A stretch of DNA of 54,481 bases from IMG/VR virus record IMGVR_UViG_3300046809_000312, positions 1 through 54,481 of that record. One strand, given 5' to 3'. This stretch comes from a virus. Each line of letters begins with the position of its first letter. Position 1 is the stretch's first letter. Positions 1 to 54,481 of this stretch are shown here, piece by piece. A program made the translations under genes and the position numbers. Under the pieces are notes generated by a model. The model made no database searches. It saw only the letters and a program-made list of their open reading frames with translations, and had not been told where the DNA came from.

Positions 1-158
1 CACGGGGCGCGGCGTCGCGCGCACCGCACGCGGCATCGGTCACATGGGGCGCTTTGCTGCCGCCCCTGCTCGCGCACTGTGGCGCAGGACCGAGGCGGCG
101 CGACGAGCTGCTGCTCGCCGAGTCGTCCGCGCCGCGGGCGCGGTCTGGGATAGCGCCC
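1..158. repeat. Terminal overlap, left copy (repeats 54324-54481)
   Basis: Bases 1-126 are identical to 54324-54449. The remaining 32 bases differ at positions 127, 134, 150 and 153. The reading frame of the gene at 53620 passes through the join without interruption. The simplest reading is that the sequence is circular (about 54,323 bp) and was linearised with an uncollapsed overlap whose outer end has errors. A true terminal redundancy or a divergent tandem repeat is possible but less likely, because all mismatches cluster at the very end. Confidence 0.85.
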
Positions 159-760
159 TTGCCGGGCTCGCCGGTCTCACCGCGGCGTTGTGGCAACGCA
201 GTTGGCGAGGCGGACTCGCCACGTTGCGCGCCGTGTGGCAACGCCGGCGCCGCACCCGTGCCGCGCGTCAAGCGGCGAACGGTCCCGCCATGACCGGCCC
301 GACGATCGCGTCGGCCCCGGCCCCGATCGCCCCGTACGTACGCCGCCCGACGACCGTCGGCGGTTCCCCCTCGAACACTGGAGGACGCATGACCGGCGGA
401 CATCACTTCCTTGCACCCGCAATGGAAATGGAACGCATAGCGACGACGTACACGCCCGACGGCATGATGCAGGTCGGCCGCGACTTCGCGTCGCTGCCCG
501 ACGCCCTCGAACATGTCGCGAACTCGATCAAGATCTCGACGGCGCGGGCCGACGCCGAGCAGCCGCTCGACCCTCGAATCGTCGACATCATGCAGCAGAT
601 CTACCTGTTGGAGATGAAGGCGGCACAGCTCGCCCGCGACCTCGCGCCCGCGTTCCGGAAGCTGCACGACCTCGACATCGCCCGCCTGCAGGCGCCGCGC
701 AAGGGCCGACAGGGCGAGTCGCAGTGGGACGTGCGCGCGAACGCCGACGCGAGTCTCTGA
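1..760 (+). CDS. Arg-rich membrane protein of the transfer module, C-terminal part (gene starts at 53620)
   Basis: This is the 3' part of a gene that begins with GTG at 53620 and crosses the join; the whole product is 487 residues. An ATG at 44 is an internal in-frame Met (residue 250), not the likely start. The part encoded here begins with amphipathic Arg/Ala/Trp-rich helices, then a conserved-looking acidic/helical C-terminus from about residue 375 (motifs PDGMMQVGRDF and IVDIMQQIYLLEMKAAQL). The gene ends 11 bases before the FtsK/TraB-type translocase, so the two are probably co-transcribed. By position it resembles the Spd-like proteins that accompany TraB in Streptomyces conjugative elements. 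No enzyme motif is visible; a membrane or DNA-associated partner of the translocase is inferred. Confidence 0.75.
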   Translation, partial: TGRGVARTARGIGHMGRFAAAPARALWRRTEAARRAAARRVVRAAGAVWDSALAGLAGLTAALWQRSWRGGLATLRAVWQRRRRTRAARQAANGPAMTGPTIASAPAPIAPYVRRPTTVGGSPSNTGGRMTGGHHFLAPAMEMERIATTYTPDGMMQVGRDFASLPDALEHVANSIKISTARADAEQPLDPRIVDIMQQIYLLEMKAAQLARDLAPAFRKLHDLDIARLQAPRKGRQGESQWDVRANADASL

Positions 761-771
761 AAGGGCAGACA

Positions 772-2889
772 GTGCAGATCGATTGGGAATCGGGGCACGG
801 TCCGTTCACTGCCCCGCTCAGCGCCGCCGGTTCCGCGCTCGCCGCCTCGTACGCGGCGAACGCGGCCGGCGTCTCCCCCTGGTGGGGTGCCGCGGTGGCG
901 GGCGCCGGACTCGTCGGCTCGCACATCGCAGGCCGGCAGTCCGGCGCGAGCCAAGGCAGCCTCGTACTCCGTGCCGCCGCATGGGTCGGCGCGGGAATGT
1001 GGTGCTCGTGGGCAATCACCGCCGGCCCGTGGACGATGAACTGCCTCGAAGCGCTCGGGGCGGGCGCGGTCGGGTTGGGCGCCGCCCTCGCCGGCAACCG
1101 CACGGCACGCCGCCGGGCCGCCGAGCAGCTCGCAGCCGAGGCGGCCGCCGTCGAGTACGCCGACGTACAGCGCAGGCACCGGGCGATCGCCGCAGACTGG
1201 GCCGCTCGTTTCTCCCGCGTGAGCGGCATCGACGGCGTGCAGGTCGTCGGCGTCGAGGTGTGGGACAGCGGCGGCATGACGCTCGAAGGGCGGTTGCCCG
1301 AGGGCGGGTACACGTGGCGCGACATGCAGCGCTGCGGCGACGGTCTCGCTGGCGATGCGCGGCTGCCGAACGGCTGCTCGGTCGAGATCACCGAGGGCGC
1401 CGACCGCGGCTCGTTCCTCGCGAACGTCGAGACTGAGAATCAGATCGCGAGCGGGCCGACGCCGTACCCCGACGACTACTCGCCGCGATCGATGAACGAC
1501 GGGCTACAGCTCGGCCGCCACAAGGACGGCAGCGAGTCGGCGCCGTGCGTCCGGGAGTTGACGGCGATCTTCACCGGCCGGAAGGGGTCGGGCAAGTCGA
1601 ACCTGATGAACGTGGCGCTCGCGGGCCAACTCCGCATGATCGACGTACTCGTGTGGGTGATCGACCTCAACGGCGGCTCGCTCGCGCTGCCGTGGCTGCG
1701 CGCATGGCACAAAGCCGGGCGCCCCGGCCGGCCGCCGATCGATTGGGTCGCCGACACCCCCGAGCGCGTGCTCGCCATGGCCGAGGCGCTGCTGCGCATC
1801 GCGAAGGCCAGGAAGCCCGGATACGCCGATCTGCAGATCGAGGCGGACGACGACAAGATCCCCGTGAGTCCGACCGTGCCCGGCATCATCGCAAACGCCG
1901 ACGAGGTTGCCGAGCTGTACTCGGGCAAGGCACGCAAGGACCCGATCCTGCGCAAGGCGGGCGACGTGCTGCTGCAGGTCGTCGAACTCGCCCGCGCTGT
2001 GGCGTGCAACGTCATCGCCTCGGCGCTGCGGGCGACGCAGGATGTGCTCGAAGAGCCGCAGCTCGTCGCGCAGTCCGGTCTCAAGATCGCCATGAAGAGC
2101 GACGAGCGAGAGATCGCGTACCTGATGGGGTGGGGCGACAGGATCTCGCCGGAAGACATGCCCGTCGCCGGTACCGGCGCGGTCAAGGTTCTCGACGACC
2201 CCGCGCGCCCGTTGGTCGTGTACCGCATTACGCCGAGCGAGATCGCGAAGATCGTCGTCGCGACGGCCGAGTACCGGCCTGAACTCGACGAGCTGTCGCG
2301 GTCGGCGGCCGGAAAGGCGTACGAGCAGCGGTGGGAGAACACCGAGCACCTGTTCAACGGCGCCGTACTGCCCGCACCGGCCGTCGTCGCCGTCCTCGAC
2401 AAGCCCGTCGTCGAACAGTCGGCACGCGAGGGATGGACCGACCCAACCGCCGATTGGGGCAAGCCTGCCGAGCCGATCCCGACCGGCGACGCCGCGATCG
2501 CCGACGCCGACGCCGCGATGCGTCGCATTCACGAACAGATCGACGACGCGACCGCCCGCGGCGGCGACCCCGACCTCGACGCCGAGGTTCGCGGCATCTT
2601 CGAGGCGAGCGGGCTCGGCTACACCCCGCCCGACCTCGGCGCCGCGGTCGAGGACGTACAGCAGCCCGGCGAGGACCCGCGCAAGGCGATCGTGTTCGAG
2701 ATCGTGCTCAAGTCCGGCCCGAACGGCATCGGGCCCGAGGCGATCCGCGACGTGTTCGCCCGCCTGCACCCCGGCGTCGAAGTACCGCACGCCGCCACGA
2801 TCGGCCGATGGCTCGGCCCCGACCCTCGCGTGCACAAACCCTCTTACGGCCGCTACGCCGTACGACCCGAGAACGGAGTACAGCCGTGA
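772..2889 (+). CDS. FtsK/SpoIIIE/TraB-type DNA translocase
   Basis: A 705-aa protein starting at GTG 772, preceded by AAGGGCAGACA. Residues about 15-107 are hydrophobic with two membrane segments. The motor domain follows, with Walker A GRKGSGKSN at 269-277 and a Walker B-like GIIANADE near 371-378. The C-terminus (about 640-695) looks like a winged helix, as in FtsK gamma and TraB domains that read short DNA repeats. In Streptomyces plasmids and AICEs such proteins pump double-stranded DNA between hyphae as the single essential transfer protein. Its neighbours are small membrane proteins and a DUF2637 protein, matching that context. A role in prophage or virion DNA handling is the alternative. 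The fold assignment is strong; the conjugative role is inferred. Confidence 0.9.
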   Translation: MQIDWESGHGPFTAPLSAAGSALAASYAANAAGVSPWWGAAVAGAGLVGSHIAGRQSGASQGSLVLRAAAWVGAGMWCSWAITAGPWTMNCLEALGAGAVGLGAALAGNRTARRRAAEQLAAEAAAVEYADVQRRHRAIAADWAARFSRVSGIDGVQVVGVEVWDSGGMTLEGRLPEGGYTWRDMQRCGDGLAGDARLPNGCSVEITEGADRGSFLANVETENQIASGPTPYPDDYSPRSMNDGLQLGRHKDGSESAPCVRELTAIFTGRKGSGKSNLMNVALAGQLRMIDVLVWVIDLNGGSLALPWLRAWHKAGRPGRPPIDWVADTPERVLAMAEALLRIAKARKPGYADLQIEADDDKIPVSPTVPGIIANADEVAELYSGKARKDPILRKAGDVLLQVVELARAVACNVIASALRATQDVLEEPQLVAQSGLKIAMKSDEREIAYLMGWGDRISPEDMPVAGTGAVKVLDDPARPLVVYRITPSEIAKIVVATAEYRPELDELSRSAAGKAYEQRWENTEHLFNGAVLPAPAVVAVLDKPVVEQSAREGWTDPTADWGKPAEPIPTGDAAIADADAAMRRIHEQIDDATARGGDPDLDAEVRGIFEASGLGYTPPDLGAAVEDVQQPGEDPRKAIVFEIVLKSGPNGIGPEAIRDVFARLHPGVEVPHAATIGRWLGPDPRVHKPSYGRYAVRPENGVQP

Positions 2890-3206
2890 CCAGCACGGAA
2901 CTTGTGCACGTCCCCCGCGCCGTCCGCCGACGCCGCTCGAACGCTCGCCGGTACATCGCCGGCGCGATCCTCGGAGTCTCCGACGTGATCCGGGGCGCCG
3001 CTCTGCTGGCGATCGGCGTCCTGTGCGCCGCGAGTGTCGACCCGCACAGCGCATGGAACCCGCACGCCCCCGCACAGGCGATAGCCGTGATCGTGCTCGC
3101 GCTGCTCGGCGTCGAGCGGATCGGGCTCGCCGTGCGCGAGCTGAGCGAGGCGATCGCACACCCCATGCCGCACACCCCGCGCCGCCCGCAGCACCCCGCG
3201 CACTGA
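2886..3206 (+). CDS. Small two-pass membrane protein of the transfer operon
   Basis: A 106-aa product whose GTG start overlaps the stop of the translocase gene (GTGA), so translation is coupled. It has a basic N-terminus (VRRRRSNARRY), then two hydrophobic stretches at about 25-50 and 63-80, and a His/Pro-rich tail. It has no catalytic motif. Small membrane proteins directly after tra are typical of spd (spread) genes in Streptomyces conjugative elements. A Spd-like role in helping DNA move across septal membranes is inferred from position and topology only. Confidence 0.7.
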   Translation: MTSTELVHVPRAVRRRRSNARRYIAGAILGVSDVIRGAALLAIGVLCAASVDPHSAWNPHAPAQAIAVIVLALLGVERIGLAVRELSEAIAHPMPHTPRRPQHPAH

Positions 3207-3228
3207 CCGCTCGCCGAAGGACTGCCGC

Positions 3229-3705
3229 ATGTTCCCCGAGCCGTACACCAGACCGCAGACCGACGCGAGCCTCGTACCGCGCGTCGTCTCGGTCTCACAG
3301 ATCACCCCTGCCGCCGAGCAGCACCTCGCGCCCGCCCCGCCGCCCGGCATGCGGGTGATCGGGTACGTGCGGATCGACGGCATGCTGCACCCGCAGTACG
3401 GGCCCGAGTACGTACCGGCCGTGCCCATGGCGCCAGCCGCGCCGTCCGGGATCGACCCGCAGGCCCAACGCACCGCCGCGAAGGGCGTGTTCGCCGCCGG
3501 GGCGGGCGTCGGCGCGTACTTCGGCATGCAGGCGCTGCAGATCTTCGTCGACAGCCTCGTGCAGTTCCTCGCGGCCGCCGCGGTGTGCGGGCTCGTGTGG
3601 GCGCGGCCGACCGGCCGCCGGGCGGTGCGCAAGGGACCGACGTACATCAACAACAACAGCGGGTTCCTGGCAGGCTGGAAGTCACAGAACGGCCCGCGCA
3701 AGTAG
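3229..3705 (+). CDS. Spd-like membrane protein
   Basis: A 158-aa protein with ATG at 3229 behind GAAGGA. The first 80 residues are polar and Pro-rich. A region at about 82-125 (AAKGVFAAGAGVGAYFGM, then VQFLAAAAVCGLVWA) forms one or two membrane segments. The basic C-terminus contains TYINNNSGFL. It is in the same operon as the FtsK/TraB-type gene. The layout (polar head, central membrane helices, short basic tail) fits the spread-protein class of Streptomyces mobile elements, but I cannot name the subfamily. Confidence 0.7.
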   Translation: MFPEPYTRPQTDASLVPRVVSVSQITPAAEQHLAPAPPPGMRVIGYVRIDGMLHPQYGPEYVPAVPMAPAAPSGIDPQAQRTAAKGVFAAGAGVGAYFGMQALQIFVDSLVQFLAAAAVCGLVWARPTGRRAVRKGPTYINNNSGFLAGWKSQNGPRK

Positions 3706-3717
3706 CACGGAGGAACC

Positions 3718-3894
3718 ATGCCGAAGAAGATCGAACACGCGCCCGCGGGCAAGTTCATGACCCTCGACGAGATCGCGGCGTTCGTCGCCGACGCGTTCGC
3801 CGCAGGCGCCAACGGTGCCGACGTCCCCACAGGCCGGCTGTCCTTTGGCGGAAAGCTGCAGCAGCTCGTCGTGAGCGTCGCCGACACCGAGTAG
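3718..3894 (+). CDS. Small protein (58 aa) closing the transfer operon
   Basis: ATG at 3718 follows a clear AGGAGG-like site (CGGAGGAACC). The 58-aa soluble product begins MPKKIEHAPAGKFMTLDEIA and ends in a short beta-rich segment (KLQQLVVSVADTE). There is no known motif. It lies 12 bases after the previous gene and just before a strong hairpin, so it is probably the last gene of the translocase operon. Confidence 0.7.
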   Translation: MPKKIEHAPAGKFMTLDEIAAFVADAFAAGANGADVPTGRLSFGGKLQQLVVSVADTE

Positions 3895-3914
3895 CGCCTC
3901 GGCCCACCACACCC

Positions 3915-3948
3915 GCGCCCCGTACCGCACACTCGCGGCACGGGGCGC
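3915..3948 (+). terminator. Hairpin terminator of the transfer operon
   Basis: Perfect 9-bp arms, GCGCCCCGT at 3915-3923 and ACGGGGCGC at 3940-3948, with a 16-nt loop and no T-run. It lies 20 bases after the last small gene of the operon. Confidence 0.6.
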
Positions 3949-4017
3949 AGTCACGTCACGCGATAGCAGTTGGCTCATTTCGCGTACGCCCTGGTGTGCT
4001 GTAGGTCACCATGAATC

Positions 4018-4515
4018 GTGTCTGTGCTGACGATCGTCAACCTAGCCATTCTGGCCGCTTCGATCGGCCTCCCTATCGCTTTGTATACGCGCCACGTACG
4101 AAACCAGCCATGGGGGCCATCCCGGCGGGTGGTAGAGGGCTACATGGACAACATCCACGAGTCCCCGACACCGGCATCCGCCGGCAGTCAGGTGTGGATG
4201 CTGACAAGTGAACGCCTTTTTTCCTACGGGCTGTACCTCGTTGTCCTCGGCTGTGTGCTGGTCGTATGCCTCGGCACGTACGACCTGACCCACAGTTGGG
4301 ATCAACACGGCCACCTGACGCCCCCGGACGCCCCCCAAGCGGTGACTGTCTTCCTGGCCATCCTGGCGGGCGTGACTGCAGCCCTGACAAGGCTTGCTGC
4401 CGCATACACAAAGATCATTCGCGCGCGCGGCGAAGTCGACAACGACCGCATCCGAGCGATGGCCGAAGTCGAACGGGCACGCGCAGCAAGAGAGCTGCCC
4501 AAGAAACGGCGATGA
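4018..4515 (+). CDS. Three-pass membrane protein with charged tail, low-GC cargo gene
   Basis: A 165-aa protein, GTG start at 4018 with GGTCACC upstream. Three hydrophobic segments occur at about 3-24, 64-88 and 107-130, followed by a cytoplasmic-looking charged helical tail (RARGEVDNDRIRAMAEVERARA). Base composition is visibly less GC-rich than its neighbours and codon choice is relaxed. It is separated by hairpins from the transfer operon. I do not recognise the family. A moron (lysogenic cargo such as superinfection exclusion) is a guess from composition, isolation and membrane location. Confidence 0.6.
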   Translation: MSVLTIVNLAILAASIGLPIALYTRHVRNQPWGPSRRVVEGYMDNIHESPTPASAGSQVWMLTSERLFSYGLYLVVLGCVLVVCLGTYDLTHSWDQHGHLTPPDAPQAVTVFLAILAGVTAALTRLAAAYTKIIRARGEVDNDRIRAMAEVERARAARELPKKRR

Positions 4516-4746
4516 TTCATGAATCGCATGCGGTTCCTCAACGATTCGCGCGCGAAAGATCGACGAATGATCACTACATCTATCGTCGATAAAAATACGT
4601 CCTAGCAGGTCAACACGATCTGTCCCTAGGGGACTCCCTAGGGACTCGCGTGCGCGCGTTCCCCTCCCCTCCCATATATGGGGGGGTGAAGGTAGAGAGA
4701 TCGTCTACAGGTAGTAGCGGGCGAGCGCACGAACCCATCTCACTCT
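4514..4746. other. Origin-like non-coding segment (copy A)
   Basis: This stretch contains palindrome GATTCATGAATC (4514-4525), palindrome TTCGCGCGCGAA (4545-4556), an 8-bp inverted repeat ATCGACGA/TCGTCGAT (4559-4566, 4583-4590) and an AT-rich patch CGATAAAAATACG. It then has a block from 4622 to about 4746 (GTCCCTAGGGGAC, CGCGCGTTCCCCTCCCCTCCC, GGTAGAGAG) that closely matches 47686-47812 inside the initiator gene. Iteron-like palindromes plus AT-rich DNA plus a duplicated initiator-gene sequence point to a replication origin or a copy of one. It could instead be the remnant of a second initiator gene. Confidence 0.5.
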
Positions 4747-4833
4747 CAACACGCCGCCCTCGCTTGACTCCGGACGATCACCTGTCGCATTCTTGGCGGC
4801 AAGTCAGCCATGCCCTGACACAGAAGCCACCCG

Positions 4834-4856
4834 ACGCCCCGCCTACCGCGGGGCGT
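4834..4856 (+). terminator. Hairpin in intergenic region
   Basis: A 9-bp perfect stem, ACGCCCCGC/GCGGGGCGT, with loop CTACC, followed by TCGTCATT. It lies in the 554-base gene-free stretch 4516-5069, downstream of the origin-like segment. Confidence 0.5.
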
Positions 4857-4904
4857 TCGTCATTCCCCCAACAGTCGGCCGGGCACCCCACCCTCGACCG
4901 GCAC

Positions 4905-4935
4905 GGCGCCGCCTCAACTCCCCCGAGGCGGCGCC
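4905..4935. terminator. Strong GC hairpin
   Basis: An 11-bp perfect stem, GGCGCCGCCTC/GAGGCGGCGCC, with a 9-nt loop and no T-run. It may be a terminator or a protective structure before the gene at 5070. The remaining intergenic DNA up to 5069 shows no other supported feature. Confidence 0.45.
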
Positions 4936-5069
4936 ACCCCCACTCGCGCGGGGCGGAGACAGATACGAACCATGGCGGGTTTGCTGCCCGCCCCGCGCGC
5001 TACATGCTGGCCACATCCCCCGCAACACAGGCACCATGGACCCTCGTTCAGAACTACGAGGGGGGACCC

Positions 5070-5441
5070 GTGTTCGGCAGTAAGAAGAACGACCAGGAAA
5101 AAGCCGCAGCGCGCCGCCAACGGCAGATCACCCAAGCCGCGGCGTCCGCCGGCATCACGGTCATGGGGGGAAAGTTCCGCGCTCCGAATCAGGACCCGAT
5201 ACCGATCGACGGCGCCCGCATGACCATCGAGCGAGGCGAGGATGCCGGCAAGCGGGTCACCGCGACCCGAGTCCTACTGACCGGAGTGTTCGCGCTGCTG
5301 CTGAAGAAAGATCAGACGCAGTTGTTCATCACCGTCGAGAACGGCGAGCAAGTGATGATGATCCCGGTACCGGCAAAGAAGGAAGCTGCCGCGCGCGTCC
5401 TCGCGACCATGGTCAACAGCGAGGCAACCGGCGTCAGTTGA
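5070..5441 (+). CDS. Hypothetical protein with beta-rich C-terminal domain
   Basis: A 123-aa protein; GTG at 5070 preceded by GAGGGGGGACCC is the best start. The N-terminus is charged and helical (SKKNDQEKAAARRQRQ). The middle and C-terminus alternate hydrophobic residues as in a small beta-domain (RVLLTGVFALLLKKDQTQLF, then VMMIPVPAKKEAAARVL), somewhat like bacterial PH-type folds. The next gene starts 26 bases later. Function is not identifiable. Confidence 0.65.
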   Translation: MFGSKKNDQEKAAARRQRQITQAAASAGITVMGGKFRAPNQDPIPIDGARMTIERGEDAGKRVTATRVLLTGVFALLLKKDQTQLFITVENGEQVMMIPVPAKKEAAARVLATMVNSEATGVS

Positions 5442-5467
5442 TCCCGCCTCGGAAAGGACCCCGTCCC

Positions 5468-5713
5468 ATGCGCGTACACCTGTCGGACGGGGTCCGCGAG
5501 GTCGAGATCACAGCCAAGGGGTACAGCCGCAAGCAGCTCGACGACGTCGAGAACTCAGCGCTCCGCATCCTCGACGCCCTGCGCAGCGACCAACCGACCG
5601 AGCGAGGCAAGACGTTCGGGTTCGTGCCCGACGTCACCCTCGACAGCAGCGCCGAGCGCGCCGAGCCGTACGTCGACGGCCGCGACCAGGACGACGAGGA
5701 CGACGACGCATGA
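5468..5713 (+). CDS. Small acidic-tailed phage protein
   Basis: An 81-aa product with ATG at 5468 after GGAAAGGACCCC. It has a short beta-rich start (MRVHLSDGVREVEITAKGYS), a helix, and a strongly acidic C-terminus (DGRDQDDEDDDA). The stop overlaps the HNH gene start (ATGA), so the two are coupled. Comparable small acidic proteins precede HNH and terminase genes in actinophages; function unknown. Confidence 0.65.
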   Translation: MRVHLSDGVREVEITAKGYSRKQLDDVENSALRILDALRSDQPTERGKTFGFVPDVTLDSSAERAEPYVDGRDQDDEDDDA

Positions 5714-6012
5714 GCGGCGGGTGGGTCGGCAGCACCCGGCGGGCCGAGCTGCCGCCCGACTGGTACACCGCGATCCGGCCGGCCGTGCTGCAGCGCGACG
5801 CGTACCGGTGTCGCAACCGGATCGACGGCCGCCCGTGCGCACGCCCGGCGAACCAGGTCGACCACGTCGGCGACAAGGACGATCACCGGATCGAGATGCT
5901 GCAGGCGCTGTGCGAGGACTGTCACGCGAAGAAGAGCAGCGCGCAGGGCAACGCGGCACGGTGGGCCGTACGCATGACCCGCCCCCCGGAGCGACACCCC
6001 GGCCTGATCTGA
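5710..6012 (+). CDS. HNH endonuclease-like protein
   Basis: A 100-aa protein with the compact HNH fold: zinc Cys at about C34/C43, the catalytic Asp-His pair in NQVDHVG (D51-H52), and the C-terminal CEDCH with C68, C71 and H72. In many siphoviruses an HNH protein near the terminase genes is needed for cutting and packaging at cos, and that is the likely role here. Odd point: the usual Asn before LQALC is Met (IEMLQALC), so activity should be tested rather than assumed. It is translationally coupled to the preceding acidic protein. Confidence 0.85.
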   Translation: MSGGWVGSTRRAELPPDWYTAIRPAVLQRDAYRCRNRIDGRPCARPANQVDHVGDKDDHRIEMLQALCEDCHAKKSSAQGNAARWAVRMTRPPERHPGLI

Positions 6013-6101
6013 CCCCCCGCCCCGTATGGCGTACCCCCGGTCGCTGCGTACCCTCCCCCACGCTTCCGTGGGGAGACGGGCACGACGGCGGGAGCAAGCA
6101 C

Positions 6102-6659
6102 GTGAACAGCTTCTACGAGGACGCAACGGCGCAAGGGTGGCTCACTCAGGCGTTCGGCGTACTGACCATGGATGACCTGTGGACTCGGCAACTCGAAACA
6201 GAACACATGTCACCCGACGAGATGCGCGAGACAGCCGACTTCGGGGAAGCGCTAGTCGATGCCTGGCTACGGCTCACCGATGGCGGAGCCTTGAAGCCGA
6301 TCGAGCAGTACATGCGCGTGTACTCGTACCGAGCAGTCGAGACAGCTCGGCAGGTAGGTGCGACGTACATGCCGAGCGATCCAGTGGACATGCAAAAGGC
6401 TGCCGTCAAGGCATTCTCGACGCTGGTCAGCGCGAGAGAGCGCGAGGCCGGACAACTTCGATCAAAGATCGAGTCACTTCGGTCCGCCACATGGACTCCT
6501 GGCGATCTGTCACCCACTTCCCGCTGCCTGATCATCTTTGGATGCGCGGTCACCGCCTTCGCCCTGGGACAGCCGCTGATCGGTGGCCTTTTCGGCACTT
6601 GGTTCACAACGGCGGGTTGCCCAAAGTTGACCATCGGCATCATCGAAGGTGGGGGGTGA
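6102..6659 (+). CDS. Unknown protein with C-terminal membrane segment, lower-GC cargo
   Basis: A 185-aa product, GTG at 6102 behind GGGAGCAAGCAC. The first 140 residues are helical and charged. Residues about 142-170 (CLIIFGCAVTAFALGQPLIG) form a membrane anchor close to the C-terminus, a tail-anchored arrangement. Its GC content is clearly lower than that of the flanking HNH and primase-like genes. No family is recognised. Composition and position between packaging-related genes suggest acquired cargo. Confidence 0.55.
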   Translation: MNSFYEDATAQGWLTQAFGVLTMDDLWTRQLETEHMSPDEMRETADFGEALVDAWLRLTDGGALKPIEQYMRVYSYRAVETARQVGATYMPSDPVDMQKAAVKAFSTLVSAREREAGQLRSKIESLRSATWTPGDLSPTSRCLIIFGCAVTAFALGQPLIGGLFGTWFTTAGCPKLTIGIIEGGG

Positions 6660-6775
6660 CTCCCCTCCCCGCCCTGCTTGGCGCTCGGGAGGTGCTGCGG
6701 GCCTGGTTCTGTACGGGTCTGGGAAAAACGGCCACGCTGCGGGGCGTGGGCGGTCCGCTGGCGGGCGGGCAGGGA

Positions 6776-6838
6776 TGCGGCAGGCTGATTTGATGGCGCG
6801 CGGTTGAGGGGCCGCACATCGCCTCTCAGCCTGCCGCA
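6776..6838. repeat. 13-bp inverted repeat upstream of the primase-like gene
   Basis: Perfect arms TGCGGCAGGCTGA (6776-6788) and TCAGCCTGCCGCA (6826-6838) enclose a 37-nt loop in the gene-free interval 6660-6905. It could be a leader structure, a terminator for the upstream gene or a packaging-related site; nothing decides between these. Confidence 0.55.
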
Positions 6839-6905
6839 CTCCCGATACGAACCTGATGCATGCAGGTCAGAGCGCTAAAAGCGTACGCCGGGATATCATG
6901 GACCC

Positions 6906-7511
6906 ATGACGACGAGGCGCCCCTGCGAGCACTGCGACGAGCCGATGCCGATCACGGCTCGGCGGCACGCGCGGTTCTGTCGGCCGGCGTGCCGAGCTGC
7001 TGCTCATCGAGCGGCACGAGAGATCCCGGCCGAGCTAACGAGCCGGCCGCGATGGGTCCGGCGCACCTCGCGGAAGGTTCCGGTCGCGGTCGACGGCTCG
7101 GTCGCGAGCAGCACCGACCCGGCGTCCTGGTCGCGTTACCGCGACGCCGCCCGCTCGGCTGCGGGCGTCGGGCTCGGGTTCGTCCTCGACGGCGACGGCG
7201 TCGTCTGCCTCGACCTCGATCACTGCCTCAACGACGAGGGCACGGTCGCGGGTTGGGCGCGCAACGTCCTCGACACGGTCGACGGCTCGACGTGGGTCGA
7301 GGTGTCGCAGGGCGGCGACGGGCTGCACGTGTGGGGGCACGGCCGACTGCCGGGCAACGCGGGGCGCCGGCTACGGCTCGGCGAGGGCACGGTCGAGGTG
7401 TACGCGACCGGGCGGTACATCGCAGTCACGGGGCGGACGTTCGGCGGCACCCCGCAGCGCCTCGCCAATCTGCAGCACGTGATCGAGTGGCTGCAATCTG
7501 CCCGCGAGTAG
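6906..7511 (+). CDS. Small primase-polymerase-like protein (AEP superfamily, NrS-1 type)
   Basis: A 201-aa protein. An N-terminal zinc-finger-like segment (C7, C10, C25, C30) is followed by an archaeo-eukaryotic primase-like core. The metal-binding DxD lies in VVCLDLDHCL (D103, D105). The second motif is SQGGDGLHVWG with H141, and the third block is VEVYATGRYIAVTG (163-176). The pattern matches bifunctional primase-polymerase N-terminal domains of the NrS-1 kind. No helicase domain is fused, so it is far shorter than full prim-pol-helicases. It may prime phage replication or act in end processing; its location beside HNH and terminase rather than in the replication block is notable. Confidence 0.8.
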   Translation: MTTRRPCEHCDEPMPITARRHARFCRPACRAAAHRAAREIPAELTSRPRWVRRTSRKVPVAVDGSVASSTDPASWSRYRDAARSAAGVGLGFVLDGDGVVCLDLDHCLNDEGTVAGWARNVLDTVDGSTWVEVSQGGDGLHVWGHGRLPGNAGRRLRLGEGTVEVYATGRYIAVTGRTFGGTPQRLANLQHVIEWLQSARE

Positions 7512-7536
7512 ACATGGATCTTTAGCTGCCCTGGAT

Positions 7537-8001
7537 CTAGGCGGTCTTATCACACACCATTCGGCAGCTATATGAGCAGTAGGTTCGCCCATATAGGCGG
7601 AAGCACCAAGGCCGCCCACACTCCAGATGACATGGGGCCCACGATCCAGAGCCGCCGCTACCACCTGCTGACCCCGCAGCAAAAAGCGCCGGAAGCATGT
7701 TCATCGATGACTCCGAGAATTCTGCTTGGTTCGCAGAGGCACGCTGCGAGGAACATCCACAGCCGGATGATGGAGCGCTATCGTCGAGCATTGATCCACA
7801 GTGCTTGCATTTCAGCGCCTCAGCATGGATTCGCTCCTTACACAAGGGACAGATACCCCCATGGGCCGGTAGCACCGCAGAAACACTTGATCCGCAATGC
7901 TTACACTTCGTTGCCCCCTTCCGAATTTCCTCCTTACAGAATGGACATTCCACCTGCGAGGAGTCGTCGCTTTCTGTGTTCTCTGCAGAATCATCCATCA
8001 T
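7537..8001 (-). CDS. Double zinc-ribbon protein, reverse-strand low-GC cargo
   Basis: A 154-aa protein on the minus strand with GGGGGA just upstream of tandem ATG codons (8001 or 7998). It carries two zinc-ribbon units, CPFCKEEIRKGATKCKHCG and CPLCKERIHAEALKCKHCG, then a Ser/Gly linker and a Cys-rich tail (CHLECGRPWC, YCSYSCRMVC). It is oriented against the late genes and has clearly lower GC, the usual marks of a moron expressed from its own promoter in the lysogen. Function unknown; zinc binding is secure. Confidence 0.7.
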   Translation of the reverse strand: MMDDSAENTESDDSSQVECPFCKEEIRKGATKCKHCGSSVSAVLPAHGGICPLCKERIHAEALKCKHCGSMLDDSAPSSGCGCSSQRASANQAEFSESSMNMLPALFAAGSAGGSGGSGSWAPCHLECGRPWCFRLYGRTYCSYSCRMVCDKTA

Positions 8002-8233
8002 TCCCCCAGTTTCCGAGCGTCGCCCTCGTCGGACTATCTCGCACAGGTTGGCATCCGTCCACAGTCAGCGCGAAGGCTTCAGTCAATCCGCTCTGCTGCC
8101 ACTCCTTTAGCGTCCAAGGACCTCACTGGGCGGGACTGGCCACGTCCTCCCCTTTAACACTCGTAGCCATCAGAAAAGCGTCCTGAAACCAACCAGCAGT
8201 CTCGTATCGGCGGGGCGGAATGGAGGCACAGCC

Positions 8234-8716
8234 GTGGCAGGCAACGGACCGCCCCCGAAAGGGCGCAAGGTACGGCGCAACGCTGACTCAGTGCCGCAGA
8301 CTGTGCTCCGGTGGGAGCACGCCGAGGCGCCCGAGCTGCCCGACTTCCGGATCGAGCGCGACGGCGACCTCGTCGAGTTCGTGTGGCCCGAGCGCACCCG
8401 CGAGTGGTGGCAGATGTGGATCGACTCGCCGCAGGCCGATCACTTCGGGTCGTCCGACTGGCAGTACCTACTCGACACCGCCCTGATTCACGCCCGGCTG
8501 TGGCGCGGCGATCTGACGGCCGCGGGCGAACTGCGGCTGCGCGTCGCGGCGTTCGGGGCGACGCCCGCGGACCGGGCCCGGCTGCGCATGGTGTTCGCCG
8601 AGGCGGACGGCGCCGACCAGGGGCGCGGCAGCTCGGGCGTGCCGCCGGCTCGCGAGCTGTACGGGAACCTGCGGCCGATCAACGGCGGGAAGTCCGCCGA
8701 GGGCGGCAGCGCGTAG
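8234..8716 (+). CDS. terS: Terminase small subunit
   Basis: A 160-aa protein, GTG 8234, placed directly before TerL. It contains the actinophage TerS-type block with conserved Trp residues and a helical bundle (FVWPERTREWWQMWIDSP, then FGSSDWQYLLDTALIHARLW). The N-terminus is Pro/Lys-rich and the C-terminus disordered. It should recognise the packaging site and deliver concatemeric DNA to TerL. The 232 bases upstream (8002-8233) show no further gene and may hold the packaging site or a late promoter, but I cannot point to one. Confidence 0.85.
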   Translation: MAGNGPPPKGRKVRRNADSVPQTVLRWEHAEAPELPDFRIERDGDLVEFVWPERTREWWQMWIDSPQADHFGSSDWQYLLDTALIHARLWRGDLTAAGELRLRVAAFGATPADRARLRMVFAEADGADQGRGSSGVPPARELYGNLRPINGGKSAEGGSA

Positions 8717-8728
8717 CAAGGGGGCGTC

Positions 8729-10405
8729 ATGCCATGGCGCGGCCCGGAGTACGAGGGCGAGTTCCCGACGCTCGGTTGGTACGTCATCGACTGGATGATC
8801 GGGAATCTCGCGCAGCCCGGCCGTGACGACGGAGCGCCGTACATCCCGACGAAGGAACAGGCCGAGTTCCTGCTGCGGTACTACGAGCTGCACCCGGTGA
8901 CCGGCAAGCGGGTCATTCACCGGGCGCTGCTCAGCCGGCCGCGAGGCTGGGGGAAGTCGCCGTTCGTCGGGGCGATCGCGCTCGCCGAGGCGTGTGCCGA
9001 CGTCGTGCCGGACGGGTTCGACTCGTATGGCGAGCCGGTCGGCCGGCCGTGGCACTCGATCCGTACGCCGCTCGTGCGCATCGCAGCCGTGACCGAGCAG
9101 CAGACCGACAACACGTGGATCCCGTTGTTGGAGATGGCGCGCGGGCGGTCGCTGTCGACCGACTACGGGCTCGAATGCCTCGACACCGTGATCTATCTGC
9201 CGCGCGGCGAGGTGTCTCCGATCACCTCGTCGGCGACGTCGACCAAGGGTGACCCGGCGTGCTTCGCGTCGCTCGACCAGACCGAGGAATGGACGGCGAC
9301 CAACGGCGGCGTGCGGCTCGCGAAGGTGATGCGGTTCAACGCCGCGAAGCTGGGCGGCAGCCTGATCGAGACGCCGAACGCGTACACGCCGGGTGGTGGC
9401 TCGGTCGCCGAGCAGTCGGCATCGGACTATCAGGCGATCATCGACGGCCGGTCGCGGGCGCGAGGGATCCTCGCCGATCACCGTGAGGCGCCGCCCGAGA
9501 CCGACATGACCGACGAGCAGTCCCTCGTCGCCGGCCTGCGGTACGCGTACGGCGACAGCAGCGATCACCCCGACGGGTGCGTGCTGCACGATCCGCCGTG
9601 TGGGCCCGGCTGGTCGCCGATCGAGCGGCTCACGAGCGAGTTCTACGACACGTCGAACGAGCCGCAGGATCTGCGGGCCGACTTGTTGAACCAGATCACG
9701 CACGCGGCCGACGCGTGGCTGACCGAGCCCGAGGTGCGGGCGTCGTCCGACGTCGCCCGCGTTGTGCAGCCTGGCGACCGGATTGTGATCGGGTTCGACG
9801 GCTCGCGGAAGCGCGCGCGTGGGGTGACCGATGCGACGGCGCTGATCGGGTGCCGGCTGTCGGATGGGCACCTGTTCACGATCGGCGTGTGGGAGCAGCC
9901 CGAGCGGCCGCAGCTCGGGCCGGATGGCAAGCCGATCGAGTGGCAGGTGCCCGTCGTCGAGGTGCTCGCCGCGGTGCACGAGGCGTTCGCGACGTACGAC
10001 GTGGTCGGCATGTACGCCGACCCCGCCAAGTGGGAAAGCCACGTGGCCGATTGGGAAGCGGCGTACGGGCCGCGCCTGAAGGTGCAGGCGACCCGGCAGC
10101 ACCCGATCGAGTGGTGGATGACCGGCGGTCGGTCGGTACTGATCGTGCGGGCGCTGGAGAAGTTCCACACCGCGCTCACGGAGGGCGAGTTGACGCACGA
10201 CAGCTCGTCGGCGCTCGTGCGGCATCTGTGCAACGCCCGCCGTCGGCCCGGCCGTTCGGGTCTGCAGATCGGCAAGGCGCACCCCGACAGTCCGAAGAAG
10301 ATCGACGCTGCGGTCGCCTCGGTCCTCGCGTGGCAGTGCCGCCTCGACGCGATCGCGAAGGGGATCACTGCCGAGGAAGAAGAGATGTTCGGCGGGACGT
10401 TCTGA
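8729..10405 (+). CDS. terL: Terminase large subunit
   Basis: A 558-aa packaging motor and nuclease. The ATPase domain has the Walker A-like SRPRGWGKS at 69-77 and Walker B CFASLDQTEEW with D183 and E186/E187. The RNase H-like nuclease domain supplies acidic residues D357 (VIGFDGSRKR), D431 (MYADPAKWE) and D526 (PKKIDAAVAS). Length and motif order are normal for cos- or pac-type actinophage terminases. ATG at 8729 follows AAGGGGG. It docks at the portal encoded at 10970. Confidence 0.95.
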   Translation: MPWRGPEYEGEFPTLGWYVIDWMIGNLAQPGRDDGAPYIPTKEQAEFLLRYYELHPVTGKRVIHRALLSRPRGWGKSPFVGAIALAEACADVVPDGFDSYGEPVGRPWHSIRTPLVRIAAVTEQQTDNTWIPLLEMARGRSLSTDYGLECLDTVIYLPRGEVSPITSSATSTKGDPACFASLDQTEEWTATNGGVRLAKVMRFNAAKLGGSLIETPNAYTPGGGSVAEQSASDYQAIIDGRSRARGILADHREAPPETDMTDEQSLVAGLRYAYGDSSDHPDGCVLHDPPCGPGWSPIERLTSEFYDTSNEPQDLRADLLNQITHAADAWLTEPEVRASSDVARVVQPGDRIVIGFDGSRKRARGVTDATALIGCRLSDGHLFTIGVWEQPERPQLGPDGKPIEWQVPVVEVLAAVHEAFATYDVVGMYADPAKWESHVADWEAAYGPRLKVQATRQHPIEWWMTGGRSVLIVRALEKFHTALTEGELTHDSSSALVRHLCNARRRPGRSGLQIGKAHPDSPKKIDAAVASVLAWQCRLDAIAKGITAEEEEMFGGTF

Positions 10406-10407
10406 GG

Positions 10408-10893
10408 TCAAGTCAGCAAGGTGTGAGGAGGCGGCGGCGTTTCGTCCGGCGCTTCCTTCGGGAGCGAGATGCGGACGCTGCGGTTTCGTCCGCCGACTTT
10501 CATGTGCAGCGAGTAACTCAGCGTGTAGCGCTCTCGGTAGACAAGAAGCCGGGTCGCGGGGGCCGTGAGCTTGATTGACGAGTTACCCGACAAGCGAAGC
10601 GGCAGTGCCTTGTCGAACTGTGGAGAGAACACGTCCATATGACTTCGGCGGTCGTTGTACATCCATTCGACATTGAGTCGTTCGACATCGATCGTCGTAT
10701 CACCCCGCCCTGTGTTGATCACTTCCAGTTCGAGGGCTGCTGTGTCGGGGTCCGGAGTCACGACGTTGCATTGAACCTTGACTGCCGGTCCTCCCTTGCG
10801 GAGTGCCGCCAACGCGACGCCAGCCGCGCAAACAGCGACGACAAGGGAAGCGAGTGCGATCGTCGGCGTCGCTTCGGTCGGGATGAGCTGCAT
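10408..10893 (-). CDS. Membrane-anchored protein inserted between TerL and portal
   Basis: A 161-aa minus-strand gene ending two bases from the terL stop. An N-terminal membrane helix (about 11-31, TIALASLVVAVCAAGVALAA) is followed by a basic residue, then a beta-rich domain resembling an Ig-like or lipoprotein-type sandwich, and a Pro-rich end. GC is lower than in the late genes around it, and the convergent orientation breaks an operon that is contiguous in most siphoviruses. It is a moron candidate, possibly acting at the cell envelope; no named family is recognised. Confidence 0.65.
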   Translation of the reverse strand: MQLIPTEATPTIALASLVVAVCAAGVALAALRKGGPAVKVQCNVVTPDPDTAALELEVINTGRGDTTIDVERLNVEWMYNDRRSHMDVFSPQFDKALPLRLSGNSSIKLTAPATRLLVYRERYTLSYSLHMKVGGRNRSVRISLPKEAPDETPPPPHTLLT

Positions 10894-10969
10894 CGCAGCA
10901 AAGTAGCGCAGCGCGGTAGCCCGGATCCGAGATCCGTACGAAGTCGTTCACGAGAGAAGGCGGTCCGCC

Positions 10970-12394
10970 ATGCTTGACGAAACCCCGGACTCGCCGGACT
11001 GGTGGCTGTTGCGCCTCGGCCGGAAGCTGCGCAAGCGGCAGGGGCGGCTCGACGAATGGTGGCGCTACTACCGGGGCCGGCCGATGCTGCCTGAGCTGCC
11101 GAAGAACGCCGAGGCCGCTTTCGTCGACTTCCAGCGCAAGAGCCGCACGAACTTCTGCGGACTGATCGCCAACGCGTCCGTGCACCGCCTCAATGCGCTC
11201 GGCGTGACCGGCCCGGACGGCGAGCCCGACGCGAACGCCTCTCGCTGGTGGCAGGCGAACCGGCTCGACTCGCGGCAGAAACTCGTGTGGCGCGTGGCCA
11301 TGGCGCAGAGCGTCGGGTACATGTCCGTCGGCCCGCACCCCACCCGGACCGAGGAGAACGGCCGGCCCTCGCCGCTGATCACGGCCGAGCACCCGAGCGA
11401 GGCGATCGTCGAGACCGATCCGGCGACGGGCGAGCCGTACGTCGGGCTCAAGGCGCGGCACGACGACGTCGACGGCTACGGGTACGCGTGGGTGCTGTTC
11501 GACGACACCGTGTTTCCCTACCGGACGACCGAGCGCTGCTACGGGCGGCGGCTGCCGTGGGGGCCTGACTCGTGGGAGTACATCGGCAAGAGCGACCAGG
11601 GCGAGCCGCACGACCTCGGGATGCTGCCGCTCGTCGAGTTCGCCCGCATGCCCGACTTGGGCGAGGATCCCGAGCCTGAGTTCTTCGGCGTCCTCGACAT
11701 TCAGGACCGTGTGAACCTCGGCGTGTTGAACCGCATGGCGGCGTCGAGGTACTCCGGGTTCCGGCAGAAGTGGATCAAGGGGCACAAGTTCCGGAAGCGG
11801 ATCGACGAGGCGACCGGGCTCACGGTCGTTGAGCAGCCGTTCGTGCCCTCGCCGTCCGCGGTGTGGGCGAGCGAAGGGGAGAACGCACAGTTCGGGCAGC
11901 TCGACGCGACCGACCTGTCGGGGTTCCTGAAAGAGCACGAGTCGGATGTGCGCGACATGCTGATCGTGTCGCAGACTCCCGCGTACTACTACGCCGGCGA
12001 CCTCGTGAACATCAGCGCCGACACGATCGGCGCGCTCGACATCCTGCACGTGGCGAAGATGCTCGAACACATCGCGTCGTTCGGCGAGCAGCTCGAAACC
12101 GTGATGGCGCTTGCGGCTGCGCAGGCGGGCGTTCATGCCGACTACACCGAGGCCGAGGTGCGGTGGGCGAACCCGGCGCACGTGAGTCTCGCGGTCAAGG
12201 CCGACGCCGCGACGAAGCTCAAGTCGATCGGCTACCCGCTCGACATCATCGCCGAGCAGATGGGCGAGACGCCCGCGACGGTCCGCCGAATCACGGCGGG
12301 TGCCGCCTCGCAGGCGTTGCTCGCCGCCTCGCTGCTGCCCGCGAACCCGGCGCCGACGGCGGGCAATCTGCCCGAGGACGGTACCGGTGGGTGA
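10970..12394 (+). CDS. Portal protein (SPP1 Gp6-like)
   Basis: A 474-aa portal of the SPP1 Gp6 family. The N-terminus contains the typical WWRYYRGR region and a conserved segment ending in RTNFCGLIANASVHRL. The central stem region contains DIQDRVNLGVLNRM, and the C-terminal part carries the residues that normally line the crown. It forms the dodecameric ring at the unique capsid vertex through which TerL pumps DNA. ATG at 10970. Its end overlaps the MuF-like gene by eight bases. Confidence 0.93.
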   Translation: MLDETPDSPDWWLLRLGRKLRKRQGRLDEWWRYYRGRPMLPELPKNAEAAFVDFQRKSRTNFCGLIANASVHRLNALGVTGPDGEPDANASRWWQANRLDSRQKLVWRVAMAQSVGYMSVGPHPTRTEENGRPSPLITAEHPSEAIVETDPATGEPYVGLKARHDDVDGYGYAWVLFDDTVFPYRTTERCYGRRLPWGPDSWEYIGKSDQGEPHDLGMLPLVEFARMPDLGEDPEPEFFGVLDIQDRVNLGVLNRMAASRYSGFRQKWIKGHKFRKRIDEATGLTVVEQPFVPSPSAVWASEGENAQFGQLDATDLSGFLKEHESDVRDMLIVSQTPAYYYAGDLVNISADTIGALDILHVAKMLEHIASFGEQLETVMALAAAQAGVHADYTEAEVRWANPAHVSLAVKADAATKLKSIGYPLDIIAEQMGETPATVRRITAGAASQALLAASLLPANPAPTAGNLPEDGTGG

Positions 12395-13190
12395 GGCGCT
12401 GCAGGCGGCGCTCACCGACCGGTACAGCGCCCTGTCGACGTCCCTGCGCGATCGTGTCGTGTCGTTCGCCCTCGCCGCGTTCGACAGCCTCGGCAGCTAC
12501 CGCGACGCCGACGCCGCCCTGTTCATCGAGCGGGCGCTGCCGGTCGTGCTCGCTGCTCAGCAACAGATGGGCGCGATCACGGACGCGTACCTGTCGGCGA
12601 TGATCGCCGACATGACGGGCGGCGCCGCCGCGCCGACCGGTGTCGTCGTCGACGAGGCGGTGCGGGGCGTCGAGCCGGCCGAGGTCTACCGGCGCCCGTT
12701 CGTCACCGCCTATACGGCGCTCTCACGCGGGACCGACTACGTCGACGCGGTCGGGCAGGCGCGTACGCGGTTGCTCAGCATCACCGAGACCGACATGCAG
12801 CTCGCCCGTACACAGGCGGCGCGGCAGTCGATGACCCGCTCGGGCGCGCAGTTCTACCGGCGCCGCATGACGGGCACCGGGAACTGCGCGTTGTGCGTGA
12901 TCGCCTCAACGCAGCGGTACCGGGTCGCCGATCTGATGCCGATTCACCCCGGCTGCCACTGCGAGCCCGAGCCGCTGCCCGGCAACAAGGATCCGGGGCA
13001 CGTCATCGACGAGCAGCTACTCAAAGACGCGCACGACGCGATCGCCCGGGATACCGGCCAGAGCGACGCCGGCGGCCGCGCCCCCGACTACCGGCAGTTG
13101 ATCATCACTCGCGAACACGGCGAGTACGGCCCGCTGCTCGCGGTCCGCCGACAGAACTTCACCGGACCGGACGACATCCCGGCCGCGTGA
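12387..13190 (+). CDS. MuF-like minor head protein
   Basis: A 267-aa protein, GTG 12387 overlapping the portal gene. The first 160 residues are helical. The C-terminal part has the Cys/His-bearing MuF-type core: GTGNCALCVIAS, then IHPGCHCEPEPL. Such proteins are packaged in small number inside the head and sometimes carry a toxin or enzyme tail; none is visible here (the tail is 60 polar residues). The position between portal and scaffold is standard. Confidence 0.85.
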   Translation: MGEALQAALTDRYSALSTSLRDRVVSFALAAFDSLGSYRDADAALFIERALPVVLAAQQQMGAITDAYLSAMIADMTGGAAAPTGVVVDEAVRGVEPAEVYRRPFVTAYTALSRGTDYVDAVGQARTRLLSITETDMQLARTQAARQSMTRSGAQFYRRRMTGTGNCALCVIASTQRYRVADLMPIHPGCHCEPEPLPGNKDPGHVIDEQLLKDAHDAIARDTGQSDAGGRAPDYRQLIITREHGEYGPLLAVRRQNFTGPDDIPAA

Positions 13191-13248
13191 CGTACGGCGC
13201 CGACACGGCGCACCCTCGCTCACCCCACCCGACACGGGAGACACAGCC

Positions 13249-13995
13249 ATGCGCGCACGCACCCTGCCCACCCTGCCCGGCATCGAGTCGGCATGGTCGC
13301 ACCCCTACCCGACCCACCCGTTCTCGCCCGTGTTCTACGCGGACGGCGACGACAAGGGGGACGGGAAGGGCGACGACAAGGGCGGTAAGCCCGACGCCGA
13401 CAAGGACGGCAAGGGCGGCAGCACCGACGACACCAAGCCCGACACGGGCAAGGGCGACTCGGACGTCGAGAAGTGGAAGGCGCAGAGCAGGAAGCACGAG
13501 GCGCGCGCCAAGGAGAACGCCGACGCCGCGCGCGAACTCGCTGAACTCAAGGCCGCGAACGCCACGGACAGCGAGAAGGCGATCACCGAGGCAGTGACGA
13601 AGGCGGTCGCCGAGGAACGCTCGCGCGGCGCTGCTGCCCTCGCACGGCAGGTGTTCCTCGCCGGCGCGTCCGGCCGCCTCGACAACCCGGCCGACGTCGT
13701 CGAGGACGTGAACCTGTCGAAGTACATCGACGCGAACGGCGACGTCGACGAGGACGGGCTCACGAAGCTGATCGACCGGCTCGCCCCGAAGAAGGGCGAC
13801 GGCAAGGGCGACGGAGACGGCGACGGAACCGGCGACGGCGACGGCGACCAGGACGGCGACCGCGACACGCACCGCCGACGGGGCGCCGGATACCAGGGCA
13901 CGCGTCGGCGCTCGGGCGACGGCGGCAAGGGCGGCGGCATCGAGGCCGGCCGCGAGCTGTATAAGACGCTGCTCGGCGGCGGCGACAAGACCTGA
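13249..13995 (+). CDS. Capsid scaffolding protein
   Basis: A 248-aa, highly charged protein. An Asp/Gly/Lys repeat-rich N-terminal part is followed by a central coiled coil (EKWKAQSRKHEARAKENADA) and a second low-complexity Gly/Asp stretch near 180-205. The C-terminus is short and basic, as required for capsid-binding scaffold domains. It directs procapsid assembly and is lost on maturation. Position before decoration and capsid genes supports the call. Confidence 0.85.
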   Translation: MRARTLPTLPGIESAWSHPYPTHPFSPVFYADGDDKGDGKGDDKGGKPDADKDGKGGSTDDTKPDTGKGDSDVEKWKAQSRKHEARAKENADAARELAELKAANATDSEKAITEAVTKAVAEERSRGAAALARQVFLAGASGRLDNPADVVEDVNLSKYIDANGDVDEDGLTKLIDRLAPKKGDGKGDGDGDGTGDGDGDQDGDRDTHRRRGAGYQGTRRRSGDGGKGGGIEAGRELYKTLLGGGDKT

Positions 13996-14012
13996 TCCAG
14001 GAGGGATCGCAG

Positions 14013-14405
14013 ATGGACCTCACACAGCGCACGACCACGTACGCGGGTGACGATCAGTCGTGGCTCGGCTCCGAGCACGGCACGCAAGCGACCGAGTCGA
14101 TCGCACTCGACACGTCGCTGTTCACCCCGGCCACCCACTACCCCAACGGGTTTTTCGTGAGCGGCATCCCGCTCGGGAAGATCACGGTCGGCGGGAAGTA
14201 CGGCCCGTACAGCGACGCCGCGAACGACGGCCGACAGACCCTCGTCGGGTTCCTGTTCGCCGCCGTCGGCGCCCCGTCGGTCAACACGATCGACCCGGCC
14301 GGCGCCCTGTTCACGCACGGCAAGGTGCGCGAGTCGCGCCTGCCGCTCGGTGCCGTCGACGCCGCCGGTAAGGCCGACGTCGCCGGCTCGATCCGGTTCG
14401 TCTGA
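14013..14405 (+). CDS. Head decoration protein (lambda gpD-like)
   Basis: A 130-aa beta-rich protein with an AGGAGG-like site (CAGGAGGGATC) before ATG 14013. Features typical of the gpD-like family are seen: an N-terminal TT/AYAGDDQSWLGSEHG strand region, FVSGIPLGKITVGGKYGPY, and a C-terminal GAVDAAGKADV. It would trimerise on the expanded capsid to stabilise it. Confidence 0.85.
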   Translation: MDLTQRTTTYAGDDQSWLGSEHGTQATESIALDTSLFTPATHYPNGFFVSGIPLGKITVGGKYGPYSDAANDGRQTLVGFLFAAVGAPSVNTIDPAGALFTHGKVRESRLPLGAVDAAGKADVAGSIRFV

Positions 14406-14419
14406 GAGGAAGAGAAGAG

Positions 14420-15466
14420 ATGAGCTGGACTCTCGATACTGAGTTCATCGAGCCGACCGAACTCACCGGCCTTATCCGGGCGGCGCTCGCCGATCTGCAG
14501 GTGAACAAGTTCACCCTGTCGCGGTGGCTGCCGAACGTGTCCGTCGACGACATCACGTACGAGTTCCTCAAGGGCGGCGGCGGGCTCGCCGAGGCGTCGA
14601 GCTACCGCTCGTGGGACGCCGAGTCGAAGATCGGTCGGCGCGAGGGACTCGGCAAGGTCATGGGCGAGCTGCCCCCGATCTCCGAAAAGATCATGCTGAA
14701 CGAGTACGACCGGCTGCGCCTGCGGAAGCTGGCCCGTGACGAGGCGCTGCCGTTCATCGCTCGTGACGCCGTCCGCCTCGCGAAGAACATCGCGGCGCGG
14801 TTCGAGGTCGGGCGCGGGCAGACCCTCGTCAACGCCGCGATGCCGGTCGCCGAGCTGCAGCAGACGATCGACTTCGGCCGCTCGGCCGCGCACTCAGTCG
14901 TCGCCGCGACGCTGTGGTCGGACCACACCAACGCAACGCCGCTCAGCGACCTGCAGTCGTGGGTCGCCACGTACGAGGACACCAACGGCGAGAGCCCGGC
15001 CGTGATCCTCGCGCCGAAGATCGTCGTGCAGCACATGACCATGTGCGCGCAGGTCATTCGGCAGGTCTACCCGCTGGCCCCGGCCGGCTCGGCGCCGATG
15101 GCGACGAACGACCAACTGAACGCCGTTCTCTCCTCGATGGGGCTGCCCCCGGTCGAGATCTACGACGCGCGCGTGAAGGTCGAAGGCGTCTCGACCCGGA
15201 TCACTCCGGGCAACGCGCTCGCGCTGCTGCCCGAGCCCGGCTCGACGTCCGCGGCGCAGCCGACCGACCTCGGCGCGACGCTGCTCGGCACGACCGCCGA
15301 GAGTCTCGAAGACGACTACTCGCTGCAGCCCGGCGATCAGCCCGGCGTCGTCGCTGCCACGTGGAAGACGAAGGACCCGGTTCGCCTGTGGACGCACGCG
15401 GCCGCGGTCGGCATCCCGGTTCTGCGCGAGCCGAACCTCACGTTCAAGGCGCAGGTGCTCGCATGA
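14420..15466 (+). CDS. Major capsid protein (HK97 fold, lambda gpE type)
   Basis: A 348-aa protein of lambda gpE-like length. The E-loop and spine helix regions are seen as IGRREGLGKVMGELPPIS and RFEVGRGQTLVNAAMPV, and the C-terminus ends in LRLWTHAAAVGIP-like sequence (KDPVRLWTHAAAVGIPVL), the conserved end of this family. AGAGGAAGAGAAGAG supplies a strong ribosome binding site, in line with high expression. Overlaps the next gene by four bases. Confidence 0.95.
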   Translation: MSWTLDTEFIEPTELTGLIRAALADLQVNKFTLSRWLPNVSVDDITYEFLKGGGGLAEASSYRSWDAESKIGRREGLGKVMGELPPISEKIMLNEYDRLRLRKLARDEALPFIARDAVRLAKNIAARFEVGRGQTLVNAAMPVAELQQTIDFGRSAAHSVVAATLWSDHTNATPLSDLQSWVATYEDTNGESPAVILAPKIVVQHMTMCAQVIRQVYPLAPAGSAPMATNDQLNAVLSSMGLPPVEIYDARVKVEGVSTRITPGNALALLPEPGSTSAAQPTDLGATLLGTTAESLEDDYSLQPGDQPGVVAATWKTKDPVRLWTHAAAVGIPVLREPNLTFKAQVLA

Positions 15467-15801
15467 GTCGACGACTGATCGCGTACGTGCACGTTGACGG
15501 CGTCCCGTACGGGCCCGACGACGAGGTGCCGCCGAGGGTGGCGAAGCGGATCGGCGACCACGCGTGGACCGATGCCGATTCCGCGGCCGAAGTGCCCACG
15601 CCCACGCCCACGCCCACGGGCGCGGGCGACGGTTCGGGAGACGAGGCGCCGCCTCGTTCGGGCCGCGGCTCGGGCGTCGAGGCATGGCGGGCGTACGCCG
15701 AGCAGCACGACGTCGAGGTCGCCGCCGAGGCGAGCCGCGAGGAGATCATCGCGGCGTGCGAGGCGGCCGAACTCGTCGAGCCCGAGCAGCTGAAGGAGTA
15801 G
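15463..15801 (+). CDS. Head-neck region protein with HeH/LEM-like tail
   Basis: A 112-aa product, ATG at 15463 overlapping the capsid stop (ATGA). The N-terminus contains YVHVDGVPYGPDDEVP. The middle has a PTPTPTPTGAG linker created by one copy of a palindromic DNA repeat (15594-15627). The C-terminal 35 residues form two short helices (VEAWRAYAEQHDVEVAAEA, EEIIAACEAAELVE) like the HeH/LEM or Rho-N-type modules often found beside capsid genes. Function unknown. Confidence 0.7.
   Translation: MSRRLIAYVHVDGVPYGPDDEVPPRVAKRIGDHAWTDADSAAEVPTPTPTPTGAGDGSGDEAPPRSGRGSGVEAWRAYAEQHDVEVAAEASREEIIAACEAAELVEPEQLKE
15594..15627. repeat. Dispersed palindromic repeat, copy 1
   Basis: Four tandem CCCACG units run into GGGCGCGGGC, matching the core GCCCACGCCCAYGGGCGYGGGC found at four other sites. 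It lies within the coding sequence and produces a Pro/Thr linker. Confidence 0.7.
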
Positions 15802-15805
15802 GGCG

Positions 15806-16240
15806 GTGGCGGACGCGTTCGCGACGGTCACGGACTACACCGACCGCGCCGCCGTCACCCTGCCCGAGGGCAGTCCGAAGCGGAAGCAGGTCGAGGTGTA
15901 CCTCGACGACGCGTCGGCGATCATGCGGCGGCACATCCCGACCGGGCACACACCGGACGAGGCGACGCTGCGTGCGATCTGCGTCGCGGTCGTCCGGCGG
16001 GTCATGGCCAATCCGGGCGGGTACCGGCAGCGCACGATCGGGCAGTACTCCGAGTCGCTCGGCGAGGACGGCGGGCTGTACCTCACCGAGGACGAGATCG
16101 CTCAACTGCAGCCCGAGGACGAGAGCGACCCGGACGCCGACGCCGCATACTCGGTCGGGCTGCGCGACGAGGGGCTGCCGGGTTGGCGGCCGGATCCGTG
16201 CGACTGGCAGCCGCTCGGCTGGACTCGGGGCAGGCGGTGA
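15806..16240 (+). CDS. Head-tail connector (adaptor) protein
   Basis: A 144-aa protein, GTG 15806 after AAGGAGTAGGGCG. The first 90 residues form the helical bundle of portal adaptor proteins (HK97 gp6 / SPP1 gp15 type): TDRAAVTLPEGSP, KQVEVYLDDASAIMRRHIP, and ICVAVVRRVMANPGGYRQ. The C-terminus is acidic and Trp-rich. It would bind beneath the portal. Overlaps the next gene by four bases. Confidence 0.82.
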   Translation: MADAFATVTDYTDRAAVTLPEGSPKRKQVEVYLDDASAIMRRHIPTGHTPDEATLRAICVAVVRRVMANPGGYRQRTIGQYSESLGEDGGLYLTEDEIAQLQPEDESDPDADAAYSVGLRDEGLPGWRPDPCDWQPLGWTRGRR

Positions 16241-16596
16241 TCCCCGAGGATGTACTGCCGCACCTCGTCGACGTCGAGCATCCCGGCCGGACAACCGACC
16301 GGTACGAGAACGAGGTCGACGACTGGTCGCCGGCCGCGACGACGCACGCCGAGGTCGCCGCATGGCTGCAGCAGAACACGGGCGCCGAGGACAACGACCA
16401 GCGGTCGGCACAGATCGGCGAGTGGCTCATGGTCTGCAACCCGGTCGACACCTCGGGCAACCCGCTCACGGTGTACGGCAGCGACCGCGTGCACTGGCAG
16501 GGGCTCGACTTCGAGGTGATCGGCCCGCCCGGACCGGCGTACACCCCGGCCGAGCTGCACCACTACGAGATCAGGCTCAAGACGGTCGAGGGGTGA
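16237..16596 (+). CDS. Head-to-tail stopper / head closure protein
   Basis: A 119-aa beta-rich product, GTG start overlapping the connector stop. It has the small barrel pattern of stopper proteins (HLVDVEHPGRTTDRYENEV, then a Gln-rich turn, DRVHWQGLDFEVIGPPG, HHYEIRLKTVEG). Position between adaptor and tail completion genes matches SPP1 gp16-type head closure. Confidence 0.8.
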   Translation: MIPEDVLPHLVDVEHPGRTTDRYENEVDDWSPAATTHAEVAAWLQQNTGAEDNDQRSAQIGEWLMVCNPVDTSGNPLTVYGSDRVHWQGLDFEVIGPPGPAYTPAELHHYEIRLKTVEG

Positions 16597-16600
16597 TCGC

Positions 16601-16879
16601 ATGGCCCGAACGAGGTTCGTCCCCAACCGCCGCGGCATCGCGAGCTTCCTGCGCGCCCCGGAGACTCGGGCGCTGATCGAGCGCAAGGTGCGGGCGATCG
16701 AGGCGGACGCGAGCGCGACGGCGCGGGCCGAGGGGTGGCGCGGCGAGTTCCGGGTCGACGTCGAGACCGGCGAGCACCGTGTTCGCGGCGCCGTCGTCGG
16801 CGACTACTCGACCCCGTACCCCGAGGTGTCACGGCGGGCACTGCTGCGCGCCCTCGACGCCGCGCGGTCGGTCGAGTGA
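16601..16879 (+). CDS. Minor neck/tail protein (HK97 gp10-like, short)
   Basis: A 92-aa protein, ATG 16601. It is helical and basic (FLRAPETRALIERKVRAIEADA) followed by a hairpin (FRVDVETGEHRVRGAVVGDY) and a terminal helix. The arrangement is that of the short actinophage version of HK97 gp10-type tail-completion proteins. Its stop overlaps the next ATG. Confidence 0.7.
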   Translation: MARTRFVPNRRGIASFLRAPETRALIERKVRAIEADASATARAEGWRGEFRVDVETGEHRVRGAVVGDYSTPYPEVSRRALLRALDAARSVE

Positions 16880-17286
16880 TGGCGGCACCGGTCGAGTTCC
16901 CCGACGCCGTCGCCGTCGTCCGCACCTACCTGCAGGCGGCGCTCGACACCGCTGGTCTCGGCGTTCGGGTCGTCACCCGCGTGCCGAGCCCGCGCCCCGC
17001 CTCGTTCGTACGGATCGAGCGCGTCGGAGGCAGCCGGATCGACCGGATCACCGACCGGCCGCGGCTCGACTTCGAGTGCTGGGGGCCGGACGAGGGCGCC
17101 GTCGCCGACCTCGTGCGCGTCGCGCGGGCGCTCGTGTTCGCGATCCCAGGGTGGCGAGGTGCGGTCGCGTACGACGTCGTCGACGTCGGCGGTCCGAACA
17201 CGTCGCCCGACTCCGAAAGCGGCCAGGAACGCGCCTCGTTCGCCGTCGAGGTGTCCCTGCGGGGCAAGGCGCTCGCCGCCCCCTGA
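16879..17286 (+). CDS. Tail terminator protein
   Basis: A 135-aa alpha/beta protein with the tail-terminator pattern: helix (FPDAVAVVRTYLQAAL), strand, FVRIERVGGSRIDRITDRPR, LDFECWGPDEGAV, then a helix and a final strand pair (RASFAVEVSLRG). It would cap the tail tube at the head-proximal end. Starts at ATG 16879, overlapping the previous stop by one base. Confidence 0.82.
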   Translation: MAAPVEFPDAVAVVRTYLQAALDTAGLGVRVVTRVPSPRPASFVRIERVGGSRIDRITDRPRLDFECWGPDEGAVADLVRVARALVFAIPGWRGAVAYDVVDVGGPNTSPDSESGQERASFAVEVSLRGKALAAP

Positions 17287-17360
17287 TCGGCTCACCCGCC
17301 ACCCTGCCCACTCACCCCGAGCCGCGCGCCGGCCGGGGGTTTCCCACGGAGGGAATCAGC

Positions 17361-18017
17361 ATGTCCACACCGACCCCGGTGTCGCTCGAAACCGGGCTGC
17401 ACACCGAGTACATCCGCAAGCAGCTCGTACAGGCGATCTTCGCGGCGGACATCTCGACGGCCGTGATCACGAACCCGTTCGACACCGACGGCAACCTCGT
17501 CACGATCCCGGCCGGGTTCGTGCCGATCGGCTACACCACCGACGACGGAATCAGCTTCCCGAGCGATGTGTCGATGGCCGACGTCACCTCGTCGCAGTCC
17601 TCCGAGCCGACCCGCAGCGACGTCGAAAGCGACGTGCTCACGGCGACGTGGTCGCCGCAGGAGACGAACGCGGCGACCGTCGCCATGTACGAGGGGCTGC
17701 CCCTGTCCGGCACGGGCGCGCTGCCTGCGATCGGCTCGGCCGCGTGGACGTGGGACCGGGCCAAGTCCGGGCGGAACCCGTTCCGCCGGCTGCTGTTCAT
17801 CGGCCTCGACTACGGCGACGACGGCGGAGAGATCTACGTCGTCAAGTTCATGCCGCGCGCCCGGCTCAGCGACAAGGACGACGAGACGTGGTCGCGGGCG
17901 GACCCGACGACCCGCCCGGTCACGGTCACCGCGTACCGCGACAGCACCGTCGGCACCTCGTGCCGCAACTGGATCGACGGCCCCGGATGGCGCTCGCTCG
18001 CCCCGTCCGGCGGCTGA
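17361..18017 (+). CDS. Major tail tube protein
   Basis: A 218-aa protein; ATG at 17361 behind ACGGAGGGAATCAGC, a strong site fitting a highly made protein. The long beta-rich sequence (AGFVPIGYTTDDGISF, RSDVESDVLTATWSPQETN, FIGLDYGDDGGEIYVVKF) and location between terminator and chaperone genes identify it as the tube monomer. A short N-terminal extension precedes the fold. Confidence 0.87.
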   Translation: MSTPTPVSLETGLHTEYIRKQLVQAIFAADISTAVITNPFDTDGNLVTIPAGFVPIGYTTDDGISFPSDVSMADVTSSQSSEPTRSDVESDVLTATWSPQETNAATVAMYEGLPLSGTGALPAIGSAAWTWDRAKSGRNPFRRLLFIGLDYGDDGGEIYVVKFMPRARLSDKDDETWSRADPTTRPVTVTAYRDSTVGTSCRNWIDGPGWRSLAPSGG

Positions 18018-18120
18018 CGGTCCCTCATGACCGGGCGGGGGACGGCGGTTCTGGGTGAGCCCCGACCGTCCCTCGCCCTCGAACGCTCACCTGCAGCTCA
18101 CCCGAGAAAGGCACACGATC

Positions 18121-18453
18121 ATGAGCAAGCCCAACAAGGCGCGGTACCGGCTGGAGACCGTGCGGCGGTCGTACGCCGAGGCGGTCGGCGGCGAACTCGT
18201 CGAGTTCGAGGTCGGCCCCGAGGACGACCCGCAGGTGTTCAGCTTCCCGCACCCGATCTTCACGCCCGACGACATGCAGCAGGATCTCAACGAGGCGAAG
18301 GGCGACGAGGCCGGCGCGCGCATCCTGCTCGGCGACCAGTACCAGGCGTTCAAGGACGCCGGCGGCGACGTCAACGGCGTGATGCTGCTGTACGTCGGCA
18401 TCCGCAACGAGGCGCAGGACAAGGTGCAGAAGGTGCGCCCTACGAGGGGGTAG
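18121..18453 (+). CDS. Tail assembly chaperone, G-type upstream product
   Basis: A 110-aa acidic protein (MSKPNKARYRLETVRRSYAE start, ATG 18121). It is the upstream half of the paired chaperones that precede the tape measure gene. The frame ends at TAG 18451-18453 directly after a run of five G bases. The long downstream frame has no good start of its own, so a minus-one slip is expected to make a G-T fusion. Confidence 0.85.
   Translation: MSKPNKARYRLETVRRSYAEAVGGELVEFEVGPEDDPQVFSFPHPIFTPDDMQQDLNEAKGDEAGARILLGDQYQAFKDAGGDVNGVMLLYVGIRNEAQDKVQKVRPTRG
18446..18453 (+). other. Probable programmed -1 frameshift site (GGGGG TAG)
   Basis: Frame of the G product reads ACG AGG GGG TAG. With GGG in the P site and TAG in the A site, a one-base backward slip re-pairs GGG with GGG and continues as GTA GAC CCC in the T frame. 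The result is a 267-aa fusion (110 + 157 residues). Confidence 0.7.
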
Positions 18454-18923
18454 ACCCCGACGGCGACGACGTCGTCGAGGTCTACACATACACCGCCGTC
18501 GACGTCCTCGGCGAGCAACCCGAGGCCGTCGAGGCGGACTTGATCCGGTACTACGGCAGCAGCGTCGGCAAGGGCGGGCCGCTCGCCGCCTACTGGCGAG
18601 GCGAGATCACGCTGCGACTGCTGCGCGTCCTGGTCGAGGGGCTGCCGCCGGACAGCGCTACCAACCGCGCCCACAACGGGCACGCGTGGCAGGCACTCGA
18701 CTACGCGGCCGCCGACACCCGCGATCTGTTGTCGCTGCTCTTCACGGCGTTCGTGAACGCCAACCGCGACCCGAAGAAACCGCCGATGCCGTACCCCGAG
18801 CCGGGGTGGCGGCCGGGCGACCCGACGCCCGAGGAATCCGCGGCCGCGACCGAGCGGGACCGGGCAAAGGCACGGGCTGCCTACGACCACATCACATCGC
18901 AGGTGCTGCCCGGAACGGGGTGA
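18450..18923 (+). CDS. Tail assembly chaperone, T-type extension (made by frameshift)
   Basis: About 157 residues read only after the slip at 18446-18453. It contains EVYTYTAVDVLGEQPEAVEADLI, then YYGSSVGKGGPLAAYWRGEI and LVEGLPPDSATNRAHNGHAW, which are the Trp/Leu-rich helical features of actinophage gpT-like segments, and LLSLLFTAFVNANRDPKKPP. The fusion and the shorter protein together coat the tape measure protein during tail assembly. It ends six bases before the tape measure gene. Confidence 0.83.
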   Translation, partial: VDPDGDDVVEVYTYTAVDVLGEQPEAVEADLIRYYGSSVGKGGPLAAYWRGEITLRLLRVLVEGLPPDSATNRAHNGHAWQALDYAAADTRDLLSLLFTAFVNANRDPKKPPMPYPEPGWRPGDPTPEESAAATERDRAKARAAYDHITSQVLPGTG

Positions 18924-18929
18924 ATCGAC

Positions 18930-21900
18930 ATGCCGGTCGAGGTCGGTGTCGGGTACGTCAGTGTCGTTCCCGAGACGCGAGGGTTTGGCCGGCTGCTCAA
19001 TCAGCAGATCAGCGGCGAGTCGGCGCGCGTCGGAACGTCTGCGGGCGAGGACGCCGGCGACGGGTTCCTCGGCGGCATGGGCGGCAAGCTGAAAGCGGGC
19101 ATCGTAGGCGTGGCCGCAGGCGCGGGCGGGCTGTTCGCGGTCGGGTTCGCCGAGGCGGTCGAGCAGGACAAGGCAACCGCCAAGCTCGGCGCGTCCCTTG
19201 GGCTCACCGAGAAGGAGACCGCCCGCGCCGGGAAGATCGCGGGCAAGGTCTACGCCTCCGGGTACGGCGAGTCGATCGACCAGGTCGACGAGTCGCTCAA
19301 GTCGCTGCAGCGCAACGGCGTCGCGGCGATCAGCGCCCCGCGGAAGGAACTCGTCGGGCTCAGCAAAGACGCGCTCAACTTGGCCGACGTGTTCGACGCC
19401 GACGTCGCCGACTCGACCAAGGCCGTCGGCAAGCTGCTGAGTACGGGCCTGGTCAAGAACGCGAAGGCCGGGTTCGACCTGTTGACGGCCGGGTTCCAGT
19501 CGGGCGCCGACCAGGCCGGCGACCTGATCGACACGGTCAACGAGTACTCGGTGCAGTGGAAAAAAGCCGGGCTGTCGGGCGCGACCGCGATCGGGCTGAT
19601 CAATCAGGGGCTCAAGAGCGGTGCCCGCGACGGCGACCTCGTCGCCGACTCGATCAAGGAATTCTCGATCCGGGCGGTCGACGGGTCGACGACGACCGCG
19701 GCCGGGTTCAAGATGCTCGGGCTGTCCGCCGACGACATGGCGGGCAAGTTCGCCAAGGGCGGGAAGTCCGCGAACGGTGTCCTGCAGCTCACCCTCGACC
19801 GGCTGCGCGGCATCAAAGACCCGGTCAAGCAGGCGCAGGCCGCGACCAGCCTGTTCGGTACGCAGGCCGAGGATCTCGGTAAGGCGCTGTTCGCCCTCGA
19901 CCCGAGCAAGGCGGCCGCCGGGCTCGGCAAGGTCGGCGGCGCCGCGGGCCGCATGGGTAAGCAGCTCAGCAACACCGCCTCGCACGACGTCGAGGTGTTC
20001 AAGCGGCAGGCGCTGCAGGGGCTCGCCAACTTCGCGAGCAAGTACGCGCTGCCCGCGCTGCGCGACACCGGGAAGTTCCTCGTCAAGTACGTACTGCCGC
20101 CGACGAGGACGGTCGGCGGCGCCCTCGTCTCCTACCTCGTGCCGGCCGCGCAGGCTGTCGGGACGGCGTTCGAGGCAAGCGGGGAATGGCTGCAGAAGTA
20201 CGGGGCATGGCTCATCCCCGTCGGCGTCGCCGTCGTCGGTCTCACGACCGTCATGGCCGCGCAGGCGATCACGACCGGGATCACCGCGGGCGTGTTCTCG
20301 GTCTACCGCGGGGCGATCCTGCTGTGGTCGAACGCGACCCGGATCGCGACCGGCGTCGCGGCGGCGTTCAACGCCGTCACGTCGGCGAACCCGGTCGGGT
20401 TGATCATCGTCGGCGTACTCGCCCTCGTCGCGTTGCTGGTCGTCGCGTACAAGAAAAGCGACACGTTCCGCTCGATCGTCCAAGCCACGTGGTCCGGCAT
20501 TAAGGCCGGTTGGGATGTGCTGTGGAACGGGGCGCTCAAGCCCGGTTTCGGCTACCTCATGACCGGACTGCGCGCGATCGGCTCGGCCGCCTCGTGGTTG
20601 TGGTCGACCGTGCTGTCGCCCGTGTTCTCGGCGATCGCCCTCGGCGCGAAGATCCTGTTTACGATCGTCGCGGTCACCGTGATCGCGCCGTGGGTACTGG
20701 CGTTCAAGACGCTGGGCGCGGTCGGCGGATGGCTGTGGAGCACCGCCCTGCAGCCTGCATTCGCCGGGATCGCGGCGGCCGCGGTGTGGCTTTGGCACGC
20801 CGGGATCGAGCCCGCCTTTCGCGGGGCGGCGACGGTCATCGGCTGGTTCTGGAGCAGCACGAAGATCGTGTTCGGCTACTTCGAGGCAGGCGCTCGGGGA
20901 GTCGCGGCGGTTGGGGTGTGGCTGTACCGAAACGGTCTGCTGCCCGTGTTCCAAGGGATCGTCACGGCCGCCGGTTGGTTCTGGACCGGTACGAAGGCTG
21001 TGTTTGGCTACTTCACGACCGGCGCTCGCGCGCTCGGCGCGGTCGGTACATGGCTGTATCGGACGGCGCTGAAGCCCGCATTCGAGGGCATCGGCTCGGC
21101 CGCCTCGTGGCTGTGGAACAAGGGCGTGAAGCCGCCGTTCGACCTGCTGAAGACCGGCATCCGACTCGTCTCGGATTCGTTCGACTCGGCGCAGAAGTCG
21201 ATCGGCAAGTCGTTCGGCCGGATCAAGGACGCCACCAAAGAGCCCGTGAACTTCGTGATCCGGTCGGTCTACTCGAACGGGATTAAAAAGGTCTGGGACG
21301 GCGTGGCCGGGTTCGTCGGGCTCGGCAAGTTGCCCGCCGCGCCGAAGCTGCTCGCGTCCGGCGGCACGGTCGGCCCGTGGGGCGCGGTCGCGCCGATGAA
21401 GGTGAACAAGCCGACCGCGATCGTCGGCGAGGGCAACCCGAGGTATCCCGAGTTCGTCATCCCGACCGACCCGCAGTACCGCAAGCGGGCGCTTGCGCTG
21501 CACGCCGCGGCAGGCACTCAGCTACTCGCCGGCGGCGGCGTGCTCGGCGACGTCGCCGACTGGGTCGGCGGCAAGGCGAAGTCGATCGGCTCGGCCGTGA
21601 TGGACGGCGTCGACTTCCTCGCCAACCCCGCCAAGCTGTGGGACAAGGCGACCTCGGGTATCCGCAGCAAGATCGCGTCGATCGGTACGAGCGGTGTCGC
21701 GCAGATGGTCGGCAGGGTGCCGACGAAGATGCTCGGCGCGCTGAAAGACAAGGTCGTCGACGCGGCGAAGTCGGCGTTCGGCGGCGGCGACGTCGGCGGG
21801 TCCGGGGTCACCCGGTGGTCGTCGGTCGTGCTGCAGGCGCTCAAGCTCGTCGGGCAGCCGGCGAGTCTGCTGCCGACCGTGCTGCGCCGCATGAACCAGG

Positions 21901-23276
21901 AGAGCGGCGGCAACCCCAAGGCGATCAACAATTGGGACGTCAACGCGAAGAACGGTGACCCGTCGCGCGGGCTCATGCAGGTGATCGGGTCGACGTTCAG
22001 TGCGTACGCGGGCAAGCTCGCGTCGCGCGGCATCTATGACCCGCTCGCCAACCTGTACGCGAGCATGCGGTACGCGCTGTCGAGGTACGGCTCGCTCGCC
22101 TCGGCGTACAACCGAGCCGGCGGGTACGCCTCGGGCGGTCGGCCTCGGGCGGGCGAACTGGCGTGGGTCGGCGAACAGGGGCCCGAACTCGTCCGATTCG
22201 GGTCGGGCAACTCGACCGTCTACGACCACCGAACCTCGCTCGGGATGATGGCCGGGCTCGGCGTACGGGGGTTCGCGAAGGGCACGACCTCGGCGGCCGC
22301 GAAGGCTCGCAAGGAAGTGCCCGGCGATTTGGGCTCGTTCACGAAGAGTCTGACCGGCTCGGCGAGCACGATCGCGGCGGCGGCGAAGGGTCTCGCCGCC
22401 GACCTGCAGAAGACGGGCAAGACCGGCCGGTCTCTTGCGACGCAGACGCTCGCGACGTCGGCCCGGTTGCAGGCGCTTGCCCAACAGCGTGACGCCGTCG
22501 CCTCGAAGATCGCGACCGCGCGGCAGGCTGCGGCCGACCAGAAGGGGACGGCGCAGGATTACCTCGGGCTGACGAACATCAACGGCGGGAAGATCGCCAC
22601 AGTCGGTGACCTGATCTCGGGCATGCAGACGAGGCAGTCGACGCTCGCCAACTTCCAATCGCTGATCGCGACGGCGCAGAAGAAGGGAGTCGCGCAGTCC
22701 GTCATTCAGCAGATGGTCGCCGCCGGCCCCGACAGCGGGCTCGCGCAGCTCATTTCCGGGGCGTCCGCAGGCGACATTAAAAAGATCAACTCGCTTGCTG
22801 CCTCCGGCTCGAAGCTGTCGACGTCGTACGGCAACACCATGGCCGACGCGATGTACGACGCCGGATCCATGGCGGGCAAGGGGTTCTTGACCGGGCTGCA
22901 GGCGCAACAAGGCGCCCTGCAGAAGCAGATGACGAAGCTCGGCGACACCCTCGTCGACTCGATCGAGCACCGGCTCAAGATTCACTCGCCGAGCCGTGAG
23001 ACCGAGCGGGTCGGGGCAATGGTCGGCGCGGGCGTCGTCGTCGGCACCGACAAGTCGCTCAGCGAGGTAAAGGCGGGCGCGAAGCGGCTCGGCCGGGCGG
23101 CGATCCCGCCCGTCGTGCCGACCGCCGAGGCGATGCGCGCGGCCGGGGCGGCGTCCGGCGAGCAGTCCGGCCATACGTACAACTTCTACCCGCGCACGCT
23201 CGATATGACCGTGCGCGACCTGGAGCTGCTGCAGCGTCGACAGGACGCCCTAGCTCGCGTGGGGAGGCCGCGTTAG
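18930..23276 (+). CDS. Tape measure protein with lytic transglycosylase domain
   Basis: A 1448-aa protein, the longest in the window, so it sets tail length. The N-terminal 350 residues form the usual TMP helical region. About 370-790 is very hydrophobic with repeated Trp-rich units (SAASWLWSTVLSPVF, GWFWSSTKIVFGYF, AGWFWTGTKAVFGYF). A soluble lytic transglycosylase-like domain sits near 960-1070 with catalytic Glu in RRMNQESGGNPKAIN (about E991) and GLMQVIGSTF. A coiled C-terminal part follows. The enzyme domain probably opens host peptidoglycan during DNA entry. ATG at 18930. Confidence 0.92.
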   Translation: MPVEVGVGYVSVVPETRGFGRLLNQQISGESARVGTSAGEDAGDGFLGGMGGKLKAGIVGVAAGAGGLFAVGFAEAVEQDKATAKLGASLGLTEKETARAGKIAGKVYASGYGESIDQVDESLKSLQRNGVAAISAPRKELVGLSKDALNLADVFDADVADSTKAVGKLLSTGLVKNAKAGFDLLTAGFQSGADQAGDLIDTVNEYSVQWKKAGLSGATAIGLINQGLKSGARDGDLVADSIKEFSIRAVDGSTTTAAGFKMLGLSADDMAGKFAKGGKSANGVLQLTLDRLRGIKDPVKQAQAATSLFGTQAEDLGKALFALDPSKAAAGLGKVGGAAGRMGKQLSNTASHDVEVFKRQALQGLANFASKYALPALRDTGKFLVKYVLPPTRTVGGALVSYLVPAAQAVGTAFEASGEWLQKYGAWLIPVGVAVVGLTTVMAAQAITTGITAGVFSVYRGAILLWSNATRIATGVAAAFNAVTSANPVGLIIVGVLALVALLVVAYKKSDTFRSIVQATWSGIKAGWDVLWNGALKPGFGYLMTGLRAIGSAASWLWSTVLSPVFSAIALGAKILFTIVAVTVIAPWVLAFKTLGAVGGWLWSTALQPAFAGIAAAAVWLWHAGIEPAFRGAATVIGWFWSSTKIVFGYFEAGARGVAAVGVWLYRNGLLPVFQGIVTAAGWFWTGTKAVFGYFTTGARALGAVGTWLYRTALKPAFEGIGSAASWLWNKGVKPPFDLLKTGIRLVSDSFDSAQKSIGKSFGRIKDATKEPVNFVIRSVYSNGIKKVWDGVAGFVGLGKLPAAPKLLASGGTVGPWGAVAPMKVNKPTAIVGEGNPRYPEFVIPTDPQYRKRALALHAAAGTQLLAGGGVLGDVADWVGGKAKSIGSAVMDGVDFLANPAKLWDKATSGIRSKIASIGTSGVAQMVGRVPTKMLGALKDKVVDAAKSAFGGGDVGGSGVTRWSSVVLQALKLVGQPASLLPTVLRRMNQESGGNPKAINNWDVNAKNGDPSRGLMQVIGSTFSAYAGKLASRGIYDPLANLYASMRYALSRYGSLASAYNRAGGYASGGRPRAGELAWVGEQGPELVRFGSGNSTVYDHRTSLGMMAGLGVRGFAKGTTSAAAKARKEVPGDLGSFTKSLTGSASTIAAAAKGLAADLQKTGKTGRSLATQTLATSARLQALAQQRDAVASKIATARQAAADQKGTAQDYLGLTNINGGKIATVGDLISGMQTRQSTLANFQSLIATAQKKGVAQSVIQQMVAAGPDSGLAQLISGASAGDIKKINSLAASGSKLSTSYGNTMADAMYDAGSMAGKGFLTGLQAQQGALQKQMTKLGDTLVDSIEHRLKIHSPSRETERVGAMVGAGVVVGTDKSLSEVKAGAKRLGRAAIPPVVPTAEAMRAAGAASGEQSGHTYNFYPRTLDMTVRDLELLQRRQDALARVGRPR

Positions 23277-24239
23277 ATGCCGCTCATCACAGCGCCGGTC
23301 ATCACCCCGCCCGACACCGGGGGCGGGACCGGTACGCCGGTCCCGCTTCCCGAGGTCGGGTACGCCGTCGCCACCTACACCGACCCGACGGGTACGGTCT
23401 GGTCGCTCACCGACGAGGATGCCGGCTATTTCACGCTCGTTGAGGGCGTGTCCGGGCTCGGGGCGACGTCGTACTCGCTGACTACCGACGCCCACCCTCG
23501 CGGCGGCGCCCGGCTGCGGTATGCGCAGGCGCAGCCGCGGGCGATCGTGTGGCCGCTATACGTCTACGGCGACGACCACATGCAGTTCGTCGGCCGTTGG
23601 CGAGCGCTCGCAACGGCATTCACGCGCACGCTGCGCGAGGGGCCCGGATGGCTGGAGATCGCGCGGCCCGACGGGACTCGCCGCCGGATCGCCGTGTACT
23701 ACCAAGAGGGGTTCGAGGGGCGCGGCGCACGGGGATCCGGTGTCGTATCGGATTCGGCAGCGATCACTCTGTGGTGCGAGGACCCGTATTGGATCGACCC
23801 CGTCGAGGTGTCGGTGCACCGCGAGACCGGCGCACTGTCGAGCTTCTTCACCCCGTACCCGACGGTCTCGTCGTCGCAGGTGCTCGGGGCGACCACACTC
23901 CACAATCCGGGCGACGTCGTGGTGTGGCCGACATGGACGATCACGGGCCCGGCGAGCCTGATCACGTTCACGAACCAGGGCACGGGCGAGTCGTTCTCAC
24001 TCAACCCGACAGCGGTCGGGCACGGCGCGCTGCTCGCCGGACAACAGGTCACGATCTCCACCGACCCGCCGACGGTCCGCTATCAGGACGGGTCGAACTG
24101 GATCGGCGGGCTCAACTGGCCCGGCGCCGTGCTGTGGGGACTCTCTCCCGGCGACAACCCGGTCACCTTCCAGTTGGACGGGTCCGGACCCGGCAGCGCC
24201 GTCGACCTCGTGTTCAACCCGCGGTACGAGACCGCCTGA
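23277..24239 (+). CDS. Distal tail (Dit-like) protein
   Basis: A 320-aa beta-rich protein starting at ATG 23277 immediately after the tape measure stop. It has the order of siphovirus Dit proteins: an N-terminal jelly-roll-like part with WSLTDEDAGYFTLVEGVSGLG and LYVYGDDHMQFVGRWRALA, then a second domain rich in WPTWTITGPA and LLAGQQVTISTDPPTV. It should form the hub ring at the tail tip. Confidence 0.8.
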   Translation: MPLITAPVITPPDTGGGTGTPVPLPEVGYAVATYTDPTGTVWSLTDEDAGYFTLVEGVSGLGATSYSLTTDAHPRGGARLRYAQAQPRAIVWPLYVYGDDHMQFVGRWRALATAFTRTLREGPGWLEIARPDGTRRRIAVYYQEGFEGRGARGSGVVSDSAAITLWCEDPYWIDPVEVSVHRETGALSSFFTPYPTVSSSQVLGATTLHNPGDVVVWPTWTITGPASLITFTNQGTGESFSLNPTAVGHGALLAGQQVTISTDPPTVRYQDGSNWIGGLNWPGAVLWGLSPGDNPVTFQLDGSGPGSAVDLVFNPRYETA

Positions 24240-24260
24240 TCGAAAGGGGGCGGCGGTCGC

Positions 24261-25418
24261 GTGGCCGTGCAGTTGCTCATCACCGACAGAAACCTCGCCG
24301 TGCAGGGCGACCCGATCGACGGGTGGACGAACCTCGACGCGACAAAGCGATACTGCGAGCCCGGCTCGGGCAGCGTCGACGTGCCCGCGCTGCCCGAGGT
24401 CATGGCCCAACTACAGCCGGGTAACCGCCTGGTCGTCATCCGCGACGGCGCCGTATGGACAGCCGGCCCGATGGAGATCCCCGCCGACTACTCGTGGTCG
24501 GTCACCGACAATCCCGCAGGCAGGGTCACGGTCAGTTTCTCCGACGACCTCGCGACGATCGCCGGTTACATCACGTGGCCGACCCCGGCGAACACGTGGA
24601 CGGCGCAACTCGCCAACACGTACCGGACCATGACCAGCACGAACGCGGAAACGATCGTCCGTGCCCTGGTCAATGAGAACTGCGGGCCGGGTGCCCGCAG
24701 CGACCGCCGGATACCGCACCTCGCGCTCGACACGGCCGCGGGCGTCGGCACCTCGACGACCTTGAGCACGCGGTTCGAGCCGCTGCTCGACGTCTGCAGG
24801 CGCATCGCCCTCGACGGCGGGGCGATCGGGTTCCGGACCCGGCAGACAGGCGGGCAGATCCTGTTCGGCTGCTATCAGCCGCGCGATCTGACCGCGACCG
24901 CGCGGTTCAGTCAAGGTCTGGGGAACCTCCGCTCGATCCAATGGAAGCGCAGCGCGCCGACCGTCACGCATGCGCTGATCGCCGGCACCGAGCCGGACAT
25001 CGGCACGTCGGGGCGCACGTACGTCGAGGTCGCCGACACCGCGGCGGCCGGGTCCTGGTGGCGGGTCGAGAAGTACGTCGACGGCTCGGCGCAGACCGAC
25101 ACCGACGGCGAACTGACGCAGGCCGGCAGCGGAGAGATCTCCGCCGGCGCCGCCCCGGTCGAACTCGCGACGGTCACCGTCGACACCGACGACCTCAAGG
25201 CCGGCCGCGACTTCGATCTCGGCGACAAGGTGACCGTTGCTCTCCCGTTCGGCGTCGAGGTCGCCGACCTCGTGCGCTCGATCCAACTGCAGGCGACGCC
25301 CGAGGCGGGCGAGTACGTGACGACCCTGGTCGGCTCGCCGGACGCGACCACCGACCCCGCGATGGTCCAAGCCATTCGCACACTGAGCCGCCGACTTGGC
25401 CGGCTCGAATCCAGATAG
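24261..25418 (+). CDS. Tail tip protein, ReqiPepy6 Gp37-like
   Basis: A 385-aa protein, GTG 24261 with AAAGGGGGCGG upstream. It matches the Gp37-like tail family of actinophages: an N-terminal LLITDRNLAVQGDPIDGWTN segment, RLVVIRDGAVWTAGPMEIP, and a C-terminal FDLGDKVTVALPFGVEVADLV region. It lies after the Dit-like gene, the position of the tail-associated hub or baseplate adaptor. No enzymatic motif is visible. Confidence 0.83.
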   Translation: MAVQLLITDRNLAVQGDPIDGWTNLDATKRYCEPGSGSVDVPALPEVMAQLQPGNRLVVIRDGAVWTAGPMEIPADYSWSVTDNPAGRVTVSFSDDLATIAGYITWPTPANTWTAQLANTYRTMTSTNAETIVRALVNENCGPGARSDRRIPHLALDTAAGVGTSTTLSTRFEPLLDVCRRIALDGGAIGFRTRQTGGQILFGCYQPRDLTATARFSQGLGNLRSIQWKRSAPTVTHALIAGTEPDIGTSGRTYVEVADTAAAGSWWRVEKYVDGSAQTDTDGELTQAGSGEISAGAAPVELATVTVDTDDLKAGRDFDLGDKVTVALPFGVEVADLVRSIQLQATPEAGEYVTTLVGSPDATTDPAMVQAIRTLSRRLGRLESR

Positions 25419-25429
25419 GAGGCGCTCGC

Positions 25430-26371
25430 GTGACTCAGGACAGTTGGCCGTCACCGGCTCACAACGGTCGCGCCGTCACCGACACCGAGTACGAGAAGAT
25501 CGCCGCGAGGTTCTCGGGCGACGGCGTGTACGGCGACCCCGGCGACACGGCCGTCGCGGCTGCCGGTAACGGTCTGTCCGTGGACATCCGAGCGGGCATC
25601 TACGCCTCGGTACGCGGGCACGCATGGTCGGCCGGCACGGCGAACGTGAACCTTCCGGTCACTGCCAACACCAGCGGGCAGACGCGGGTCGATCGCGTGG
25701 TGCTCCAACTGGACCGGTCCGTATGGACCGTTCGCGCCGTCGTCAAGCCCGGCACCCCCGGCGGCACCGCCCCCGCCCTCACTCAGGCAGTGGGAGACAC
25801 AGGGGTCTACGAGGTGCCGCTCGCCACGGTCACCGTTCCGACCGGGGCGACCTCGGTCACGGTCGCCCGCGGCGAGCTGTACGTCGGCGTCCGTATCCGG
25901 CCGTGCACCTCGACGACCCGCAACCCCACCCCGGCACCGGGCGAGATGTGTTTCGAGACGGACACCGGACGCGTCCGGGTGTGGACGGGCACGTCATGGA
26001 TCGGCGTGTTCGACGACTCCGGCACGGTCCTCATCAACGCCACGATCTCCGGGTGGACGGTCACCACCGACAGCGTGCTGCAGAAGCGCAACGGCAACGT
26101 GCACCTCCGCTTGGGCAGCTTCCAGCGGACGGGCGCCGCCGTCGCGGGATCCACCGAGTCCCGCCTGCCCGTGCTCATCCCCGCCGCGTACCAGCATCCC
26201 AACCGTGATCAGTACGTCATGGCCTACACGTCCGGCGTCGAGATCAGCCGACTGATCATCTACTCGAAAGCCTCGGACCGCCCCGGTCAGGTGTGGCTCT
26301 CCAACCACCCGGCGATCGCCAAAGACGATTTCATCCTGCCGAGTTCCGGCACTAGTTGGGTGGTGGACTGA
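25430..26371 (+). CDS. Minor tail / upper baseplate protein
   Basis: A 313-aa protein; GTG at 25430 follows a canonical AGGAGG. It starts with a polar strand-rich domain (SWPSPAHNGRAVTDTEYEKIA, as in many actinophage baseplate proteins) and contains GEMCFETDTGRVRVWTGTSW, a repeat typical of fibre proteins. The C-terminal 130 residues form a beta-sandwich-like domain that could bind carbohydrate. Likely part of the tail tip; exact role not visible. Confidence 0.72.
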   Translation: MTQDSWPSPAHNGRAVTDTEYEKIAARFSGDGVYGDPGDTAVAAAGNGLSVDIRAGIYASVRGHAWSAGTANVNLPVTANTSGQTRVDRVVLQLDRSVWTVRAVVKPGTPGGTAPALTQAVGDTGVYEVPLATVTVPTGATSVTVARGELYVGVRIRPCTSTTRNPTPAPGEMCFETDTGRVRVWTGTSWIGVFDDSGTVLINATISGWTVTTDSVLQKRNGNVHLRLGSFQRTGAAVAGSTESRLPVLIPAAYQHPNRDQYVMAYTSGVEISRLIIYSKASDRPGQVWLSNHPAIAKDDFILPSSGTSWVVD

Positions 26372-26373
26372 GC

Positions 26374-27891
26374 ATGACTCGCTACGAGTACGGCGCGGGG
26401 CTCGCCGACTACGTGGTCGCCCCCGCCGACGGGCTGTGGAGAGTGGCCGGCAACGCAGTGGTCCAGTTCTACGACGCCGCGGACGCCGGTACGCCGTACA
26501 CCGACCTGCAAGACGCGGGCGGCACACCGATGACCTCGGTACGCGCCGACGAGTACGGGTTCCTGCCCCGCTTCCTTGGTCCCGACAACATCACCGGCAT
26601 GTGGGCGGACGCCGGCGGCACCTCCCGCGCATGGATGGAAGCGCACAACGTCACCTCGGGAGGCGGCAGTTCGGCCGAATCACCGTTGGACTGGCTGAAC
26701 ATCCGCGACTACGGCGCAGCGGGCGACGGGATCACCGACGACGCCCCCGCGATTCAGGCAGCGATCGCCGCGGCGAGCACGGCGGGCGGCGGCACCCTGT
26801 ACGTTCCGGCCGGCCGCTACACCCTGGGCGCCGCGCTCAACTGGGCGAGCAACGTCAACGCGATCGGCGCGGGCGACCGCGTCTCGATCCTGCAGGCGAC
26901 GAACCAGAACCTCGACCTGATCACCGGTACGGACATCAGCGGCGTCACGCTGCAGGGGCTGCAACTCTCCGGGCCCGGCAGGGGGTTCGGCAGCGGCGTG
27001 CGCTTCACGCGGTTCTCGGCGCCGTCGACCGCGAACATCACGCTCCGAGACGTGCTGATCCAAAGCATGGGCGGCGACGGCGTGTTCTGCCACGAGCTGT
27101 CGGCAAGCGTGCTGCACCGGGTGCGGGTCCGCACCTGCGGGGGCGTCGGGTTCCACCTGCAGGCGCCACAAGACACCGTGCTCGGCGGCGCGTCGACGTC
27201 CCTGATCGGCTGCTCGGCCGAGGGCAACGTCGGCGCCGGGTACTGGCTCGACGGCATGTCGTACACCAGCCTGACCGCCTGCGCCGCGATGGGATCCCCG
27301 AGCGGGTATCGGCTCGACACCTGCACGGGCGTCGCGCTCACCGGCTGCGGAGCCGAGCAGTGCACGACCGGGCTCACGGTGTACGGCGGCAAGGGCACGA
27401 ACGTGAACGGGTTCGTGACCAAGGCATCCGACGGCACGTCCGTTTGGCTCACCAACAGCGCGACCGGTGTCGTCCTGGTCGGCGTCGCTGAACTGTCGCC
27501 GGGCTCGAACGCGAGCGCCTGCCTGCGTGCCGATGCCGGAACGATAGCGACCGTTCTCGGTCTGACCGCGGTCAAGGCGAACGTGCTGACGGGCACGGTC
27601 AACCGGATCGACCCTGGCGACGGCTCGCTCGTCGTCGCCGGTAGGACCGTCGTCCCGAGCGGCGGCACCGCGGCGCGCATGGGAACCGCCGTCATGGCGG
27701 CGGGCACGGTCACCGTGAACACGACGGCGATCACCGCGACGAGCGTCGTGCAGCTCACGATCCAGACTCCCGGCGGTGCGGTCGGCTCGGTCTACGTCAA
27801 CGCCCGGACGGCGGGCACCTCGTTCGTCATCAAGTCGACCTCGTCAACGGATACGTCAACGGTCGGGTGGCGCATCCTCGACCCTGCATAG
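26374..27891 (+). CDS. Tail spike with right-handed beta-helix (pectate-lyase-like)
   Basis: A 505-aa protein, ATG 26374. Residues about 110-145 carry the beta-helix entry motif of tail spikes (IRDYGAAGDGITDDAPAIQ, GGGTLYVPAGRYTL). A long run of parallel beta-helix rungs follows (NITLRDVLIQSMGGDGVFC, TSLTACAAMGSPSGYRL, VALTGCGAEQCTTGL). The N-terminus would attach to the baseplate and the C-terminal 60 residues look like a trimerisation or lectin-like domain. Such spikes bind and often cut surface glycans such as teichoic acid or capsule; the substrate is unknown. Confidence 0.87.
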   Translation: MTRYEYGAGLADYVVAPADGLWRVAGNAVVQFYDAADAGTPYTDLQDAGGTPMTSVRADEYGFLPRFLGPDNITGMWADAGGTSRAWMEAHNVTSGGGSSAESPLDWLNIRDYGAAGDGITDDAPAIQAAIAAASTAGGGTLYVPAGRYTLGAALNWASNVNAIGAGDRVSILQATNQNLDLITGTDISGVTLQGLQLSGPGRGFGSGVRFTRFSAPSTANITLRDVLIQSMGGDGVFCHELSASVLHRVRVRTCGGVGFHLQAPQDTVLGGASTSLIGCSAEGNVGAGYWLDGMSYTSLTACAAMGSPSGYRLDTCTGVALTGCGAEQCTTGLTVYGGKGTNVNGFVTKASDGTSVWLTNSATGVVLVGVAELSPGSNASACLRADAGTIATVLGLTAVKANVLTGTVNRIDPGDGSLVVAGRTVVPSGGTAARMGTAVMAAGTVTVNTTAITATSVVQLTIQTPGGAVGSVYVNARTAGTSFVIKSTSSTDTSTVGWRILDPA

Positions 27892-27900
27892 GGGGTTCCC

Positions 27901-28698
27901 ATGGTCGCCGCGATCTCGCCGCAGACCCTGATCGAACTCGGCCAGCAAGAGGCCGCGATCAAGTACCAAGAGGACTACTCGGCTGGCACGTGGACGAACC
28001 TCAACCGGTACGCGAAGGAAACGCCCGGCATGGCGAGCTACGACGGGCAGTCGTGGTGCGTGATCGGGTTGCTGTGGCTCGCGTACCGGGCGGGTGACAT
28101 CACGATCATGCCGCAGACCCCGGCGTGCGACGTCTGCGTCACGACGTACCAGTCTTGGAACCGGTGGTCATGGTTCCCGGCCGTCGGTGCGCAGGTCATG
28201 CTCGGCACGTCCGGTCAAGATCACACCGGTCTCGTGTACCGGTACAGCGCTACTCAGATCTGGACGATCGAATTCAACAGCAACAACACCGGAGCAGCCG
28301 AGGGCGACGGCGTGTACCTGCGGGTGCGCAACAGGAGCGACGCCAACGTGTACGGCTACGGGTACCCCAAGTACGCCGCGCCGATGATCACGGCTGATCC
28401 GAACTGGGTCGACGACGCGTCGCTGATCAAGACCTCGTCGGGCACCGCCGCCGCCTACAGCCCTTATCCCGGACAGGACTGGTTCAAGGTCGGCCGTACC
28501 TCCCCGATGGTGCTCGTCGCAGCGAAACGTCTCGTCACCGTGGGCGCCGGCTCGTACACCCCGACCGCCGACATCGGCTCGGGCGACCTCACCGCGTGGG
28601 GCAACTGGCACGTCACGTGCGGATCGCCCGGCGGCGCGTACGCCGGATACCCCAACGAAACGATCTGGCGAGCGCTGCAGGTGCCCCACAGCCACTGA
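27901..28698 (+). CDS. CHAP-like amidase/peptidase, first of two
   Basis: A 265-aa protein after the spike gene, ATG 27901 with GGGGGTT upstream. The N-terminal 150 residues have a CHAP/NlpC-type cysteine peptidase pattern: C53 in DGQSWCVIGLLW, H108 in SGQDHTGLVY and E124 in IWTIEFNSN. The C-terminal part is Tyr/Trp-rich and may bind cell wall. Since a second CHAP gene with a wall-binding domain follows at 29059, this one is either a tail-associated hydrolase or a partner endolysin. Confidence 0.75.
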   Translation: MVAAISPQTLIELGQQEAAIKYQEDYSAGTWTNLNRYAKETPGMASYDGQSWCVIGLLWLAYRAGDITIMPQTPACDVCVTTYQSWNRWSWFPAVGAQVMLGTSGQDHTGLVYRYSATQIWTIEFNSNNTGAAEGDGVYLRVRNRSDANVYGYGYPKYAAPMITADPNWVDDASLIKTSSGTAAAYSPYPGQDWFKVGRTSPMVLVAAKRLVTVGAGSYTPTADIGSGDLTAWGNWHVTCGSPGGAYAGYPNETIWRALQVPHSH

Positions 28699-28725
28699 CC
28701 CCGCGGCCCAACTGCCGCACTCCGC

Positions 28726-28753
28726 ACGCCCCGAGCCGACCCGGCCGGGGCGT
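28726..28753 (+). terminator. Terminator after the tail operon
   Basis: ACGCCCCG (28726-28733) and CGGGGCGT (28746-28753) form an 8-bp stem with a 12-nt loop, followed by TTCTC. It marks the boundary between tail and lysis genes. Confidence 0.65.
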
Positions 28754-28783
28754 TTCTCATGCCCGAACAGAGAGGGCTCACCC

Positions 28784-29062
28784 ATGGGTGACACAGCACG
28801 GCCGATCCCCGAGCGGCTCGGCGATCAGGAAGACCAGGCGGCGCACCTCGTGCGCACCGGCAACGGCCCGACGGTCGAGGACGAGCAGCGGCTACTCGCC
28901 GAGCAGTTCGGCGCTCCGGACATGGCCGGGTTCTACGTCGGGCCCGGTCTGGCCGACGGACTCACCGGCACAGCGGCCGACCAGGACGACGAGCCCGAGC
29001 CGGCCGTCGACGAGGGCGACGCCCCGGCCGCGGACACCGCGAAGGGGGGCGAGTCCGCATGA
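28784..29062 (+). CDS. Small acidic protein upstream of the endolysin
   Basis: A 92-aa product, ATG 28784 after GAGAGGGCTCACCC. It has a helical N-terminal half (EDEQRLLAEQFGAPDMAGFYV) and an acidic Asp/Glu/Ala tail. Its stop overlaps the endolysin start (ATGA). Small proteins at this place occur in many Streptomyces phages; no function is known. Confidence 0.65.
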   Translation: MGDTARPIPERLGDQEDQAAHLVRTGNGPTVEDEQRLLAEQFGAPDMAGFYVGPGLADGLTGTAADQDDEPEPAVDEGDAPAADTAKGGESA

Positions 29063-29874
29063 GCGTCGACACGATGATCGCGCAGGTGGAGCGCTGGATA
29101 GGGACCGGCGAGCCGAACGAGATTCAGTCGTGGTACCGGGCCCGGAACGGCGCGGCGTACTCCGGCAACTTTGCTTGGTGCGACGCCACGATCACCCGCG
29201 CCGCCGTCGACTCGGGCGAGCATGACGCGGTGTGCTTCGGGACCGACTTCGCGTACACCGTGGCGCACGCGCAGCGATTCAAGGAAGCGGGCGCCTGGCA
29301 CGCCATGACCAATGGGATCAAGGCGAGCGGGATCCGTCGCGGCGACATCATCTTTTTCGACTGGGACGGGTCGAGCGAGATCGGCAAGATCGATCACGTC
29401 GGGATCGTCACGGGCGTCTCGGCCAACTATCAGTACGTGTTCACGATCGAGGGGAACACGAACAACGTCTGCGCGCGCAGGGCGAGGGTCGTGCACGACA
29501 TCGCCGGGTTCGGCCGCCCGAAGTACAAGACGCCGCCGAAGTCGACCAGCACGAGCGGCAGTTCGGGCTCGAAGCGGCCGGTCGTGTCTCTCTCGAAACT
29601 GATCGCGGCGTTCAAGAAGGACGCCCCGAAGAAGGGCACGCCGGTCTCGTACGAGCCGGCGATCTACGTCGAGAACGCGCTCGTCGCCGAGAAGCTGCTC
29701 GCGAAGCAGTACGCCGATGGGCACGCCGGCACGGCCACCCGCAGCGGCTACAGCCTGTGGCAGCAGCGGTGCGGGTTCCACGGGACGCAGCCGGGCGGCG
29801 ACGCCGACGGCACGCCCGGCATGACGACGCTCAAGCGGCTCGGGCAGAAGCACGGGTTCGACGTCGTCGCCTGA
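29059..29874 (+). CDS. Endolysin: CHAP peptidase with C-terminal wall-binding domain
   Basis: A 271-aa protein. The CHAP domain (about 1-155) has C41 in FAWCDATI, H113 in KIDHVGIV and E131 in FTIEGNT. A Ser/Gly/Lys linker follows. The C-terminal about 80 residues form the peptidoglycan-binding-like module common in Streptomyces phage lysins: VENALVAEKLLAKQYADG, then SGYSLWQQRCGF and GMTTLKRLGQKHGF. No signal peptide is seen, so it needs a holin for release. It is followed by a hairpin and a holin-like gene. Confidence 0.9.
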   Translation: MSVDTMIAQVERWIGTGEPNEIQSWYRARNGAAYSGNFAWCDATITRAAVDSGEHDAVCFGTDFAYTVAHAQRFKEAGAWHAMTNGIKASGIRRGDIIFFDWDGSSEIGKIDHVGIVTGVSANYQYVFTIEGNTNNVCARRARVVHDIAGFGRPKYKTPPKSTSTSGSSGSKRPVVSLSKLIAAFKKDAPKKGTPVSYEPAIYVENALVAEKLLAKQYADGHAGTATRSGYSLWQQRCGFHGTQPGGDADGTPGMTTLKRLGQKHGFDVVA

Positions 29875-29880
29875 CCGTTG

Positions 29881-29904
29881 CCCGGCCGCCGTTGGGCGGC
29901 CGGG
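29881..29904 (+). terminator. Hairpin after the endolysin gene
   Basis: A perfect 10-bp stem CCCGGCCGCC/GGCGGCCGGG with loop GTTG and no T-run. It may lower expression of downstream lysis genes or protect the 3' end of the endolysin mRNA. Confidence 0.55.
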
Positions 29905-29933
29905 CTCACCCACCATCGAAAGGGGGCCGGCTC

Positions 29934-30254
29934 ATGACGACCGGTCTGTTTGTCTCCGCCATGCGCACGGGCGTCCCGCTCGTCGCCGGTTGGCTGCTCA
30001 CCCTCGCCGTGCGCGCGGGCGTCGAGATCGACTCGGCGACCGTCGTCGGCGCCGTGACCGTCGCGATCGCGCTCGGGTACTACCTCGTGTTCAGGCTGCT
30101 CGAAGTGGTCGGCGAGCGACTGCCGGGAACCTTCCTGCAGAACCTCGCCGGGCTGTTCCTCGGGTGGGCGCGGCCGCCGGCCTACCCCAAGTTCGAGGCG
30201 CTCGAACCGGTCGACGGCGCGCGATACCTCGGCGGCGACTCGACCAGCGGGTGA
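29934..30254 (+). CDS. Holin-like membrane protein
   Basis: A 106-aa protein, ATG 29934 behind GAAAGGGGGCCGG. Two hydrophobic segments at about 13-28 and 36-57 (VPLVAGWLLTLAVRAGV; VVGAVTVAIALGYYLVF) are followed by an amphipathic helix and a polar tail. Size, topology and position just after the endolysin fit a holin. There is no sequence signature that proves it. Confidence 0.72.
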   Translation: MTTGLFVSAMRTGVPLVAGWLLTLAVRAGVEIDSATVVGAVTVAIALGYYLVFRLLEVVGERLPGTFLQNLAGLFLGWARPPAYPKFEALEPVDGARYLGGDSTSG

Positions 30255-30305
30255 CACCGGCCTAACGGCTGTGGACACACCCCACTGCACAACCGGAGGA
30301 AGCGC

Positions 30306-30638
30306 GTGGACGCTGCGACGCTCGGCGCCGTCGGAACCATCGTCGTCGGGCTCGCAGCGGCCGCGGCCGCCATCGTCGGGCAGCGGGGCGCGAACCGCGC
30401 CTCGCAGTCCGGCGCCGTGCTCGGCGGGTACTCGACGCTCGTCGACAACCTGCAGGAAGAGCGCGACAAGCTCGGCCGACAACTCGCCGAGAACGAAGTG
30501 AAGTTGGCCGCGGCGTACGCCGAACTCGCCAGTGAGCGCGCCAACAAGGCAGCGCTGCAGGGGCAGATCACGACACTCACGACCGAGAACACGCTGCTGC
30601 GCGAACGGATCGTCGAGCTTGGAGGGCAACCCACGTGA
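30306..30638 (+). CDS. Membrane-anchored coiled-coil lysis protein
   Basis: A 110-aa product, GTG 30306. A single N-terminal membrane helix (about 7-26, [20 protein letters not shown]) precedes a long coiled coil ([20 protein letters not shown] to [14 protein letters not shown]). Such proteins follow holins in actinophage lysis cassettes and may be a second holin component or envelope-spanning factor. It overlaps the next gene by four bases. Confidence 0.68.
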
Positions 30639-31315
30639 AGCGCCGTCATGCTCAGCCGATCCTCGCGCAGCGGTGGCGGTCGCTCGCGGTCGCCGCCGTG
30701 CTGCTCGTACTGTCGGGCGCCGTCATCCTGGTGTGGCTGCGGATCGATGCCGAGGCGAACCGTGCCAACGCGCTCGCCGCCGAGGCGAACCTGCGGGGCG
30801 ACGCCGTCTCGACGCTCGCAGGCGACGTGCGAGTGCTGCGGGCGCAGATCAAGGCCGACGGCAAGACGCCGGCCGCCCCGGATCCGGCCCGGGCTGTCGA
30901 CGATCTGCCCGCTCGGGCCGAGGTGCCCGTACCGATCCCCGGTCCAGCGGGACCCCGCGGGCCGCAGGGCGAGCCCGGCAAGCCAGCACCCACGATCACG
31001 CCGTCGCCCGGACAGTCCGGCGCGCAGGGTGAGCCCGGCGCCACGGTGACCGGCCCGCCCGGAGCGACCGGACCGGTCGGCCCTGCGGGACCCGCCGGCC
31101 CGCCGGGCAACAACGGCACGGACGGAAAGAACGGGACGGACGGCCGCGACGGGCAGACCTGCCCCGACGGGTACGCCCTGCAGGCACCGTCATGGGATCC
31201 CGACGCGCTCGTCTGCAGGCGCGACGGCACACCGCAGCCGAGCGATCCGTCGCCGAGTCCGACCTCGTCACAGTTGCTGCTCGGTCTGCCCGCCGAGCGC
31301 CGCCGCATCGCGTGA
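30635..31315 (+). CDS. Membrane protein with collagen-like Gly-X-Y domain
   Basis: A 226-aa protein, GTG 30635. A membrane helix at about 16-34 is followed by a short coiled region, then about 25 Gly-X-Y triplets between residues 105 and 175 ([34 protein letters not shown]). The Cys-containing end has CPDGYAL. Collagen-like stretches are common in virion fibres, but a membrane-anchored one at the end of a lysis cassette suggests an extracytoplasmic stalk. Its role in lysis or in the envelope of the lysogen is open. Confidence 0.75.
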
Positions 31316-31322
31316 CAGCACT

Positions 31323-31358
31323 GCGCCCCTGTCTGGCCTCACGGCCGGGCAGGGGCGC
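31323..31358 (+). terminator. Terminator of the late operon
   Basis: A 16-bp imperfect stem, GCGCCCCTGTCTGGCC/GGCCGGGCAGGGGCGC, loop TCAC, located eight bases after the collagen-like gene. Confidence 0.7.
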
Positions 31359-31381
31359 CTCTGTCGTTCCTCAACGTGACT

Positions 31382-31413
31382 GCGCCCCCCGCAACTTCAG
31401 CCGCGGGGGGCGC
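31382..31413 (+). terminator. Second strong terminator hairpin
   Basis: A perfect 11-bp stem GCGCCCCCCGC/GCGGGGGGCGC followed by ATTC. Together with the hairpin at 31323 it insulates the late operon from the regulator cluster. Confidence 0.7.
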
Positions 31414-31420
31414 ATTCGGC

Positions 31421-31454
31421 GTACCGTTCTGAGTGCGACCAGAGAACGGAGTAC
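31421..31454. promoter_or_regulatory. Operator-like inverted repeat before the XRE-TPR gene
   Basis: Arms CCGTTCT (31424-31430) and AGAACGG (31443-31449), extended outward by GTA and GTAC with one bulged base. They lie 9-38 bases before the ATG of the regulator, where self-repression would act. Confidence 0.5.
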
Positions 31455-31458
31455 CAGT

Positions 31459-32697
31459 ATGCCTCTCAGCACCGACGAGCACATCGGGACCCGCGTGAAG
31501 ATTGCCCGGCAGGCAGCGGGCCTAACGCAAGCCGAGATGGCTGGGCTCCTCGCTCACACTGAGTCGTGGCTCGCGAACGTCGAGGCGGGCAGGATGCCGC
31601 TCGACCGCTACTCGCTGATCACTGCAATCGCAGATCTGTGCGACGTCGACGTCGTATGGCTGCTCGGGCAGCCGTACAGGCTGCAGCGCAGCGGCGGGAA
31701 CCTCGCGCACGCCCACATTCCAGCCATGCGCACCGGGCTCCGACGTACCGGACTCATCCTCTCTGGGCACCCTGGGCTCGCTCCGACGGGCGCCCCGGTG
31801 GATCTGGCCGACTTGCACAAGCGCTCGCGGAAGGCGAACGCAGCGCGGCAGGCAGCCGATCTCCCCGCCGTCGCAACGCTGCTGCCGGGAATGATCGAGG
31901 ATCTCAACACAGCCCTTCTGCAGGACAGCGGCCGCGACGACGCGCTGCGCCTCATGGTGGACGCAGCCCGGACCGCCCGCATGTGCCTCAACCAACTCGG
32001 GTACCCCGATCTTGCGTGGGTCGCCGCCGAGGTCGGGGCCGGCGCCGCAACCGAACTCGACGACCCCCTCGTCAAAGCCGCTGTCGCATGGGACCGGTGC
32101 GGCGCACTACTGCATCAGGCCTCCCTACCTGAAGCCGTGGCTGTCGCCGAGGCGGCGCTGCGCGATCTCGAACCGCTCGCGTCGATGGGCAACCCGCAGC
32201 ACGAGGCACTGTCGCTGCGGGGAGCGCTGCACCTGCGGGCGGCAATCGCGCACGCCCGAGGTGGTCAGGGCGTCGACGCGTGGTCGCGCATCAGCGCCGC
32301 TTTGGAAGATGCCGACCGGCTCGGAACAGGGTTCTACGACCTCGACAACCACACTGTGTTCGGCCGCGGAACTGTCGCCGTGCACGCCGCCGAGGCAGGT
32401 GTCGAGGTCGACCAGCCCGACACCGGACTGAACAAGGTCAAGGGCGTGAAGGTCGACGAAGTGCCCAGCAAGGAACGCCAGACGCACTACAAGATCGACA
32501 AGGCGCGGGCCTACGAACGGATGGGTCGCCGTCCGGCCGCCGTGGCGACGCTGCGTCAGGCAGCAAGCGATGCCCCGTACTACGTCCACGCGGACCCGAT
32601 GGCCCGCGCGTTGGTCTCGAACCTCGCGAGGGTCGGCGTTCCATCTCAAGCTGCAGCGCTGTCGTCCCTGATCAGGAACATGGAACTCGTCCACTGA
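31459..32697 (+). CDS. XRE-family regulator with TPR-like domain
   Basis: A 412-aa protein, ATG 31459 after GGAGTACCAGT. An N-terminal helix-turn-helix (about 8-65; RVKIARQAAGLTQAEMAGLL, then SWLANVEAGRMPLDRYSLI) is joined to a long all-helical region with TPR-like spacing (AVAWDRCGALLHQASLPEAV; KARAYERMGRRPAAVATL). The architecture is that of Streptomyces XRE-TPR regulators and, more broadly, of RRNPP-type sensors that bind peptides. Here it leads a separate gene cluster bounded by terminators. Whether it controls the phage cycle or only its cluster is not evident. Confidence 0.8.
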   Translation: MPLSTDEHIGTRVKIARQAAGLTQAEMAGLLAHTESWLANVEAGRMPLDRYSLITAIADLCDVDVVWLLGQPYRLQRSGGNLAHAHIPAMRTGLRRTGLILSGHPGLAPTGAPVDLADLHKRSRKANAARQAADLPAVATLLPGMIEDLNTALLQDSGRDDALRLMVDAARTARMCLNQLGYPDLAWVAAEVGAGAATELDDPLVKAAVAWDRCGALLHQASLPEAVAVAEAALRDLEPLASMGNPQHEALSLRGALHLRAAIAHARGGQGVDAWSRISAALEDADRLGTGFYDLDNHTVFGRGTVAVHAAEAGVEVDQPDTGLNKVKGVKVDEVPSKERQTHYKIDKARAYERMGRRPAAVATLRQAASDAPYYVHADPMARALVSNLARVGVPSQAAALSSLIRNMELVH

Positions 32698-32721
32698 TCG
32701 GTGCTCAACTCCCCCTCGAAA

Positions 32722-32748
32722 GCGCCCCCTAGGAAATCTAGGGGGCGC
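32722..32748 (+). terminator. Terminator after the XRE-TPR gene
   Basis: A perfect 11-bp stem GCGCCCCCTAG/CTAGGGGGCGC with loop GAAAT and no T-run. Confidence 0.7.
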
Positions 32749-32815
32749 GGTCGCTCACACGGTGCACGCTCAAGAGCCACGCTCCGTAAGCGAGAGATCA
32801 CACGAGGGAAGTCAG

Positions 32816-33385
32816 ATGGAAGCCATCGACGCCCGACGCCCGGTCGACGCTGCGCGCATCTACCTGCGCGCCTTCAACTGGCCGATCGCGTTAGGCCACC
32901 GCTACCGGCCTCGGGCCGGCTGTACGTGCGAGAACATCGAGTGCCCCACACCCGGTGCTCACCCACTGCCCGGACCCTTCACACCCATCCCCGCCGACGA
33001 CATCGAGGCGACCCTCGACACCGCGCCCGGTGCCGGAATCATCGCCGCGTGCGCCGCGTTCGACGCCCTCGTTATGCCGCGCTGGCTGGGACTGGCAACC
33101 ATGGTCCCGCTCGACCGAGTGAGCCCCGTACCGTTCATCGACTGCGGTGCGTACTGCGCGTTGCTCGTACTGCCGTCCACTGGCCGCTACGCGCTCGGCG
33201 AGCAACCGCCGGCGGCAGTCACGTTGCGAACATCCGCGCAGCAGTGGGTCGCTCTGCCACCGACGCACGGGACCCGCTGGGACCCGCCGCCTTGGCAGGA
33301 ACAGACCGGCGTACGACTCCCGTTGCTGCATGGCGGTGACGTAGGTCGGCACATGCTCGCCGCTCTGAACCACGTGGGGGCATGA
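32816..33385 (+). CDS. Degenerate primase-polymerase-like protein
   Basis: A 189-aa protein; ATG 32816 after GAGGGAAGTCAG. The N-terminal part resembles the entry region of bifunctional primase-polymerase proteins from Streptomyces: ARIYLRAFNWPIALGHRYRP followed by CTCENIECPTPGAHPLPGP. The DxD and SxH metal motifs expected further on are not apparent, so it is probably not a working primase. It belongs to the XRE-TPR cluster and overlaps the next gene (ATGATGA). Confidence 0.6.
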   Translation: MEAIDARRPVDAARIYLRAFNWPIALGHRYRPRAGCTCENIECPTPGAHPLPGPFTPIPADDIEATLDTAPGAGIIAACAAFDALVMPRWLGLATMVPLDRVSPVPFIDCGAYCALLVLPSTGRYALGEQPPAAVTLRTSAQQWVALPPTHGTRWDPPPWQEQTGVRLPLLHGGDVGRHMLAALNHVGA

Positions 33386-33834
33386 TGAGTGCTCACGAAG
33401 ATCACAATCTCGACTGGATCAGGGACAGCGGCGCGAGCGTGACGCAGACCCTCACGCGATGGGCCGAGGGAGGGCTCGCCGCGCTGCCCGTAGGCAAGGG
33501 ATGGGACGTCGTCCGCATGGACCGGCCGCACGGGTGGCGCACCGTGCAAGCCCTACGCAATGCGGGCGCCAAGATCGGGCCCGTCCTGCATAACGCCGAC
33601 CATGTCGACGTGTTCGTGCCGGTCGGTTCGGTCGAGGATTGGGACCAAGAGGGCGCGAGGGTCGTCGCCAAGGGCGACAAGCTGCACGTACCACCACCCG
33701 CCGTCGTCGCCCCGCACACGCGGATCGCCCGCTCGTGGATCGTCCCTCCGGGCACGACGCTCACGGACGGCACGGCGCTGTACGAGGCGTACGCGGCCGC
33801 CAGCGCGAGCATGGCCATGGACGGCAACCGATGA
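33382..33834 (+). CDS. Hypothetical protein of the XRE-TPR cluster
   Basis: A 150-aa product with tandem ATG starts at 33382 and 33385. The sequence WAEGGLAALPVGKGWDVVRM and VLHNADHVDVFVPVGSVEDW suggests a small alpha/beta domain like those found next to primase-polymerase-like genes in Streptomyces genomes. No catalytic residues can be assigned. Overlaps its neighbours on both sides, so it is part of one operon. Confidence 0.6.
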   Translation: MMSAHEDHNLDWIRDSGASVTQTLTRWAEGGLAALPVGKGWDVVRMDRPHGWRTVQALRNAGAKIGPVLHNADHVDVFVPVGSVEDWDQEGARVVAKGDKLHVPPPAVVAPHTRIARSWIVPPGTTLTDGTALYEAYAAASASMAMDGNR

Positions 33835-34322
33835 CCGCCGAGACCATGGTCACCGGGGCTGTGCCCCTCGCGACGCTCATGTCGGTCAACGTCCGCACGT
33901 GGCTGGACCACACAGATGCGGGCGAGCCGATCCCCTGTCTGATGCTCACCTGCTCGGCGCCGCAGTTCGACGAGGCCGACCCGGCCGCCATCGAGGCCAA
34001 CATGCGACAGGTGGTGCAGTCGCTCGGCGCCGTCCCAGCCGGCGGCGAGTCGGTGCCCGACGTCGGCGTGCGACTGACGATCAACGGCGGCGTGGCTCGG
34101 CTGTGGTTTCTGGAGAGCGGCTACGCGCTCAAAGTGCCGCACCCCAGATGGGTACGCGGACTCAAAGACTGCGGCGGCGCGCTGCTCGTGGTCGGGCTCG
34201 ACGAGCTGTCGCAAGTCGCGTCAGTGGCCGAGGTCGACGAATACCGGGCGAACGCCCGTGCAGGCGGGCGTCTGTACCTCGCCCTCGCCCACCTCGGCCG
34301 CCCCGTTGGGGGTGCCTTGTGA
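33831..34322 (+). CDS. Hypothetical protein of the XRE-TPR cluster
   Basis: A 163-aa product, ATG 33831 overlapping the upstream stop (ATGA). Mixed alpha/beta sequence with PIPCLMLTCSAPQFDEADPA and GGALLVVGLDELSQVASVAEV. I recognise no motif. Coupled translation on both sides places it in the same four-gene operon. Confidence 0.58.
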   Translation: MTAETMVTGAVPLATLMSVNVRTWLDHTDAGEPIPCLMLTCSAPQFDEADPAAIEANMRQVVQSLGAVPAGGESVPDVGVRLTINGGVARLWFLESGYALKVPHPRWVRGLKDCGGALLVVGLDELSQVASVAEVDEYRANARAGGRLYLALAHLGRPVGGAL

Positions 34323-34954
34323 AGGAAGCACCGGCGCGGCCCGACGTCGTGCCGTTCATCGCGCCATGGAGCGGCGAGCAGTCTCACAGGCGCAAAATGA
34401 TCTACTCGGCGCGGGGCGGGATCGCGTTCGCCGACGAGACGCCCGAGGACCGCGACCAATACGGCGTGCTCTGGAACGGCCGCGCCCTGGCGCAGGGCAC
34501 AGGGCGCCCGGAGTACGCCAACGTGCACCCGATGCGGCAGCGCGTAGCGATGGAATACCACTTGTGTCAGGTGTGCGGGGGGTCCGCCGACCGCAACTCT
34601 GACGGCATGTTGTGGCTGCTCGAAGACGACCGGGCCGCATACAAGGGTTGGCCGAACGACCTGCTCACGACGCACCCCCCGGTCTGCCTGCCGTGCGCGG
34701 GCAAGGCGGTCGAGCAGTGCCATCACCTCGCCGGCAGCAGCGTCGCCGTGCGCGTCCGCGAGAGCGAGGTGTGTGGGGTGTACGGGCGCGTCTGGTCGCC
34801 CTCGGCGTTCGGATATCCGGTGCGGACCGCCGTCAAGGATGTAGCCGCGTACGGCACGACTGCCTCGCGCTGGATGCTCGCGGGGCAGCTCGTGCGCTCC
34901 CTGCACGGCTGCACGTTCGTCGACCTGCAGCGCGAAGTCGCGCGTTCCCGATGA
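34319..34954 (+). CDS. Zinc-binding hypothetical protein of the XRE-TPR cluster
   Basis: A 211-aa product, GTG 34319 overlapping the upstream stop. Two CxxC pairs, CQVCGG and CLPCAG, about 45 residues apart, form a likely treble-clef or zinc-ribbon site, and VRKLH-type basic residues follow. The family is common in Streptomyces genomes as an uncharacterised protein. It ends the cluster; the next 300 bases (34955-35256) hold only a direct repeat GGTTCGAAT (35012, 35024) and GC hairpins. Confidence 0.62.
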   Translation: MKEAPARPDVVPFIAPWSGEQSHRRKMIYSARGGIAFADETPEDRDQYGVLWNGRALAQGTGRPEYANVHPMRQRVAMEYHLCQVCGGSADRNSDGMLWLLEDDRAAYKGWPNDLLTTHPPVCLPCAGKAVEQCHHLAGSSVAVRVRESEVCGVYGRVWSPSAFGYPVRTAVKDVAAYGTTASRWMLAGQLVRSLHGCTFVDLQREVARSR

Positions 34955-35256
34955 CAGGGTCACCCGGCGGTCGACGTTCCCCCGAGTTTCCCGTCGGGTG
35001 GCCCGCACGATGGTTCGAATGTAGGTTCGAATCAGGTCAACGTGTTTGGCATATGCACCAATCGGGGGATCACCCCCCAGCGCCCGTTAGCGACGGCTAG
35101 ACGGCGCCCCCGGACGGGCGCGGCAGGTTCCTCACGCGCGAGGTCCCGTTCCGTCCAAAGCGCGGAGTCGCGCCCTGACCGCCCCGGCTGCCCCGTAAGG
35201 TGGCGCCGGGGCGGGCTCCGTTCGGGGGCTGAGATCGCGTCAAAGTTCCAAGAATC

Positions 35257-35272
35257 TCAGGCCAAGCGCCTT
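35257..35272. repeat. Integrase arm-type repeat, left
   Basis: TCAGGCCAAGCGCCTT here is repeated at 35442-35457, and its core is found inverted (GCGCTTGGCC) at 35344-35353 within the tRNA-like sequence. A second motif, GCACATCGCTA, also occurs on both sides of the core (35314-35324 and 35431-35441). Such flanking repeats are typical arm sites of tyrosine integrases. Confidence 0.65.
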
Positions 35273-35336
35273 TCTTTAGTCTGGTCTGAGCCGACCAGCA
35301 AAGACGCAGGTAAGCACATCGCTAAACCTCGTACAC

Positions 35337-35381
35337 CTTCTAAGCGCTTGGCCGCAGGTTCGAGTCCTGCCGGGGGCGCCC
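35337..35381 (+). other. attP core: 3' end of a tRNA gene
   Basis: The segment contains an anticodon-loop-like CTTCTAA (35337-35343), a complete T arm (GCAGG TTCGAGT CCTGC, 35354-35370) and a 3' acceptor strand CGGGGGCGCC. The 5' half of a tRNA is absent. This is the identity block by which a tyrosine integrase element restores the tRNA on integration. The loop suggests tRNA-Arg(UCU), though the adjoining stem does not pair here. The integrase gene lies 110 bases downstream. Confidence 0.8.
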
Positions 35382-35390
35382 AACCTGTCT

Positions 35391-35415
35391 GACCAGCGGA
35401 AACGCTGGTCTTTTT
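35391..35415 (+). terminator. Rho-independent terminator inside attP
   Basis: GACCAGCG/CGCTGGTC stem with GAAA loop followed by TTTTT. It would stop transcripts entering from the left, or from the host tRNA after integration, before they reach the integrase. Confidence 0.75.
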
Positions 35416-35441
35416 CATTTCCCTCCCTGCGCACATCGCTA

Positions 35442-35457
35442 TCAGGCCAAGCGCCTT
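35442..35457. repeat. Integrase arm-type repeat, right
   Basis: Second direct copy of TCAGGCCAAGCGCCTT, immediately preceded by GCACATCGCTA. It overlaps the TTGACT promoter-like sequence of the integrase gene, so integrase binding here could also repress its own transcription. Confidence 0.65.
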
Positions 35458-35460
35458 GAC

Positions 35461-35478
35461 TGTCCACGATCGTGGGCA
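35461..35478. promoter_or_regulatory. Integrase promoter region with regulator operator O1
   Basis: TGTCCACGATCGTGGGCA contains the palindrome CCACGATCGTGG shared with three sites near 37401-37534. It directly follows TTGACT (35456-35461), a good -35 element, so bound regulator would block the integrase promoter. The ATG at 35491 has no Shine-Dalgarno sequence, so the mRNA may be leaderless. Confidence 0.65.
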
Positions 35479-35490
35479 CATCGTATTCTC

Positions 35491-36462
35491 ATGGCAGATG
35501 AGCGCTACAACATCGGGCCCATGGCTGCGTCATGGCTGCGTGCCCTCAAGTCGGAGAACAAGAGCGACAACACGATCCGGATCTACGCACACGCGATCAA
35601 TTCGTTCGCGTGGTTCCTGCTCGACGAGGAAGACGGATACCAGCCGGTCGCCAACGAGGACGGCACTCCCGGCCGGCCCGCCCCGACCGACCTCGACGAG
35701 ATACACCGCGAGCATGTGCAGGCGTACATCGCCGCGACGATCGCCCGCACCTCGGCGTCGAACGCACACAACCACTTCCGTTCGCTGAAAACCTTCTTCG
35801 GCTGGCTGCACGACGAGGAAGAGATCGACCGCACCCCCATGCGGACGATGAAGCCCCCGACGGTCACCGAGACCGAGGTACCCGTCATCACCGAGGGCGA
35901 CCTCGTGAAGCTGTTCAAGGCGTGCAAGGGGAAGACGTACGCCGACCGCCGAGACACGGCGATCCTGATGCTGTTCCTCGACACGGGCGTGCGGCTGTCC
36001 GAACTCACCGACCGTAGGGTCGCCGACCTCGACCTCGACCTCATGGTGCTGCGGGTCTTGGGCAAGAAAGACAAGTGGCGATCTGTGCCGTTCGGCCGCG
36101 CGACCGCGACCGCCCTCGACCGGTACCTGCGGGCGGCCGCGAAGCACAAGGGCAAGGCGCTGCACGAGGAGATGTGGCTGTGGTGGGCCGACCGCGGGAA
36201 GGGGAATCGGCTCACCATCTGGGGTGTGGGGACCATGCTCAAGCGGCGGTGTGCCGAGGCCGGGATCGATCCGATCCACCCTCACCAGTTCCGGCACACG
36301 TTCGCGCACCTGTGGAAGGTGGGCGGCGGGAACGAGGACGACTTGATGCGTATCACCGGGTGGAGTTCGCGGCAGATGCTGTCTCGCTACGCGGCGTCGG
36401 CCGGCGCCGAGCGCGCACGCGCCGCTCATGCCCGTCTCAGTCCGGCGGATCGGATCGCCTGA
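35491..36462 (+). CDS. int: Tyrosine integrase
   Basis: A 323-aa site-specific recombinase. The N-terminal SAM-like core-binding domain spans about 8-115. The catalytic domain has R168 in DTGVRLSEL, a Lys in the beta-hairpin GKKDKW (192-195), H265 and R268 in PHQFRHTF, W291 in the place of the second His (TGWSSRQM) and nucleophile Y300 in LSRYAAS. It lacks the long arm-binding extension, closer to XerD-like size. It integrates the element into a tRNA gene via the adjacent attP. Start ATG 35491; expression is probably controlled through operator O1. Confidence 0.95.
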   Translation: MADERYNIGPMAASWLRALKSENKSDNTIRIYAHAINSFAWFLLDEEDGYQPVANEDGTPGRPAPTDLDEIHREHVQAYIAATIARTSASNAHNHFRSLKTFFGWLHDEEEIDRTPMRTMKPPTVTETEVPVITEGDLVKLFKACKGKTYADRRDTAILMLFLDTGVRLSELTDRRVADLDLDLMVLRVLGKKDKWRSVPFGRATATALDRYLRAAAKHKGKALHEEMWLWWADRGKGNRLTIWGVGTMLKRRCAEAGIDPIHPHQFRHTFAHLWKVGGGNEDDLMRITGWSSRQMLSRYAASAGAERARAAHARLSPADRIA

Positions 36463-36472
36463 ACAACAACTG

Positions 36473-36514
36473 CGCCCCGGTGCCCGGCTCGTCGACGAGC
36501 CGGCTACCGGGGCG
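36473..36514 (+). terminator. Terminator after the integrase
   Basis: Outer arms CGCCCCGGT/ACCGGGGCG enclose the perfect 16-bp palindrome GGCTCGTCGACGAGCC. It lies between the convergent integrase and the small minus-strand gene and may serve both directions. Confidence 0.65.
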
Positions 36515-36536
36515 TACGTGTGCAGCCGGGCGAGGG

Positions 36537-36722
36537 TTACGGCTCTCGCTGCACTGAGAGATTGCCGACGAGTTGCGGCATGCCCAGGCACAGAAGTGCG
36601 AGTGCCGAAGCCTCGTCGATCTGTTGGGGATCGTGAGCGAGCCGGACGTACTTCCCGAAGTCGCGATACATCATCGGCACACCTCGGTCGAGTTCGACCT
36701 GCTCCACTCGCACATCTGTCAC
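36537..36722 (-). CDS. Small protein convergent with the integrase
   Basis: A 61-aa minus-strand product starting with GTG at 36722, preceded by GGGGGT at the right spacing. Sequence features are VPMMYRDFGKYVRLAHDP and ASALALLCLGMPQLVGN. It is too small and lacks a clear helix-turn-helix, but location beside the integrase makes a recombination directionality or regulatory role worth testing. Small proteins of this kind are common in Streptomyces mobile elements. Confidence 0.5.
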   Translation of the reverse strand: MTDVRVEQVELDRGVPMMYRDFGKYVRLAHDPQQIDEASALALLCLGMPQLVGNLSVQREP

Positions 36723-36762
36723 GTGACCCCCAGTTCCCGCCGGTCGATTGAGTGCAGCACCA

Positions 36763-36796
36763 ATCGAACCGACGTTCGATACGCGCGAGGTTCGAT
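36763..36796. promoter_or_regulatory. Inverted repeat upstream of the small minus-strand gene
   Basis: ATCGAACC (36763-36770) and GGTTCGAT (36789-36796) form 8-bp arms, with a nested CGAACCGACGTTCG. It lies 41-74 bases upstream of the GTG at 36722, a natural place for an operator. The rest of 36723-36919 shows no gene. Confidence 0.5.
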
Positions 36797-36919
36797 CACT
36801 CTACGACGAGGCAGGGTCTAAACACAGGGCGTTTCACCTGACACGGTGTGTGATCTCGTCACCAAGAGGCGACAGGCTAAACGCGACTTCACGGAAGCAT
36901 CACCCGATCGAGTGAGCGC

Positions 36920-37303
36920 TTACCGCTCGGCGTCCCATCGCTCTGCTACCGCCTGCGCCTTATCGGTGGATCCGTCCGTGTCTCCGTCCGGACCGATCAT
37001 GCGAAGCAGGACGGCCGGCGCCCCGCTCGCCAACTCGACCTCGGTGTACCCGATCACTTGCAAGTGCGCCGCGGCCGCGACGATCGCACGGTCGATCCCG
37101 AGCCCGATGGCGAGCGCGCCGACGAGTTGAGGCGTGACGTCGTACCCCTGGTCGCGGATGATCTTCGCGACCAGGCTCTTACTCGGCGACCATCCGGTAT
37201 CCGGGTCCACAGCAGCGTCCGCGAACTCTCGTGTGGACACGCGCCGCCCTACGCCGACATGCGCCTTCACGAGTTCCGTGAGCGCGTTGCGCTGCTCTGG
37301 CAT
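36920..37303 (-). CDS. HTH regulator, candidate immunity repressor
   Basis: A 127-aa minus-strand protein with GGAGGG directly before ATG 37303. It has an XRE-like helix-turn-helix arrangement (RRVSTREFADAAVD; SKSLVAKIIRDQGYDVTPQLV) and a C-terminal beta-strand segment (VIGYTEVELASGAPAVLLRM). It is transcribed divergently from the regulator at 37554 across a 250-bp region with three copies of a palindromic operator. This is the classical position of a temperate-phage repressor; which of the two proteins binds the operator cannot be told from sequence. Confidence 0.7.
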   Translation of the reverse strand: MPEQRNALTELVKAHVGVGRRVSTREFADAAVDPDTGWSPSKSLVAKIIRDQGYDVTPQLVGALAIGLGIDRAIVAAAAHLQVIGYTEVELASGAPAVLLRMIGPDGDTDGSTDKAQAVAERWDAER

Positions 37304-37400
37304 CCCTCCGCCTCTCCAGCCTCATAAGTCCACACCCAAAACCGGGCGAACAAGCGAATTCGCAGGTCAGGGCGTACAACCATTTCGGTCTGCGAGACAT

Positions 37401-37418
37401 TGTCCACGATCGGGGGCA
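37401..37418. promoter_or_regulatory. Operator O2 in the divergent switch region
   Basis: TGTCCACGATCGGGGGCA, a one-base variant (T to G) of the CCACGATCGTGG palindrome, about 98 bases upstream of the minus-strand repressor start. Confidence 0.65.
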
Positions 37419-37470
37419 GTCATGGGGGCTCCGGGGGCATGCTCGGCTGATTCTTAACTCCCCCATAAGG

Positions 37471-37487
37471 TGCCCACGATCGTGGAC
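37471..37487. promoter_or_regulatory. Operator O3 in the divergent switch region
   Basis: TGCCCACGATCGTGGAC, the same palindrome in opposite orientation relative to O1 and O4. It lies midway between the two divergent genes. Confidence 0.68.
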
Positions 37488-37516
37488 GCCGTTCGAACGA
37501 TGTGCTCTACTGAGGC

Positions 37517-37534
37517 TGTCCACGATCGTGGGCA
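37517..37534. promoter_or_regulatory. Operator O4 just upstream of the rightward regulator
   Basis: TGTCCACGATCGTGGGCA, identical over 18 bases to O1 in front of the integrase. It lies 20 bases before the ATG of the rightward gene, overlapping its expected transcription start. Confidence 0.7.
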
Positions 37535-37553
37535 GCAAAACGGAGGCTCATCC

Positions 37554-37934
37554 ATGACCCCTGCCCGGCTCCATCTGACCAGCAATCACATGCTGCGAGG
37601 ACTGATGACCTGGGCGCCGGGCGGCGGCTCGCTGGATATCCGGAAGCTCGCCGACGCCGTCGGCGTCTCGAAGAGCAAGATCGGCGCACTGCTGTCGGGG
37701 GAACGCCCTTCGGTCACAAAGGACATTGCCGACCGCATATGCGAAGTGCTCGACGTACGTCGGGACGCTCTTTTTTATGACCCACTGCCCACGCCCATGG
37801 GCGTGGGCAGTCATCCCAAGGAAGGGGCAGAACGACGTGAACACGAGCGAGCGGTCGCAACAGATGAGGTTCGCGGCTCACATGAGTTGGGCGAACACCT
37901 CGAACAGGTCGGCTCGTACCGCCGCCGCTCGTAG
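37554..37934 (+). CDS. Cro-like XRE regulator, first gene of the early operon
   Basis: A 126-aa protein, ATG 37554 after CGGAGGCTCATCC. The N-terminal 75 residues contain an XRE-type helix-turn-helix: LDIRKLADAVGVSKSKIGALLSGERPSVT, with the recognition helix near SKSKIGALL, followed by DIADRICEVLDVRRDALF. The tail begins with PLPTPMGVG, encoded by a perfect 28-bp palindrome (37784-37811), and is polar. The gene faces the early region and shares operators with the divergent repressor. It is either the Cro equivalent or the repressor itself. Confidence 0.75.
   Translation: MTPARLHLTSNHMLRGLMTWAPGGGSLDIRKLADAVGVSKSKIGALLSGERPSVTKDIADRICEVLDVRRDALFYDPLPTPMGVGSHPKEGAERREHERAVATDEVRGSHELGEHLEQVGSYRRRS
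37784..37811. repeat. Dispersed palindromic repeat, copy 2 (perfect 28-bp palindrome)
   Basis: ACTGCCCACGCCCATGGGCGTGGGCAGT is self-complementary over all 28 bases (halves ACTGCCCACGCCCA and its complement). It follows a TTTTTT run inside the 3' part of the regulator gene and shares its core with copies at 15594, 47114, 49495 and 54159. Confidence 0.8.
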
Positions 37935-38163
37935 GGCGTCGCATCACACGCGGTTCGTCGACATGGCGCGAGAGAAGCACCCCGACGCGACCGAGCAGCA
38001 GATCGCACAGATCGCTGAGTCGCTGCGCAGTGCGCATTACACCGCGCTCGCCCTCAAGTCGGCGGCCGCCCGCCGCGCCAAGAGCGAGGCCACGAAGGCG
38101 AAGAAGCGGGCCGAGGCGCAGCAGCACCTCGCGAACTACCGCCCCGGCGCGGCCGCCGCCTGA
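37837..38163 (+). CDS. Small basic early protein
   Basis: A 108-aa product; GTG 37837 with a strong AAGGAAGGGGCAG site, overlapping the end of the regulator gene in another frame. It is helical and basic (SNRSARTAAARRASHHTRFV; RRAKSEATKAKKRAEAQQHL). Similar small helical proteins are found in early regions of many actinophages, often just after the Cro-like gene; function unknown. Confidence 0.7.
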   Translation: MNTSERSQQMRFAAHMSWANTSNRSARTAAARRASHHTRFVDMAREKHPDATEQQIAQIAESLRSAHYTALALKSAAARRAKSEATKAKKRAEAQQHLANYRPGAAAA

Positions 38164-38259
38164 CAGACCCCGGACGCGAGTCGGGGCCGCCCGGACCGGC
38201 ATCCGGAACGACCCCTGTCGGCTCGCTCCCCACTCAACACAGAAAGCGAGGCACGTGCC

Positions 38260-38613
38260 TTGAGCGCACAGGTTATCCCCCTGCGTACGGCGGAGGCTCC
38301 GACGGTCGACGCCCGGCTCACTGCGGTTGAGACGGCGATCGACTACCTGATGTTGCCGACCGTGCGGCCGCCGCTGGTCCGCGAGGACGGCGTACACGTC
38401 GTCGTCGCCGACGGCGAGCAGTTCGCTGCGTGGGTGTTCACCCTCGGCGGCGACGTGAACCGCGCGCCCGCCCTCGACGGGGCGTCGCTGTGGACGCTGC
38501 GCACCGAGACGCCGGCCCGCAGCGACGGCTCGACCGTCCGGATCCTCGTGCACGTCGCCCTCATGCACGGCGAGTTCGTGCCCGCCGAGTTCCGCAGCGA
38601 GGTGTCGGCATGA
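38260..38613 (+). CDS. Early hypothetical protein
   Basis: A 117-aa product. The best start is TTG 38260; GAAAGCGAGG lies upstream. It has a short helix (VDARLTAVETAIDYLMLP) and a beta-rich body (VVVADGEQFAAWVFTLGG; TVRILVHVALMHGEF). Overlaps the next gene by four bases. No family recognised. Confidence 0.62.
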   Translation: MSAQVIPLRTAEAPTVDARLTAVETAIDYLMLPTVRPPLVREDGVHVVVADGEQFAAWVFTLGGDVNRAPALDGASLWTLRTETPARSDGSTVRILVHVALMHGEFVPAEFRSEVSA

Positions 38614-39113
38614 CGAACCCGACCGTCGATCGAGCGGCCCGCATCATCGCCGCGGCGATCGTGCACGGCACCTCGACCGACCCCGCCCTCGACGCCGCGC
38701 AGGCACTCGCCGACGCGCGGCTGCTCGTTCCGGCACCCGACCCGTTCGCAAAGCCCGGCCGCAACCGGCCCGAACCGAGCCCGGCCGCTGTCGCCGCCCT
38801 CGCCGCGTGCGGCAAGGCGAAGCAGGCGGCCGACACCGCGCGGGCGCAAACCGAGGGCATGCCCGGCGAGCCCGACGTGTCCGCGGCCGGCGGCGAGGTG
38901 ACATTCGTCGTCCACCCGCAGTCGGTCGCCGACTGGCGGCAGTGGACGCACGCCCTCGGTGTCGGCGACGCCCGCGGCGACTCGACCGGCGTCGCGATGG
39001 TCGTCCGCTGCACGTACGGCGGTGTCCGCGCCCGCCTCGTCGGGGTCGGCGTGCCCGCCCTGTACGGCGAGTTGCACGGCCGTCTCGACCGTCGGACGGC
39101 GGTACGGCCGTGA
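38610..39113 (+). CDS. Early hypothetical protein
   Basis: A 167-aa product, ATG 38610. Helical N-terminus (RAARIIAAAIVHGTS; LDAAQALADARLLVPAP), Pro-rich linker, and a C-terminal beta-domain containing VTFVVHPQSVADWRQWTHALG and CTYGGVRARLVGVGVPAL. The latter resembles the small sugar- or nucleic-acid-binding domains found in streptomycete phage early proteins, but I cannot assign it. Coupled to both neighbours. Confidence 0.65.
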   Translation: MTNPTVDRAARIIAAAIVHGTSTDPALDAAQALADARLLVPAPDPFAKPGRNRPEPSPAAVAALAACGKAKQAADTARAQTEGMPGEPDVSAAGGEVTFVVHPQSVADWRQWTHALGVGDARGDSTGVAMVVRCTYGGVRARLVGVGVPALYGELHGRLDRRTAVRP

Positions 39114-39199
39114 GCCTCGACAACTGGATCGCCGCCGCGATCATCGCGCTCGCCGCGATCGCTCTGCTGCTCGCTTCGTCTGCCGGGGGTTCCCAATGA
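39110..39199 (+). CDS. 29-aa single-pass membrane peptide
   Basis: GTG 39110 overlaps the upstream stop (GTGA) and its own stop overlaps the next ATG. The product is almost wholly one membrane helix (WIAAAIIALAAIALLLASSA). Coupling on both sides argues that it is translated. Function unknown. Confidence 0.6.
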   Translation: MSLDNWIAAAIIALAAIALLLASSAGGSQ

Positions 39200-39591
39200 C
39201 CAAGCCCAACGTGCCCGTTGACGGGCCGTACCGCATCACGACCGAGCCGATCCCCACGGGCGTGACACTCGACGTCGAGCCGTTCGTGCAGCGCGTCGTG
39301 ACCGACGTCGTCGAGGCGCTGCTCACCGACCGGTTCCTCGACCGGTTCGACGGGCTCGTCGACATGCAGGCGCGTGACCCGCACCTGATCGAGCGCCCCG
39401 GCGACCTCCCGTTCGAGGGGCTCGTCGACGACCTCGTCGTCGAGGTGCGCACGAAGCTGCCGGTCTACGGCGGGCAGTGCTCGCGCCTCGCCGAGCGGCT
39501 GCTCGTGCTCAGCCTCGCCGGACAGGTGCGGTCGCTCGCCGACCGTCGTGCGGCTGCCGTCCAGCGCGCCGAGGGGGGTGCGGCGGCGTGA
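39196..39591 (+). CDS. Early hypothetical protein
   Basis: A 131-aa product, ATG 39196 after GGGGGTTCCC. Helical throughout (EPFVQRVVTDVVEALLTDRF; LVDDLVVEVRTKLPVYGGQC; LAERLLVLSLAGQVRSLAD). No motif is recognised; coupled to the genes on both sides. Confidence 0.62.
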   Translation: MTKPNVPVDGPYRITTEPIPTGVTLDVEPFVQRVVTDVVEALLTDRFLDRFDGLVDMQARDPHLIERPGDLPFEGLVDDLVVEVRTKLPVYGGQCSRLAERLLVLSLAGQVRSLADRRAAAVQRAEGGAAA

Positions 39592-40250
39592 AGCAGACAC
39601 ACCGCGACGAGTGGCGAGTCATGGTCACTCTCAAGCTGCGCCGCCCCGCCGACCTCGGGCTTACCGGGCTCGACGACCTCGCCGAGTTCGTTGCCCCGAG
39701 CGGGCCGATCACAATCGCCGTGCTGCCGCGCCGGCTCGGCAGCCTCGGGTTCGGCGCTGTGTCCACGAGCGACAGCCTCGTGAGCCGCGACGTCGAGGGC
39801 GACTATCGGCGCCGCTGTGAGGAGATCGCGGTCGAGCTGCGGCACCGTCCGCAGGTCGACGAGGTCACCGTGACGTGCACCGAGACGCACACGTGCTCGC
39901 ACTGCCGCTTGGGGTGGGAGGTGCTCACCGCCGAAGAGGCGGCCGACACGACGTGCCGTCAGGACGAGCACAGCGTCGAGGGTGAGCCCGTCTGTTGCCG
40001 TACGGCGATCGACGAGTACCGCGCTGAGCGAGGTATCCCTCTGCTCGACGAGGGCGTCGTCGCCTACCGCAACCCCGACCGGCTCGGCGTGCTGCTGTGT
40101 CGCGAGCACGGCGAGGGGTGGGCGGGTTTGGTCCCGCTCACGTCCGACGAGCTGCCGGACGGCGGTGTGTGCACCCACGGCGACCCCGCCGACCCGAGCG
40201 ACCGGTGCGGTCGCGACGTGCTGATCGTCGAAGCGGGTGAGTCCGCATGA
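39588..40250 (+). CDS. Cys-rich early protein, probable zinc binder
   Basis: A 220-aa product, GTG 39588. Cys and His residues cluster in CTETHTCSHCRLGWEVLT, CRQDEHS, PVCCRT and CTHGDPADPSDRC, enough for one or two zinc sites. The N-terminal 80 residues look like an independent alpha/beta domain. The family is unknown to me; the ATGA overlap couples it to the next gene. Confidence 0.65.
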   Translation: MKQTHRDEWRVMVTLKLRRPADLGLTGLDDLAEFVAPSGPITIAVLPRRLGSLGFGAVSTSDSLVSRDVEGDYRRRCEEIAVELRHRPQVDEVTVTCTETHTCSHCRLGWEVLTAEEAADTTCRQDEHSVEGEPVCCRTAIDEYRAERGIPLLDEGVVAYRNPDRLGVLLCREHGEGWAGLVPLTSDELPDGGVCTHGDPADPSDRCGRDVLIVEAGESA

Positions 40251-40669
40251 GCGCCCGCGACGTGATTGTGCACGCGCTGCGCGTCTACTACGCCGACAGC
40301 CGAGACACGAACGTCCTGGTCGACAAGCTGCTCGCGAAGTACGACGCCGAGCGGCCGGTGAACGAGACGCTCGCCGAGGCGCGCGAGGCGGCTGCCGACC
40401 TGTTGGCGTTCGAGGCCGGCGACCCTCACCCGTTGTGGCGGGTGATCGTGACCGACAGCGAATCGCCAGCCGGGATCGCTCCGGTCTGCACCGCCGACGG
40501 CGTCGACGACGAGCACCACATCATCGCCGATCACTCCGACGGCCCGATGCGTGACGAAGAGGGCGTGTACGACTGCTGCCCGACGCCGCAGATCGAGACG
40601 TACTCGCCGGTTCTCTCCGCCTACCTCGTCGAGCTGCTGAACGCCGACATCCCTGCGGGGTCGTCGTGA
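40247..40669 (+). CDS. Early hypothetical protein
   Basis: A 140-aa acidic product, ATG 40247. The N-terminus (MSARDVIVHALRVYYADS) resembles that of the next gene product (MSARTEVHAALMRVGYG), suggesting a local duplication of a small helical module. LLAKYDAERPVNETLAEAREA follows. No function can be assigned. Confidence 0.62.
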   Translation: MSARDVIVHALRVYYADSRDTNVLVDKLLAKYDAERPVNETLAEAREAAADLLAFEAGDPHPLWRVIVTDSESPAGIAPVCTADGVDDEHHIIADHSDGPMRDEEGVYDCCPTPQIETYSPVLSAYLVELLNADIPAGSS

Positions 40670-40986
40670 GCGCCCGCACCGAGGTGCACGCGGCACTCAT
40701 GCGGGTCGGCTACGGGGCGGCCGCGGCCGATCGGCTGCTCGATCAGATCGAGGGCGACGCGCTCACGCGTGAGAAGGACACCCGCGGCAGCGTGCCGCAA
40801 CAGGGCGAGTCCACTCACCGGCACCCGCGCCCGTGCGAGTTCCCGACCGTGCTGCCGTGCACGTGCCCGCGCCCGTCGGCGCTGCCTGACGCGTCGTTCG
40901 TGCGTGCCCGACGGCGAGCCGGCATCGCCGCGTTCTTCCACAGTGCCCGCGACGGTCGCGCCGCGGTGTGGGCGGGGGCGGTCTGA
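40666..40986 (+). CDS. Early hypothetical protein
   Basis: A 106-aa product, GTG 40666. It has a helical N-terminal module similar to its upstream neighbour, a His/Pro/Cys-containing middle (THRHPRPCEFPTVLPCTCP) and a basic C-terminus (VRARRRAGIAAFF). Its stop overlaps the ATG of the nuclease gene by one base. Confidence 0.6.
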   Translation: MSARTEVHAALMRVGYGAAAADRLLDQIEGDALTREKDTRGSVPQQGESTHRHPRPCEFPTVLPCTCPRPSALPDASFVRARRRAGIAAFFHSARDGRAAVWAGAV

Positions 40987-41813
40987 TGACCGATCCGAAG
41001 TGGGCGCACGACACCGAGCGGGGTCGGTACTACACCGACCCTGCCGGGGGGCCGGACCTGATCAGTGTCACGAACGCCCTGTCGAGCATCGCGAAACCGG
41101 CACTCGTGCCGTGGGCGGCGGGCCTGACCGCCGACGCCGTCATCGCCGACCCGATCACGGCCGCACGCCGGGCGCGTACCGAGCCGACAGCCCTGCGGCG
41201 CGAACTCGTCGCCGTGGCGCGGGAGTACAGCGAGCGGGCGGCCGACCTCGGCACGCGTGTGCACCTGCGGGCCGTTGCACTCGTGCTGAACACGCCGCAC
41301 CCGTACGACCCCGAGGTCGAGCCGTACGCGGTGCAGCTCGCCGCGTGGTTCCGGCTGTGGCGCGTCGACTTCGAGAACGACGTCGAGGCGGTCGAGACGA
41401 CCGTGATGAACCGGAAACGCGGTTACGCCGGTACGGGCGATCTGTGGCTGTGGCTGCCGACCGGCCGGTTCCGGCGGCGGCAGCTCTGGCTCATCGACTA
41501 CAAGACGAGCGCGAAGAAGCCGGCGAGCACGGTGTACGACGATCAGCCGCTGCAGCTCGCTGCCCTGCGGCACGCGCCCGAGTGGCTGCTGCCGGACGAC
41601 AGCAGCGAGCCGGCACCGCGGGTGCACCGTACGGCGCTGCTGAACCTGCGTCCGCGCAGTCGCCGGTTCATCGAAGTGCCATCCGACCGGGCGCAGTTCC
41701 GGGCGTTCCTCGGCGCCCTCGAAACCTCCCGCTATCTACACGACGCCCCGAGCGCGTACCCGACGGTCGACCCGCCGTGGGCGCCGGGCGTTTCCAACCG
41801 AAAGGCAGCGTGA
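40986..41813 (+). CDS. Cas4/RecB-family exonuclease-like protein (PD-(D/E)XK)
   Basis: A 275-aa protein, ATG 40986. The PD-(D/E)XK nuclease core is visible: GYAGTGDLWLWLP with D152, then LWLIDYKTS with D171 and K173, then a Gln-containing helix (DQPLQLAALRHA). It lacks the Cys cluster of true Cas4 enzymes. The partner gene downstream encodes a gp3-like protein. Together they could form a DNA end-processing pair in phage recombination. Confidence 0.85.
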   Translation: MTDPKWAHDTERGRYYTDPAGGPDLISVTNALSSIAKPALVPWAAGLTADAVIADPITAARRARTEPTALRRELVAVAREYSERAADLGTRVHLRAVALVLNTPHPYDPEVEPYAVQLAAWFRLWRVDFENDVEAVETTVMNRKRGYAGTGDLWLWLPTGRFRRRQLWLIDYKTSAKKPASTVYDDQPLQLAALRHAPEWLLPDDSSEPAPRVHRTALLNLRPRSRRFIEVPSDRAQFRAFLGALETSRYLHDAPSAYPTVDPPWAPGVSNRKAA

Positions 41814-41816
41814 CCC

Positions 41817-42902
41817 ATGGGTTCGCGCATCATGACCATGAAGCGGCAGGCGGCCGAACTCGGCCGGATCCGCACCGGCTACAGCCGGCCCAACCCGAAG
41901 CCCAACGCGCGGCCGATCCCGGTCAAGTCCAAGACGTTCATCCTCACCTCGCACTCGCGCGAGTACATCGCCGCGGCGGCCGAGCTGTACGGCGGCCGGG
42001 TCGAGCAGTGGACGCCGCAGGGGCAGCCCGTCGCGCAGTGGCGGGTCATCACCGCGGCGACAGAACTGCGGGCGATCCTGCCCGCCGGCGACCCGCTCGA
42101 CCAGTCAAACGAGATGTGGTCGGGCGGCGGCTGCTCGCGGCGCTGCGACGGCGTGACCGAGCGCCTGTCGGGCAACGCGTGCATCTGCCTTACGCAGTAC
42201 GGCGAGGACTGGCACGAGCGCCCCGCCGACGAGGTGTGCCGCCCGACGTCACGCGTCGGCGTGTTCCTGCCCGATCTTCCCGACCTCGGCGTGTGGCGGG
42301 TCGAGACGAAGTCGTATTACGCGGCCGACGCGCTCGCCGGCGGGCTCGACACCGTGCTGCAGGCGACGGGCGGCAAGGGCATGATCCCCGTCCGCATGTG
42401 GATCGAGCAGCGCAAGGCACTGCGTAAGGGCAAGACGAAGCAGTTCCAAGTGATCATGATCGTGCCGTCGCTGCCAAAGCTGCGGCACGCCCTGTCGGGC
42501 CCGATCAGCACTGCCGCAGCACTCGACCCGGCGAGCCTCAACCGCCCGGCGATCGAGGCAGCGCCCGCCGAGCGGCCCGACTACCTCGCCGAGGCACGCG
42601 GGTGCCGTACCGCCGACGACGTGATCGAGGTGTGGCGCAAGGCGAGTGACGCCGGCCACGGATCCGACGAGCTGCTCGACGATCTCAAGGCGATCGCCGC
42701 GGACATCAGCAAGGGGATCGACCCGCGGACCGGCGAGGTCGGCGAGCAGGACGACGACGCACTCGGGCCGGACGGCGAGGGCGTGTACGACGTCGAGGTG
42801 CTCGGCGAGGGCGACGATCCCGTCGTCGAGGAACCGCCGGCCGCGCCCGCCCGGTCGTCGTGGCCTGCCGCGGCGCAGCCCGGATCGGGGGCACGCCGAT
42901 GA
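41817..42902 (+). CDS. phiC31 gp3-like (recombination directionality factor family) protein
   Basis: A 361-aa protein, ATG 41817 after GAAAGGCAGCG. It has the signature segments of the gp3-like family: AAELYGGRVEQWTPQG, EMWSGGGCSRRCDGVTERL, a Cys cluster (CICL, VCRPTSRVGVFLPDLP) and GVWRVETKSYYAADALAGG. In phiC31-type phages the homologue switches the serine integrase to excision; many phages keep it beside recombination genes where it probably has an older DNA-related job. Only a tyrosine integrase is present here, so its role is probably the latter. The C-terminal 80 residues are acidic and disordered. Confidence 0.85.
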   Translation: MGSRIMTMKRQAAELGRIRTGYSRPNPKPNARPIPVKSKTFILTSHSREYIAAAAELYGGRVEQWTPQGQPVAQWRVITAATELRAILPAGDPLDQSNEMWSGGGCSRRCDGVTERLSGNACICLTQYGEDWHERPADEVCRPTSRVGVFLPDLPDLGVWRVETKSYYAADALAGGLDTVLQATGGKGMIPVRMWIEQRKALRKGKTKQFQVIMIVPSLPKLRHALSGPISTAAALDPASLNRPAIEAAPAERPDYLAEARGCRTADDVIEVWRKASDAGHGSDELLDDLKAIAADISKGIDPRTGEVGEQDDDALGPDGEGVYDVEVLGEGDDPVVEEPPAAPARSSWPAAAQPGSGARR

Positions 42903-43714
42903 CGTGGTTCCTAGGCCGATGGGCCGCGTTCGACACTGAGACGACCGGCGTCGACGTCGAGAACGACCGGATCGTGACCGCCGCCGTACACGCTCGCGGC
43001 GGTGGCATCGAGCCCGAGGCCGGCGAGTGGCTCGCCGACCCCGGTATCGAGATACCCGCCGAGGCGTTCGACGTCCACAAGATCAGCACCGAGCATGCCC
43101 GCGAGCACGGCGCCCCGGCCGCGCAGGTCGTAAACGAGGTCGCGACCGAACTCGCCGCGCAAGTCGTCATGCTCGGTGCGGCGATCGTCGGGCACAACGT
43201 GTCGTACGACCTCACGCTGCTCGACCGCGAGTGCCGTCGGCACGAGCTGCCGACGCTGCACGAACGGCTCGACGGCCGCCCGCTGCACGTCATCGACACT
43301 CGGGTGCTCGATCAGCGAGCCGTGCCTTTCCGCAAGCGCGTGAGCGAGAAGCAAGGCGCGCGGCAGCTCATCACACTCGCGCAGTTCTACGGCATCCCGT
43401 GGGACGACGAGGCGGCGCACGGCTGCTCGTACGACGCGCTCGTCGCCGCGCAGGTCGCCCGCCGGATCTCAACGCTCGCGCACATGCGGCGCGGCGACTG
43501 GCCCGAGCACGTGCGCGCCGAGCGGAAGGTGTCGTTCCTGCCGTTCCGCGACCTCACGCTCGCCGAGCTGCATGCCGCACAGATCGAGTGGGCGGCCGAA
43601 CAGGCGGCCGGGCTGCAAAAGCACTTCCAGAAGACCGACCCGAACGCCGTCGTCGACGGCACATGGCCGCTGCGCCCGTGGAGCGAGCCGACCGCCGAGG
43701 GGGCACCCGCATGA
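42899..43714 (+). CDS. DnaQ-like 3'-5' exonuclease (DEDDh)
   Basis: A 271-aa protein, ATG 42899 overlapping the upstream stop. All DEDDh residues are visible: D12 and E14 in FDTETTG, D104 in GHNVSYDLTLL, H174 and D179 in HGCSYDAL. It resembles the proofreading subunit epsilon or RNase T-like exonucleases. With no phage polymerase encoded, it may act in recombination or on the host replisome. The C-terminal 70 residues are helical. Confidence 0.9.
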   Translation: MTWFLGRWAAFDTETTGVDVENDRIVTAAVHARGGGIEPEAGEWLADPGIEIPAEAFDVHKISTEHAREHGAPAAQVVNEVATELAAQVVMLGAAIVGHNVSYDLTLLDRECRRHELPTLHERLDGRPLHVIDTRVLDQRAVPFRKRVSEKQGARQLITLAQFYGIPWDDEAAHGCSYDALVAAQVARRISTLAHMRRGDWPEHVRAERKVSFLPFRDLTLAELHAAQIEWAAEQAAGLQKHFQKTDPNAVVDGTWPLRPWSEPTAEGAPA

Positions 43715-44178
43715 CCGACCGGAACATCATCGGGTTCGACGTCGACCGCAACGGCAACGCCGCGATCGCGGTCGCGGTCGAGCGCGACGGCTCGTACACC
43801 GTGCACACCTCGGGCGTGTGCAAGTCGCTCGCCGCCGAACTGCTGCGCGGGATCGCCGCCCGACTGGACGCCGAACACGGCCCGTTCCCCTGCAGCCCGA
43901 CGCAGGAACAGCACGATCGGCCGCGCGAGGACGAGCCGGCCGACGCCCGCGGCGGGCGCCTCGACCGCGACCGCGGCGTGTACCGCGACCCGCGCGGCGA
44001 CTCATGGGATCTCACGCTTCTGTGGGGCGACGAGTTCGACCGCGAGTGGAAGTGGCACGGCGGTACCGACCGGCTCGGCGAGCCGATCCTGCGGGCCGAC
44101 GACGGCGAGGTGCTGCCGCTCGGTCTGCTGCGCACCCTCTACGGGCCGATCACTCCGCTGTCGGGCGGTGCGGCATGA
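43711..44178 (+). CDS. Hypothetical actinophage early protein
   Basis: A 155-aa product, ATG 43711 (ATGA overlap). An N-terminal beta-region (NIIGFDVDRNGNAAIAVAVE) is followed by a charged linker and a C-terminal block WDLTLLWGDEFDREWKWHG, then DGEVLPLGLLRTLYG. That block has the look of a widespread Streptomyces phage family of unknown function. Confidence 0.63.
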   Translation: MTDRNIIGFDVDRNGNAAIAVAVERDGSYTVHTSGVCKSLAAELLRGIAARLDAEHGPFPCSPTQEQHDRPREDEPADARGGRLDRDRGVYRDPRGDSWDLTLLWGDEFDREWKWHGGTDRLGEPILRADDGEVLPLGLLRTLYGPITPLSGGAA

Positions 44179-44804
44179 CCGACATGATCCCCGGCCTGAT
44201 CGCGGCCGACGAGGTGCCGCTCGACGACCGCACCGCGGCCCCGGCTGGACTGCAGGTGATCGGGCTCGACCTCTCGATCACCTCGACCGGCGTGTGCCTG
44301 CCCGACGGCTCGACGTTCCGGATCCGGACCCGGCAGAAGGACGGCCCGCGCCGAATGACGGTCATCCGTGACCGGCTGACGATCGAGGTCGCCGAGCAGC
44401 GACCCGACCTCGCCGTGATCGAAGACCTGCCCATGAACGCGGGGCGCATGAGCCTCACGAACCTGAAGAACATGGCGTGCCTACACGGCGTCGTGCAGGC
44501 ACTGCTCGTCGACGCAGGCGTGCCGTGGGCGTACGTGAACACGAAAACGCTGAAGAAGTTCGCGTGCGACAACGGCGGCGCCACCAAGCAGGACATGACG
44601 GCGGCCGCGTTCCTCGCGGCCGGCGCCACGTTCGAAAACGACGAGGGCGCCGACCAGGTCGACGCCTGGTGGCTACGCGCCGCCGCGTACGACTGGCTCG
44701 GACTGCCTCTGTTCTCGATGCCCGAGGCACAGCGCGAGGCGCTGAGTAAGGGCGATTGGCCCGACACGTACGCGCAGCGGTTCGTGATGGGGGCCGCCTC
44801 ATGA
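44175..44804 (+). CDS. RuvC-like Holliday junction resolvase
   Basis: A 209-aa protein, ATG 44175. RNase H-fold resolvase motifs: D32 in IGLDLSITSTG, E83 in LAVIEDLP, and the C-terminal acidic pair D160/D163 in EGADQVDAWW. KQDM and VNTKTLKKF add the usual basic substrate-facing residues. It would resolve replication or recombination intermediates before packaging. Sits in the recombination cluster with the nuclease genes. Confidence 0.88.
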   Translation: MTDMIPGLIAADEVPLDDRTAAPAGLQVIGLDLSITSTGVCLPDGSTFRIRTRQKDGPRRMTVIRDRLTIEVAEQRPDLAVIEDLPMNAGRMSLTNLKNMACLHGVVQALLVDAGVPWAYVNTKTLKKFACDNGGATKQDMTAAAFLAAGATFENDEGADQVDAWWLRAAAYDWLGLPLFSMPEAQREALSKGDWPDTYAQRFVMGAAS

Positions 44805-45901
44805 TCGTCGAGGGATTCGGCGGGCTCGGCGGTTGGGCTGTCGCGCTCAGCAAGCGTCGTGTGCGGCACGTCGGTATGGAAATGGACCGTGACGCGTGCG
44901 CCACGCGCGCCGCGGCCGGGCATCCGACGATCCGGTGTGATGTGACCGCGTACCCGACCGCGCCGTTCCGCGGCCGGATCACGGGCAAGGTCGACAGCCC
45001 GGTGTGCACGCCGTACTCGCGTGCGGGTAAGGGACTCGGCAAGGTCGACAAGCCGCTCGTCGCGCAGGCGATAGACGATCTCGCGCACGGTCGGGACACG
45101 CGCGCCGAGCTGCGGACGGCATGCGTCGACCCGCTGTCGATCCTGGCGGCCGAGCCGATGCGGTGGCACTACGACCTGCGCCCCGAGTGGATCGTGATGG
45201 AACAAGTGCCCGACGTGCTGCCGCTGTGGCAGCAGTACGTCGAGGTACTGACCGGGTGGGGGTACTCCGCGGCGGCCACCGTGATCAACGCTGCCGACTA
45301 CGGGGTGCCGCAGACCCGGCGGCGGGCTGTGCTCGCAGCGTCCCGCGTCCGCGAGGTCATGTGGCCCGAGCCGACGCACTACGACCCGAGTCGCGGACAC
45401 CAGTTGTGGGGTACGCCGTGGGTGTCCATGGCCGAGGCACTTACCCTGCCGCCCGGTCTGATCGTCAACACCCGCGGCGACCGCCCCAGGGACGAGAACG
45501 GTCGCGCGGCCGGCGGGAACGAGTTTCCGGCCGACGGACCGTGCCAGTCCCTGACCGGCCGTGCCCGGTCGTGGTGGGTGCTGCGGGCCGGGAATCAGGA
45601 CCGGGCCACGGTGCGCGACCTCGACCAGCCTGCGCCGACCGTGGCGTTCGGCCACAACGCGGCCCGCGTCGAGTGGGTACTCATGCCGGACAGGCGCGAG
45701 CGTCGGCCGCTGTCGGTCGAAGAAGCGGCGGCGCTGCAGTCCCTCCCGCCCGCCTATCCGCTCAGCGGCAGCCGAACCTCGCAGTTCCGGCAGGTGGGCA
45801 ACGCCGTGCCGCCCGTCCTGGCCGACGCTGTCATCGCAGCCGCGGTCGGCCCCCGCGCCGAGCACCTCGGCACTGACCGTCGCCTCAGGATCGCGGCATG
45901 A
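44801..45901 (+). CDS. DNA (cytosine-5) methyltransferase
   Basis: A 366-aa protein, ATG 44801. Motif I is FGGLGGW (6-12); motif IV is SPVCTPYS with nucleophile C69, in place of the usual PPC; motif VI is MEQVP with E134-Q135 in place of ENV; motif VIII is QTRRR (171-175); motif X is GNAVPP near residue 330. The target recognition region lies between VIII and X. It probably protects phage DNA from host restriction; no cognate restriction enzyme gene is nearby. The variant motifs are those of a divergent phage lineage. Confidence 0.88.
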   Translation: MIVEGFGGLGGWAVALSKRRVRHVGMEMDRDACATRAAAGHPTIRCDVTAYPTAPFRGRITGKVDSPVCTPYSRAGKGLGKVDKPLVAQAIDDLAHGRDTRAELRTACVDPLSILAAEPMRWHYDLRPEWIVMEQVPDVLPLWQQYVEVLTGWGYSAAATVINAADYGVPQTRRRAVLAASRVREVMWPEPTHYDPSRGHQLWGTPWVSMAEALTLPPGLIVNTRGDRPRDENGRAAGGNEFPADGPCQSLTGRARSWWVLRAGNQDRATVRDLDQPAPTVAFGHNAARVEWVLMPDRRERRPLSVEEAAALQSLPPAYPLSGSRTSQFRQVGNAVPPVLADAVIAAAVGPRAEHLGTDRRLRIAA

Positions 45902-46104
45902 GGCGTCGCTGCGCCGCACACGGCGCAGCGACGATCCCCGGTACGGCTCCGGCGCCGCGCCGACGGACGGCCGACGAGATCAGCGCCGCTACCTCGCGGC
46001 CGGTCGCGCCGATCCCCGATCAGGGCGACCTCGTCGACCACTGGCACGAGTCCGGGCTGCTCGACGACGACGAGGTCGACGCCCTCGGCGGCGAGCAGCA
46101 GTGA
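45898..46104 (+). CDS. Small early protein
   Basis: A 68-aa product, ATG 45898 overlapping the methyltransferase stop. A basic Cys-containing N-terminus and an acidic C-terminus (LVDHWHESGLLDDDEVDALG). No motif recognised. Confidence 0.55.
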   Translation: MRRRCAAHGAATIPGTAPAPRRRTADEISAATSRPVAPIPDQGDLVDHWHESGLLDDDEVDALGGEQQ

Positions 46105-46373
46105 GCGGGCTCGGGCCAACGATCGGCAACCCGCGCCCCGGCTACGGGATACGGATCCGCCTCGACAGCCACAAAGCGAAGAGCCTCGCCTCGGCCGACT
46201 ACTCGTGCCCCTGCGGGCACGCCGAGGACGCCACCGGATACGCCGAGGTCGAGCTGCTCGCCATCCGGTACGGCCGGCACCGCCGAGACGAGTGCCCGAT
46301 CCCCGAGGTCAGACAAGAGGCCGCACGCCAGTACGAGGCGCTCAAGCGGTCCATGAAGAAGAAGAGGAAGTGA
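46101..46373 (+). CDS. Small zinc-finger-like protein
   Basis: A 90-aa product, GTG 46101. CPCGH (with a further Cys in RRDECPI) suggests a single zinc knuckle. The C-terminus is a basic helix ending KRSMKKKRK. Likely DNA- or RNA-binding; nothing more can be said. Confidence 0.6.
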   Translation: MSGLGPTIGNPRPGYGIRIRLDSHKAKSLASADYSCPCGHAEDATGYAEVELLAIRYGRHRRDECPIPEVRQEAARQYEALKRSMKKKRK

Positions 46374-46379
46374 ACCACC

Positions 46380-46829
46380 ATGCCCAAGCTGGACGAAGAC
46401 GCCGAGGTCGAGGTGAAGCTCGACGGCGCCGCCGGGATGCTGCAGCAAGCGATTCCCGCGATCCTGCGCCGCGGACTGTTCGAGTCGCCCGGCGCCCGGA
46501 TCGTCGCCGTCGTCGAGTTCGCGAGCACGACGTACACCGGTCACGCTGCTGGCGAGGACAAAGACCCGCAAGTGAAGCTCAGGGTCAAACTCGCCGAAGT
46601 CGCCACCGAGGGCGACCAGATGAGGCAGCTTCGCGAGGTCATGCGAGCCATGTACCGGCAGCGCAAGATGAACGGCACCCTCGACGAGATCGGTCCCGGC
46701 GCGGCCGACCTCGACGGCGTCGTCGCCGAGCTGCTCGCCGCGCACCCGACCGAGGACGAGTTCGAAGTGCACGAGGAACGCGAGCGCGCCCGCAAGCGGT
46801 CCGGCGGCCGAGTCGAGCACTACGGGTGA
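46380..46829 (+). CDS. Early hypothetical protein
   Basis: A 149-aa product, ATG 46380. A beta-rich N-terminal half (EVEVKLDGAAGMLQQAIP; ARIVAVVEFASTTYTGH) and helical C-terminal half (MRQLREVMRAMYRQRKMNGT; HEERERARKRSGG). Found in the replication part of the operon; no known family comes to mind. Confidence 0.62.
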   Translation: MPKLDEDAEVEVKLDGAAGMLQQAIPAILRRGLFESPGARIVAVVEFASTTYTGHAAGEDKDPQVKLRVKLAEVATEGDQMRQLREVMRAMYRQRKMNGTLDEIGPGAADLDGVVAELLAAHPTEDEFEVHEERERARKRSGGRVEHYG

Positions 46830-47194
46830 CATACCCACCGAGCAGCAGAGGCGGCGCTCGTCGTGAGCGATGCCGCTGCGGCCGCACCGTGATGCGGCAG
46901 CTCGTCGGCAACCGGGCGGCACTCAATGTGACCGCCGACGTCGATGAGTTGACCCCTGCGGCGGCCGCGATGCTGCGCGAGCCGAACCGGCTCGACTGGT
47001 GTGTGCGCACCACTGCGGGCGGGCCCGATCTGCAGTGGGCCGACTGCCACCGACGCAAGGCGGAGTGCACCCGCCCGCACGTGATCGACCACCAGTGCAC
47101 GGGCGTCCCTGTTGCCCACGCCCACGGGCGAGGGCGACAGGGACGCCGCCCCCGAAAGTCCTCGGTCGCCGAGGGACAACTCGCCCTCGGATAG
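46826..47194 (+). CDS. Cys-rich small protein upstream of the initiator
   Basis: A 122-aa product, GTG 46826. Cys/His pairs CRCGRT, DWCVRTTAGG, DCHRRKAECTRPHVIDHQC form a probable zinc site. A palindromic DNA repeat (47114-47135) is read here as VAHAHGRGRQG, a different frame from its other copies. It ends ten bases before the initiator gene. Confidence 0.62.
   Translation: MTYPPSSRGGARRERCRCGRTVMRQLVGNRAALNVTADVDELTPAAAAMLREPNRLDWCVRTTAGGPDLQWADCHRRKAECTRPHVIDHQCTGVPVAHAHGRGRQGRRPRKSSVAEGQLALG
47102..47147. repeat. Dispersed palindromic repeat, copy 3 (extended 46-bp inverted repeat)
   Basis: Core 47114-47135 is flanked by GGCGTCCCTGT and its complement ACAGGGACGCC, making a near-perfect 46-base inverted repeat just before the replication initiator gene. 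Confidence 0.7.
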
Positions 47195-47204
47195 GAGAAC
47201 CCCG

Positions 47205-48128
47205 ATGCCATGGTTCGTCGTTGACGACAACGCCGACAGCCACCCGAAGTTCGTCGCCGCCGGGAACGCGGCGATCGGGCTGTGGGCGCGGACGGGCGCG
47301 TATGCGGCCCGGCACCTGACCGACGGCATCGTGCCCGGAGACATCGCCAAGATGTACGGCTCGAAGCCACAGATCACGAAGCTCGTCGCGTCCGGGCTGT
47401 GGCACATGGCGGGGCACGACTGCGCTCACCCCAAGTGCCTGCAGCCGGCTCGCGGCGACTTCACGATTCACGACTACTTGATCTACAACCCGTCGCGCCG
47501 CGACGTCCTCGTGAAGCGCGAGCGGGCCGCCGAGAAGAAGCGGCGACAGCGCTCGGGGCAGGATCCGCAGACGAATCGCGACGGATCCGGCAGCGATCCG
47601 TACGAGAATCGCGAAGGATTCGACGACGATTCGTCAACGAATGACGCGCCGAAAAATGACGGGCCCGCAGGTCAGGGCGCTGCGTCCCCAGGGGACGACT
47701 CGGGGACTCACGCGCGCGCGTTCCCCTCCCCTCCCCTCCCCTCCCACAAGGGGGGCGCAGGTAGAGAGTCGGCTGCAGGAGGTAGCGGGCGCGGTCGCGC
47801 ACCTCTCTCTCTGATCGCCGCCGATTGGCAGCCGAGCGACGACGACGTGCAGGCGGCGCAACTCGCCCGCGCCGACGGCGGCCGCGAGCAGCTCACCGCG
47901 CAGCAACTCGACGCCGTCACCCGCAAGTTCAGGCAGCGGATGCTCGACGACCAGGTGCAGGCGGCCGCATGGGGCGGGCGCTGGCAGCAGTGGGCCGAGA
48001 ACGAGCGCACCGAGCAGCAGCCGGCCCCTGGCGGGAACGTCGTGCAGTTCGGCGCCATGACCAAGAGCCAGCAGCAGCGCGCCGGCCTCGGCCGGCTGCG
48101 CGGTCGCCTGAGCGGAGACACCGCATGA
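47205..48128 (+). CDS. Replication initiator-like protein (winged helix, O-type)
   Basis: A 307-aa protein, ATG 47205 after AGGAGAACCCCG. Residues 1-100 match the N-terminal winged-helix segment of a family widespread in actinophages: PWFVVDDNADSHPKFVAAGN, then IGLWARTGAYAARHLTDG, with CAHPKC and FTIHDYLIYNPS. Residues about 120-205 are low-complexity and coincide with the iteron-like DNA at 47573-47815. The C-terminal helical domain (about 210-307) may contact the helicase loader. Domain order and an origin inside the gene recall lambda O and SPP1 gp38. The next gene looks like its loader partner. Confidence 0.72.
   Translation: MPWFVVDDNADSHPKFVAAGNAAIGLWARTGAYAARHLTDGIVPGDIAKMYGSKPQITKLVASGLWHMAGHDCAHPKCLQPARGDFTIHDYLIYNPSRRDVLVKRERAAEKKRRQRSGQDPQTNRDGSGSDPYENREGFDDDSSTNDAPKNDGPAGQGAASPGDDSGTHARAFPSPPLPSHKGGAGRESAAGGSGRGRAPLSLIAADWQPSDDDVQAAQLARADGGREQLTAQQLDAVTRKFRQRMLDDQVQAAAWGGRWQQWAENERTEQQPAPGGNVVQFGAMTKSQQQRAGLGRLRGRLSGDTA
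47573..47815. other. Origin-like segment inside the initiator gene (copy B)
   Basis: Contains repeats GAATCGCGACGGATCC (47573) and GAATCGCGAAGGATTC (47606), inverted repeat ATTCGT/ACGAAT (47629-47642), a locally AT-richer patch (CCGAAAAATGACG), GTCCCCAGGGGAC (47685) and a CGCGCGTTCCCCTCCCCTCCC tract that recurs in the non-coding region at 4622-4746. The encoded stretch is a low-complexity linker, as expected where DNA function constrains the sequence. Confidence 0.55.
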
Positions 48129-48784
48129 GGGTCGACGAGGTCATCGACCTACTCGAACGGATCGCGCTCGTCGACGACCGCGTCGTGCGGGCCGACGAGG
48201 CGGAGCAAGAGGCGCAGGTCACGATGTGGGCCGCCGTGCTCCGCGACGTGCCGCTGCAGTTCGCCGGCGAGGCGGTCGGCCGCCACTACGCCGAGAGTGC
48301 GTGGCCGGTCATGCCGAAGGACATCGCGAGCCGCTGGCGCGACCACGTGCGCGACCGGCTCAGCCGGTCAACGGGCACGTTCGAGCCGACCGATCACCCC
48401 GACGTCGACCCCGACGACCGGTACGGCAACGGCTACGTCGCGGCGCTGCGCGCGCAGCGTGCCGCGGTCGCCGTCGGCGCCGCCGAGCCAGTCGGACTGC
48501 GCGAACTGCTGCCCGCCGTCGGCAGCCGGCTCGGCGGCGACCGAACCGTCGAACTCGTGCCCGCGAACGACGAGTTCCGCGAGGCGAAACAGAGCCGGTT
48601 CCCGAGGCGCGAGCGGCCTGCCGGACCGCCCGAGAGGGCCGTGCACTGCCCGGTGTGCGGATCCTCGCCGGGCCGCCCCTGCCGCCTGCCGGGAAGCGGC
48701 CGGGTCATGACCGGCACACACCCCTCACGCCGCGACGTGTACGACGCCGCGCAGTCCACCGACAGCAAGGGAGATCAGCAGTGA
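48125..48784 (+). CDS. Putative helicase loader (G39P-like) with zinc ribbon
   Basis: A 219-aa protein, ATG 48125 overlapping the initiator stop. Residues 1-80 are helical with the pattern of SPP1 G39P-type loaders (ALVDDRVVRADEAEQ; MWAAVLRDVPLQFAGEAVGR; WPVMPKDIASRWRDH). The C-terminus carries CPVCGSSPGRPCRLPG, followed by TGTHPSRRDVY. Next to an O-like initiator this fits loading of the host DnaB helicase. The assignment depends on a weak sequence pattern and on position. Confidence 0.55.
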   Translation: MRVDEVIDLLERIALVDDRVVRADEAEQEAQVTMWAAVLRDVPLQFAGEAVGRHYAESAWPVMPKDIASRWRDHVRDRLSRSTGTFEPTDHPDVDPDDRYGNGYVAALRAQRAAVAVGAAEPVGLRELLPAVGSRLGGDRTVELVPANDEFREAKQSRFPRRERPAGPPERAVHCPVCGSSPGRPCRLPGSGRVMTGTHPSRRDVYDAAQSTDSKGDQQ

Positions 48785-48981
48785 AGCAACGTGATCCGCT
48801 GCTCGCCGAGTTGTACCCGACCGGCTCGTTCGGCGGGCCGCGGCCCGGCGTCCGCCGACCGGGCGAGCCCGACCCCGAGGGGCCGCGCCGCGGCGCCGAA
48901 CTCGCCGCGGCGGTTGCCGAGATCGACCACGAGAACGGATACGGCGTGCACTTGCGCTACCGGCGGGCGGACGCCGCATGA
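48781..48981 (+). CDS. Small early protein
   Basis: A 66-aa product, GTG 48781 overlapping the upstream stop. Pro/Gly/Arg-rich N-terminal half and a short helix AELAAAVAEIDHENGYGVHL. No motif recognised. Confidence 0.55.
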   Translation: MKQRDPLLAELYPTGSFGGPRPGVRRPGEPDPEGPRRGAELAAAVAEIDHENGYGVHLRYRRADAA

Positions 48982-49121
48982 CCGAGCCCGCCGCCGTCGG
49001 ATACCTCGGAATCGCCGCCATGGTCACGACCGTGCTCGCCGCCGTGTTCCTCGTGGCTGCCGTCGTGTCCGCCGTCCTCGACAAGTGCGCCCCGCCAACC
49101 GACAAGGAAGTGCAGCGATGA
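48978..49121 (+). CDS. 47-aa single-pass membrane peptide
   Basis: ATG 48978 overlaps the upstream stop; the product's own stop overlaps the next ATG. It has one membrane helix (about 10-33, LGIAAMVTTVLAAVFLVAAVV) and a short basic cytoplasmic tail with one Cys. Coupling on both sides supports translation. Function unknown. Confidence 0.58.
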   Translation: MTEPAAVGYLGIAAMVTTVLAAVFLVAAVVSAVLDKCAPPTDKEVQR

Positions 49122-49708
49122 CCGACACCAAAATGACCGCCGTCGAGGCGCTGCTCGCATTCGCCCGCCGTGTCGTCGACGACGAGGCCGCTCGGGCACT
49201 GCTCGACGAGGCAACTCTCGAACTCACCGGGCGTCGGATCGTGCGCCCCGATCAGCAGCTCGTACCGTTGCGGTTCACCGTGCGGCGCCATCACGACGTG
49301 AGCGGAGTGAGCGGCGACGGGTCGGTCGCCGACGGCGTGCTGTGGCCCGACGGAACCGCCTCGGTGCGGTGGCGCGGCGAACATCCCTCGGCCGTGTTCT
49401 GGGATCGCGGCCGCGTGTCTGTGGAGTTCGTCCATGGGCACCAGGGCGCTACCGAGATCGTGCTCGTCGACCAGGACGAACAGCAGCTCGCCGCGCCCAC
49501 GCCCACGGGCGCGGGCGATCGGGTGGTCGCCGCCCCGATGGTCGTCCGCCGGGTTCTCGAACACGCGCTGCGCCGCCCCGTTCCGTGCCCGAAGTGCGAG
49601 CGCACCGCGCAGTGCAGGTGCATCGCGGACCGCACCGACGCGCGGATCGACACCGTGCTCGGCGCCCTCGCGCCGTGGCTCAACACCAGTACAGGCGAGG
49701 CGGCATGA
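49118..49708 (+). CDS. Early protein with C-terminal zinc motif
   Basis: A 196-aa product, ATG 49118. Helical N-terminus (VEALLAFARRVVDDEAARAL), a beta-rich middle (FTVRRHHDVSGVSGDGSVAD; AVFWDRGRVSVEFVHGHQGA), a PTPTGAGD linker from a palindromic repeat copy, and CPKCERTAQCRC near the end. The middle might be a small SH3-like barrel. Function unknown. Confidence 0.62.
   Translation: MTDTKMTAVEALLAFARRVVDDEAARALLDEATLELTGRRIVRPDQQLVPLRFTVRRHHDVSGVSGDGSVADGVLWPDGTASVRWRGEHPSAVFWDRGRVSVEFVHGHQGATEIVLVDQDEQQLAAPTPTGAGDRVVAAPMVVRRVLEHALRRPVPCPKCERTAQCRCIADRTDARIDTVLGALAPWLNTSTGEAA
49495..49516. repeat. Dispersed palindromic repeat, copy 4
   Basis: GCCCACGCCCACGGGCGCGGGC read as the linker APTPTGAGD; same core as the copies at 15594, 37784, 47114 and 54159. 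Confidence 0.75.
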
Positions 49709-49920
49709 CCCCGTACGACTACGACAACTTTGCCGACCTCGACGAGGACGACATCGAGCGCCTGGAAGGACTCAGCGACGAGCAACTCGCCGCCGCAATC
49801 GAGGCGCTGCACGGCCCGCCGCAGCGCGACGACCCGCTCGACGTGTACGCGACGCCCGTCACCCGCAAGCGCAAGCCGTCCGGCGAGGGCCGCGAGTTGC
49901 ACGACCTGCCGCCCTTGTAG
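49705..49920 (+). CDS. Small acidic early protein
   Basis: A 71-aa product, ATG 49705. An acidic helical first half (DYDNFADLDEDDIERLEGLS) and a basic tail (VTRKRKPSGEGREL). Overlaps its upstream neighbour. No motif recognised. Confidence 0.58.
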   Translation: MTPYDYDNFADLDEDDIERLEGLSDEQLAAAIEALHGPPQRDDPLDVYATPVTRKRKPSGEGRELHDLPPL

Positions 49921-49954
49921 TCCCGCCCGTCATCCACAGATTGTGAGGAAACTT

Positions 49955-50335
49955 GTGGACAACTCGACCCCTGGGAAAAGCCCAACGCCCGAGGCGTATC
50001 AAGCGGCATGCGATGCGCTATGGGTGCACCGTGACCGCGCCAACGCGTACGAGGCCGGCCTCGACGCGATCCGTGCGTGGCGGCACAAGCTGCCGCACAC
50101 CGCGGCGGCGGCCGAGTTCGCCGGCCTCGACACGATCCTCGACGCCCTCGTCGGATCCGCCTCGACGCCGCTGCACGTCCTGCGTAAGCCGGCGAGCCTG
50201 CAGGAAGCGGTCGGCGCGCACCGCGCCGTCATGCGCGAACGCAATGCGGCGCTCGCAGCTACGCGGGCCGTGTGGGACTCGATCGAGGCTGCCGCGATGC
50301 GCCATATCGACCGGCACATGTCGGGCGGTCAGTGA
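49955..50335 (+). CDS. Helical early protein
   Basis: A 126-aa product; GTG 49955 is preferred because GAGGAAACTT lies just before it (GTG 49943 is also in frame). All-helical with WVHRDRANAYEAGLDAIRAW and LQEAVGAHRAVMRERNAALA. Unknown function. One-base overlap with the next ATG. Confidence 0.6.
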   Translation: MDNSTPGKSPTPEAYQAACDALWVHRDRANAYEAGLDAIRAWRHKLPHTAAAAEFAGLDTILDALVGSASTPLHVLRKPASLQEAVGAHRAVMRERNAALAATRAVWDSIEAAAMRHIDRHMSGGQ

Positions 50336-50574
50336 TGGCCGCTGACAACAGGGCGTTCGAGGCACTCGCCGTACGGCTGCAGCTCGCAAGCGACCCCGGC
50401 TCGGTCGACATGCTGCTCGACACGTGGCTCGACTACCGCGACCGGGCGACCGAATGGGACGCCCGGCGATGGGGGTTCGATCCCGACCGTTGGTTCGAGC
50501 ACGAGCGCGCCGAACTCGCAAGACGCGCCCGGCTGTACGTCGGACCGCCGCCGATGGATGACGACGAGAGCTGA
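50335..50574 (+). CDS. Small early protein
   Basis: A 79-aa product, ATG 50335. Helical, Trp- and Arg-rich (DTWLDYRDRATEWDARRWGF; WFEHERAELARRARLYVGP). It ends the run of overlapping early genes; a hairpin follows. Confidence 0.58.
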   Translation: MAADNRAFEALAVRLQLASDPGSVDMLLDTWLDYRDRATEWDARRWGFDPDRWFEHERAELARRARLYVGPPPMDDDES

Positions 50575-50582
50575 CACGACGG

Positions 50583-50618
50583 CGGGGCGCCCCAAGCCGG
50601 CAAGCACCGGGCGCCCCG
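50583..50618 (+). terminator. Terminator of the early operon
   Basis: A perfect 10-bp stem CGGGGCGCCC/GGGCGCCCCG with a 16-nt loop, followed by TTCCCCTT. Confidence 0.65.
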
Positions 50619-50673
50619 TTCCCCTTCGCGGTGTGATCAGCCTACGCCCCACGCACCACCAGGAGCGCTCACC

Positions 50674-51585
50674 ATGCAGCACACCGCCCGCACCCGAACC
50701 GTCCGCGACGATCTGCAGACCCTCGTCGATCACTGGGCCCACCTGCGCGCCCTGATCGACACCTCGCAGACCTCGGACACGTGGCCGCCCGCCATGGGTC
50801 ACGCCGAGTACCTGCGCGCCCTCGACGACCACGACGCCGCCGAGGTGTCAGCCGAGCAGCAGCTCGCCGCAGCGATCGCGCACGCCCTCGATCACCCGCA
50901 GCAACTCGTCACCATCCGGCACCCAAGCGGCCAGCTCTACTACCGGTGCGCGCACTGCACCCACGTTGGCGAGGGGCTGCCGCACCCGGTGCGCGAGGAC
51001 CGAGACCCGACGCAGCTCGGCGAGCGTCCGGTGCCGCTGCGCCTGCACGTCGCCGACGCGAGTCGTGCGATCGAGATCGCGATCTGTGGGCTCGCTGACT
51101 CGATCGCGGCCCGCGACGCCCTCGACCCCGCGGACTGGCACGGCCGGGACCGGGCGCAGCGCACCGTGCCGACCGCGGCCCGGTGGCTGCTTTCTCGGGT
51201 GACCGACAAACCGTGCTGCCCGACGCACGACGCCGAACAGGATCGGATCGCCCGGTTCGCGCGCGAAGCGGCCGACCGGCTCGACCGTGTCGTCGGGCTG
51301 CGGCGCGCGGCCGCGATCCTGCCGACGCCGTGCCCGTGGTGCGACGGCGATCTGATCGCGCACACCGAGGGCGACGCGATCACGCGCGTCACATGCGGTA
51401 CGGGCCTGGTCGACTGCGACGCCCCGGTGCCGTTCGACGTCGACCTGCGGGCGCGCGCGTGGTCGACGCCCGAGCAACTCGCCGCCCTGCAGCGTGAGAT
51501 CAGCGAGGCGGCGCGGCGCCGGAAGCGGGCCGAGGCGCGGGCGCGGCAGCGAGCAGCGGCTCGCGCTCGGCAGGCAGCCGCATAG
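50674..51585 (+). CDS. Zinc-finger hypothetical protein, plasmid/phage type
   Basis: A 303-aa product, ATG 50674 after AGGAGCGCTCACC. Features: YYRCAHCTHVGEG, then DKPCCPTHDAEQDR, and CPWCDGDLIAHTEGDAITRVTC as a CxxC...C zinc ribbon. The C-terminal helix is very basic (RRRKRAEARARQRAAARARQ). Such proteins are frequent in Streptomyces plasmids and phages; they probably bind nucleic acid. It lies between the early operon and the transfer module and could belong to either. Confidence 0.62.
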   Translation: MQHTARTRTVRDDLQTLVDHWAHLRALIDTSQTSDTWPPAMGHAEYLRALDDHDAAEVSAEQQLAAAIAHALDHPQQLVTIRHPSGQLYYRCAHCTHVGEGLPHPVREDRDPTQLGERPVPLRLHVADASRAIEIAICGLADSIAARDALDPADWHGRDRAQRTVPTAARWLLSRVTDKPCCPTHDAEQDRIARFAREAADRLDRVVGLRRAAAILPTPCPWCDGDLIAHTEGDAITRVTCGTGLVDCDAPVPFDVDLRARAWSTPEQLAALQREISEAARRRKRAEARARQRAAARARQAAA

Positions 51586-51607
51586 CCGCTTGCCCGGACA
51601 CAACGGC

Positions 51608-51638
51608 GCCCCCGATCGCGATCGTCGCGGTCGGGGGC
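51608..51638. terminator. Terminator between convergent genes
   Basis: GCCCCCGA/TCGGGGGC arms around a 15-nt loop, placed between the rightward gene ending at 51585 and the leftward regulator ending at 51660, so it may serve both. Confidence 0.6.
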
Positions 51639-51659
51639 TCGTCGTTGGCAGGCGGTCGG

Positions 51660-51932
51660 CTACTGCTCGTCGCTCTGTAGGTCGGTGCGGGCGCCCGGCT
51701 GCAGCGGACGCGCATCCCAGTAGCGGCGCATTTCGTCGAGGTCCCATTCGTCACGGGTGCTGCCGGGGCGGCGGCGCGGCTGCGGGAAGTCGTCATGCGT
51801 GCGTCGCCAGTTGTGCACGGTCTGGCGCGATACGCCGAGTTCGGCGGCGACTTCCAACATGTTCCCCAACCTCGGTTCCCCCTCGCCCGCGTCCCCTGTC
51901 CGCGGATCTTCCCGCTCTGGCATGGCGCTCAT
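51660..51932 (-). CDS. MerR/AlpA-like HTH regulator of the transfer module
   Basis: A 90-aa minus-strand protein, ATG 51932 (or the internal Met at 51923). The helix-turn-helix is clear: MLEVAAELGVSRQTVHNWRR, followed by the MerR/AlpA-type wing and the WDLDEMRRYW helix. The family includes excisionases and small repressors. It is divergent from the DUF2637 gene across a promoter that overlaps an 8-bp inverted repeat, which suggests control of the transfer operon; use as an excisionase is the other option. Confidence 0.72.
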   Translation of the reverse strand: MSAMPEREDPRTGDAGEGEPRLGNMLEVAAELGVSRQTVHNWRRTHDDFPQPRRRPGSTRDEWDLDEMRRYWDARPLQPGARTDLQSDEQ

Positions 51933-51947
51933 CCTGCCCTAACCTTG

Positions 51948-51986
51948 TTGACACTGTAAAGCAGGTTCACCTACCTTCGAACCTGC
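51948..51986 (+). promoter_or_regulatory. Promoter and operator of the transfer module
   Basis: TTGACA (51948-51953) and TACCTT (51972-51977) with 18-bp spacing form a near-consensus promoter pointing at the DUF2637 gene. The inverted repeat GCAGGTTC (51961-51968)/GAACCTGC (51979-51986) brackets the -10 element, a natural binding site for the divergent regulator. Remaining DNA to 52070 is leader. Confidence 0.68.
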
Positions 51987-52070
51987 ACAACGGAATGCCC
52001 CGGCCGGCGCCGCGAACGCCACATGGTCGGGGCGGACCGTGCCCCCAACCGTCAAGCAGAGGGCCGATCC

Positions 52071-53327
52071 GTGGCTGATAGTAACGGCGAGCGTCACACC
52101 GAACCCGAGCGTGACCGACCGCAGCTCACCGCGCTGCAGCGCAGGCTCGTCGCAGGCGTTGCCCTCGGCGCTGCCGTGATCTCCCTGATCGGGTTCATCG
52201 GTTCGTACGCCGCGGTTCGCACCCTCGCGGAAGCGAAGCGCTTCGGGGCGTTCGCACTGCTCTTCCCGATCGGTCTCGACGCCGGGATTCTCGTGCTGCT
52301 CGCCCTCGACATGTTGCTCACATGGCTGCGTATGCCGCTCGGGCTGCTGCGCCAAACCGCGTGGCTGCTCACCGCGGCGACGATCGCGTTCAACGGCGCG
52401 GCCGCGTGGCCCGATCCGATCGGCGTCGGCATGCACGCCGTGATCCCGGTTCTGTTCGTGGTCGTCGTCGAGGCGGCTAGGCACGCGATCGGGATCGCCG
52501 CGGACATCAGCGCCGCGAAGCACATGGAATCGGTACGCCTGTCGCGATGGCTGCTCGACCCGATCTCGACGTTCCGTCTGTGGCGGCGTATGAAGCTGTG
52601 GGAACTGCGGTCGTACGAGCAAGTGATCGCCCTCGAACAAGAGCGGCTGACCGAGCGCGCTCGGCTGCGGCACCGGTACGGGCGCAGGTGGCGCTCGAAG
52701 GCACCGTTCGAGGCCGTGCTCGCGCTGCGGCTCACCCGGTACGGGCGCCCCCTCGCCCCGGTCGTCGTCACCACCGCCCCGCCCGCCCCGCTGCCCGAGG
52801 CCGCGTACGAGGGCGGCTACGCCCCGGCATGGGACGAGGGCGCCTCAATGTTCGCCCCCGCCCCGCAGGGTGCCCTCGTGCTACTCGCCCCGCCCTCAAC
52901 CACCCCCGAACAGAGCGCCCCGCAGCGCCCCGCCCCCGGCGTCGAGGGCGCCCCGGTCGAGCCCGCCCCGCCGAACGAGGGCGCCCCCGAACGCCCCGCC
53001 CCGGAACCCGAGGGCACCCTGCGGGCAGACGAGGGCGACGACCAGGGCGCCCCGGAGCGCCCCGCCGACGAGGACGAGACGCCCCGTGATGAGCAGCGTC
53101 CGCCGACCCGTGACGAGGTGAAGCGGAAGATCCGGGCGCTGTACGCCGAACTGAACGGCCGGCCCGGCGAGGGCGTGATCGTCAAGCTGCTCGAAGCCGA
53201 GGCCGAGCACGGCTACCCCTACACCTCCCGCCGGCACGCGCAGAAGCTGCGCGACGAGGTCGAGACGGCCGACCCGCGGCTGCTCGAACTCGGCTCGACG
53301 AACGTCCGCGCATTCACCGGTTCCTAG
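52071..53327 (+). CDS. DUF2637-type multi-pass membrane protein with coiled/disordered tail
   Basis: A 418-aa protein, GTG 52071. Four hydrophobic segments lie within about 25-150 (AGVALGAAVISLIGFIGSYA; FGAFALLFPIGLDAGILVLL; LLTAATIAFNGAAAW; HAVIPVLFVVVVEAARHAIG), the DUF2637 pattern. A basic helical region and a Pro/Ala/Glu-rich linker (about 240-345) follow, then a C-terminal wHTH-like domain (TRDEVKRKIRALYAELNGRP; TSRRHAQKLRDEV). DUF2637 proteins accompany tra/spd genes in many Streptomyces plasmids and AICEs. Probably a membrane scaffold or DNA-linked partner of the translocase. Confidence 0.82.
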   Translation: MADSNGERHTEPERDRPQLTALQRRLVAGVALGAAVISLIGFIGSYAAVRTLAEAKRFGAFALLFPIGLDAGILVLLALDMLLTWLRMPLGLLRQTAWLLTAATIAFNGAAAWPDPIGVGMHAVIPVLFVVVVEAARHAIGIAADISAAKHMESVRLSRWLLDPISTFRLWRRMKLWELRSYEQVIALEQERLTERARLRHRYGRRWRSKAPFEAVLALRLTRYGRPLAPVVVTTAPPAPLPEAAYEGGYAPAWDEGASMFAPAPQGALVLLAPPSTTPEQSAPQRPAPGVEGAPVEPAPPNEGAPERPAPEPEGTLRADEGDDQGAPERPADEDETPRDEQRPPTRDEVKRKIRALYAELNGRPGEGVIVKLLEAEAEHGYPYTSRRHAQKLRDEVETADPRLLELGSTNVRAFTGS

Positions 53328-53341
53328 GAAGGACACACCCC

Positions 53342-53491
53342 ATGACCACGCCCAAGCGCGCATCTCGGGTCCGTATCAACCTGCTCGGCAGGCGCGGCGA
53401 GCAGCCGCTCAACCCGCCGCCCGACGAGCCCGTCGGCCCGCCCGCCTCGCGTGTCCGGATCAACCTCACCGGCAAGCGCCGAACCGGCTGA
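53342..53491 (+). CDS. 49-aa protein with duplicated RVRINL motif
   Basis: ATG 53342 with GGAAGGACACACCCC upstream. The product contains the same basic motif twice: ASRVRINLLGRRGE at residues 7-20 and ASRVRINLTGKRRTG at 35-49, separated by a Pro-rich spacer. An internally duplicated tiny basic protein between two transfer genes may be nucleic-acid binding. I know no family for it. Confidence 0.6.
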   Translation: MTTPKRASRVRINLLGRRGEQPLNPPPDEPVGPPASRVRINLTGKRRTG

Positions 53492-53500
53492 CGTCACCCC

Positions 53501-53603
53501 GTCTGTGACTACGACTGCAGTCACAGACGCAACCTGACCCCCTCTCACCAGCGCATAGGCGCACAGGGACACACCCGCGCACGACCTACGACTGCAGTCG
53601 CAG
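53501..53603. promoter_or_regulatory. Paired operator-like sites before the Arg-rich membrane protein
   Basis: A 28-base inverted repeat at 53501-53528 has arms GTCTGTGACT/AGTCACAGAC. The element CTACGACTGCAGTCACAG (53509) recurs with one change as CTACGACTGCAGTCGCAG (53586-53603), ending 16 bases before the GTG start at 53620. The shared centre CGACTGCAGTCG is palindromic. Two such sites in front of a transfer gene recall kor-type repression in Streptomyces plasmids. Confidence 0.68.
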
Positions 53604-53619
53604 TGAAGGAGACAGACCG

Positions 53620-54481
53620 GTGTCCGACACCGCAGCACCGCCCGCAGTGACCGAGGCCGCGCCCACACCACCCGACCCGGCGGCCGCCGCGCCGCCGCCC
53701 GCACCCGTACCTGCCCCGCACCCCGCCGAGGCCGAGCCGAAGCAGCGCACCCCGCGCCGCCGCGGCGTACCGATCGAGCCGCTCGTCATCGGCGCCGGAA
53801 ACGGCACGGCGGTCATGGCGACCGCCGCCTATCAAGTGGCCGGACCGATGGGGATCGCCGCGGCCGCAGGAACCGCCGCCGCCCTGACAGTCGGCGGGAT
53901 CCTGCAGCGTCGCCGCACGGTTCGTACCCGCACAACGACCGGGGCGGGGCGCACGCGGGGCGGGGCGGCCGCCGCGAACCGAGGGCGGACTCGGGGCGGG
54001 GCGTCCGGCAGAGCGTCGGGGCGGGGCGGATCGGGGCGGGGCGGGTCCGGCCGCCGGGGCGGCGCCCTCGGGGCGGGCTCGGGGGCGGGTCGTACCCGGC
54101 GGGGCGCCCTCGGCCCGCTCGACGGCCGCGGGGCGGGGCGGCTCAAAACGCCCCAAACGCCCACGCCCACGGGCGCGGGCAGGCACCGCCGCCCCGGCAA
54201 GCACAAGAGCACGCCCTCGACCAGGACGCGCACGCCCCGCATCCGAAACCGGCTCGGCATGGTGCGCCCCGCCGCGAGCGCCGCCCGCCGCGGCATGGCC
54301 AACACAGGGCGCGCGCTGCGATCCACGGGGCGCGGCGTCGCGCGCACCGCACGCGGCATCGGTCACATGGGGCGCTTTGCTGCCGCCCCTGCTCGCGCAC
54401 TGTGGCGCAGGACCGAGGCGGCGCGACGAGCTGCTGCTCGCCGAGTCGTGCGCGCCCCGGGCGCGGTCTGGGGTATCGCCC
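53620..54481 (+). CDS. Arg-rich membrane protein of the transfer module, N-terminal part (continues at base 1)
   Basis: GTG 53620 follows GAAGGAGACAGACC. The frame runs to the end of the window and continues in frame at bases 1-760 on a circle of 54,323 bp (487 aa). The N-terminal 45 residues are Pro/Ala-rich. Residues about 60-105 form two hydrophobic segments (LVIGAGNGTAVMATAAY; MGIAAAAGTAAALTVGGIL). Then comes a long Gly/Arg region with RGG-like repeats (to about 200), followed by Arg-rich helices. The last part of the window (54450-54481) differs from its copy at the start. Position before the translocase gene implies a partner role. Confidence 0.75.
   Translation, partial: MSDTAAPPAVTEAAPTPPDPAAAAPPPAPVPAPHPAEAEPKQRTPRRRGVPIEPLVIGAGNGTAVMATAAYQVAGPMGIAAAAGTAAALTVGGILQRRRTVRTRTTTGAGRTRGGAAAANRGRTRGGASGRASGRGGSGRGGSGRRGGALGAGSGAGRTRRGALGPLDGRGAGRLKTPQTPTPTGAGRHRRPGKHKSTPSTRTRTPRIRNRLGMVRPAASAARRGMANTGRALRSTGRGVARTARGIGHMGRFAAAPARALWRRTEAARRAAARRVVRAPGAVWGIA
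54159..54180. repeat. Dispersed palindromic repeat, copy 5
   Basis: GCCCACGCCCACGGGCGCGGGC, identical in core to copy 4, read as PTPTGAG inside the Gly/Arg-rich region of the membrane protein. Confidence 0.75.
54324..54481. repeat. Terminal overlap, right copy
   Basis: Matches bases 1-158 with four differences, all in the last 32 bases (54450, 54457, 54473, 54476). Three of them change the protein (A to P, D to G, S to I). Treated as assembly overlap of a circular sequence. Confidence 0.85.

Follow-up and report, generated by a model that had tools for sequence, protein, structure and literature searches.

The window analyzed here, that is, the whole 54,481-nt record IMGVR_UViG_3300046809_000312 of a Streptomyces-type phage, contains two homologous stretches of approximately 180 bp, one located in non-coding DNA (copy A) and the other in frame within the initiator gene (copy B). 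Comparison with related sequences makes it likely that both are copies of a single candidate origin module, recognized by the initiator that the phage itself encodes and laid out in a manner similar to oriL and oriR of the phage SPP1. The ends of the window repeat each other, which supports a circle of 54,323 bp, and the distance between A and B across the join of this circle is 11.26 kb, in line with the roughly 11 kb proposed in an earlier note on this DNA.

Copy A (4577-4746, plus strand) lies between the ORFs at 4018-4515 and 5438-5713, and copy B (47631-47816, plus strand) lies within the ORF at 47205-48128, with the same orientation and the same order of motifs. A BLAST search within the record aligned 4591-4746 with 47652-47812 at 72% identity (E 6.9e-18) and returned no further match, while the local alignment of 501-bp windows scored 230, whereas pairs drawn at random from this genome (up to 150) reached 154 at most. 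The core match that the earlier note had placed at 4622-4746 and 47686-47812 is thus correct, and the weaker similarity that it had described to the left reaches approximately 4577 and 47631, respectively. Since the two copies share GCAGGTCA, a gap of constant length (9 nt), GTCCCYNGGGGAC, CGCGCGCG, and a pentamer array, the alignment is not limited to the C-rich CCCCTCCC tract; in the window, GCAGGTCA-N9-GTCCC occurs exactly twice, at 4605 and 47667, and GTCCCYNGGGGAC is found in copies A and B only, with 0.07 occurrences expected.

In the element, GATTCG/GAATCG and CGACGA repeats are followed by an AT patch, GCAGGTCA, 9 nt, GTCCCYNGGGGAC, a second half repeat, CGCGCGCG, the array of 5-bp repeats, GTAGAGAG, and finally CTCTCTC, with a CG-rich stretch between the inverted repeat and the pentamers. 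On the plus strand of copy A, the left part (4515-4604) holds the GATTCG/GAATCG and CGACGA repeats and the AT-rich patch, a candidate unwinding element, and is followed by GCAGGTCA (4605-4612), the fixed 9-nt gap, the GTCCCTAGGGGAC palindrome with its second half-repeat CTCCCTAGGGAC (4622-4645), which is a candidate initiator site, and two full CCCCT pentamers plus CCC (4661-4673), then ATATAT. The corresponding plus-strand parts of copy B are the GATCCG/GATTCG/GAATCG repeats (47562-47642), GCAGGTCA (47667-47674), the GTCCCCAGGGGAC palindrome (47684-47696), and four full CCCCT pentamers plus CCC (47723-47745), which form the strongest period-5 tract of the window.

The GATTCG and CGACGA repeats were found in both copies, as had been claimed, and the AT-rich DNA attributed to both loci is evident at A, where the patch at 4555-4594 has 65% AT (the top 0.01% of the 40-mers of the window), and weaker at B (52.5%, the top 0.4%). 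Neither an RNA element nor, as a general feature, a G-quadruplex formed by the C-rich tract was retained, the former since the sole Rfam match was sub-threshold and outside the element (in L002), and the latter since many copies have CCACT or CCAAT instead. Elsewhere in the window, the dispersed palindromic word CCCACGCCCAYGGGCG is found at 15607-15622, 37788-37807, 47115-47130, 49496-49511, and 54160-54175, with 0.01 expected by chance.

The gene that houses copy B (47205-48128, plus strand) encodes a protein of 307 aa, which matches the PHROG_2447 profile, "replication initiation protein", over most of its length (E 2.3e-59). In the AlphaFold2 model of this protein, residues 1-117 and approximately 204-268 are ordered, while residues 124-197, which correspond to the element, are disordered. 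Among seven close initiator genes, the four-fold sites of the copy B core differ in 14% of cases, compared with 29% and 23% in the domains on either side, whereas 29% of its amino acids differ, against 18% and 20%, and the same picture emerges from 17 more diverse initiator genes, in which four-fold differences amount to 24% in the core and 41% and 35% in the flanks. Given the fewer four-fold differences, the greater amino acid change, and the disordered model, selection acts on the DNA word and is tolerated by the protein, which means that copy B is constrained as DNA rather than as protein. An element that occupies the linker region of an initiator gene and is conserved as DNA is what is seen in origins of the lambda O type. 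In one sequencing project, two records (G034 and G036; loci L168 and L170) have nearly the same initiator gene, which in G034 is shortened to 235 residues, against 317 in G036; a frameshift immediately downstream of the pentamer array is the apparent cause.

By analogy with lambda O and the G38P protein of SPP1, the N-terminal domain of the initiator would bind the inverted repeat and the pentamers, the AT patch would melt, and the C-terminal domain would bring in the replicative helicase. The N-terminal domain is probably a winged helix; given that the sequence and fold searches of the PDB returned no significant match for the initiator, this fold and the recruitment of the helicase are inferences.

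Further copies were sought with a profile of three copies, run on IMG/VR relatives and on records retrieved by the pattern GCAGGTCA-N9-GTCCCNNGGGGAC, which matched 32 stretches in viral contigs and a further 13 in bacterial genomes, almost all of them from Streptomyces and related actinomycetes. Two of the matches, in S. netropsis (L123) and in a member of the Gemmatimonadota (L125), were taken as chance, as the rest of the element is absent. In the clade of the window, 23 records have a readable place when duplicates are counted once, and copy A is present in all of them at the same position, upstream of the PHROG_23672 gene (in the window 5438-5713, plus strand, a syntenic marker and the downstream neighbor of A in most relatives), the prim-pol gene, and terL. 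Copy B is found in frame in 11 of the 23 (the window, G005, G008, G009, G017, G025, G028, G030, G031, G033, and G036) and is absent from the other 12 (SF3, G011, G014, G018, G020, G021, G023, G035, G040, G042, G045, and NZ_CP108596). In the Streptomyces phage SF3, for example, copy A occupies the same non-coding place, upstream of the homologue of the window ORF at 5438-5713, and the initiator gene, gp560, is entirely without the linker that carries copy B; in the rep genes without B, it is exactly this linker that is missing. By contrast, four whole records have B only (G019, G027, G029, and G032), and these are other phages with the same initiator and no matching packaging block. One record (G024) that might have been taken for a satellite with the origin alone is a phage fragment close to G018.

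The prim-pol domain gene (6906-7511 in the window) is a stand-alone gene of 201 aa with no helicase domain, and it is conserved beside the terminase block across the clade. Several metagenome contigs of the clade (L069, L013, L016, and L022) end between the DUF2637 and prim-pol genes, where the ends could be either variable DNA or real ends of the molecule.

The A and B copies fall into mostly separate groups in the tree of the elements, which indicates that the duplication predates the clade and, on this sequence comparison, is old; a recent duplication in the phage of the window is thereby ruled out. The rep tree, built without the linker, requires five changes in the state of B, three of them forced by well-supported branches, although this is a quick tree with many weak forks, which alone cannot separate the gain of B from its loss. 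Given that the outgroup phages have B only, the simplest history is that an origin within the gene was first joined by an intergenic copy and afterwards disappeared from the gene. For the PHROG_2447-type initiator family, the position of copy B would then probably be the ancestral one, with the extra copy A arising at the base of the phage clade, where it is now universal and probably serves as a main origin, and with copy B becoming dispensable and being lost several times. This comparative evidence bears out the suggestion of two related origin-like sites, one of them in the initiator gene, both being DNA-level elements tied to the initiator.

The plasmid state is represented among the relatives by NZ_CP108596.1, a complete circular Streptomyces plasmid of 51,758 bp with terminase, capsid, and tape-measure genes, which also encodes a Rep of the initiator family of the window, a TraB-like gene, and a DUF2637 gene. 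It has a single element, a non-coding copy A at approximately 50809-50966, and copy A alone thus accompanies the plasmid state in nature. It seems, from this genome, that A is enough for that state, which counts against a need for B there. The division of phage and plasmid-like replication between the two sites, raised in the earlier note, is hypothetical.

In all nine of the genomes analyzed, the detrended cumulative GC skew reaches its minimum 0.8-1.8 kb downstream of A, which would be expected in the vicinity of an origin, but the nine are related, and the change in third-codon-position skew across A in the window is not significant (0.05, 95% interval -0.015 to 0.11), so that the skew lends weak support.

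The element may, on the other hand, be an initiator-binding regulatory site, involved in autoregulation, copy-number control, incompatibility, or a fork barrier, with the true origin located elsewhere. Palindromes and repeats would suit any dimeric regulator, and copy A does lie upstream of a block of genes, although B is not in a promoter position, and the loss of B from 12 of the 23 relatives is also compatible with such a role. This explanation is nevertheless unlikely, given that some copy is present in every record with a readable site, that the single-copy records, including the natural plasmid, have retained precisely one full module together with its AT patch, and that in-gene arrays in unrelated phages are in keeping with what is known of lambda-type initiators (PMC6022878).

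Far less probable is a packaging function of copy A, as a cos or pac site, which might be suggested by its position upstream of the terminase genes and by the contigs that end between the DUF2637 and prim-pol genes. The SF3 record starts just before the first late genes, approximately 12 kb from its copy A (although the start of a record may differ from the physical end), and a second copy within the initiator gene would be unexpected for a packaging site, both of which argue against this function.

The window also has an FtsK/TraB-like gene (190-2889), approximately 1.7 kb upstream of copy A, and the earlier note had linked A to the transfer operon, which raises the possibility of a cis-acting, clt-like transfer locus read by the TraB-like protein of the adjoining transfer genes. 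This link did not hold, since no match to the TraB/FtsK-like family was found in 17 of the 19 relatives searched, all of which have copy A, whereas a Streptomyces clt locus would be expected to occur together with a TraB-type translocase; as the homologous copy also sits inside a replication gene, this function is largely refuted and highly improbable. As for the similarity being due to chance or low complexity, or to a recent duplication without function in this one phage, the C-rich tract is indeed present in both copies, but this is refuted by an E value of 7e-18, the unique long motifs, and lineages of A and of B that are orthologous in over 20 genomes.

The reading of A and B as origin modules served by one initiator is also supported by the pentamers, which are CCCCT in one Rep clade (the window, SF3, and their kin) and CCACT or CCAAT in the other. 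In the genomes with both copies, the pentamer letters of A and B agree, except in G034 and G036, which are mixed in both copies, and the identity between A and B within a genome is 0.705, against 0.678 for shuffled pairs (p 0.0008, uncorrected for kinship). The match between the type of pentamer and the Rep clade may be a single evolutionary event.

Beyond this clade, an array of period 5 (16 or more matches out of 20) follows the N-terminal domain in 63 of 88 distinct initiator genes from diverse viral contigs, while none was found in 1760 codon shuffles, 86 upstream stretches, or 85 downstream stretches. In the unrelated actinophages Raleigh, Phinally, GMA1, Florinda, Pickles13, and their relatives, the initiator genes, annotated as replication initiation, hypothetical, or "mucin-2" proteins, share the N-terminal domain and have a linker array preceded by inverted repeats, although both the pentamer letters (CCCGA or TCCCG) and the palindrome differ from those of the window. 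Tandem pentamer arrays were also seen in the initiator genes of Gordonia, Mycobacterium, Microbacterium, and other actinophages (L201-L423), some of which are annotated simply as hypothetical protein or "mucin-2". In a text search of a literature that includes few subscription journals, the array CCCGACCCGACCC turned up in no phage paper. There is an even chance that the linker arrays of PHROG_2447-type genes (CCCGA, TCCCG, CCCCT, CCACT, and others) represent a widespread, undescribed class of in-gene origins of actinobacterial phages, and that in the clade of the window the origin moved out, with the intergenic copy fixed, the in-gene copy lost several times, and the two, where both are kept, matched to the same initiator.

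Among the known systems, the Bacillus phage SPP1 carries oriL within gene 38, while oriR is intergenic and belongs to the late region; on the circle, the two are separated by 12-13 kb, with similar repeats and an AT-rich unwinding element at both, and its second origin is thought to stall the fork and trigger the formation of concatemers (PMC6316719, PMC3485210). The phage of the window likewise has two similar repeat modules, one in the initiator gene and the other intergenic, at 11.26 kb, but the repeats differ, the AT patch of unwinding strength is found mainly at A, and it is the intergenic copy that is universal and the in-gene copy that is often lost, so that the likeness is one of layout, and no membership is claimed. 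Where both copies are kept, A and B may act like oriR and oriL of SPP1, the second serving as a further origin or as a site of fork stalling that aids the switch to concatemers. A RuvC-like resolvase and an exonuclease are among the gene products of the window and would be compatible with a switch of this kind, although this is only suggestive.

In lambda, the origin within O lies between the DNA-binding and the partner-binding domains. The precedent of this phage, whose origin sequence is located within the initiator gene O (PMC6022878), had been invoked in the earlier note, and it stands for copy B as an in-gene linker element conserved as DNA, although oriL and oriR of SPP1 are closer than lambda O alone, given that the phage of the window has a second, intergenic copy, pentamer arrays in place of the lambda iterons, and an initiator of a different protein family. 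The mycobacteriophages Miko, Rachaly, and Jeeves are similar by description, as actinophage prophages that replicate as plasmids with a phage initiator; their origins are of the RepA type, and the authors suspected an origin within or next to repA and found no repeats (PMC7157519).

The paired-origin layout is therefore known from SPP1, and a description of it for the phage group of the window was not found. The element offers a candidate origin, with natural variants that have both copies, A only, or B only, and this for a large actinophage group in which few replication start sites have been mapped. If the origin reading is true, it could provide small cassettes of origin and initiator for Streptomyces plasmids, and it would represent a case in which an origin left the gene of its initiator during evolution.
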